31,437 bases of DNA, from positions 1-31,437 of the IMG/VR virus record IMGVR_UViG_3300024059_000021; one strand, written 5' to 3'. The translations under genes and the position numbers were made by a program. This DNA comes from a virus. The notes beneath the pieces were generated by a model. The model was given only the letters and a program-made list of their open reading frames with translations. It did not search any database and was not told the origin of the DNA. Positions within the stretch are counted from its first letter, which is position 1. Each line of letters begins with the position of its first letter. This document shows, piece after piece, positions 1 to 31,437 of this stretch.

Positions 1-753
1 GATGTCAGTAAAAGTCATACCCATGATGCCATTCGTGCCGGTAATGCCAGTAGTGTCAGTGATGCCGGAGTCATAACCTCCAGCGCTAGCCAATGGGAGC
101 ATTGCTCTAAATCAATCGGAAAGATTGACGGTTTAACGTATCCTAAATTTTTCGGGAAAAATAAATACGGGATAGCTGGACACTGGAAAATAGATAAAAC
201 TCTTTTATCAAATGTCAAAACCCTAATCGATCCGTTTTTCGGTTGGGGGGAAACACCATTATTTTGTGCAAAAAATGGAATTGATTTTACAGGGTTGGAA
301 ATAAATCCAGATACGATGAACGGCTATATTCTTCCATATATTCTACCTGCATGTAAAAAATGGGGATCGAGTAAAATAGATTTAAGGTGTGTTGATGCAT
401 CGATCTTGCAAGAGGATTTAATTTCTAAATTCGATATGTGTTACACAAGTCCGCCATATTTTCAGTTTGAAGAATACGGCTTTCACAATAAAAAAATTTT
501 TAATGAATGTTCAAATTATGAAGATTTTCATATAAAAGTAATAAAACCTATATTTAAAAATGTGAAAAAATACTTAAAAGATGATGGTGTTTTAGCACTG
601 CAGGTAGAGAAAAATACTAGAAGAAAAAACCAATGGCGTGAAGTAATGGAGTCTCTCGGTTTTAAGATTTTAAGTGATTCTTTGACAGGTCAAGAAAAAA
701 TAAAATATTCAACTTATAGTAAGAGGGATCAAAATTTATTGATCTTTAATTAG
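1..753 (+). CDS. DNA methyltransferase, N4/N6 (5'-truncated by window edge)
   Basis: The reading frame is open from the first base to the TAG at 751-753, with no convincing start inside the window, so the gene begins upstream. Two amino-methyltransferase motifs are visible. DPFFGWGE at 229-252 is the SAM-binding motif I (DPFxGxG type). TSPPYF at 445-462 is catalytic motif IV ((D/S)PPY type), and the TSPPY form is typical of N4-cytosine enzymes of the beta class. The motif order I then IV fits that class. The 70 or so residues before motif I are rich in Ser, Ala and Asp and look like no domain I know. It probably modifies phage DNA to evade restriction. The next gene starts 9 bases downstream, so they are likely co-transcribed. 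A start at the TTG at 295 would remove motif I and is rejected. Base specificity cannot be read from sequence. Confidence 0.82.
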   Translation, partial: DVSKSHTHDAIRAGNASSVSDAGVITSSASQWEHCSKSIGKIDGLTYPKFFGKNKYGIAGHWKIDKTLLSNVKTLIDPFFGWGETPLFCAKNGIDFTGLEINPDTMNGYILPYILPACKKWGSSKIDLRCVDASILQEDLISKFDMCYTSPPYFQFEEYGFHNKKIFNECSNYEDFHIKVIKPIFKNVKKYLKDDGVLALQVEKNTRRKNQWREVMESLGFKILSDSLTGQEKIKYSTYSKRDQNLLIFN

Positions 754-762
754 AGAGAATCG

Positions 763-1971
763 ATGAATAGACAACAAAACAACTATTTTAAAAATATAGC
801 AGATGAGACAATAGCGCACGGTGCTTTAACAAACTCAAAGCGCCCAAGTTGTTTTGTGCAGGGTGTGTATCCTACGCACATTAAGAAAGGCTTTAAATGT
901 TATCTCGTAGATGTCGATAACAATCAGTATGTCGATTTTATTTGTGGGTTGGGTACTAATTTTTTTGGGTATTCTAACCCTGATATCTCTGAAGCTGTAA
1001 GGGAAGTCATATATAATGGCGGCCCTTCGTTTAGTCTTAGTACTGACTATGAGTGTGAATATGCTCAAACATTTATAAACCTCTTTCCTTTCATCGATAA
1101 GGTGCGGTTTCTAAAAACTGGCACTGAAGGTTGCATGGCAGCAATCAAAATTGCAAGAGCCTTCACCGGCAGAAAGTGGATTATCTCAGATGGATATCAT
1201 GGATGGAGTGACCATTTCATCGGTCTTACTCCCCCTGCTTATGGTGTTAGTCCTGATCCATACGTTGCGAGATCAGAAGAAGCATTAAAACCCTCAGACA
1301 TAGCCGCTTACATCATAGAACCGATCATCACAGATCATAGTTTTGAGAGGATAAAATACCTCCAAAGACTAAGAGAATTTTGTGATAAGCATAAAATTCT
1401 TTTAATTTATGATGAGACAATTACAGCGTTTCGCTTTCCTAAATATTGTGCTGCTAGTCATTACAATATATATCCTGATCTATGGATTGGCGGAAAGGCC
1501 GTTGCTGGTGGTTATCCTTTAAGTGTTGTAGGTGGAAGACGTGATGTTATGGATAGTGATTATTTTGTTAGCGGTACTTGGGCTGGGGATCGTATATCTC
1601 TTGCAGCAGCTACAAAAGCCTTAGATCTAATTCACGGCCCTTATGATCCGATAGAACTATGGACAAAAGGCTTAGACTTTCTATCTGGGTTTAACGCCAT
1701 CTCTCCAGAAGTGCAGATTGTAGGCTATCCGACACGCGGAGTCATGAAGTACAAAACCCCTCAATTTCAAGCAGCGTTTATGCAAGAGATGTGTCTTGCA
1801 GGTGTGCTTTTCGGGCCGTCGTGGTTTTATAATCGCTGGTTAGATGAAGAAAAAGATAATGTATTATCACTAGTAAAATCGGTTGTGCGTAAAATTTTAC
1901 GCGGTCATATAACACTTAAGGGTGAAATGCCAAAAAGCCCATTTGCAGAAAGGTTTAGAAATGCTCGCTAA
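763..1971 (+). CDS. Class III PLP-dependent aminotransferase (glutamate-1-semialdehyde aminomutase-like)
   Basis: 402 residues, slightly shorter than the roughly 430 of glutamate-1-semialdehyde aminomutase (HemL). The fold-type I class III landmarks are present. KTGTEGCMAAIKIAR at about 118-132 matches the phosphate-binding segment. YHGW at 145-148 stacks on PLP. IYDETITAFRF supplies Asp217, which contacts the PLP nitrogen. GGKAVAGGYP supplies Lys245, the Schiff-base lysine. It is therefore likely an active transaminase or aminomutase. The substrate is unknown. A tetrapyrrole role is possible, but GSA-like aminotransferases also occur in surface-sugar clusters, and this window carries a NeuB-like synthase, a GNAT acetyltransferase and a Maf-like protein, so an amino-sugar role is worth considering. 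The ATG at 763 follows AGAGAG at a good distance. The C-terminal end overlaps the next gene by 11 bases. Confidence 0.85.
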   Translation: MNRQQNNYFKNIADETIAHGALTNSKRPSCFVQGVYPTHIKKGFKCYLVDVDNNQYVDFICGLGTNFFGYSNPDISEAVREVIYNGGPSFSLSTDYECEYAQTFINLFPFIDKVRFLKTGTEGCMAAIKIARAFTGRKWIISDGYHGWSDHFIGLTPPAYGVSPDPYVARSEEALKPSDIAAYIIEPIITDHSFERIKYLQRLREFCDKHKILLIYDETITAFRFPKYCAASHYNIYPDLWIGGKAVAGGYPLSVVGGRRDVMDSDYFVSGTWAGDRISLAAATKALDLIHGPYDPIELWTKGLDFLSGFNAISPEVQIVGYPTRGVMKYKTPQFQAAFMQEMCLAGVLFGPSWFYNRWLDEEKDNVLSLVKSVVRKILRGHITLKGEMPKSPFAERFRNAR

Positions 1972-2179
1972 ATTAAATGTAAAATGTGTTCAGAAGGACA
2001 AAAACGAAAAAGAGATAATTGAGTGGAGAGAAATCCTTGTAAATGAAGCAGCAATAGCTAGTTGCATAGAAGTGCCTGAAACAAACACCGCACTGATAAA
2101 ACTTCTAAATGGCGATCAGTTTTTATTCAAGGGTATTAATTCCGATATTTTGAAAGCATTTATAAATGATCACATATAA
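1961..2179 (+). CDS. Small hypothetical protein, 72 residues
   Basis: A 72-residue acidic protein of unknown function. The frame is also open from an ATG at 1922, but that start has no ribosome-binding site and would overlap the aminotransferase by 50 bases. The ATG at 1961 follows AGAAAGG by about eight bases and gives an 11-base overlap, so it is preferred. The middle (about residues 30-60) alternates hydrophobic and polar residues and suggests a small beta-rich fold. Its position between an aminotransferase and an acetyltransferase, with overlaps on both sides, argues for translational coupling. An acyl-carrier role was considered, but the DSL serine motif is absent. Confidence 0.6.
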   Translation: MLAKLNVKCVQKDKNEKEIIEWREILVNEAAIASCIEVPETNTALIKLLNGDQFLFKGINSDILKAFINDHI

Positions 2180-2702
2180 AGATCTCGATCCTGTAAGTCT
2201 CTATGCTGACATCCCAATCGAAGCAAGAGCATGGCGCAATAATTATGAAATTCGTAAGTGGTGTCGTCAACACACTCTCATCACACAAGAGCAACACGAC
2301 AGTTGGCACCATACGATTCAAGAACATCCAAGTATTAAGATGTTTGGCGTGGTTGCTAAAGGCGAATATGTAGGCGTGGCAGGTTTGACATCAATATGTG
2401 AAGTAAACCGCAATGCTGAATTTTCCTTATACATAGTCCCTAAGCAGCAGAAAAAAGGTTATGGGAAAAAAGCGTTGATAGCACTACTTAGACACGGCTT
2501 TGATAACTTTAACCTCAATAGAATTTGGGGTGAGACATTCGCCCACAACCCTGCTCATACAATGTTTTTAGAACTCGGTTTAAAGGATGAGGGCACGTTT
2601 AGGCAGTCGTACTTTCGTGAAGGTAAATATATAAACAGCCACATAGTGGCAGTACTAAGAGAAGAGTTTAAGCATCAAGCGAAGAGGCTGCAGTCAGTAT
2701 GA
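2166..2702 (+). CDS. GNAT-family N-acetyltransferase (RimL/PseH-like)
   Basis: 178 residues with the GNAT layout. The acetyl-CoA pyrophosphate-binding loop is seen as QQKKGYGKKAL (Q/RxxGxG/A type) at about residues 95-105, after the beta-4 strand AEFSLYIVP. The C-terminal half, with an NxxA-like segment (HNPAH) and FRQSYFREGKYINSHIVAVL, resembles the RimJ/RimL branch. That branch includes PseH, which acetylates the 4-amino group of a UDP-sugar in pseudaminic acid synthesis. Ribosomal-protein or antibiotic acetylation are alternatives. Neighbouring an aminotransferase, it could N-acetylate a newly made amino group (aminate, then acetylate). The start at 2166 overlaps the previous gene by 14 bases, and the stop overlaps the next gene by four (ATGA). 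Confidence 0.8.
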   Translation: MITYKDLDPVSLYADIPIEARAWRNNYEIRKWCRQHTLITQEQHDSWHHTIQEHPSIKMFGVVAKGEYVGVAGLTSICEVNRNAEFSLYIVPKQQKKGYGKKALIALLRHGFDNFNLNRIWGETFAHNPAHTMFLELGLKDEGTFRQSYFREGKYINSHIVAVLREEFKHQAKRLQSV

Positions 2703-2929
2703 CCATTGAACTACTACTGAAGAGTTTGGATTTAGCGTGTAGTTTTACAACTCTCATCCTAGTTATCTTGATTGTTATGTCTATGGGGTCAGGAGAAAAA
2801 GAAGCGAAGATTATTAAGAGAAAATCAAAACCAAAACCTAAACCCGAATTTGAAGAACCACGAAGAAGATTTAAAGCTCGCGCTAACTCTAATTCTGAGC
2901 TTTACGATCGCGAGAAGTTCGGCGATTAG
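2699..2929 (+). CDS. Small single-pass membrane protein, 76 residues
   Basis: One hydrophobic segment (about residues 9-29, TTLILVILIVM core) is followed by a strongly charged tail with KPKPKP and RRRFKAR clusters. The topology would be a short N-terminus, one membrane helix and a cationic cytoplasmic tail by the positive-inside rule. Unknown function. A spanin or holin-like role is conceivable for a small phage membrane protein at an operon end, but there is no lipobox or partner here. The start overlaps the GNAT stop as ATGA. Its last 41 bases overlap, tail to tail, the end of the leftward HTH gene. Confidence 0.6.
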   Translation: MTIELLLKSLDLACSFTTLILVILIVMSMGSGEKEAKIIKRKSKPKPKPEFEEPRRRFKARANSNSELYDREKFGD

Positions 2930-3176
2930 ATTTTAGGTCTATTTTTTCGTGTTTCTTAGGTAGATATCTTTCATTTAAATGCACTCTGTCACCATAATCG
3001 GGTTTACCATAACCTTCTTCTTGCCACTTATTTATCCAATTCTTCAGCGTCTTGATATCCACATCCATAGATGCAGCTGCTAACGTGCGGTTTCCATTGT
3101 ATGTGTGGAGCACTGCAAACACAAATTCACGTATAACGTCTTTATATTTCATGTCTGTATTGATCTTAAGTAGCAT
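2889..3176 (-). CDS. Small helix-turn-helix DNA-binding protein
   Basis: 95 residues from the ATG at 3176. The frame is open to 3221, but the ATG at 3176 has a GGAGG nine bases upstream and overlaps the helicase stop by only 11 bases. The segment GNRTLAAASMDVDIKTLKNWI is a Fis/NtrC-type helix-turn-helix: the first helix, then AASMDVDIKTLKNWI as turn and recognition helix. The C-terminal half is basic and unstructured-looking (KKHEKIDLKSNRRTSRDRK). It probably acts as a small phage transcription regulator. It is the last gene of the leftward replication operon and overlaps the convergent rightward gene by 41 bases. Confidence 0.7.
   Translation of the reverse strand: MLLKINTDMKYKDVIREFVFAVLHTYNGNRTLAAASMDVDIKTLKNWINKWQEEGYGKPDYGDRVHLNERYLPKKHEKIDLKSNRRTSRDRKAQN
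2927..2947 (+). terminator. Weak candidate intrinsic terminator, rightward
   Basis: A short stem TAGAT/GTCTA (one G-T pair) with a five-base loop is followed at once by six T residues at 2942-2947. Just upstream, 2908-2927 holds a second stem (ATCG-CGA with TCG-g-CGAT). The position at the end of the rightward block, where it meets the leftward operon, is right for a terminator. The stem is AT-rich and the site lies inside the coding end of the opposing gene, so confidence is low. Confidence 0.35.
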
Positions 3177-4383
3177 TCTTAAGTACCTCCATCTTCTCAT
3201 CGAGGGATTTTTGTATAACAAAATCGATACCAGGGCAAATTATCCGGGATATTAAAGCGCTTCTTGTTTGGCCAATTCTATAAATACGCGCAATAGCTTG
3301 GAGATTTATAGCTGGAACCCACGAGTGATCATTAAATATTATATGGCGGGATTTTGTTAAATTAAATCCAGTGGACATACTGCCCAATGTAGCTACAATT
3401 ATGGAGAGACTTCCTTCTTGAAAGTTTCTGACTATCTGATTTCTCACTTGAGGCTCGACACTACCATCCACTAGGGCGGTAGTGTTTTTTAATTTAAGGG
3501 TGTCATACATCTTCTTAGCTGCTAACACATGGTCAGTGAAAATAATCAGAGAATCTAATTCTTGATCCAGCAAATCCTTCACATACTTAAGTGTAGTAGT
3601 CGTTTTAAATAAAGCATTCTTTGCTTTAGCTATAGATATATGGCCTTGATTAGAAGAGTTAAAAGCTTCGGTTAACTGATCTTCTTCGCTTTTACTTGGT
3701 GTCACGTCTGAATAAATGTTACTGTGTCGGAGTTCAGGTAGACATAGTTCGTCTTTAGCCAATCTCCTAAAATATTTTCGATGCAAATACTTTTGTAGCA
3801 AGGCCTTATTTTTAAGGCCATGGTACTTTTTTACCATAAATCCACTAGATGTATGTATATTTTCCTCATAGCAAAGCATCCTACTAAAATGTCTAAGTCC
3901 CTTACTTATCTTCTCCCCATTAGTAGCACGTGGATTATAGGAACATAGTTTTAAAAGAGAATAGAACTCAGTCACTCTATTAAGTATAGGAGTACCAGTC
4001 AAAAGCATGAGGTGTATAGGTTTTATCTTCTTTATAAATCTATGGGCAACATCAGTTCTTTGTGTGGACATATTCTTTAAATAGTGCGCTTCATCGAATA
4101 TCACTAACTTTGCGTCTGTGTAGTCGACAGCTTCGCGTGTAAATTTATGATACGAAATTACATCAAAGGATTCGCAGTCTAGAGTAGGGGCAAACTTTGC
4201 AATTTCACTTAACCAGTTAAGTCTAAGATAAGCAGGGCAGACAACAAGTGTGGATCGTTGTAGCTTCTCCATTACACTTATTGCCTGAGCTGTCTTACCT
4301 AAACCCATCTCACAACCATTAATGGTGTAATGGTGATCAAGGGCATATCTGACACCGTCTTCCTGGAAGGGGTATAACTTCAA
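3166..4383 (-). CDS. SNF2-family DEAH helicase/translocase
   Basis: 405 residues with an almost minimal two-domain superfamily 2 helicase of the SNF2 group. Walker A is MGLGKTAQA (about 26-34). Motif II is FDEAHYLKN with DEAH at 97-100. Motif III is LLTGTP (127-132). In the C-terminal half, VDGS and VATLGSMSTGFNLT mark motifs IV-V, and QAIARIYRIGQ is motif VI with its arginine fingers. Phage SNF2 proteins of this size act as DNA translocases or branch-migration enzymes in replication and recombination, which fits the polymerase, SSB and nuclease upstream. The start is TTG at 4381-4383, five bases after GAGG. No ATG nearby would retain the N-terminal Q motif (YPFQ), so TTG is accepted. Confidence 0.9.
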   Translation of the reverse strand: MKLYPFQEDGVRYALDHHYTINGCEMGLGKTAQAISVMEKLQRSTLVVCPAYLRLNWLSEIAKFAPTLDCESFDVISYHKFTREAVDYTDAKLVIFDEAHYLKNMSTQRTDVAHRFIKKIKPIHLMLLTGTPILNRVTEFYSLLKLCSYNPRATNGEKISKGLRHFSRMLCYEENIHTSSGFMVKKYHGLKNKALLQKYLHRKYFRRLAKDELCLPELRHSNIYSDVTPSKSEEDQLTEAFNSSNQGHISIAKAKNALFKTTTTLKYVKDLLDQELDSLIIFTDHVLAAKKMYDTLKLKNTTALVDGSVEPQVRNQIVRNFQEGSLSIIVATLGSMSTGFNLTKSRHIIFNDHSWVPAINLQAIARIYRIGQTRSALISRIICPGIDFVIQKSLDEKMEVLKNAT

Positions 4384-4399
4384 CTAAACCTCAATACTC
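4384..4399. repeat. 16-base direct repeat at gene junction, copy 1
   Basis: CTAAACCTCAATACTC is repeated exactly at 4538-4553. On the coding (minus) strand both copies carry the ribosome-binding site GAGG just ahead of a start codon (TTG of the helicase here, ATG of the 48-residue protein at the other copy) and the stop of the upstream gene. The stop is read in different frames in the two copies. Confidence 0.85.
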
Positions 4400-4537
4400 T
4401 GTATATTTAAGTAAAGCTCGAATCTTTAAAAACCACTCTAGATTTCCTATTCCAAGTGCTATAAGTATAAATATTATCCCCCCAATCCAAAGTAATGAGT
4501 CTTGTACTTTACTTAACTTAGAAGGCGGATATCTCAT
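4391..4537 (-). CDS. Small membrane protein, 48 residues
   Basis: A 48-residue ORF starts at ATG 4537 and stops at TGA 4391. It fills exactly the gap between the nuclease and the helicase. GAGG lies five bases before the ATG. Residues about 15-31 (LLWIGGIIFILIALGIG) form one hydrophobic helix, with a basic tail (LKIRALLKYTEY). Both neighbours are DNA enzymes, so a membrane peptide here is unexpected. It might anchor the replication complex or be an anti-host peptide, but that is inference. Confidence 0.6.
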   Translation of the reverse strand: MRYPPSKLSKVQDSLLWIGGIIFILIALGIGNLEWFLKIRALLKYTEY

Positions 4538-4553
4538 CTAAACCTCAATACTC
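4538..4553. repeat. 16-base direct repeat at gene junction, copy 2
   Basis: Second exact copy of CTAAACCTCAATACTC. It includes the nuclease stop codon (CTA = TAG on the minus strand) and the GAGG serving the 48-residue membrane protein. It is separated from copy 1 by exactly that small gene, consistent with insertion or duplication of a gene plus its junction. Confidence 0.85.
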
Positions 4554-5350
4554 GTTACAGTCGACTTATCAGTGAAGTTTCTACTGTGACAGCGTGACCA
4601 ATACTCACAAGGTTTAAAGAAAGCTTCACAGAAATTGTAGTTTCTAATAGGCTTTTTACCTTTATGTAATGATCTAGCTATTCTATGCAAATCTTTATGC
4701 GTCTCATATGTAGCTTCAGGGATCATGTTTTCTCTATGTATAGTATACTCACGCCCCTTACAAGACTTATACAAACGCTTAAAATAAGCTGCGAAACTCT
4801 CCTTTTCTTTTCTCTTAAGTTTAGGTTTAGATATCACACGGTACTTAGTTCCAACATGTTCATCTGTCATCTTCTTAGCAAGATAGAGATTAAGTTGCCT
4901 ATCCGTCTCTAGTTTTTGATATAGAGTGTATGAGATATTAGCAGCTGTCTTAACATCCACAACCCACAACCCTTTAAGAGAATCGCGCATCTCAATATCC
5001 ACATAACCTAAAGTATCTTTATCGCTAATTTGCGATTCCATGCTGAAGACTTCAAGTCCCGATTTTTCGTGAAGGTCTTTATATGTTGCAAGCATAGCGT
5101 ACAATAAAGGCCCGTGTTCGTCAAAATCAAGATCGTAGTTTTCAAAAACTTTCCTAAGATCTGAGGGGGTAAACCCCTTCAATTCGTGTGTGGTTTGCTC
5201 CAAACACTCATGAAAGAGTTTACCTATCGTTAAAGCATTTGATTCTTCGTAGTCAGAATCCTTATCAAACTTATCCACTTTGTAGTAGACATATTTTTGT
5301 TGACATCCAAGAATCAAATTGCCCGACGAATGTGAGAGTTGAATTTTCAA
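4538..5350 (-). CDS. PD-(D/E)XK nuclease, RecB/Cas4-like, with possible Fe-S cysteines
   Basis: 270 residues. The exonuclease core is visible: TIGKLFHE (the GxxxHE alpha-helix motif), GYVDIEM (first catalytic Asp), VVDVKTA (the D-x-K pair) and RQLNLYL (the QxxxY motif). This is the RecB/Cas4/AddB nuclease arrangement. Cys16 near the N-terminus (LILGCQQKYVYY) and Cys241, Cys248 and Cys254 at the C-terminus form the one-plus-three pattern that binds an iron-sulfur cluster in AddB and Cas4 proteins. It probably resects DNA ends in recombination-dependent replication with the SSB-like protein and SNF2 helicase. The start is TTG at 5348-5350, overlapping the upstream stop as TTGA. No in-frame ATG lies close by. 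Confidence 0.85.
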   Translation of the reverse strand: MKIQLSHSSGNLILGCQQKYVYYKVDKFDKDSDYEESNALTIGKLFHECLEQTTHELKGFTPSDLRKVFENYDLDFDEHGPLLYAMLATYKDLHEKSGLEVFSMESQISDKDTLGYVDIEMRDSLKGLWVVDVKTAANISYTLYQKLETDRQLNLYLAKKMTDEHVGTKYRVISKPKLKRKEKESFAAYFKRLYKSCKGREYTIHRENMIPEATYETHKDLHRIARSLHKGKKPIRNYNFCEAFFKPCEYWSRCHSRNFTDKSTVTSIEV

Positions 5351-5736
5351 AGTTTCAAATCCTCATCAGCAATCTCTTCTTCTGGTTCCTCTAACTTAGA
5401 AGGTGCTATTTTCTCACATAGATCAGGATCTCTCTCAACTACAAATTGATGGCAATCACTGCCTTTAAATCTACCTTTTTCTAAAGTGTATTTTCCACCA
5501 TATGTCACTCGAATGAAATCACCAAAGTCCACTTCTTCTTTCATCTGGTAGTTTAAATGTCCTGATGAATTGAGTACGTGTACGCAGTTGTTTTTCTTAT
5601 CAAGTAAGTGGTAGTTAGTCTTTTCGTAATTGTCTTTAGAAGTCTTATAAAATAGGCCTTCACAGATCACATCACCTTTAGAAAACTCCTTGTACTTGTA
5701 GAATTTCTTTTCATAAGATACTTTTTCAAACGCCAT
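5347..5736 (-). CDS. Probable single-stranded DNA-binding protein
   Basis: 129 residues. Alternating hydrophobic and charged strands (GDVICEGLFYKT, YHLLDK, VHVLNSSG, GDFIRVTYGGKYTL, HQFVVERD) fit a small OB-fold. The last 18 or so residues are highly acidic (EEPEEEIADEDLKL), the hallmark tail by which phage and bacterial SSBs recruit replication partners. Aromatic residues (Tyr, Phe, His) are frequent, as expected for base stacking. It lies between the polymerase and the nuclease, the usual place for an SSB. No signature motif proves it, so the call rests on size, tail and context. GGAGG precedes the ATG by five bases. Confidence 0.6.
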   Translation of the reverse strand: MAFEKVSYEKKFYKYKEFSKGDVICEGLFYKTSKDNYEKTNYHLLDKKNNCVHVLNSSGHLNYQMKEEVDFGDFIRVTYGGKYTLEKGRFKGSDCHQFVVERDPDLCEKIAPSKLEEPEEEIADEDLKL

Positions 5737-5757
5737 TTTGTCCTCCGATTTGGGAAA

Positions 5758-7773
5758 TTAAGGCTGAACATCTAAGAAATATTTACTATATTTTTTGTAG
5801 TCTTTTGCACCTTTATCGTCAAGGTAAATTTTACCTAGCTCGACAGATATATCCCCAACTTTTTCAACGCCTTCGCTGTAGTCCAATGACCACGTGAAAA
5901 CATCCATTCTAATATCGACAGTTTTTATATGGCGCTTGTTTAGATAATGCCAAAAAGCTTCATGCATTGCTTTGTAAAGAATGTTGATAGCTTCCATGTC
6001 GTGAGCATCATACTCTACATAAACAGCATCATGCAGCGTAAAGATAACCTCAAGACCTGCATCTTGAGCGAGCGCAACAGCTTTGCGCAGAATCGAGGAA
6101 CCAAGACCTTGAATAGGAATATTTCCCACTGAACGAGGATTTGGATTATCTCCCCACATGTACCAACCGCACGGCAATTTAACATGGGCATGGCGTCCGT
6201 TCTCCTTATAGTCATCTATTAAGTCTTGTTGCCAACTAGAGAAATCTGGGTAGGCGTTTTTAAAAGCATTGATGAGTCCTTCGGCTTCCTCCTCCGAATA
6301 CATGCGGCCAAGATCATTAGTAAGTTTGCTGGAAAGCCCGGCTTTTGACATGAGATAACCGATGCCCAGAGTTGTTGACTTGTAGATATTTCTTTCGTTT
6401 GGATGCGTTTCTTTAGTTCCATCATGGGGTATAGCTCCATCAAGTTTAGCAAAGTAAAGGTAAGGATCTCCAGATTTATAGGCCTTCATCATCTCCTCAT
6501 CCTCAGACAGGATTGCAGACAATAAAAACTCTTGTGAGGCATAATCTATAGCAACGATTGCACGGCCCTTAGGTGGTTCTATAAAGCAACGCATCCACCT
6601 ACTTTTAAGCGGTATGAAACCTATAGCACCGGGCTGTGATCTAGCAGACTGGGCACCATAGATACCCATATACGGCCTTGCTCTACCATCACTACCAAGG
6701 AAATCCCAAAACGATTTAGCCTTCTTCTTTATGGGCATGAAACCATTTAAAGACTGCTTAAATCTTAGATAGCGGATAAACGCTTCACCAAAACCCTGTT
6801 CTTCACTACTCCGATAGAACTTTTGAAATGCCGCAATTGAGGTTGCATGGAATCCTGTATCTGTCATTAACCAGTTATTAAGGTCTTGCTTCTTAATCCA
6901 AGCTACAAGATTCTTCTTTTTCTGAACATATTTCCCCGTCTTCTCATTCCACTCAAAAGGTTTTACATCAGGGAAACGCTCGTTGAGTAAAGATTGTTCA
7001 GTTTCGATAAGTTCTGGTATATGACTAGTGAATTCTTTTATCTGTTTAACATTAACAGGATAGCCGATCATCTCCATTTTTGCTGTGCGAGAACTATACT
7101 CTCCACGTAAATATCTTTCTGTGATTAACAAATCTTTGTTTTTTTGCTTGAAAGATCTAGTCTTTTTAACTAGTATCGCGCCTAGTTGATCGGTGATGGG
7201 TCTTAAGAGCTCCACATCGCTAGAACAATACTTCAGGATGACCATTGTTTCATCATAGGTGAGAGGCTTATTAGAGATTATTAAGTCTCTCATCTCATCC
7301 TTGTGATTGGTGTCAATTAAAACACCTAAAATTTTATAACAGCAAGCAGCTAAACTAGCTTCGGGCTCGGAGTGATTACCATTTGTAGTCTCTACATACA
7401 AAGGTTTTGGAGATGTAGTGACCTCTTTACCTTTTATTAGCTGTTTCCCATAGGCTAGCTCCCTATTCTTGTTGAGTAGCATTTTATACTCAAGATATAG
7501 ATCGATAGCTTTAAACTGAGAGATTTTATATGGCAGTCCAAACTCCTCCCACATCTGAAAAAGGCACCTGGCCTCTGCTGTCATTTGATAAGCTACGAAA
7601 TCAACGCCATCTTCATAATAGTTATGCATCTCAATGGCAAAATCCTTACGTACGTGCGGTTCTTCTAACCAGACATCTTGTATGGTTTCATCGTCTACAT
7701 GCCAAGAACAGCAAAGGATATTAAGATGTCTATCTTTGGAATTTCTAAATTCAAAATCAAGATAGAGTTTCAT
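5758..7773 (-). CDS. DNA polymerase, family A, with 3'-5' exonuclease domain
   Basis: 671 residues, no 5'-3' exonuclease domain. The N-terminal proofreading domain keeps DFEF (Asp6, Glu8) and YCSSD (Tyr182, Asp186). The middle exo motif is degenerate. In the polymerase domain, motif A is AIDYASQEF (Asp410, Glu415). Motif B reads RNIYK then GIGYLMS, giving Arg461, Lys465, Leu469 and Tyr473 at the spacing of E. coli Pol I Arg754, Lys758, Phe762 and Tyr766, so the 762 position is leucine. Motif C is LHDAVY with Asp582, where the usual following Glu is Ala583. It is the replicative polymerase of the phage. The ATG follows GGAGGAG by four bases and overlaps the helicase gene by 17 bases. Confidence 0.95.
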   Translation of the reverse strand: MKLYLDFEFRNSKDRHLNILCCSWHVDDETIQDVWLEEPHVRKDFAIEMHNYYEDGVDFVAYQMTAEARCLFQMWEEFGLPYKISQFKAIDLYLEYKMLLNKNRELAYGKQLIKGKEVTTSPKPLYVETTNGNHSEPEASLAACCYKILGVLIDTNHKDEMRDLIISNKPLTYDETMVILKYCSSDVELLRPITDQLGAILVKKTRSFKQKNKDLLITERYLRGEYSSRTAKMEMIGYPVNVKQIKEFTSHIPELIETEQSLLNERFPDVKPFEWNEKTGKYVQKKKNLVAWIKKQDLNNWLMTDTGFHATSIAAFQKFYRSSEEQGFGEAFIRYLRFKQSLNGFMPIKKKAKSFWDFLGSDGRARPYMGIYGAQSARSQPGAIGFIPLKSRWMRCFIEPPKGRAIVAIDYASQEFLLSAILSEDEEMMKAYKSGDPYLYFAKLDGAIPHDGTKETHPNERNIYKSTTLGIGYLMSKAGLSSKLTNDLGRMYSEEEAEGLINAFKNAYPDFSSWQQDLIDDYKENGRHAHVKLPCGWYMWGDNPNPRSVGNIPIQGLGSSILRKAVALAQDAGLEVIFTLHDAVYVEYDAHDMEAINILYKAMHEAFWHYLNKRHIKTVDIRMDVFTWSLDYSEGVEKVGDISVELGKIYLDDKGAKDYKKYSKYFLDVQP

Positions 7774-9193
7774 TGTCTCCTCCCTTTTTTAAATAGACAG
7801 TTTTACCATCATCAACGTCAACTGTCACAAATTCAGGAGAATCAAAACCACGATGTCGCCTTTCATCCACTTCCTTATCTATCTGTTCCTGGATTTTATA
7901 GTCAGAAACGCGCGTACGTGTTTGCCTATAGATATCTTGCGAAGTACATCTGCCCTTGTTTTCAAGGAGGTACTTCATGGCTTTGAACCAATTAGGTTTA
8001 GACACCTCCACCACTTCATCAAATTTAGACGTGATTAGAGGTTTGAATTTAGGGAAAGATATCTTGTTATCTTCTACGTATTTTGCAATAAAGTGTGGAA
8101 AAGAGATTTGGAAGTCATCAGTTTTCATGAGTTGCTTAAACTTTTGCACCTCATCTTCCCCCCACACATCCGCTAAATTCTTATTAGCGAGGTTAAGAAC
8201 AGAAAATCTCCTATCTCTGTATTCAATATGAACATTTGATTCTCTATTATTAGCGACAATAAAGGAGCAGTGGTTGTTTACAGTTTGCGGATCAGCGCCT
8301 TTAGCTTCCACTGTTATACGATCATTGCAAAAGTTTTTAAGAGATTCTCTCTGTGTATCTTTCATGACATATTCATCAAGACATACAAGTTTTCTCTTTC
8401 TTACTTCTGAATTAAATTTGTCTTTACCAAAGCTTTTAGACGCTGTAATAGCATTCTCAAATCCACAAACAATAGATGCTAAATCCATGAATGTGTTTTT
8501 ACCATTACCTTGTACACCTATAAGAATCAGGACATCTTCACATTTCTCATACATCAACTTATACAACCAGAAGATTACGTAATTTCTTTCCTTCTCATCA
8601 GGGATAAAATGTTTAAAGAATTTCAAACAGATGTTGCGAGTAGATGAAAGATCCTCAGGACAAGGTTCTCTCCTCCAAATCGGACGGATATATCTATTAT
8701 AATGTGGATATTCTTCAGGGCCTGCAGGTGTTTTGATTGTGTCTTTCCAATTCTTAGGTTTATGTGGATCGAATTCCACCACCATTTCTACCATAGATTC
8801 TAAAAGCAAATCTTTCTCATCATCAGAGAGTTTAGCTCTTAGCTTCTCGTACGCTTGGGGCATTAAATAGCCGTTTTTGATGATGTGATAAGCATCCTTA
8901 CTCAGCACCTCATTGCCAATTTCAATACTTTTAAGATGCTCAGGCATAGGCGGTCTTGGTTGATTATTGAAGAGTTTTACTAGCTCGACTTTTAACTCGC
9001 CAAGTGTTTTTTCTTTATCTTTTAGGAAATAATATTTAGATGCAGGATCATCGACACATGTATCAATAAATATATCCATGTGTTTTGTATAAAGTGCGGT
9101 GCTGTTGAAAGCTACACTCTGCTGTTTCTTTTTGAAGCTTAAAGAGGAGTTGAACCGATCTTTAACGCTAATAGCTAAATCTCTAACATTCAT
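7757..9193 (-). CDS. SF3 replicative helicase (D5/DUF5906-like)
   Basis: 478 residues. The C-terminal half is a superfamily 3 AAA+ helicase. Walker A is GVQGNGKNTF (about 226-235). Walker B is VCLDEYV (Asp273, Glu274). The motif C/sensor is FIVANNRE (Asn315, Asn316). The arginine-finger region is YRDRRFSVL (about 325-333). This is the phage D5/P4-like helicase type. The N-terminal 200 residues contain no AEP or TOPRIM primase motif that I can see, so primase activity must come from elsewhere in the genome, from the host, or from an unrecognised domain. It is the first gene of the leftward replication operon. The ATG at 9193 follows AAAGGG at about nine bases. Confidence 0.88.
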   Translation of the reverse strand: MNVRDLAISVKDRFNSSLSFKKKQQSVAFNSTALYTKHMDIFIDTCVDDPASKYYFLKDKEKTLGELKVELVKLFNNQPRPPMPEHLKSIEIGNEVLSKDAYHIIKNGYLMPQAYEKLRAKLSDDEKDLLLESMVEMVVEFDPHKPKNWKDTIKTPAGPEEYPHYNRYIRPIWRREPCPEDLSSTRNICLKFFKHFIPDEKERNYVIFWLYKLMYEKCEDVLILIGVQGNGKNTFMDLASIVCGFENAITASKSFGKDKFNSEVRKRKLVCLDEYVMKDTQRESLKNFCNDRITVEAKGADPQTVNNHCSFIVANNRESNVHIEYRDRRFSVLNLANKNLADVWGEDEVQKFKQLMKTDDFQISFPHFIAKYVEDNKISFPKFKPLITSKFDEVVEVSKPNWFKAMKYLLENKGRCTSQDIYRQTRTRVSDYKIQEQIDKEVDERRHRGFDSPEFVTVDVDDGKTVYLKKGGDNETLS

Positions 9194-9243
9194 AGAAATG
9201 AACCCTTTATTTTAATTTTAATATCAGAAACGGACAAAAATAA

Positions 9244-9270
9244 ACTATAAGGATTTAAGAGAATTGTCTA
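9244..9270 (-). promoter_or_regulatory. Candidate leftward promoter for the replication operon
   Basis: On the minus strand TAGACA (9265-9270; five of six to TTGACA) and TATAGT (9244-9249; five of six to TATAAT) are 15 bases apart, about 50 bases upstream of the SF3 helicase start. The spacing is short for sigma-70, so confidence is modest. Its position just after two leftward terminators is what a separate operon would need. Confidence 0.4.
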
Positions 9271-9314
9271 GATTAGTAATATTTATGGTAGATTGCGGAA
9301 GTGTGAGAATTCTA

Positions 9315-9352
9315 AATTACAAAACCCCCTTAACTTTTCAAGGTTAAGAGGG
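9315..9352 (-). terminator. Intrinsic terminator, leftward (distal)
   Basis: Read on the minus strand, 9352 to 9325 forms a 10-bp hairpin (CCCTCTTAAC with GTTAAGGGGG, one G-U pair, eight-base loop) followed by TTTTGTAATTT. On the plus strand the G-U pair becomes a C-A mismatch and there is no T run, so the direction is leftward. It ends the operon of small genes coming from 12788. Confidence 0.7.
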
Positions 9353-9448
9353 TTCAGGTCCGAATCCAGATAAAAAAAACAAAGGCATTTCATCCAATGA
9401 ATTATCCGATTCAAAGCCAATATAGATAAAGCGGTAGTAAACTACAAG

Positions 9449-9482
9449 GAAAAAATGACCCCCTAAAATTTTTAGAGAGTCA
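9449..9482 (-). terminator. Intrinsic terminator, leftward (proximal)
   Basis: A 27-base near-palindrome at 9456-9482 pairs as TGAC-x-C-x-CTAAAA on the plus strand with two C-A mismatches. On the minus strand both become G-U pairs, giving a continuous stem that is followed by six T residues. It is therefore a leftward terminator, about 100 bases before the second one. Confidence 0.7.
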
Positions 9483-9500
9483 CGAAGACAGGATTTTCCA

Positions 9501-9668
9501 ATGAACAAATTTAGGTATACCACCGACAGAAAAACAACACACTATGTAATAATTATGTCGCCCTTTGGGAAATTTTATAGTGCGAGTAGCATTTCACCCA
9601 AAACCCCGTGGATATCTAAAGCAATTAAATATGTTATGGAAGGGCGGAAAAACTGTTATAGAAATTAA
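9501..9668 (+). CDS. Possible small ORF, 55 residues
   Basis: ATG at 9501, TAA at 9666-9668, with AGGA seven bases before the start. The product is small and basic (about ten Lys/Arg) with no membrane segment and no motif I recognise. It is the only rightward ORF of note between 2929 and 12936 and lies between a leftward terminator and a leftward gene. It may be an isolated real gene, a toxin-like peptide or chance. Kept with low confidence because the gap is otherwise empty. Confidence 0.35.
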   Translation: MNKFRYTTDRKTTHYVIIMSPFGKFYSASSISPKTPWISKAIKYVMEGRKNCYRN

Positions 9669-9793
9669 GCCAAAAATATGATAACACCGTATACTGGAGG
9701 CACATCAGTCCATTTTTACTTAAATAGTATATATATAATAGTACTACACGCCGCCGAGTTTTCCCTGTATCGGCTGATGGTTAGGGGGTAGTT
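9669..9793. other. Non-coding AT-rich patch with small dyads, candidate control or origin region
   Basis: No ORF is convincing here. Around 9720-9750 there is an alternating TA tract next to the palindrome TAGTACTA. CATCAG near 9703 can pair with CTGATG near 9773, and GCCGA with TCGGC near 9752-9772. It could be an origin element or the 3' flank of the leftward operon. The sequence alone does not decide. Confidence 0.3.
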
Positions 9794-10459
9794 TTACGCC
9801 GATAGGTGTGGTATAACACACCCTTTCCTAGGAGCAATGTGGTATGTGTGTTTTTTGAGATAATTATTCTTCCAGACTTTCCGCTGGTAAATTCTGAACC
9901 AGTTTTTTACGTCTGGATCAATATCAATAATTGGTACCTCTTTGATAATCTCCCAGTTATCTAATTCCTTGTCTGTCTCGGGATCAAAATTAAGCCTAAA
10001 ATCGATGTTCCCAGCATAGATGAGGTATTTACCTTCAAATGCTCTTAAAGCTGTTAAAAGGTGGTCTGAACGATACTGAGGGCAACATACGAATAAATTC
10101 CATGTTGGCGGGTATGTATGCATCATCTTGCCGTCACCTTTGTGGATTTTGTAGTAACTTTCACGCGGTGGCGGTATATAAGTGTCATAGCAGTGGTACC
10201 AATTGGATTCATATTCACCTTCTGTGGCCAAATTTGCCCAATATCCTTTTCCAGCACCAATTTCAACAATTGGCGCAAATTCTTTTAGATCTTTGAGCAT
10301 ACTTGGCCTAGGTATTAACCAGCCGAATGTGTGGCGCATGAAAATAATGGCGTGATCAATTTGTTCTGGAGTAGGGCGTCTGAGTCGTAAATATTTGAAA
10401 AGGAAATGTGCGGTATTATGATGATGAATATTCCAAAAGCGCTTTGAGTCGATTATCAT
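9794..10459 (-). CDS. Putative SAM-dependent methyltransferase
   Basis: 221 residues from the ATG at 10459. An upstream ATG at 10495 has no ribosome-binding site and would overlap the neighbour by 80 bases, whereas the ATG at 10459 follows GAGGAG at ten bases. IVEIGAGKGYWANLA (about 64-78) is a Rossmann methyltransferase motif I with the E-x-G-x-G-x-G pattern. YHCYDTYIPP is a plausible acidic strand-2 end (motif II), and WNLFVCCPQY a strand-4 equivalent. There is no DPPY motif, so it is not an obvious DNA amino-methyltransferase. The target may be a small molecule, protein or RNA. Last gene of the leftward operon, terminated at 9449-9482. Confidence 0.65.
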   Translation of the reverse strand: MIIDSKRFWNIHHHNTAHFLFKYLRLRRPTPEQIDHAIIFMRHTFGWLIPRPSMLKDLKEFAPIVEIGAGKGYWANLATEGEYESNWYHCYDTYIPPPRESYYKIHKGDGKMMHTYPPTWNLFVCCPQYRSDHLLTALRAFEGKYLIYAGNIDFRLNFDPETDKELDNWEIIKEVPIIDIDPDVKNWFRIYQRKVWKNNYLKKHTYHIAPRKGCVIPHLSA

Positions 10460-10763
10460 CAGGATAATGCTCCTCGATGTAATTGTTAACTTCATGTTGA
10501 GTTTTTATTTTGTCTTTAAATGCCATGTTGAGGGCTAATTGGGTTTCAGTCAAAGCTTCATTAAGGCCAGATAGGTGTGATAGGCCATAGCGTTCTTCTT
10601 CGTGGATACACATAGCAATCATTGATGAGAGGATTAGACGATTTGGTGTTAGTTTATCGAGTACTTCAGGAGGGCCAGACATAAGAGCATCTACGTGCTT
10701 AGCTAGTTCCAGGAGAGTGATTTTCATTGCAGATATGAAACTTTCAGCTTGTTTTACATCCAT
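10416..10763 (-). CDS. Hypothetical protein, 115 residues, helical
   Basis: Unknown function. The sequence looks almost wholly alpha-helical, with conserved-looking segments ELAKHVDALMSG and LILSSMIAMCIHEEERYG. A weak parallel is seen with the 95-residue product at 11218-11505, which has LIMISMYSMSQLLITDEEE (a hydrophobic helix followed by acidic residues), so the two may be distant paralogues. GAGGAATAGG precedes the ATG. It overlaps the methyltransferase start by 44 bases and begins one base after the lipoprotein stop. Confidence 0.6.
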   Translation of the reverse strand: MDVKQAESFISAMKITLLELAKHVDALMSGPPEVLDKLTPNRLILSSMIAMCIHEEERYGLSHLSGLNEALTETQLALNMAFKDKIKTQHEVNNYIEEHYPDDNRLKALLEYSSS

Positions 10764-10764
10764 C

Positions 10765-11214
10765 CTATTCCTCTATGAAAGAGTTATAATCAATATATTT
10801 TGCTTCCACATCGCGTATGTTAATAATATTGCCATTTTTAAAGTAGATTCTACAAGTATAAACTCTATCATCCACCGCACTGTCGTAATTGCTGTTAGAT
10901 TGTGGAGTACAGACATCTAGGTGTGTAGTGTATTCCTTCCAATAAGCTGTAAATGCGCTGTTGTAGGTTTTACTTACTCTTGATGGTTTACCTAAAACTT
11001 TGATTGTTTTAGCGTAGGAATCACCAATACAGATAGTATCCATATCAAGGCAGTCTGTTTCTTGCACAGTGCGGATAGGATTATCACGCATTTCCTTTTC
11101 TGTTTCTTCCTTTACCTCTTCTTCTGTCAAAGGTGTTTCTGTATCCACATCGGCGTTTATAATAAAATCATCACCGCACGATACTAAAAATAGGGTTAAA
11201 ATTAAGTGTTTCAT
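10765..11214 (-). CDS. Predicted lipoprotein, BamE/SmpA-like C-terminal domain
   Basis: 149 residues. The N-terminus MKHLILTLFLVSC is a short type II signal peptide with lipobox LVSC. Cleavage before Cys13 would leave Cys-Gly-Asp-Asp, which has no Asp at +2, so outer-membrane sorting is possible in a Gram-negative cell. A long acidic linker follows (Glu/Thr-rich, residues 22-45). The IGDSYAKTIKVLGKPSRV segment then resembles the SmpA/OmlA/BamE repeat, followed by aromatic strands. Four Cys residues (DCLDMDTIC, DVC, YTC) could form disulfides. Phage lipoproteins are commonly superinfection-exclusion or spanin-type proteins. The early-operon position favours exclusion over lysis. AAGGAG sits six bases before the ATG. 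Confidence 0.6.
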   Translation of the reverse strand: MKHLILTLFLVSCGDDFIINADVDTETPLTEEEVKEETEKEMRDNPIRTVQETDCLDMDTICIGDSYAKTIKVLGKPSRVSKTYNSAFTAYWKEYTTHLDVCTPQSNSNYDSAVDDRVYTCRIYFKNGNIINIRDVEAKYIDYNSFIEE

Positions 11215-11217
11215 CTC

Positions 11218-11505
11218 TTACTCCTTATCTTTGTTTTTTATAAGTGATAATTCAGGGGGTTCATTCTTTTTAATAAGGTCATGAAAGTCTTCGATAATTC
11301 CATTGAAAGGTCTAAACATTTCGAAATGTTCGAATTCTTCTTCATCGGTTATTAGTAATTGAGACATTGAGTACATTGAAATCATAATCAATTGTAGAGG
11401 CCCATATTCTTGGCCGTCGTCTATTGCATCATGGCAAAAAGTTTTTATCTCAGTTAACATACTGTCTAATATTTCTCTTTTTTCTCTACTTGATATGTTG
11501 CTCAT
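11218..11505 (-). CDS. Hypothetical protein, 95 residues
   Basis: An acidic, helical protein with no motif I recognise. The central LQLIMISMYSMSQLLI is hydrophobic but short and carries Ser and Met, more like a buried helix than a membrane span. It may be a distant paralogue of the product at 10416-10763. GGGAGA precedes the ATG. It lies one base from its upstream neighbour and three from the lipoprotein gene, so it belongs to the same transcript. Confidence 0.6.
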   Translation of the reverse strand: MSNISSREKREILDSMLTEIKTFCHDAIDDGQEYGPLQLIMISMYSMSQLLITDEEEFEHFEMFRPFNGIIEDFHDLIKKNEPPELSLIKNKDKE

Positions 11506-11506
11506 C

Positions 11507-11842
11507 TTATCTCCCTGTTACTTCAATGATAAATCTGGTAAACGGTACTGACTTCCAGCGTTTGTTCTTTTCAGCAAATGAATCTACTAATGTTAAAATA
11601 CCGTCTTCATGTTCGAATTGTGTTTTACCTGTTTCAAGAAGTTGTTCAACAATTCCGTCTTGCTCTTTGTAAAGTTCTTTTGTCTCTTCAAGGATGTGGT
11701 TTATTTCTATAGCACGCCCGATTATATCTGAAACATCGTTAGAGTTAGCAGCATCTTTTAGCTCTTGAAGTTCTGCTTCTTTTTTTGCAATCAGATCTTC
11801 CATGAGTTTAGTTTTAGATTTCTTACTATTCAGCCTTTTCAT
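11507..11842 (-). CDS. Coiled-coil hypothetical protein, 111 residues
   Basis: The ATG at 11842 gives a 17-base overlap with the upstream HTH gene. Starts at 11896 (ATG) or 11911 (GTG) are in frame but would overlap by 71 or 86 bases. Residues about 10-75 form a charged coiled coil (KLMEDLIAKKEAELQELKDAA, then IEINHILEETKELY). The end is WKSVPFTRFIIEVTGR, probably a beta-strand. Unknown role. The position beside an AlpA-like regulator is the only functional hint. Confidence 0.6.
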   Translation of the reverse strand: MKRLNSKKSKTKLMEDLIAKKEAELQELKDAANSNDVSDIIGRAIEINHILEETKELYKEQDGIVEQLLETGKTQFEHEDGILTLVDSFAEKNKRWKSVPFTRFIIEVTGR

Positions 11843-12023
11843 TGGGAAGTCCCACTTCTTTTGCTTCAAGCCATCTTTTGATTTCTTCTCTGTCATATCT
11901 GATACTCCCACTTTCTAGTTCAATATATTTGGGGCCTTTGTTTCTTTTCTTTAATCTATACAGTGTTGCTGCAGTGACGTTGAGAAATTCAGCTAACTCT
12001 TTTACTGTCATTAGTTGTTCCAT
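11826..12023 (-). CDS. AlpA/excisionase-type helix-turn-helix protein
   Basis: 65 residues, an almost complete HTH_17 (MerR-like, DNA-binding excisionase) domain: MTVKELAEFLNVTAATLYRL forms the helix-turn-helix, then KKRNKGPKYIELESGSIRY is the beta wing and YDREEIKRWLEA the final helix. Proteins of this type act as excisionases or small transcription regulators. No integrase is seen in this window, so a regulatory role in the early operon is as likely as excision. GGAGG lies seven bases before the ATG, and the upstream 43-residue gene stops immediately before it (TAAATG). Confidence 0.85.
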   Translation of the reverse strand: MEQLMTVKELAEFLNVTAATLYRLKKRNKGPKYIELESGSIRYDREEIKRWLEAKEVGLPNEKAE

Positions 12024-12155
12024 TTAATATCCTCCAGTATATTTATGCCAACTTGGCGTGTGCTTTTCATCTATATCTATAAACCAACCCCAGTCATTAT
12101 CCTCTTGCTTCTCCACATCTTCAATAGGTGCGTGGGTTATAAATAGTGAGGTCAT
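12024..12155 (-). CDS. Small hypothetical protein, 43 residues
   Basis: ATG at 12155 to TAA at 12024, ending directly at the ATG of the HTH gene, whose ribosome-binding site lies in its last codons. The product is acidic with an aromatic core (DWGWFIDIDE, then WHKYTGGY). No clear Shine-Dalgarno sequence is present, which may mean translational coupling to the gene ending five bases upstream. Exact tiling of the gap supports a real gene. Confidence 0.5.
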   Translation of the reverse strand: MTSLFITHAPIEDVEKQEDNDWGWFIDIDEKHTPSWHKYTGGY

Positions 12156-12159
12156 GAGG

Positions 12160-12420
12160 TTAATTATTGTTAACATCTTTCAACTCCATTAATAATTTAA
12201 CAGCTCTCTCTACTTCATGTATGGCTTTAAATTGAGCTAGACTGTCAGAGTGTAGGTAAGGTTTACTCTTTCGTATTTCCATTTCGTCTCTATAAATCTT
12301 TATGCAATACCCTTCACTATTAACCACTAGCTTTAGTACGTATTCTGCGATTTTGAATACATAGAGGCAATGCTCTAACGTTTGATCCAAATCCTCGATG
12401 TTGTATTTAATTGCTGACAT
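12160..12420 (-). CDS. Hypothetical protein, 86 residues
   Basis: The ATG at 12420 follows AAAGGA by seven bases and starts three bases from the previous stop. The in-frame ATG at 12447 would overlap and has no better site. The product is mixed alpha/beta: LDQTLEHCLYVFKIAEYVLKLVV is helical, YCIKIYRDEMEIR is a strand pair, and the C-terminal AIHEVERAVKLLMEL is a helix. No family recognised. Confidence 0.6.
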   Translation of the reverse strand: MSAIKYNIEDLDQTLEHCLYVFKIAEYVLKLVVNSEGYCIKIYRDEMEIRKSKPYLHSDSLAQFKAIHEVERAVKLLMELKDVNNN

Positions 12421-12422
12421 AA

Positions 12423-12788
12423 TTAAATCCTTTCTAAACATTGCCATTTCTTTTTTAATTTACTTAGATACGTTTCTAGAATTTCCACATATCTCTTTGC
12501 ATCTTTTTCTTTGTCGAATCCAAGCGGAAAATCTAGGTGTGTAGACAAAAGTTCTTCACCCTCTATATCCATTAAAGATATTGAAATCCCTTCTGAACCC
12601 TCCCAATATGGAGAGCAAAATAGTTGGTGTTCAGAATCTAATATCAAAGCCCAACTGCCTCCCATGTCCAATTCAAAATCCCAGTCCAAATCTTTTCGAC
12701 TTAGATTTTCTTTGACATAACCGAATAAATCATAAATGTAGGTTGTTAATGCCATGTTTTTGATTTCATCTATTTTTGTGTACATCAT
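12423..12788 (-). CDS. Hypothetical protein, 121 residues, first gene of leftward operon
   Basis: An acidic protein rich in Trp, Leu and Asp (DLDWDFELDMGGSWALILDS, then CSPYWEGSEGISISLMDIEGEELL), with a C-terminal helix. No motif recognised. It is the first gene after the TTGACA promoter at 12840-12869, so it is probably among the earliest and most strongly made products. The small acidic fold would suit an inhibitor of a host DNA-binding protein or nuclease, but this is speculation. TAAGGAGGAACAA precedes the ATG, an excellent ribosome-binding site. Confidence 0.65.
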   Translation of the reverse strand: MMYTKIDEIKNMALTTYIYDLFGYVKENLSRKDLDWDFELDMGGSWALILDSEHQLFCSPYWEGSEGISISLMDIEGEELLSTHLDFPLGFDKEKDAKRYVEILETYLSKLKKKWQCLERI

Positions 12789-12819
12789 TTGTTCCTCCTT
12801 ATAGCCTTTTTTGGTTCTC

Positions 12820-12840
12820 GTTACGGCAAAGCGCCATAAC
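12820..12840. promoter_or_regulatory. Dyad at the leftward transcription start, candidate operator
   Basis: GTTACGGC and GCCATAAC form an inverted repeat around a five-base centre with one mismatch. It lies directly downstream of the -10 element of the leftward promoter, where a repressor would block initiation. A related half site, TTAACGGCA, occurs at 12852-12860 in the spacer. Confidence 0.5.
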
Positions 12841-12869
12841 TTATACTTGTCTTAACGGCATTCTGTCAA
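12840..12869 (-). promoter_or_regulatory. Strong sigma-70-like leftward promoter
   Basis: On the minus strand a perfect TTGACA (12864-12869) is followed after 18 bases by TATAAG (12840-12845, five of six to consensus). Initiation would fall near 12832, about 45 bases before the first gene of the leftward operon. This is the best promoter match seen in the window. Confidence 0.75.
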
Positions 12870-12880
12870 GAAACTTTAGA

Positions 12881-12920
12881 CATCTGTAGACATTTATAAA
12901 CATTTGTGGTCATATATGTC
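12881..12920. repeat. Four 10-bp-phased CATNTNT-like repeats upstream of the rightward operon
   Basis: CATCTGTAGA, CATTTATAAA, CATTTGTGGT and CATATATGTC follow each other with no gap, so CAT recurs exactly every 10 bases and on one face of the helix. The array ends 15 bases before the peptidase start. It may be a multi-site operator, activator array or iteron-like element. Confidence 0.55.
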
Positions 12921-12935
12921 CAAAGGAGAGGGAAG

Positions 12936-13298
12936 ATGGTGGAAATTATTGTAAAGAATTTTAAACGCCCTGAATTGCAATGTCCATGTTGTGGTGAATG
13001 CAAAATGGATGATAATTTTCTGGTAAAATTACAAAAGCTTAGGGATGTCGTGGGATTTCCACTAATTATATCTAGTGCTTATAGGTGTAAAGATCATAAT
13101 GCAAGTGTTGGTGGTGTCACTACAAGTCAACATAAGTATGGTAAAGCTGCTGATATTATTGTCAATCACTACACTTCTAAGAGAAGATATTTTATTCTAA
13201 GTTCTGCTTTTAAGCTTAAGTTCTCGGGTATTGGAATATATAAAGAATTTATTCATCTGGATACTCGTGAGGAGAGGAAATCTCTATGGGTAGGGTGA
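12936..13298 (+). CDS. M15-family zinc peptidase, probable endolysin
   Basis: 120 residues. The ATG at 12936 follows AAGGAG at seven bases. An in-frame GTG at 12906 lies in the repeat array and is rejected. The Peptidase_M15_3 pattern is clear: LQCPCCGECKMDDNFL near the N-terminus, SSAYRCKDHNASVGG (46-60), SQHKYGKAADI (64-74) and IGIYKEFIHLD (99-109). His66, Asp73 and His107 are the expected zinc ligands. It should cleave peptidoglycan peptide cross-links for lysis. No signal peptide or membrane segment is present, so it would need a holin, and none is obvious next to it. First gene of the long rightward operon. Confidence 0.88.
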   Translation: MVEIIVKNFKRPELQCPCCGECKMDDNFLVKLQKLRDVVGFPLIISSAYRCKDHNASVGGVTTSQHKYGKAADIIVNHYTSKRRYFILSSAFKLKFSGIGIYKEFIHLDTREERKSLWVG

Positions 13299-13753
13299 AG
13301 CTGTTTTGTGGTATCGATCCAGGTATTAAAGGTGCGGTGGCGTTTGTTAGAGAAGACGGAAGTCTTCATAGCTACACTCGTATGCCTAAGCATCTTCCAG
13401 ATATCAAATCTCACATAGTAGAAGCTAAACCATGGCGTATATTCATTGAGAAGCAACATAGTGCTCCAATGCAGGGCGTAAAGTCTACTTTTACTACAGG
13501 CATGAATTATGGAATACTGCTTGGAGTACTTGAGACTCTAGGTTTTTCGTTTGAGGTGGTTGGTGCTAAGATCTGGCAAAAGTTAGTAGTAGGTATCGCA
13601 TCTAAATCAAGTGATGCTAAAGTAAGAGCATTTGAGAAAGCAAGAAGGTTGTGGCCTACAGAATCTTTCATACCTCATCGTTGTACAAAACCGCACGATG
13701 GTATAATTGATGCTTGCTTAATAGCTGAGTATGGCAGACGTATAAATGTGTAG
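13286..13753 (+). CDS. RuvC-like Holliday junction resolvase
   Basis: 155 residues with the RNase H-fold acidic tetrad of RuvC: Asp11 in CGIDPGIKGAVA, Glu55 in IFIEKQHS, and Asp138 with Asp142 in PHDGIIDACLIAEY. The length is close to that of bacterial RuvC. In phages this enzyme resolves branched DNA before packaging, fitting its place just before the terminase small subunit. The ATG follows GGAGAGG and overlaps the peptidase gene by 13 bases. Confidence 0.88.
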   Translation: MGRVKLFCGIDPGIKGAVAFVREDGSLHSYTRMPKHLPDIKSHIVEAKPWRIFIEKQHSAPMQGVKSTFTTGMNYGILLGVLETLGFSFEVVGAKIWQKLVVGIASKSSDAKVRAFEKARRLWPTESFIPHRCTKPHDGIIDACLIAEYGRRINV

Positions 13754-13758
13754 GGGGT

Positions 13759-14328
13759 TTGGTGGTTGCTAAAAAGAAAGTGCTGAAGAAAAAGAAAGCA
13801 AGTAAGAAGACACCTCCGCAAAAAGAAAACCCAGATGATTATATTAAAATCAAACCTGTGCTTGGAAGGCCAACAAAGTATCGAGATGAATTTTGTGATT
13901 GGTTAGTGGAGCACATGTCTAATGGATATTCCTTTAATTCCTTCGCTGCAATATGTGGTGTATGTGGGGATACGATTATAGAATGGAGAAAAGAACATCC
14001 AAAATTTTCCGAAGCATATGGCATTGGTTTAGCTGCTGGGCTTAAGTTTTTTGAGCGTATAGGTATCAAAGGAATGAAGGGTGAGTATGAAAGATTCAAC
14101 CTTCAAGCATGGATATTTCTCTGTAAAGTAAGGTTCAAATGGAATGATAGAGTTGGTGAGGAAGACACAAAGCAAATCAATTCTATTAGGATTCAGTTAC
14201 CAAATGCTAAAGAGGAAGAGGTTATAACTATTGATGCTGAACCTGTGAAGACGATTAAGAGATCAGCTACAACATCAGCGACAGAGAAGAAGAAGAAGAA
14301 TACTAAAAAGAAAGTGAGTAAAAAATGA
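13759..14328 (+). CDS. Probable terminase small subunit
   Basis: 189 residues. After a very basic N-terminus (KKKVLKKKKASKK), residues about 36-100 form the DNA-binding domain typical of many phage small terminases: GRPTKYRDEFCDWLVEHMSNG, then FAAICGVCGDTIIEWRKEHPKF, an HTH-like segment. The C-terminus is again lysine-rich (KKKKNTKKKVSKK). The protein recognises the packaging site and recruits the large subunit, here encoded 4.2 kb downstream. The start is TTG at 13759 or GTG at 13762. GGGGG just upstream is the only Shine-Dalgarno-like element, so the exact start is uncertain. Confidence 0.8.
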   Translation: MVVAKKKVLKKKKASKKTPPQKENPDDYIKIKPVLGRPTKYRDEFCDWLVEHMSNGYSFNSFAAICGVCGDTIIEWRKEHPKFSEAYGIGLAAGLKFFERIGIKGMKGEYERFNLQAWIFLCKVRFKWNDRVGEEDTKQINSIRIQLPNAKEEEVITIDAEPVKTIKRSATTSATEKKKKNTKKKVSKK

Positions 14329-14600
14329 CAGTAAAAAGTGGACCATTTGAGTTAGGCAGAAAATATTTAATCAGAACAGTAACCATGATCCAAATTGGTA
14401 GACTAGTCGAAGTTTTTGATAATGAACTAGTTTTAGAGGATGCATCGTGGATTGGCGACACAGGCCGGTTTAATGAATGTCTTAAAAGTCGTGATGTTTT
14501 GGAAGAAGTCGAACCTGCAGATGGTCGGGTAATCGTAGGGCGAAATGCAATCATTGACGTTTATGAGTGGAATCAAGACTTACCTAGAGAAGTCAAATGA
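14325..14600 (+). CDS. Hypothetical protein, 91 residues
   Basis: The start overlaps the small-terminase stop as ATGA and the stop overlaps the next ORF as ATGA. The product is beta-rich and acidic: YLIRTVTMIQIGRLVEVFDNELVLEDASWIG, with DTGRFNECL after it. That pattern (a strand pair around VEV-DNELVLEDASWIxDTGRF) occurs in small phage proteins of unknown function. I cannot assign a role. Its place between terminase small subunit and the SR-repeat ORFs suggests a link to packaging or virion assembly. Confidence 0.7.
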   Translation: MTVKSGPFELGRKYLIRTVTMIQIGRLVEVFDNELVLEDASWIGDTGRFNECLKSRDVLEEVEPADGRVIVGRNAIIDVYEWNQDLPREVK

Positions 14601-14866
14601 TAGCGTATTTATGCCCTCGCGATAATATCTCAAGATCTTTATCTGGGTCTTGGTCTAGGTCTATGTCTAGGTCTAGGTCTGGGTTTAGGTCTAGGTCTAT
14701 ATCTATGTCTAGGTCTAGGTCTATGTTTTGGTCTTGGTCTTGGTCTAGGTCTAGGACTGAGTCTGGGTCTAGGTCTAGGTCTTCGTCTAGGTCTAGGTCT
14801 AGGTCTAGGTCTTCGTCTAGGTCTTGGTCTGGGACTGAGTCTAGGTGTCTGGGAGGTATTAAATAA
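14597..14866 (+). CDS. SR/SW dipeptide-repeat protein, copy 1
   Basis: 89 residues. A short unique start (MIAYLCPRDNISRSLSGSW) is followed by about 65 residues of almost pure Ser-Arg, Ser-Trp and Ser-Gly dipeptides, encoded by GGTCTN hexamers, and a short end (CLGGIK). The product would be disordered, highly cationic and aromatic, suited to binding nucleic acid. AGAGAAG precedes the start, which overlaps the previous stop as ATGA. A near copy follows immediately. The ORF may be real, or incidental to a DNA element. Conservation of frame, start and stop in both copies favours coding. Confidence 0.55.
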   Translation: MIAYLCPRDNISRSLSGSWSRSMSRSRSGFRSRSISMSRSRSMFWSWSWSRSRTESGSRSRSSSRSRSRSRSSSRSWSGTESRCLGGIK

Positions 14867-15115
14867 ATGATAGCGTATTTATGTCCTCACGATAATATCT
14901 CAAGATCTTTATCTGGATCTTGGGCTAGGCCTAGGTCTGGATCTTGGGCTAGGTCTAGGTCTGGGTTTAGGTCTAGGTCTAGGTATAGGTCTAGGTATAG
15001 GTTTAGGTCTCGATCTAGGTCTCGATCTAGGCCTAGGTCTTGGTCTTGGTCTAGGTCTGGGTCTGAGTCTTGGCCTAGGTCTTGGTCTTGGTCTTGGTCT
15101 GGGAGTATTAAATAG
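14867..15115 (+). CDS. SR/SW dipeptide-repeat protein, copy 2
   Basis: 82 residues, paralogue of the ORF just upstream. The first 19 residues differ at one position (Arg8 to His). The repeat region diverges in order and includes Tyr-Arg and Pro-Arg pairs (YRSRYRFRSR, RPRSW). It ends GSIK. GGGAGG near the end of copy 1 can serve as its ribosome-binding site. The repeat keeps the same frame throughout although the number of hexamers differs between copies, so length change by whole hexamers has been tolerated but frameshifts have not. Confidence 0.55.
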   Translation: MIAYLCPHDNISRSLSGSWARPRSGSWARSRSGFRSRSRYRSRYRFRSRSRSRSRPRSWSWSRSGSESWPRSWSWSWSGSIK

Positions 15116-15141
15116 ATGAGAAAAAGGCAGGGAAAGAAGAA

Positions 15142-15321
15142 ATGAAACCAAATATTAAAGAATTAAAACCTGCAGAAGGTTTATGTATCAATTTGCCTAA
15201 TGGTAGACCAGCACTTCAGATCATTACTTACAAAGATGTGACGGTCAAGACTTGGACAGCAGATAGGAATGTTAGACTGGTGATCGATTTCAAAGAGCCT
15301 TTCATAAAGGATAAGGAATGA
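15142..15321 (+). CDS. Small hypothetical protein, 59 residues
   Basis: ATG at 15142 to TGA at 15319-15321, with AGGGAAAGAAGA just upstream and a four-base ATGA overlap with the next gene. The product (MKPNIKELKPAEGLCINLPN at the start) is mostly beta: PALQIITYKDVTVKTWTAD, then VRLVIDFKEP. No family recognised. The overlap, ribosome-binding site and filling of an otherwise empty gap make it a good small gene. Confidence 0.6.
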   Translation: MKPNIKELKPAEGLCINLPNGRPALQIITYKDVTVKTWTADRNVRLVIDFKEPFIKDKE

Positions 15322-15506
15322 AACGAGATGCTATCGAGTTAAGAAGTGAACCTCCTTATAGTGATTTTCAAAGTCTTGTTAGTAAGGAAGAATTCGAGAA
15401 GTACTTTAAAGATAGGCAGTATCATTATGAAGCACCATTAAAGCTTGCGACTTTAAGAGTGTTGGAAAGAATTGCTGATAGTTTGAAGGGTAAGGATAAA
15501 GACTAA
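15318..15506 (+). CDS. Small hypothetical protein, 62 residues
   Basis: A charged helical protein with no recognised motif. SKEEFEKYFKDRQYHYEAP is followed by LKLATLRVLERIADSLKG, an amphipathic helix resembling the oligomerising C-terminal helices of small virion proteins. The product at 16490-16729 also ends in a helix of this kind (LKGISSLLLEILNTLKLMAG). AAGGA precedes the start. The stop shares its last base with the ATG of the NeuB-like gene, so the two are coupled. Confidence 0.6.
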   Translation: MKRDAIELRSEPPYSDFQSLVSKEEFEKYFKDRQYHYEAPLKLATLRVLERIADSLKGKDKD

Positions 15507-16291
15507 TGTTTATTATTGCTGAAGTGGGATCAAACATATTCAAAACAGATAGTCCGAGTGCCAATCTCAAAATTGCTTATGAGCAGATAGTAAAAGCCAA
15601 ACGGTGCGGTGCTGATGCTGTTAAGTTCCAGATGTTCACATCTAAAGAATTATATGGTGAAGTGTATGAGTCCGTAGATAAGTATGCGCTACCACGTGCA
15701 TGGGTTGCTAGTCTTAAGGAATGTTGTGATGACAATGACATCGATTTTATGTGTAGCTGCTTTAGTGTGGGTGGTTATGAGTTCATTGATCCTTATGTCA
15801 GAATGCATAAGGTTGCTAGCCCTGAAGTGACAGATGTAAACATTGTCGCTTACTTAAAGAGACAAGATAAACCTGTCATCTGGTCGAATGGTTGTTCGCA
15901 TGTGTCCACTTGGGGGCACAAGATGAAAGATGTAATTTTAAATTGTGTGAGTCAATATCCTGCAACTGAATATGATTATGATTACTCGCCACCATCGCAA
16001 GATTCTATTTATACGTGGGGGATCTCTGACCACACGAAAGAATTAATAGCTGCTCTTATCACACGTAAACAAGGTGGCTCTTATTTCGAAAAGCATGTTG
16101 ATCTTTTAAGGCATGAAGGTAACACCACTCCAGATGCTTGTGTGTCCATGAATGAAATTGATTTTGGCCACTACTGTCGAGTATTAAGAGCACACAAACC
16201 TATAGATTTTGATGAGCAACGACAAGAGGCTTATCAATTATATGGACGAAAGCATGTTGATGGGGAGTGGTTTAGGCCCTTGCCCTCCTAG
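15506..16291 (+). CDS. NeuB-family nonulosonic acid synthase, SAF domain absent
   Basis: 261 residues, against about 340-350 for cellular NeuB/PseI/LegI. The TIM-barrel active-site residues are present: Glu6 in IIAEVGSN, Lys40 in DAVKFQMF, Lys102 in HKVASPE, Tyr151 in SQYP, His176 in ISDH and His197 in EKHV. The last two would bind the metal. The family condenses phosphoenolpyruvate with a hexosamine to make sialic, pseudaminic or legionaminic acid. The C-terminal SAF (antifreeze-like) domain, which in the meningococcal enzyme gives a substrate-binding arginine to the partner subunit, is absent. The protein ends soon after YGRKHVDGEWF. It may need a partner or have another substrate. Its neighbours are virion-type genes, not sugar genes. 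Confidence 0.85.
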   Translation: MFIIAEVGSNIFKTDSPSANLKIAYEQIVKAKRCGADAVKFQMFTSKELYGEVYESVDKYALPRAWVASLKECCDDNDIDFMCSCFSVGGYEFIDPYVRMHKVASPEVTDVNIVAYLKRQDKPVIWSNGCSHVSTWGHKMKDVILNCVSQYPATEYDYDYSPPSQDSIYTWGISDHTKELIAALITRKQGGSYFEKHVDLLRHEGNTTPDACVSMNEIDFGHYCRVLRAHKPIDFDEQRQEAYQLYGRKHVDGEWFRPLPS

Positions 16292-16356
16292 GTGGCGGTG
16301 TAATAGAGTAGTCTTTGATTCATTGTGTTTTTCCTTGCATTGGTTTAGTCCTTTCG

Positions 16357-16398
16357 CCCCCGCCAACAACTTATCTTGTCGGGGGATCTTTAATTTTG
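16357..16398 (+). terminator. Candidate intrinsic terminator after the NeuB-like gene
   Basis: CCCCCG (16357-16362) pairs with CGGGGG (16380-16385), with an inner ACAA/TTGT extension, followed by ATCTTTAATTTT. The tail is interrupted, so termination may be partial. It lies in the 198-base gap 16292-16489, which holds no ORF I trust. The rest of the gap probably carries a promoter for the next genes, though none matches consensus well. Confidence 0.6.
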
Positions 16399-16489
16399 CT
16401 ATTATATTTCTACAAATTCCTACTTTTGGTTAATAGATACTACAGCTCTTTCGCATCTTTTGACGCGGGAGGGTATTTAAAGGTTTTCT

Positions 16490-16729
16490 ATGGCTCTGTC
16501 AGAAAATAGAGGTGATAGAGAATACGATAAATTCACGGAAGACCTTAATGGCCAAACGTGTGTTCGCATTGCACCTGGTGCAATTACGGATTCAGTTGAT
16601 GGCAATGAGTTGGATATTGATAGTGCAGGTAGGGCACGGATGTACGACACTAAAGTGCATGACCAACTCAAAGGAATCTCTAGTTTACTCCTTGAAATTT
16701 TAAATACTCTCAAATTGATGGCGGGTTAA
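16490..16729 (+). CDS. Small probable virion protein, 79 residues
   Basis: AAAGG lies six bases before the ATG, and the gene follows a terminator-like hairpin, so it starts a new transcription unit. The product is acidic, with FTEDLNGQTCVRIAPGAI, then NELDIDSAGRARMYD, and an amphipathic C-terminal helix (LKGISSLLLEILNTLKLM). Short proteins with a polar N-terminus and an oligomerising helix are common as phage head or fibre accessory proteins. The gene ends one base before the next, and the three products in this group look like a set. Function not proven. Confidence 0.55.
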   Translation: MALSENRGDREYDKFTEDLNGQTCVRIAPGAITDSVDGNELDIDSAGRARMYDTKVHDQLKGISSLLLEILNTLKLMAG

Positions 16730-16730
16730 A

Positions 16731-17360
16731 ATGGAAGTAGCTATTAAAAATGGCAGCGGTGGCGATGTTGCCTTAGTAGATAAAAATAGAAGACTGCATA
16801 CTGAAACGATAATTCAGGAACAAGCGGATCATGCATGTGATTCAGGTATCGGGGAAAAGTACAATATCAATACTGGAGATATTACGGTTACCAACGCCAC
16901 AAAGCTCACGACACTGTATATAAAAAATACGGGATCAGAGGATTTAGTACCTACCGCACTCATTTATAATCTTGGTACGACGGCTAATGGTTCAGGTGAC
17001 GCCAAAATAGATGTTATACGCAATCCCGAGACTGGAGACATTGTCACCAACGCGAACGATGTTTTAGTGGGCACTGGAGAGGAAGCTAACCAGAATTTCG
17101 CTGCTACTAGCACTTTGACAGGAAACTTCTATAAAGGTGCGGTGGGAGAAACAGCGGTAAATGGTTCAGTTACTATTACCACAAGATCAGCATCAAACAC
17201 TGGCCGTATTTTTCTTTCTTTAGGAGCAATAACAATACCTCAAGGTAAATCTTTAGCTATCGACTACACGCCACCAACGTCTAACACTTCTCAGATTGTG
17301 CAATTTGCAGTTGCTTGTTTTGTACGAACTAGCAAGGTGACAGTAGGGGATGTTAATTGA
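16731..17360 (+). CDS. Probable virion surface/decoration protein, 209 residues
   Basis: Thr-, Asn-, Gly- and Ser-rich, beta-strand sequence without Lys-rich or catalytic motifs, typical of structural virion proteins. The N-terminus (IKNGSGGDVALVDKNRRL) matches in pattern that of the next gene's product (IKGGNGGGIANVTTRNQL), suggesting a shared docking module. The middle holds NATKLTTLYIKNTGSEDLV and SVTITTRSASNTGRIFLSLG, jelly-roll-like strands. It could be a head decoration or fibre protein. Direct adjacency and overlap (TTGA) with the next gene support joint expression. Confidence 0.6.
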   Translation: MEVAIKNGSGGDVALVDKNRRLHTETIIQEQADHACDSGIGEKYNINTGDITVTNATKLTTLYIKNTGSEDLVPTALIYNLGTTANGSGDAKIDVIRNPETGDIVTNANDVLVGTGEEANQNFAATSTLTGNFYKGAVGETAVNGSVTITTRSASNTGRIFLSLGAITIPQGKSLAIDYTPPTSNTSQIVQFAVACFVRTSKVTVGDVN

Positions 17361-17782
17361 TCAAGACAGTTATAAAAGGTGGAAATGGTGGAGGTATAGC
17401 CAATGTTACAACTAGAAATCAGCTTGTAACATCACCTCTTGATTTCTCCATTTTTTACACTGCATCAACGGCGAGTAACAATGTAGCTGTTAATGTTGTT
17501 CCACCGATGACGGGAAAGAATTTTGTCATTACGGATCTTATCCTTTCTGGTGATCGCTCTATTGCTCAGAATGGCGCTGTCACAGAAGTTTATGAAAACA
17601 GCATCGGTCCGACCAGCGCGACAGTTACAAAAACTATATATACGGATGAGATTGCAAAGCAGACGCGCGCAGTATTGACAGGGCTTAACATCATAGTAAC
17701 AGAAGCGCGTTGGGTAAATGTTAAGAGTGATGACGTGATAGTGAGATGTAATATTGCAGGTTACTATGTGGAAACCCCATGA
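17357..17782 (+). CDS. Probable virion surface protein, 141 residues
   Basis: The start is TTG at 17357, overlapping the previous stop. No ATG precedes the conserved N-terminal pattern, so TTG is accepted. After a Gly-rich N-terminus (VIKGGNGGG), strands such as FVITDLILSGDRSIA, TVTKTIYTDEI and LNIIVTEARWVNV suggest one compact beta-sandwich. It shares the N-terminal motif with the upstream product. Likely a capsid decoration or head-fibre component. The stop overlaps the next gene as ATGA. Confidence 0.6.
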   Translation: MIKTVIKGGNGGGIANVTTRNQLVTSPLDFSIFYTASTASNNVAVNVVPPMTGKNFVITDLILSGDRSIAQNGAVTEVYENSIGPTSATVTKTIYTDEIAKQTRAVLTGLNIIVTEARWVNVKSDDVIVRCNIAGYYVETP

Positions 17783-18303
17783 GAAATGCTGTTGTTATAG
17801 ATATCAATGGAACTCTTTCCGATGTTTCGAAAGTAGTCCACTACATTCAAGGTGCAGATAAGGATTGGAAAGGTTTCTTTGGAAACATGAATAAAGTTCC
17901 TGTTAATCCCATGGTCAAAATGTTTATCAATGCGTTGAAGGCTGGAAACCATGGTGTATTGGTGGTCTTAGTGTCTGGAGCTCCAGACATTTATGAAAGA
18001 CAAACTAAGGAATGGTTAGCTAAGCATGGCGTCAAATATGATGCTATTCATTTCCGCCCTGATTGGGATAAAAGGCGAGGTTATCAATTCAAAAAAACAC
18101 TATACGAAAAGAAGTTAAAAAATTTGTACCGAGTTAAGTTAGTGCTTGATGACAAGGAAGATGCTTGCAGAACTTGGACTAGTTTGGGGTTACAGTGTTG
18201 GAAGCTTCCAAGTGATATGGATGATGCGAACACTCCACAACAAAGTCAAGAACCTGGTAAAAGATACGCGCATCTAGCTAGAACCGCACGAACTCGGGTT
18301 TAA
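17779..18303 (+). CDS. HAD-superfamily protein, polynucleotide kinase-phosphatase-like
   Basis: 174 residues. HAD motifs are visible: VIDINGTLSD (motif I, Asp8), LVVLVSGAP (motif II serine), a Lys/Arg-rich segment KRRGYQFKKTL (motif III region) and LVLDDKEDAC (motif IV double Asp). The layout and FRPDWDKRRGYQFKKTLYE resemble the 3'-phosphatase domain of T4 polynucleotide kinase. No P-loop kinase domain is present. In motif I the second aspartate, the usual general acid of HAD phosphatases, is Asn10 (DIN instead of DxD), so activity may be altered. It might act on nucleic-acid ends or nucleotides. A role as the phosphatase step of sugar synthesis is a weaker alternative. Confidence 0.72.
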   Translation: MRNAVVIDINGTLSDVSKVVHYIQGADKDWKGFFGNMNKVPVNPMVKMFINALKAGNHGVLVVLVSGAPDIYERQTKEWLAKHGVKYDAIHFRPDWDKRRGYQFKKTLYEKKLKNLYRVKLVLDDKEDACRTWTSLGLQCWKLPSDMDDANTPQQSQEPGKRYAHLARTARTRV

Positions 18304-18538
18304 AATGTTGACAAGATTTCGGGTAAACGATAACTTCATTCTTACGTTGTAAGTCCTATTCAGACCTAACCGTAAAAAGTTTTGTGCTGGAAAAAAATGA
18401 ACAGCGTCGAAGATGGCTGAAGATTCGTTAAATTAAGTTGAGTAAGTGTATTTCGCGGTAGACTGACGAAACTTAGACCGGCCCGAGCCTTGATTGTTCA
18501 CTCGTAAAACGGGCGATCACTAAACTCCTAAGAGCTAC
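18304..18538 (+). ncRNA. 235-base non-coding stretch before terL, candidate structured RNA
   Basis: All frames are interrupted by stops, and the longest ATG frame is about 15 codons. TTGACA occurs at 18308-18313 with a weak -10 (TAACTT) 17 bases later. Several stems can be drawn: CTTAC/GTAAG near 18336-18348, GCTG/CAGC near 18388-18408, CGAA/TTCG near 18412-18430, CGGT/ACCG around 18455-18481, and GCCCG/CGGGC with an inner CGAG/CTCG at about 18481-18514. Such a long gap is out of keeping with the overlapped genes on both sides. It could be a small RNA, a long structured leader of the large-terminase gene or a packaging signal. Strand is inferred from context. Confidence 0.4.
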
Positions 18539-19804
18539 ATGACAGTATTTAAACTCCATAAATTCCAAGAAAAAGCCTTTGTATCAAAGAAGCGAATTAA
18601 TGTAATAGCCGCTGGTATTCAGTCGGGTAAAACGACAACGGGCGCTTTGAAGATGATCACTTGGGTAGCTAATGCTAAACCAGGTGACAATTTTATAATT
18701 GTAGCTCCAACTTATAAAATCCTCACACAAGCAACACTACCTAAGTTCTTGCAGATGTTTCAAGGTTACGGCAGATATCACAAAGTTGATTCTGTGTTTA
18801 AGGTAACTAATGGCGCCACCATCTACATCAGATCCTTAACAGATCCAAACGCCATTGAGGGTATCACTGATGTTGAGGGTGTGTGGCTTGATGAAGGTGG
18901 TTTGATTTCTCGTTACGCTTGGGAAAATGTGGAAGGGCGATCGGCATTTCGTCAAGCACCAATCTTTATTTCCACAACTCCGTATTCTTTGAATTGGCTT
19001 TTTAGAATGTGGGAAGAGTGGAAGGCAGGTAAACGTGAGGATGTTGAATTTTTTCAATTCACTTCCAAACAAAACCCATATTTCCCTGATGCTGAGTTTG
19101 AACGGCAAAGAAAACTATTAGATGCTCGTCGCTTTCAAATGAAATACATGGGTGTCTTTGGTCGTATGGAAGGCCTTGTCTACGAAAACTTGGCAACATG
19201 TTCCGCTATCCCACTCCCAGAAGGAACACAGTTTTATGCAGGTGTGGATTTCGGTTATACAAATCCCACCGCTATCACAATAAGAGCGTTGACACCTGAA
19301 GGAATACATTACCGTGTCGCTGAGTTTTATAAATCCAGGATGATGGTAGAGGATCTTGTGAAAGTATGCCAACAACGTAAACAGATTTACAACATTAAGA
19401 CATTTATCTGCGATCCATCTAGTCCCGCCAACATAGAAGCACTTAACCGCGGTGGCTGTCCTGCAATTGGAGCAGATAACCAGATACGTTTGGGTATTGA
19501 TCGACACTCACAGTTAATTAAAGGTGAAAGATTCTTTGTTTTTCGTGATGAGAATCCAATGGGACTTGATGAATACAGTACTTATCATTACCCTGAACCT
19601 AAAGACTACAAAATAGATGATAATCAGAAAGAAGTGGAACCCGTCAAAGCTTCAGATCATGGTTGTGACGCCGACAGATATGTTACAATGCATTTATGGG
19701 ATTACAAAGAGACACGAACTTTCGGTAAAGATATACCGGGTTCTAATGAAGCAAGACTTCGCTGGTTAAAAGCTGGTGGTTCTTCTAGATTTGGTAAAGG
19801 ATAA
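18539..19804 (+). CDS. Terminase large subunit
   Basis: 421 residues with both motor and nuclease domains. Walker A is AGIQSGKTT (25-33). Walker B is GVWLDEGG (Asp118, Glu119). The coupling motif lies at about STT (145-147). In the RNase H-like nuclease, Asp237 (GVDFGYTNPTA), Asp292 (FICDPSSP) and Asp373/Asp377 (ASDHGCDADRY) give the metal-binding acids. It pumps DNA into the prohead through the portal and cuts the concatemer. The start at 18539 has a weak ribosome-binding site (AAGAG) at the end of the 235-base non-coding region, so expression may depend on that leader. The small subunit lies 4.2 kb upstream, an unusual separation. Confidence 0.95.
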   Translation: MTVFKLHKFQEKAFVSKKRINVIAAGIQSGKTTTGALKMITWVANAKPGDNFIIVAPTYKILTQATLPKFLQMFQGYGRYHKVDSVFKVTNGATIYIRSLTDPNAIEGITDVEGVWLDEGGLISRYAWENVEGRSAFRQAPIFISTTPYSLNWLFRMWEEWKAGKREDVEFFQFTSKQNPYFPDAEFERQRKLLDARRFQMKYMGVFGRMEGLVYENLATCSAIPLPEGTQFYAGVDFGYTNPTAITIRALTPEGIHYRVAEFYKSRMMVEDLVKVCQQRKQIYNIKTFICDPSSPANIEALNRGGCPAIGADNQIRLGIDRHSQLIKGERFFVFRDENPMGLDEYSTYHYPEPKDYKIDDNQKEVEPVKASDHGCDADRYVTMHLWDYKETRTFGKDIPGSNEARLRWLKAGGSSRFGKG

Positions 19805-19806
19805 AT

Positions 19807-20121
19807 ATGATTTACGAATTTTATTGTAAGCCCTGCAACGCTATAGATGAAGTGGTTCGACCAGTGGCGGAAGCTACAGTTCCTTATTCGTGTCCCGAGT
19901 GTGGTGGTGAAACAGTTAGACGATACACCGCACCACAGGTGATAACTCCAGGTGAAGATATTGCAGAGTTTAACCCCGCTTTTGGTAAAGTGTTGACAAG
20001 AGCACAAGCACAAGCTGAAGCGAAATCTCGCGGTTGGACTGAAGTTGGGAATGAGAATGTACACAAAGGTGTGGGTGATCCTAAACAACACGATTATGAA
20101 TTTAACGACTATATAGTTTGA
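19807..20121 (+). CDS. FmdB-like zinc-ribbon protein
   Basis: 104 residues. YEFYCKPCNAIDEV and YSCPECGGETVRRYTAPQV form the CxxC...CxxC zinc ribbon of the FmdB regulatory-protein family. The remaining 60 residues are polar and mixed. Short zinc-ribbon proteins often lie between large terminase and portal in phages. They may help head assembly or bind nucleic acid, but their role is not established. AAAGGA precedes the ATG. Confidence 0.75.
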   Translation: MIYEFYCKPCNAIDEVVRPVAEATVPYSCPECGGETVRRYTAPQVITPGEDIAEFNPAFGKVLTRAQAQAEAKSRGWTEVGNENVHKGVGDPKQHDYEFNDYIV

Positions 20122-20129
20122 GGTGAAGC

Positions 20130-21989
20130 ATGGCGGTTGATACTGAAAGTGCGGTGCCTGAAGGTCAGACTGGTTCTCGCGAAGAGGAACAGTCTGCTGA
20201 AGATCGTAAGACCGTCAAAATGGTCGAAAGATTATTTAGAAATGCTAAGAGACATCGCCAATCTTATGATAAGAATTGGGTAGAAAATTATAAGTTCTTT
20301 CGTGGCAAACAGTGGACAGAAAAAAGACCTTCTTACAGACATTCGGAAGTTCTTAATCTCATCCATTCAGCTATCCAAACTATGGTACCAATACTTACGG
20401 ATTCACGCCCTAACATAGAGGCATTACCTGAGAATCCGAGTGATTTTGATTTTGCTAAAATAATGACACAACTTCTTGTTGCTAACTGGGATCGCAACAC
20501 CTCTGGGCAAGTGGTAGTTGAAGCTATCTATGACTTCTCAGTTTATGGTACTGCGATATCAGAGCAACCATGGAATCCTGACCTTCATAACGGTTTAGGT
20601 GATTTTGAGTTCAAGACAATAGATCCAATGTATGTTTATCCAAATCCTGGTGCTACTGATATCAACACTGAAGATAATAAGTTTCTGATTATAGCAAAAC
20701 CTACAGATGTGGATGAAGTTAAGAGGAAATATAAGAAAAAAGCACATCTTATCAAGTCAGATTTGTCAGACATAGATATGGCAAAAACTGCAAAACTTGA
20801 CATGGATGACTATAGAATACGCTCAGCTACTGACAATCTTTCATTAGTTCAAGGTGAGCGTGCTCAAGATGCAGAAACACCTAATCAAGTTTTATTACTA
20901 ACATGTTGGTTACGTGATGAAACTCTCATAGAAGAGGAAATTAAAGAAAAGTCTGCTGATGGAACACTAAAGAAAGGTTTCAGAACTAAGAAGAAATATC
21001 CAAATGGTAGAAAGATAATAATAGCTTCTGGTCAGTTGTTAGAAGATGTTGAGAATCCATATCTTGACGGTAAATTCCCTTATGCTAAGGCAGTTGATCA
21101 CGTCATGCCTAGAGAATTTTGGGGCCAGGGTGAAGTTGATCAGCTTAAAGGCCCGCAACAAGTCATCAATAAACTTATCTCCTATGCAATGGATACTCTC
21201 TCACTTATGGGAAATCCGATCTGGAAGAATCCTATATCTTCAGATGTGGATTCTAGTTCTATAATTAACCAGCCCGGTTTGGTAATTGATTACAATTTAG
21301 GAAATGAACCAACGCGCGAAATGGGTGTTGATGTTCAATCTAGTGTCTTTGCCACACTTGATAGGATGAGAGATCTATTTGACCAGATTAGTGGTATCAA
21401 TGAAGTAACTCAAGGGGCGCAACCCCGCAATGCTTCGGGTGTTGCTATCGACTCCTTGCAAGAAGCTGCTCAAACTAAGTTACGTCTTAAGGGCAGGAAC
21501 ATAGAAGCGTGGCTAACTAAGGCTGGACAGCAGTTAGCTTCTAGGATATTACAGTTTTATTCAATACCTCGAATAGTTAGAATTACAGAAGACGAAAATG
21601 CGGCAACTTATTTTCGTTTTGCTGTTGATGAAGTTGCAGATAAGTCGGGAGAAGTGCAAAGAGTTGTTACAGTCCAGCCATTTCAAGAAGTGGGTGATGC
21701 TGCAGCTAGCACATTAGAACCGGGCCAGGTGCAACAATTCGCGATTAAGGGTAATATAGATATAAAGATAACGACTGGTTCATCCCTACCTTTCGCAAAA
21801 GCTAAAAGGGAAGCTCGAGCAAAGGAATTGTATCAACTCGGTATCTATGATGAAGAGGATTTGCTTACTGACCTAGAACATAATAGGAAAGAGCAGATCC
21901 TTGAAAAATTTGCAAGGAGAAAGGAAGCTGAAGCAGAGGCAATAGCCTTACAACAGCAGCAAGCGGCCGCTCCACAACAAGCAATCTAG
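20130..21989 (+). CDS. Portal protein
   Basis: 619 residues, in the size and style of portals of P22-like podoviruses and related phages. The N-terminal region has RQSYDKNWVENYKFFRGKQW and NLIHSAIQTMVPILTDSRPN, characteristic of this portal group, then FKTIDPMYVYPNPGAT in the wing. The stem and crown region has MPREFWGQGEVDQLKGPQQ and INEVTQGAQPRNASGVAI. The C-terminus is a Gln/Ala/Glu-rich helix (KEAEAEAIALQQQQAAAPQQ). It forms the dodecameric vertex through which DNA enters and to which the adaptor binds. GAGGTGAAGC precedes the ATG. Confidence 0.92.
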   Translation: MAVDTESAVPEGQTGSREEEQSAEDRKTVKMVERLFRNAKRHRQSYDKNWVENYKFFRGKQWTEKRPSYRHSEVLNLIHSAIQTMVPILTDSRPNIEALPENPSDFDFAKIMTQLLVANWDRNTSGQVVVEAIYDFSVYGTAISEQPWNPDLHNGLGDFEFKTIDPMYVYPNPGATDINTEDNKFLIIAKPTDVDEVKRKYKKKAHLIKSDLSDIDMAKTAKLDMDDYRIRSATDNLSLVQGERAQDAETPNQVLLLTCWLRDETLIEEEIKEKSADGTLKKGFRTKKKYPNGRKIIIASGQLLEDVENPYLDGKFPYAKAVDHVMPREFWGQGEVDQLKGPQQVINKLISYAMDTLSLMGNPIWKNPISSDVDSSSIINQPGLVIDYNLGNEPTREMGVDVQSSVFATLDRMRDLFDQISGINEVTQGAQPRNASGVAIDSLQEAAQTKLRLKGRNIEAWLTKAGQQLASRILQFYSIPRIVRITEDENAATYFRFAVDEVADKSGEVQRVVTVQPFQEVGDAAASTLEPGQVQQFAIKGNIDIKITTGSSLPFAKAKREARAKELYQLGIYDEEDLLTDLEHNRKEQILEKFARRKEAEAEAIALQQQQAAAPQQAI

Positions 21990-21997
21990 GAGTATAT

Positions 21998-22855
21998 ATG
22001 GAAACAGCTGATGATTTGTACGCTCAAGCGATGGCGCCCACACCTCCCATGGAGTACAAAGATGAGGGTGTTCAGGAATCACAGCCTAGTGAACAAGTGC
22101 AAGAAAAACCTTCTTCCGATGATGGTCGGGCCTTAGTTTACAAGGGCCAGGAAATTAAAATCGATGATGATAAGTACAAGATGCTAGCTCAGAAAGGATA
22201 TTCTTATGAGAAAGACATGCATCAACTTAAAGTCGATCGTAAGTTATGGGAGAATGAGAAGACGAAAGAAATGGGCTCGCTTGAGGAGCTTAGGGCAATT
22301 CAGGAATACACCAAGGAGAATCCAGCTTTTCAATCCCTTATACAAAGGGAGTGGGCGAAAATTCAAGGTGGCAGCCCTGTTTCTTCTGATGTGCAAACTC
22401 AGCAGCAATCCTTCGGAACTGATGAGCAGTTGAACGCAGTACTTCAACGCTTGAATAAGCAAGAAGAGTATATGCGTGCACAAGAAGAAGCGAAAAAAGA
22501 AGCTGACTTAGAAATGAGTGTCTCTACATATAAAGATGCTTATGGGACGTTTGATTGGTCTACTAAAGATGAACTTGGCCAAACTTTAGAAGACAAGATC
22601 ACACAACACGCAATTGATAATAAGATTGGAAATTTTAAGACAGCTGCTAATGACTACCTTTTTGATGAACACATAAAGCGAGCATCATTAGAGTCAAAGG
22701 AACAAGCTGCTAAAAAGATCCAGGAACAGCACAAACTTGGTTTGGGTAAAGTAACGAGTGAAAGTCAACTTAAGATTGATAAAGTTGATGGTGTTAGGAA
22801 AAAATCATATAACGATTTGGCTGCTGAGGCCCTGAAAGATCTAGGCCTTGGTTAA
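21998..22855 (+). CDS. Scaffolding protein
   Basis: 285 residues, highly charged and helical, rich in Glu, Gln, Lys and Asp, lying between portal and major capsid as scaffolds do. The N-terminus is disordered and Pro/Glu-rich. The middle is coiled coil (NAVLQRLNKQEEYMRAQEEA). The C-terminus is basic and helical (KVDGVRKKSYNDLAAEAL), the usual coat-binding end. The segment ALVYKGQEIKIDDDKYKMLA is also typical of podovirus scaffolds. It would guide prohead assembly and then exit or be degraded. No protease motif is seen, so release rather than self-cleavage is expected. Confidence 0.82.
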   Translation: METADDLYAQAMAPTPPMEYKDEGVQESQPSEQVQEKPSSDDGRALVYKGQEIKIDDDKYKMLAQKGYSYEKDMHQLKVDRKLWENEKTKEMGSLEELRAIQEYTKENPAFQSLIQREWAKIQGGSPVSSDVQTQQQSFGTDEQLNAVLQRLNKQEEYMRAQEEAKKEADLEMSVSTYKDAYGTFDWSTKDELGQTLEDKITQHAIDNKIGNFKTAANDYLFDEHIKRASLESKEQAAKKIQEQHKLGLGKVTSESQLKIDKVDGVRKKSYNDLAAEALKDLGLG

Positions 22856-22866
22856 GGAGGCTAATA

Positions 22867-23784
22867 ATGGCGCTTACTTACGACCAAATTACGGCAATTA
22901 CCGAAAAAAGGTTTTTGCCTAAGTTGGTAGACAACATTTTCAATAGTAATCCTCTCCTCAAGAAATTGAAGGAGAAGGAAGATCTTCAACCAGGTGGGGA
23001 CAAAATAATTTGCCCACTTAACTATGCGACTGTCACTGCATCAGGGTGGTATCAAGGGAGTGAAACCCTCTCCACCGTAGATAATGAGACAATCAGTGCT
23101 GCAGAGTATGATTGGAAACAATTGTACGCCAACATCTCCATAACTCGTCGTGATGAGCTTCGAAATATGGGCGATGCTGCTATCATCAACTTTGTTAAGT
23201 CTAAAGTTATGATCGCAGAAAAGACCATCCGCGATAAGTTGGCAACTGGTCTTTACAATGACGGTACTGACTCCAAGCAAATCCAAGGATTGAAGCTTGC
23301 AGTTGCAACTGGAAATTCTGTCGGAGGAATCGATCAGTCTTCGTATTCTTGGTGGCAAGCAAACGTAGACAGTTCAACAACAACTCTAACAATTTCTGCT
23401 ATGCAGGGAATGTATGGAGATTGTGGCGAGGGTACAGAGTATCCTAACCTTGTCATTGGCGATCAAGACATGTTCGATCGTTACTATTCTCTACTTCAAC
23501 CACAACAGCGTTTTGTGGATGAAGAGATGGCTAGTGGCGGATTTAAGTCTTTGCAATTTAACGGTATACCTGTAGTGGTTGACGCTAATGCAGCATCTGG
23601 TGACATGTATTTCTTAAATCTCGACTACATCACTTTGATGCCACACAAAGACGAAAATTTCAGATTCGAACCATTCACTAAACCTATCAATCAGAATGTA
23701 AAAGTTGCGAAAATATTCTGGATGGGCGGACTTGGTCATTCTAACAACAGACGTCAAGGACTTCTTGACGCCATCACAGCTTAA
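22867..23784 (+). CDS. Major capsid protein (HK97 fold)
   Basis: 305 residues. Immediately after the scaffold, preceded by the best ribosome-binding site of the late region (AAGGAGG). The N-terminus (TEKRFLPKLVDNIFNSNPLLKKL) leads into strands around GDKIICPLNYATVTASGWY, the E-loop region, and LYANISITRRDELRNMGDAAIINFV, the spine helix. The C-terminal part has FNGIPVVVDANAASGDMYFLNLDYI, the P-domain and A-domain signature of this group. It builds the icosahedral shell. No Lys/Asn cross-link pair can be assigned. Confidence 0.9.
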   Translation: MALTYDQITAITEKRFLPKLVDNIFNSNPLLKKLKEKEDLQPGGDKIICPLNYATVTASGWYQGSETLSTVDNETISAAEYDWKQLYANISITRRDELRNMGDAAIINFVKSKVMIAEKTIRDKLATGLYNDGTDSKQIQGLKLAVATGNSVGGIDQSSYSWWQANVDSSTTTLTISAMQGMYGDCGEGTEYPNLVIGDQDMFDRYYSLLQPQQRFVDEEMASGGFKSLQFNGIPVVVDANAASGDMYFLNLDYITLMPHKDENFRFEPFTKPINQNVKVAKIFWMGGLGHSNNRRQGLLDAITA

Positions 23785-23799
23785 GGAAGGGATTACGAT

Positions 23800-24276
23800 A
23801 TGGCTTTTTATAGCGTAGATCCCGTTAGATTCGGGGTTGACATTTCAGGCACGACTGCAACATTAGGTGTTAATGATCCAGAAATTGGATCTCGTTGCGT
23901 CGTTGATGAGCTCGAGTACTTGTTTGTTTACAATGCAGGTGGCGAGCAAATCGGTGTTGGACAACCAGTAACTCTATCTGGTGTGACTGGATACAGTGTA
24001 ACTGTATCTTGTGTTACAGCAGCAGATATGGCACTGGGTGTAAGACAACATTCCACAATGACTACAGCGACTTACGGTTGGGTAGCGACACGTGGAATTG
24101 GTACTGTCGAGATGTCCACAAACGAAAGTTGTGTGACTGGAGAAGTCTTGGCAGTTGGCGCTGAAGGTTTTGGCCTTGCGTCTAACTCTACAGATTTCCA
24201 AACACCAACAGTTGCTAAGGCTCTTGAGTCAATAGCATCTGCTGGATCAGGTGTTGCGTTCTTCTCATTACTTTAA
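23800..24276 (+). CDS. Probable capsid decoration protein
   Basis: 158 residues, Gly/Thr/Val-rich and beta-stranded (LFVYNAGGEQIGVGQPVTLSG, then VSCVTAADMALGVRQHS, YGWVATRGIGTVEM). This pattern of short strands with alternating small residues resembles head decoration proteins encoded directly after a major capsid gene. A role in stabilising the shell is inferred from place and composition. GGAAGGGA precedes the ATG. Four Cys residues are unusual for a cytoplasmic beta protein but no pattern is evident. Confidence 0.65.
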   Translation: MAFYSVDPVRFGVDISGTTATLGVNDPEIGSRCVVDELEYLFVYNAGGEQIGVGQPVTLSGVTGYSVTVSCVTAADMALGVRQHSTMTTATYGWVATRGIGTVEMSTNESCVTGEVLAVGAEGFGLASNSTDFQTPTVAKALESIASAGSGVAFFSLL

Positions 24277-24286
24277 GGAGTTTTTA

Positions 24287-25339
24287 ATGGTTCGTCGTTT
24301 AGTTGAAATGGAATTGGAATATCTGAACACTATAGATAATCCGCCACAATCGCCCCAAGCTTTACATAAGCAATCGGCGACTAACGACGATCCTACTATC
24401 AATTCCTGGAGAGAGATATGGATCAAAAACCAGCGAATTAATCATGAGATTTGTGAGAGTTTTTGTTCCAACGGGATAGGTAAGATATACGGGGAATTCA
24501 ATTTGAAACCCTGCATTCTTGCTGGTTCCGGCCCTTCTCTTAAAACTAATGTGGAAGATCTTAAAAACAAGGGTGCTATTCCTTTAATATCATGTCTTCA
24601 CAATTTTCACTTCATGGTCGACCACGGTATTGATGTGAATTATTTCGTGACTCTAGACGCGGGTGAGATCACGCTACCGGAAATTAGTGAAGGGGGGAAA
24701 GAGAAGCATGAATATTATTTGGAACGAACCAAGGATTTTACTCTTTTAGCTTTCGTGGGTACCTCACCAGCTCTAGTTAAAGCATGGAAGGGTAAAATTC
24801 TTTGGTATAACTGTCCTATTCCTGATCAAAAGGTTAAGGATGAGTACGCAAAAGTAGAGCGTTTTGATAATTATGTAGCTAATGGCGGAAATGTCTTAGG
24901 TGCAGCTGTGTATATAGCTAAAGCGTATTTAGGGGCTAACCCTATTGCATACATCGGTGCCGATTTTGCCTTTGGTTATAATAAGAAATTTCATGGTTGG
25001 GATTCTTCTTATGACGCGCAATTAGGGAAGGTCATTCGGACAGTCGATTGTTATGGCAATAAAGTGTATACTTGGCAATCATACTATAATTTTAAATGTT
25101 GGCATGATTCAATCAGTATGAAATGTCCCGGAGAATGGATAAATTGTACTGAAGGTGGAACTTGGGGGGTATATCCCGAAGGGCTAATTGCCAGTATTAG
25201 ACATAAACCCCTCAAAGCATTTATTGACGGGTATAATCTTTATAGTGCAATGAAGTTTCAGGCAGAAAACCCACAAGATGCTTCTGAAGATTCTGGAATA
25301 CCAAATATTCCACCTCATCCGAAGCTCATGTTTAGTTAA
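24287..25339 (+). CDS. DUF115/Maf-like protein, putative nonulosonate glycosyltransferase or MptE-like enzyme
   Basis: 350 residues from the ATG at 24287, which has AAGGAG six bases upstream. The in-frame start at 24251 overlaps the previous gene and has no site. CILAGSGPSLKTNVEDLK (about 76-93) matches the GxGPSL motif of the DUF115 family. YFVTLDAGE and YIGADFAFGYNKKFHGW parallel the (G)(Q/A)DxAF...H segment of Maf (motility accessory factor) proteins. Maf proteins add pseudaminic or legionaminic acid to flagellin. The archaeal MptE pterin kinase shares this domain, so the reaction is open. The gene sits within the capsid cluster, between a decoration protein and two small virion-like proteins, and a NeuB-like synthase lies in the same operon. 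Modification of virion proteins is the attractive inference. Confidence 0.72.
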   Translation: MVRRLVEMELEYLNTIDNPPQSPQALHKQSATNDDPTINSWREIWIKNQRINHEICESFCSNGIGKIYGEFNLKPCILAGSGPSLKTNVEDLKNKGAIPLISCLHNFHFMVDHGIDVNYFVTLDAGEITLPEISEGGKEKHEYYLERTKDFTLLAFVGTSPALVKAWKGKILWYNCPIPDQKVKDEYAKVERFDNYVANGGNVLGAAVYIAKAYLGANPIAYIGADFAFGYNKKFHGWDSSYDAQLGKVIRTVDCYGNKVYTWQSYYNFKCWHDSISMKCPGEWINCTEGGTWGVYPEGLIASIRHKPLKAFIDGYNLYSAMKFQAENPQDASEDSGIPNIPPHPKLMFS

Positions 25340-25350
25340 AGGATAAAAAA

Positions 25351-25620
25351 ATGGCTTATACAGCTAGTTCCTTAGTCAAGTCGGTTTGGGGCAATCAAGC
25401 GGTTCAACAATACCGAGTAACCGCCGACGCTGCTAGTGGATCTGTTGATACAGGATTGGGTGTTATCGATTCCATTCAACATGCACCACAAAGTTGTGCA
25501 TCTGCAGGTTATCGAGCATTCATGAACACCAATTCAGGCTTAACGGCGTTGAATGGAACAGTAGCACTGTCGGGTTTAGCGTCTGGTGATGTGCTATTCT
25601 TAACAGTAGTAGGACACTAG
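25351..25620 (+). CDS. Small probable virion protein, 89 residues
   Basis: Ala/Ser/Gly/Val-rich, with strands QQYRVTADAASGSVDTGL, TALNGTVALSGLASGDVLFLTVV. The composition and single-sandwich size suit a virion surface or head protein. AAAGGA precedes the ATG. The gene follows the Maf-like protein by eleven bases, and the next gene starts nine bases after it. Its high Ser/Thr content would offer many O-glycosylation sites if the Maf-like enzyme modifies neighbours, but this is not evidence of modification. Confidence 0.6.
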   Translation: MAYTASSLVKSVWGNQAVQQYRVTADAASGSVDTGLGVIDSIQHAPQSCASAGYRAFMNTNSGLTALNGTVALSGLASGDVLFLTVVGH

Positions 25621-25629
25621 GAGTCAAGC

Positions 25630-26001
25630 ATGGGTTTCATACAAAGATTTGAAGCTCAAACAGCTTCTGGAGCTTCAACAAGCTCATATATAGATTTGGG
25701 TACGACTAATTTTGACGAAATGTCAGTTAAATATGTCACCATGTCAACTGGTGCTGAGCAAGCTGTCTGGGCAGCTGATGCGATGACACCAGCAAGTGCT
25801 GCATCGGCAACATTCTATCCTGTAGCGGTTAAGGATGTGCAAACAGCGGCAGCTGCTTATGATGCTTTGACAGTGACGACAGCACTTAGTGGTGGGAATT
25901 GGGGTACTTTTAAAGCACCTCCATTTAGGTTTGTTCAGTTCATTGGTAGTGCGGTGGTATCTGGTGGTGTTTCGTTTAGTGTAGTTTGTCGAGGTAATTA
26001 A
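25630..26001 (+). CDS. Small probable virion protein, 123 residues
   Basis: Another Ala/Ser/Thr-rich beta protein (FEAQTASGASTSSYIDLGT, TPASAASATFYPVAVKD, TALSGGNWGTFKAPPFRFVQF). The ending SGGVSFSVVCRGN and the strand GTFKAPPFRFVQFIG fit a compact virion beta-sandwich. TAGGAG lies six bases before the ATG. Related in style to the previous product though not clearly homologous. Likely head or head-tail accessory. Confidence 0.6.
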   Translation: MGFIQRFEAQTASGASTSSYIDLGTTNFDEMSVKYVTMSTGAEQAVWAADAMTPASAASATFYPVAVKDVQTAAAAYDALTVTTALSGGNWGTFKAPPFRFVQFIGSAVVSGGVSFSVVCRGN

Positions 26002-26011
26002 ATTTTAGATT

Positions 26012-26033
26012 TCCTAGCAATGCATATCTAGGA
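26012..26033 (+). promoter_or_regulatory. Hairpin overlapping a ribosome-binding site
   Basis: TCCTAG (26012-26017) pairs with CTAGGA (26028-26033) around a ten-base loop. The 3' arm includes part of AGGAG; a second GGAG eight bases nearer the ATG at 26045 stays free. The stem could tune translation of the next gene or act as a processing site. Confidence 0.35.
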
Positions 26034-26044
26034 GTGGAGAAAAC

Positions 26045-26431
26045 ATGCAAGTTAAAGTTCGAAATAATAGCAATATTCCTTACGTTGGAACTTTTAGAGA
26101 CAGAAGTATAAACATTCCAGCGGGTGAATATATAGAGATGGGTAGAAGTGAAGCTGTCAATTTTCTAAGTCAGTATTCGCCGGTTATAATAGACGGACGA
26201 GGAAAACATACACAACCTAAGAATTTGATCTTAGAGGAAGACTTAGAAAAGAAAGCTGAGAAGTATGGACAGCCACCAAAGTTTGCAGCTTTTGACGGGC
26301 AGATGTTCAGAACTGAGCAAGGCAGACTTGAGTATGAAGCTAAACTCAAAGACAATATCGATGAGGTGAAAATTGCAAAACCTAGAAGAAGGCGGACAGC
26401 AAAACCCCCAGAAACCGAAGGGGGGAATTAA
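26045..26431 (+). CDS. Hypothetical virion-region protein, 128 residues
   Basis: The N-terminal half looks beta-rich (MQVKVRNNSNIPYVGTFRDR, INIPAGEYIEMG) and resembles small head-assembly proteins. The second half is charged (LEEDLEKKAEKYGQPPKF, RLEYEAKLKDN) and ends in a basic tail (KPRRRRTAKPPETEGG). Such a basic tail can bind DNA or an acidic capsid surface. GTGGAG precedes the ATG. Its last 59 bases are shared in another frame with the next gene. Confidence 0.65.
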   Translation: MQVKVRNNSNIPYVGTFRDRSINIPAGEYIEMGRSEAVNFLSQYSPVIIDGRGKHTQPKNLILEEDLEKKAEKYGQPPKFAAFDGQMFRTEQGRLEYEAKLKDNIDEVKIAKPRRRRTAKPPETEGGN

Positions 26432-26858
26432 ACTTGTCGGTAAGTATAAAGCCGTTCTCACACGTGGAACAGAAACCATATGTGAGAGAGAAGGCTACAA
26501 TACTATTTGCACCACGGGCCTTCATGCTTTCGTCGGTGAATTAGCGTCCGCCGCAATCTCTGCAACACGAAATCCATTTTATTTTATCGGAATTGGTAGC
26601 GATAGCACGGCAGAAACTGCTGGTGATACGGCTTTAGGTGGCGAGTTATCAAGACACACGGGAACAGTGACAGCTTTCACGGCAGTCTATCAAGTGAAGG
26701 CGACTTTTGCGAGTGGTTCAGGTACAGGAAATGTGTACGAATTTGGTTTATTTGACGCAAATACAGCAGGGAATATGCTTAGTCGTGACACTGAAGCACT
26801 TATTACAAAAGGTGCTAATGACACGTTAACAGTAACCGCACAAATAACATTGGCGTAA
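26373..26858 (+). CDS. Probable virion protein, 161 residues, TTG start
   Basis: The TTG at 26373 follows GAGGTG at about six bases, which supports a long 59-base overlap with the upstream gene. The only other start candidate near the upstream stop is an ATT at 26427 with GGGGGG too close in front. The product after residue 19 is a beta-structured virion protein: GKYKAVLTRGTETICE, then FYFIGIGSDSTAETAGDTALGGE, ending NDTLTVTAQITLA. The FxGIGSGxT-like segment is common in phage tail or fibre-associated proteins. Role likely structural. Confidence 0.65.
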   Translation: MQNLEEGGQQNPQKPKGGIKLVGKYKAVLTRGTETICEREGYNTICTTGLHAFVGELASAAISATRNPFYFIGIGSDSTAETAGDTALGGELSRHTGTVTAFTAVYQVKATFASGSGTGNVYEFGLFDANTAGNMLSRDTEALITKGANDTLTVTAQITLA

Positions 26859-26860
26859 CG

Positions 26861-27247
26861 ATGACTGACCACACACAGACAGTTACAAATACAATGCAAG
26901 TCTTTGGTGTATCACCTGGTTCACTATGGGGTGTTGCTGTATTCGGTACTGATTTGTGGGGTGTGGATGAAGATGTTTGGACAGATACAGATAAGCAGGT
27001 AACTGAAGCACTAGGACTAACAGACGCAATAGCGTTTAAGGATATAGAACACCTAATCACTGACTCGTTAACGTTATCAACAGCAGTGAATCCAGTTATG
27101 AGAACTTGGGGTATCTGGGATTATGTGTTCACAGGGCCGACTACTGAAGGAGAAGACCAATCAGATTCTACGTGGACAGCAACAAGTGACAATGATGCAA
27201 CATGGTCAGATGTTAATAATACTTCAACATCATGGAGTGACGCATGA
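26861..27247 (+). CDS. Trp-rich probable virion protein, 128 residues
   Basis: An acidic protein (no Lys/Arg clusters) with repeated Trp motifs: GSLWGVAVFGTDLWGVDEDVW, MRTWGIWDYVF, and an end series STWTATSD, ATWSDVN, TSWSDA spaced nine to ten residues apart. WGVAVFGTDLWG is matched by WGTAIFGIDTWG near the C-terminus of the 633-residue protein at 27906-29807, so the two probably share a structural or docking element. GGAG near the stop serves the next gene. Ribosome-binding site weak. Structural role inferred. Confidence 0.6.
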   Translation: MTDHTQTVTNTMQVFGVSPGSLWGVAVFGTDLWGVDEDVWTDTDKQVTEALGLTDAIAFKDIEHLITDSLTLSTAVNPVMRTWGIWDYVFTGPTTEGEDQSDSTWTATSDNDATWSDVNNTSTSWSDA

Positions 27248-27906
27248 CACCAAATGAAATAGAAACAAGAGCACGAAGGATGTTGAATGCTGTTGGCTCT
27301 AACTTCTGGTCATCAGCTGAAATCATAGAAGACTATCTCTATGCTGCAGCTACTGAGATGGCCTTAGAAACACGCTGTATTGAAAACAGATACACAACAA
27401 CATCTGTTGCTTCTCAACAAGAGTATGATCGTCCTACTAGGATGATATCTATTAAGAGAGTTGAGTATGATGGTAATAAACTAAAACCTATCACATTCCA
27501 AAAACTAGATAGTATTGATCTCAATACTAATACGACTGTGACAGGAACTCCGCAATACTACTATGATTGGGATGAGAGTTTCGGACTATATCCAGCACCT
27601 ACATCAGCTGGTGATACGATAAAAATCTATACTTATGATGAACCAGACGCCACGACAGCAGCATCAACACTAGAGATACCAACGCAATTCCATCATTTTC
27701 TAGTTTATGGTGTGGCTTTTATGATGACTCTAAAAGAAGTCGGTCATCCACAAATGGCAATGTATGAGAGACTTTGGAATCATCCAAATAATAGAGATAA
27801 CGCTCTTATGAAAGTTAAAAGGGCCGTGAGACTCAGAAATAAAGATAATTTTAGAGTCGTCATGCGTGAAGAAGATCTTCCAGGAACTTTACTTGGAGCA
27901 ATCTAA
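27244..27906 (+). CDS. Head-tail adaptor protein
   Basis: 220 residues. The helical start (NEIETRARRMLNAVG, FWSSAEIIEDYLYAAATEMALE), a beta segment (SVASQQEYDRPTRMISIKRVEYDG) and DWDESFGLYPAPTSAGDTIKIYTYDEPD followed by FHHFLVYGVAFMMTLKE match the pattern of podovirus-type adaptor or gp4/gp11-like proteins that bind the portal and open the tail. It sits where an adaptor is expected, before the nozzle-like protein. The start overlaps the previous stop as ATGA, with GGAG upstream. Confidence 0.78.
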   Translation: MTPNEIETRARRMLNAVGSNFWSSAEIIEDYLYAAATEMALETRCIENRYTTTSVASQQEYDRPTRMISIKRVEYDGNKLKPITFQKLDSIDLNTNTTVTGTPQYYYDWDESFGLYPAPTSAGDTIKIYTYDEPDATTAASTLEIPTQFHHFLVYGVAFMMTLKEVGHPQMAMYERLWNHPNNRDNALMKVKRAVRLRNKDNFRVVMREEDLPGTLLGAI

Positions 27907-29807
27907 TGGCGGGTTATAGAACAGTAATAGGAATGGAGTCCTTTGATGGAGGTTTGAACAATAAGTACGAACCTCAAATCATAGGCATTAATGAATCCGC
28001 TTCATGTGCCAACGTAGTATTTGATGATCTAGGAGGAGTAGCTACTAGATTTGGATATACACTTCTCAATACAGGTTTGGTTAATTCTAATCCTTGTGAC
28101 GGCCTTTTCACTGCAAATTGGAATAATGGCAATCAGTCTATGGCTGTGTGGTTTGGTACTGACATGCTTGTATTGTCTGGTACGACTTTTCAGACTGTTG
28201 GTTCTGCGCAGGGTATATTCACGACTGGAGTGAACAAAGTCGCCACCATGTATCAAAACATCATGTTTATTGGTCATGGTTCGACACCTTACAAGTATGA
28301 TGAGGGGGTATTTACTCGCCATGGTATTGAAGTACCTTCACTTGTTGCCGATGGAGGTACACGCGGAGGTGGTGGTAATCTGGCTGGTGATTATCATTAC
28401 AAACTTACTTATGTGAATACTCAAGTAGTACAAGGCGATGTATCCACCGGTACTGCAACATTAGTAGCAACAGCAGGTGGAGAATCAATTCTCATTACAG
28501 GTATTGCAACACCTCAACAATCTTTTGGTGTTGATACTAAATATTTATACCGTACTCTTGAAGGTTCTGGATTATCTGGAATTTATTATTTTGTAGCTTC
28601 ACTAGCTGCAAGTATCACCACTTACACAGATGATATAGTAGAAGGTTCGTTAGGTTCAGCAGCTCCTACTGACAATGGTAAACCACCTGATTATGATTTT
28701 GTTGTCAGTTTTCAAGAGAGGCTTTTTACAAATGATCAACAAAACCCTCAATACCTTTGGTACTCTGAACTTGGAAATCCTTTTGTTTTTAAGTCTACTA
28801 ATTTTATTAAAATTGCTGATGGAGACGGTGAGGAAGTTACTGGATTTGGTGTACAAGGTAGTTCGCTTATTGTCTTCAAAGAGTCGAGTGTTTGGCTCAT
28901 TTACATGCCAGACACCACCGACACAAATTGGATTCGAATTAGATCTGATTCAAAATATGGCTGCGCTTCACACAAGAGCATCATAGGCTATAACAAGCAA
29001 TTGATGTTCTTAGGACAGCAGAACAATTTAGTGACAGGATTCTATTCTTTTCAAGGCCTATCTACACAACCAGACGCCACGTCATTGCGTGCATCTCAAA
29101 TGTATGCAGACTCTAAAGCTGACAGAATCCGCCCTGATGTTGACTTATTTCAAGAGAGTAATAAATCAAAAGTAAGTGCAGTCGTCTTTGACAATAAACT
29201 TTGGTTTTGTGTCACTTATGGCGCTGTTGCTACCGTCAACAACAGAGTTTATCAGTTTGATTATGTGATACGGGATAAAGAGAGACAAAACGGTTCCTGG
29301 ACGCCTTTCACTGGAATGGCATTTAATGACTTCGCAGTTTACGATGAAAAATTATATGCAGGTACGTCTGGTGATGATGGATTTGTTTATCAATTAGAAG
29401 ACGGTACTTATACAGATAATGGTGCTGCTATCGACTCATATTTTGAGACAGCAGAATTTGATGGTGGTCGAGCTGTACGCCACTTTGAAAAGGACTTTAG
29501 ACAAGCCAACTTTTCAGTGGCACTCCTTGGTAACTGGCCTATGAGGATACATCGTAGGATCAACTCTGAATCAGCAGGTGGAGATGCTTCGGATTTCTCC
29601 CTTAATCCCGGTGGTGCGGTTTGGGGTACTGCGATATTTGGTATTGATACATGGGGTGGCGGCCTTATACGAAAAGACATTCGTTTTGATTTAGGTGGAG
29701 CTCAAGGGCAAAGAATTGCTTTTACATTTTCGAATATGAACACGGCAGCACAAGGGTTTAAAGTCGTGCGCGGTAACTGCTATTACAACAGAAGAGGTTT
29801 AAGATGA
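27906..29807 (+). CDS. Tail nozzle-like beta-propeller protein, 633 residues
   Basis: A long beta-rich protein starting with MESFDGGLNNKYEP and NVVFDDLGGVATRFGYTLLN, a start typical of podovirus tail-hub or nozzle proteins of the T7 gp12/P22 gp10 type. Propeller-like repeats follow (MYQNIMFIGHGSTPYKYDEG, FVVSFQERLFTND, SSLIVFKESSVWLIYM, YNKQLMFLGQQNN, VFDNKLWFCVTYG, AVYDEKLYAGTSG). The C-terminal quarter has WGTAIFGIDTWGGG, shared with the Trp-rich protein upstream. It is probably the lower tail tube through which DNA exits. GGAG precedes the ATG and the genes overlap by one base. Confidence 0.75.
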   Translation: MAGYRTVIGMESFDGGLNNKYEPQIIGINESASCANVVFDDLGGVATRFGYTLLNTGLVNSNPCDGLFTANWNNGNQSMAVWFGTDMLVLSGTTFQTVGSAQGIFTTGVNKVATMYQNIMFIGHGSTPYKYDEGVFTRHGIEVPSLVADGGTRGGGGNLAGDYHYKLTYVNTQVVQGDVSTGTATLVATAGGESILITGIATPQQSFGVDTKYLYRTLEGSGLSGIYYFVASLAASITTYTDDIVEGSLGSAAPTDNGKPPDYDFVVSFQERLFTNDQQNPQYLWYSELGNPFVFKSTNFIKIADGDGEEVTGFGVQGSSLIVFKESSVWLIYMPDTTDTNWIRIRSDSKYGCASHKSIIGYNKQLMFLGQQNNLVTGFYSFQGLSTQPDATSLRASQMYADSKADRIRPDVDLFQESNKSKVSAVVFDNKLWFCVTYGAVATVNNRVYQFDYVIRDKERQNGSWTPFTGMAFNDFAVYDEKLYAGTSGDDGFVYQLEDGTYTDNGAAIDSYFETAEFDGGRAVRHFEKDFRQANFSVALLGNWPMRIHRRINSESAGGDASDFSLNPGGAVWGTAIFGIDTWGGGLIRKDIRFDLGGAQGQRIAFTFSNMNTAAQGFKVVRGNCYYNRRGLR

Positions 29808-30757
29808 CACAACAAAACCCATTTGCGGGTAATCAGCAGCGCCCGCCCGTGGATGAATTCGAGCTCATGCGTCGGCGTTTACAACAACGTGGTTCTGTCA
29901 GAAAAGAAGAAATACAAAGAGAGTCAGCGCGTCAAGCAGCAGCTCTTGGTAATTTACCTTCAGGTGCTGCTATGAAGCAGCGACAAATTGCCACTCAAGA
30001 AGCTGAACGCCTTACAGGAGAACAAGTCCAGGATGTCAATATTGCTGAAGCACAAATAAGGCGTCAAGAAAGAGAGTCGGCACTTGAAAGAGGGCTTAAG
30101 CGTTTCGGTATCACAACGCAAAAAGATATATCCACTCAAGAAATAGCGGGTAGGAAAGAACTATCAGCTCAAGAGATAATTGGAAGGCAAGATCTCCAGA
30201 CACTCCAAGGTAGGCAGCAACTTGCTCAGATTGGAGCATCTGGCGAACAACAAAGACTATTAGCCCGCGTGCAAGGTGCTAATGATATGGAACTGGCTAA
30301 ACTGAACAATGCAAGTGCGGCACAGATTGCAAACTTACAGATAAAATCACAAGAGAAGTTAGTCAAATTACAAGAGTCTGGTTTAGACAGTCGTTTTGCT
30401 CAAACGCTATCCCAGAATCAAAAGTTCTTTGATCTAGAACAAGGTTTAAGAGAAAAAGGATTTAACTTACAAGAAGAAGTCTTTGCCAATACCAAAAATC
30501 AACAAGAGCAGCAGATGAAAATGGATAAATTTGCAACTGTTGTAAACTCCATAGACTTACTTAAATCCTTCGGTATTCAACCTGATCAATTATCAAATAT
30601 TCTAGATAATATAGGTTTGGATGGTTTGAGTGATGATGTGAAGAAAGCCTTAATGGAAGCTGATGAGGGATTAATACAAAGAGAAGCGACTAGAAGAGCG
30701 CAGCAGATATCAACAGATCCAGGAAATATAGATGCCGGGTTTTCAGGCCCATCTTAA
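29804..30757 (+). CDS. Coiled-coil internal virion or ejection protein, 317 residues
   Basis: Highly helical and Gln/Glu/Arg-rich (FELMRRRLQQRGSVRKEEIQ, AEAQIRRQERESALERGLKR). An eight- to nine-residue quasi-repeat appears at residues about 106-145 (ISTQEIAGRKEL, SAQEIIGRQDL, TLQGRQQLAQIG). The pattern suits internal core or pilot proteins of short-tailed phages, which are ejected to form a channel. Fibre-like trimeric coil is an alternative. ATGA overlap with the nozzle-like gene. Confidence 0.62.
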   Translation: MTQQNPFAGNQQRPPVDEFELMRRRLQQRGSVRKEEIQRESARQAAALGNLPSGAAMKQRQIATQEAERLTGEQVQDVNIAEAQIRRQERESALERGLKRFGITTQKDISTQEIAGRKELSAQEIIGRQDLQTLQGRQQLAQIGASGEQQRLLARVQGANDMELAKLNNASAAQIANLQIKSQEKLVKLQESGLDSRFAQTLSQNQKFFDLEQGLREKGFNLQEEVFANTKNQQEQQMKMDKFATVVNSIDLLKSFGIQPDQLSNILDNIGLDGLSDDVKKALMEADEGLIQREATRRAQQISTDPGNIDAGFSGPS

Positions 30758-30769
30758 AGGAGATAGAAT

Positions 30770-31174
30770 ATGGCAGCGCCACAAATACAAAGAAAACCTA
30801 AAGTGACTAAGTCTGGAGGTTCAGCCGGGGGTAAAAATATTGGCGCCGGTTTAGGTGCTGCTGTTGGTGGTGCTATCGGATTTGTTGGAAGTTCTGGTAA
30901 CCCTGCTGGGGCTGTGGCTGGTGCATCAGCTGGTGCTGGTTTAGGTGGCGCTATAGGTGGGGCTGTCGATCCAGGAAGACCAGGTTCCATCCAAGAACAA
31001 CTCCCAACAGAAGTTCAAGGCGCCACATCAAGTTTTGATATAGCTAACGAATCACAGCAAATACTTGATGGTATTAGATCACTAGATAATTTTCCTAAAC
31101 TTGCTGAAAAATACGCTGGGCCCTTAACCTCAGCTTATCTGCAAACACAGATTCGTCTAAAACAAATGGGGTAA
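30770..31174 (+). CDS. Glycine-zipper internal virion protein, 134 residues
   Basis: Residues about 26-66 are a glycine-zipper double helix (IGAGLGAAVGGAIGFVGSSG, then AVAGASAGAGLGGAIGGAV), with small residues every fourth position, able to insert in membranes as a hairpin. The rest is soluble and helical. Proteins of this type act as ejection or pore-forming proteins that carry DNA through the cell envelope. It begins MAAPQIQ, echoing MAAPRIN of the next gene. AAAGGAG precedes the ATG. Confidence 0.68.
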   Translation: MAAPQIQRKPKVTKSGGSAGGKNIGAGLGAAVGGAIGFVGSSGNPAGAVAGASAGAGLGGAIGGAVDPGRPGSIQEQLPTEVQGATSSFDIANESQQILDGIRSLDNFPKLAEKYAGPLTSAYLQTQIRLKQMG

Positions 31175-31178
31175 AAAG

Positions 31179-31437
31179 ATGGCAGCACCAAGAATCAATC
31201 TACCTAAAAACCAATTGCAGCAAAGAGCTAGGACAGTAGATCCTGTCGATAGGGATCTTAGTAGAGTTCTAACCGCACTAAATATCGCATCAACGGCCTA
31301 TGGTATTTCGGGTAAGATTGATGCTGCTGACCTACAAGAGAGAAAAATGGAGCACGTGGAAGCTCAGACAGCTTTAGCTGAGAGGGAGCTTGAGATTAAG
31401 CCGACAGCTGAGGAAGCAAAAGCAAGTAGAGAAGCAA
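31179..31437 (+). CDS. Virion protein, N-terminal part only (runs off window)
   Basis: ATG at 31179, four bases after the previous stop, and open to the last base (86 codons visible). It starts MAAPRINLPKNQLQQR and continues with LTALNIASTAYGIS, then a charged helix rich in Glu, Ala and Lys (LQERKMEHVEAQTALAEREL). This is likely another internal virion or pilot protein, probably large, since such proteins end podovirus-type structural clusters. No further call is possible from the fragment. Confidence 0.6.
   Translation, partial: MAAPRINLPKNQLQQRARTVDPVDRDLSRVLTALNIASTAYGISGKIDAADLQERKMEHVEAQTALAERELEIKPTAEEAKASREA

Follow-up and report, generated by a model that had tools for sequence, protein, structure and literature searches.

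Glycosylation of phage virions has so far been described for a few mycobacteriophages. In Che8, Corndog and Myrna, a phage-encoded glycosyltransferase is thought to modify structural proteins of the capsid or tail tube (PMC12363180), and the transferase alone was reported to be phage-encoded. No report of nonulosonate modification of phage virions was found in the literature searched, subscription journals lying outside its coverage. The Maf flagellin glycosyltransferases belong to another enzyme family. Their central PF01973 domain is similar to the sialyltransferase Cst-II, their C-terminal domain is weakly similar to flagellin and export chaperones, and the known Maf enzymes modify flagellin; one Maf has been studied by expression in an E. 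coli strain that accumulates CMP-Neu5Ac (PMC11339370).

The window analysed here is the whole of the linear 31,437-base IMG/VR record IMGVR_UViG_3300024059_000021, which represents 31.4 kb of the genome of an uncultivated phage. Its replication block is directed leftward, its structural block rightward, and the end piece (1-2702) rightward as well. The structural block runs from NeuB through small genes to the terminase, the portal, the major capsid protein (MCP), a Ser/Thr-rich small gene, the PF01973 gene and further small virion-type genes. Four genes had been singled out in a first-pass annotation made from the sequence alone as a scattered sialic-acid-like gene set; all four are open at the coordinates below and belong to the families then named, as judged with Pfam and NCBIfam profiles. 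The main features are as follows.

763..1971, + strand: class III aminotransferase, 3' part of the sugar cassette (Aminotran_3 PF00202, 1.7e-37)
1922..2179, + strand: small ORF between aminotransferase and GNAT (position only)
2166..2702, + strand: PseH-like GNAT acetyltransferase, last gene of the cassette (PF13302, 5e-13)
15506..16291, + strand: NeuB/PseI-family nonulosonic acid synthase (PF03102, 9e-31)
18539..19804, + strand: terminase large subunit, synteny anchor (phrog_2, 4e-44)
20130..21989, + strand: portal protein (phrog_156, 6e-59)
22867..23784, + strand: MCP, synteny anchor, possible acceptor (phrog_9953, 2e-72)
23800..24276, + strand: small gene with a Ser/Thr-rich product, flanked by the MCP and transferase genes; candidate acceptor whose position is that of a decoration-like protein (S+T 20.9%)
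24287..25339, + strand: putative protein O-glycosyltransferase with CMP-nonulosonate as donor, Maf-like and reduced to the core domain (PF01973, 5.5e-19)
25351..26001, + strand: two Ser/Thr-rich small genes 3' of the transferase, candidate acceptors (S+T 20-21%)

Like the Maf of Magnetospirillum (5mu5), the phage protein has the central PF01973 domain and its fold, and like the genes of Maf nonulosonate clusters, its gene keeps company with NeuB, CTP_transf_3, PseB-like and PseH-like genes and lies beside a major surface-assembly gene. It differs from the Maf systems in being reduced to the core and linked to the capsid rather than to flagellin, and its pathway uses an aminotransferase of class III and lacks a recognised PseG. 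The pseudaminic and legionaminic pathways (PseB-C-H-G-I-F; SpsE/SpsF) have in common with the phage relatives a dehydratase, an acetyltransferase, a NeuB-type synthase and a cytidylyltransferase. Unlike them, the phages have a class III aminotransferase in place of the DegT-type PseC, an extra MocA-like protein and no recognised hydrolase, and most members of the clade have the genes at two separate genomic locations. The archaeal MptE (8sd5) shares the PF01973 domain, but the phage protein is shorter, matches its fold more weakly and has other gene neighbours. Compared with the mycobacteriophages, in which a phage transferase likewise appears to act on structural proteins, most of the sugar pathway is encoded by the phage here, and both enzyme family and sugar class are different.

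Phages of a large uncultivated tailed group thus probably decorate their own particles with a self-made sialic-acid-like sugar. We put at roughly 65% the probability that the phage encodes its own nonulosonic-acid pathway together with a transferase acting on a virion protein. The gene families, conserved catalytic motifs, co-occurrence, synteny and Maf-like fold are established by the analysis and support this reading.

Gene positions and the sugar cassette in relatives

Three queries (NeuB, PF01973 protein, MCP) against IMG/VR gave, together with the window, 150 loci, or 102 groups once loci sharing sequence had been merged. The relatives sampled are the closest ones (the best 80 matches were kept), more distant MCP relatives lying outside the sample. 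Among these closest relatives, the PF01973 gene is found about 1.5 kb (1.2-2.0 kb) 3' of the MCP, on the same strand, in all 84 deduplicated groups with more than 2.5 kb downstream, and 3' of the MCP in 51/51 groups anchored on the MCP alone. In 47 groups, NeuB and the terminase share a strand, with NeuB on the 5' side. Its unbiased presence counts are 20/27 groups with more than 9 kb upstream, 17/26 in another such count, and 37/45 whole records when located anywhere; a count of 48/56 is inflated by the selection rule. In the 46 groups with all four genes, median pairwise identity is 34% for NeuB and 51% for both the PF01973 protein and the MCP, values low enough to indicate that the genes have been retained through deep divergence. 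The co-occurrence of NeuB and DUF115 (the former name of PF01973) in relatives, to which the first-pass annotation had looked for a check, is borne out by conserved positions across a divergent phage clade. With one sequence as query, no DUF115 relative was detected in viral contigs; with an alignment as query, 117 were. The terminase frame of one related locus (L003, 2729-4278) runs on into an intein-like, Hint-type sequence, CFRKGTLIKTVEGDKPIQEIGVNDYVLTPLG.

The relatives carry a cassette made, in order, of a PseB-like dehydratase, a MocA-like oxidoreductase, a CTP_transf_3 activator of the NeuA type, a class III aminotransferase and a PseH-like GNAT. In the closest long relative (G036, MCP 82% identical), this cassette lies 3' of the tail genes, with a small ORF between aminotransferase and GNAT. 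Identity to the last genes of the G036 cassette is 59% for the window aminotransferase and 54% for the window GNAT, and a 70-aa ORF of G036 stands at the place matching window 1922-2179, with undetectable similarity. The two window genes are, on gene order and identity, the 3' end of the conserved cassette. Directly 5' of the aminotransferase, the window has a DNA methylase (1-753; PF01555, 9e-11) at the place where relatives carry CTP_transf_3. All five main cassette genes occur in order in 10 of 17 relatives by phmmer alone, most of the others being partial or cut by a contig end.

It had been noted that NeuA was not seen in the window and that the host could supply it, related phages being the place to look. 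The CTP_transf_3 gene is indeed not found within the window; it is found in the relatives (29 of 45 records, plus G040 via phmmer), so that the host need not be its source. Among the 22 records of at least 33 kb, NeuB is present in 21, CTP_transf_3 in 21, the dehydratase in 20, a clear aminotransferase in 21, and all four in 20. One of the two remaining records (G043) misses the dehydratase alone, its contig starting just 5' of CTP_transf_3. The other (G044) keeps PF01973; NeuB, CTP_transf_3 and the dehydratase are all absent and the aminotransferase match is weak. The transferase can persist there without the pathway, perhaps on a host donor. About 6.5 kb separate the equivalents of the window right end and the aminotransferase in G036, which would place the first half of the cassette in the part of the genome missing from the contig. 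The dehydratase, MocA and activator genes would therefore be located in the unsequenced gap of the window genome.

In four deep-branching records (G050, G051, G052 and G054), NeuB is part of the cassette and a direct neighbour of CTP_transf_3 and the aminotransferase, and three of the four also have the dehydratase close by; the NeuB matches of G051 and G052 hold an internal stop. Such an arrangement links genes that are otherwise scattered to a single pathway. The suggestion that the four genes act together, offered as an inference, thereby comes out stronger than it was made, through the shared cassette and the presence of NeuB within it in these four relatives.

The individual cassette enzymes score under the curated equivalog cut-offs. 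The dehydratase of the relatives matches PF02719 (3e-58), keeps the STDKA and YG..K motifs and has PseB as best NCBIfam family, with 181 of 408 bits. For the GNAT (2166-2702), the best is TIGR03585 PseH, with 72 bits against a cut-off of 93. The aminotransferase (763-1971) is of class III, nearest to HemL-type enzymes, instead of the usual DegT type. No PseG/NeuC-type hydrolase was recognised among the annotated cassette proteins of G036, which leaves one pathway step unexplained. Among 190 genomes from the class to which G056 belongs, none gave a strong aminotransferase match, a result that lacks a positive control and is thus uninformative on bacterial origin.

The synthase and its C-terminal arginine

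The PF03102 barrel of the window NeuB scores 107.5 bits against a curated cut-off of 22.1. Residues K40, Q42, K102, S174, H176, E195 and H197 are invariant across 47 phage NeuB homologues and align with meningococcal NeuB. The AF2 model (pLDDT 94) has as best folds 6ncs (Foldseek 2e-15), 1xuu NeuB and 8h2c PseI. Compared with structures, the family profile ranks PseI 8h2c first (215 bits), followed by SpsE (180) and meningococcal NeuB (135), a ranking which mildly favours a pseudaminic-type product and thereby a pseudaminic-type identity for the sugar. The equivalog scores (PseI 91 of 340 bits, NeuB_NnaB 81 of 400) are so far below the cut-offs that the specific product is not assignable.

The SAF domain is present in most relatives and absent from the window NeuB and eleven other phage NeuBs. 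Five changes are needed to account for its loss on the NeuB tree, at least three of them forced by supported branches. The window enzyme retains a C-terminal arginine, R257, which is preceded by a small hairpin in the AF2 model (pLDDT 94) and aligns with the SAF arginine R314 of meningococcal NeuB; the latter contacts the substrate in the neighbouring subunit. Nine of the 12 SAF-less NeuBs end 1-5 residues past the R314-aligned arginine, and the G-aromatic-R surroundings are shared as well. PDB 4ipi and 4ipj are structures of meningococcal NeuB mutated at R314. In three further short NeuBs (L088, L098, L109), the terminal arginine is missing too. Between NeuB and the terminase, the window also encodes a HAD phosphatase of the polynucleotide kinase 3'-phosphatase type (17779-18303; PF25109, 6e-20).

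The transferase-like protein, its possible acceptors and alternative readings

The family to which the 24287-25339 product belongs is currently named 'MptE-like' in Pfam and was formerly MAF_flag10/DUF115. Built on 64 relatives, the AF2 model of the protein reaches a pLDDT of 95.5, and its best solved fold by Foldseek is the Magnetospirillum Maf 5mu5 (1.6e-10 over 358 columns), followed by archaeal MptE 8sd5 (2e-5 over 220 columns) and then by human ST8SiaIII and other sialyltransferases. The sequence profile, searched against the PDB, has 5mu5 Maf as sole match below E 0.01 (4e-4). The choice between Maf and MptE, which the first-pass annotation had set as a test of its proposal, falls to Maf on both profile and fold. 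The phage protein has 350 aa against 632-666 for 5mu5, the N-terminal Rossmann-like and C-terminal helical domains of Maf being absent, and for that reason it is classed as a Maf-like core only. It is a putative functional equivalent of the Maf core, as judged from the model, and we do not assign it to Maf proper. Further viral proteins with a PF01973-type fold, named MptE-like, occur in BFVD. Several of them, of 540-714 aa and from uncultured phages, carry extra sequence in addition to the fold, and one is annotated as a methyltransferase.

A route can be proposed from these families. The PseB-like dehydratase, class III aminotransferase and PseH-like acetyltransferase would produce an amino/acetamido sugar, the order of steps being only a likely one, and the MocA-like protein would take part at an unassigned step. 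NeuB would condense this sugar with phosphoenolpyruvate and the CTP_transf_3 enzyme would activate the product to a CMP-sugar. The Maf-like protein would then move the sugar to Ser/Thr residues of a virion protein, in the cytoplasm, late in infection. The target would most likely be a small protein encoded beside the transferase, or the capsid protein.

Beta-rich virion proteins are commonly rich in Ser and Thr, so Ser/Thr content is weak evidence for acceptors. The richness that had been pointed out is real: S+T amounts to 19-20% in 16731-17782 and 20-21% in 23800-24276, 25351-25620 and 25630-26001, against 8-13% in most other window proteins and 9% in the transferase. Since the transferase is placed among capsid and small virion genes, we infer that the adjoining virion proteins are the likeliest acceptors. 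A homologue of the 23800-24276 product (49% identical) stands at the same place in G036, and the product of the first gene after the transferase (25351-25620) has a 63% identical counterpart in G036.

Several points count against virion modification by a phage-encoded pathway: the absent Maf end domains, the G044 record, the class III aminotransferase, the sub-cut-off scores, the lack of a recognised hydrolase and of a detectable INPHARED isolate relative of the transferase or activator, and the location of the activator, dehydratase and MocA genes outside the window. The main rival, which we consider unlikely, keeps the phage-made nonulosonic acid and makes the host its target, either flagellin or surface glycans altered against other phages. 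Phages often change host surfaces, and the cassette alone could supply a host pathway. Flagellin is also the substrate of the known Maf enzymes (PMC11339370), but the Maf C-terminal domain that resembles flagellin and export chaperones is missing from the phage protein, and the annotated window proteins include no recognised flippase or polymerase for polysaccharides. The position of the transferase argues further against a host target: it lies beside the capsid gene in every one of the 84 groups of closest relatives, and among structural genes in an unrelated contig. The latter (L198) is a 65.6 kb contig of a Sphingomonadales MAG whose terminase, portal and head-morphogenesis gene differ from those of the window; besides the PF01973 gene, it carries CTP_transf_3 and NeuB, this being the sole NeuB found in that MAG. 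It is phage-like and unrelated to the window clade, either a prophage or a binned free phage. A radical SAM gene (14775-16415) lies directly 3' of its CTP_transf_3.

A piecemeal gain from bacteria of NeuB, the cassette and the PF01973 protein as metabolic cargo, with no joint function, is considerably less likely. The distance of NeuB from the cassette in the main clade and the presence of PF01973 without NeuB in G044 would agree with such a history, as would the lack of correlation, in 45 phages, between NeuB and MCP distances once terminase and PF01973 are accounted for. However, in the same phages NeuB and PF01973 distances correlate after removal of MCP and terminase (partial r 0.36, p 0.001), which fits functional coupling or linked exchange; the set is present in 20/22 near-full-length records, and NeuB sits in the cassette of the four deep-branching phages. 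The weakest alternative, in which the 24287-25339 product would be a 6-hydroxymethylpterin diphosphokinase of the MptE type or some other nucleotide-binding enzyme without a part in glycosylation, has the current Pfam name and the second-ranking 8sd5 fold match on its side and is most improbable, given the better Maf matches by profile and fold, the sialyltransferases next after MptE, the lack of a pterin gene among annotated window proteins and the constant presence of NeuB and a sugar activator in the same genomes; the MptE reading was rejected on fold and genomic context.

Decoration of virions by a phage-encoded nonulosonate pathway remains our preferred reading. In a more specific form, to which we give even odds, a whole tailed-phage clade decorates its virions with a self-made nonulosonic acid by means of a minimal Maf-like transferase, whose gene is a near-core member of the capsid module. 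This would be the phage equivalent of the sialylation of flagellin, the system having arisen or spread more than once and following a partly new route, with a class III aminotransferase and no recognised hydrolase. If virion decoration is true, the sugar would matter to the particle itself, for stability, adsorption or host-glycan mimicry, given the retention of the pathway through deep divergence. It would also give a possible function to a phage family that currently carries the name of a pterin enzyme, and protein sialylation could be studied on a minimal Maf-like core. The predicted virion modification is directly testable by mass spectrometry.

The INPHARED isolates gave no tblastn match with the window NeuB, the window DUF115, the L198 DUF115 or the G036 activator. 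Aminotransferase matches in INPHARED (27-34% identity; some carry a HemL annotation, and many come from very short records or from records with bacterial names) were set aside. Isolates with a related MCP (Mx8, BUCT555, MW202803; about 29-33% identity) have no PF01973 annotation beside the MCP in the inspected regions. The evidence supports a nonulosonate pathway and Maf-like transferase that are widespread in uncultivated phages and undetected in INPHARED isolates.

Over positions 14597-15115 of the window, the hexamer TCTAGG is repeated imperfectly about 75 times, which produces two Ser-Arg repeat ORFs that both start with MIAYLCP.DNISRSLSGSW. Among the compared loci, the doubled TCTAGG hexamer occurs otherwise only in L001, itself part of the window.
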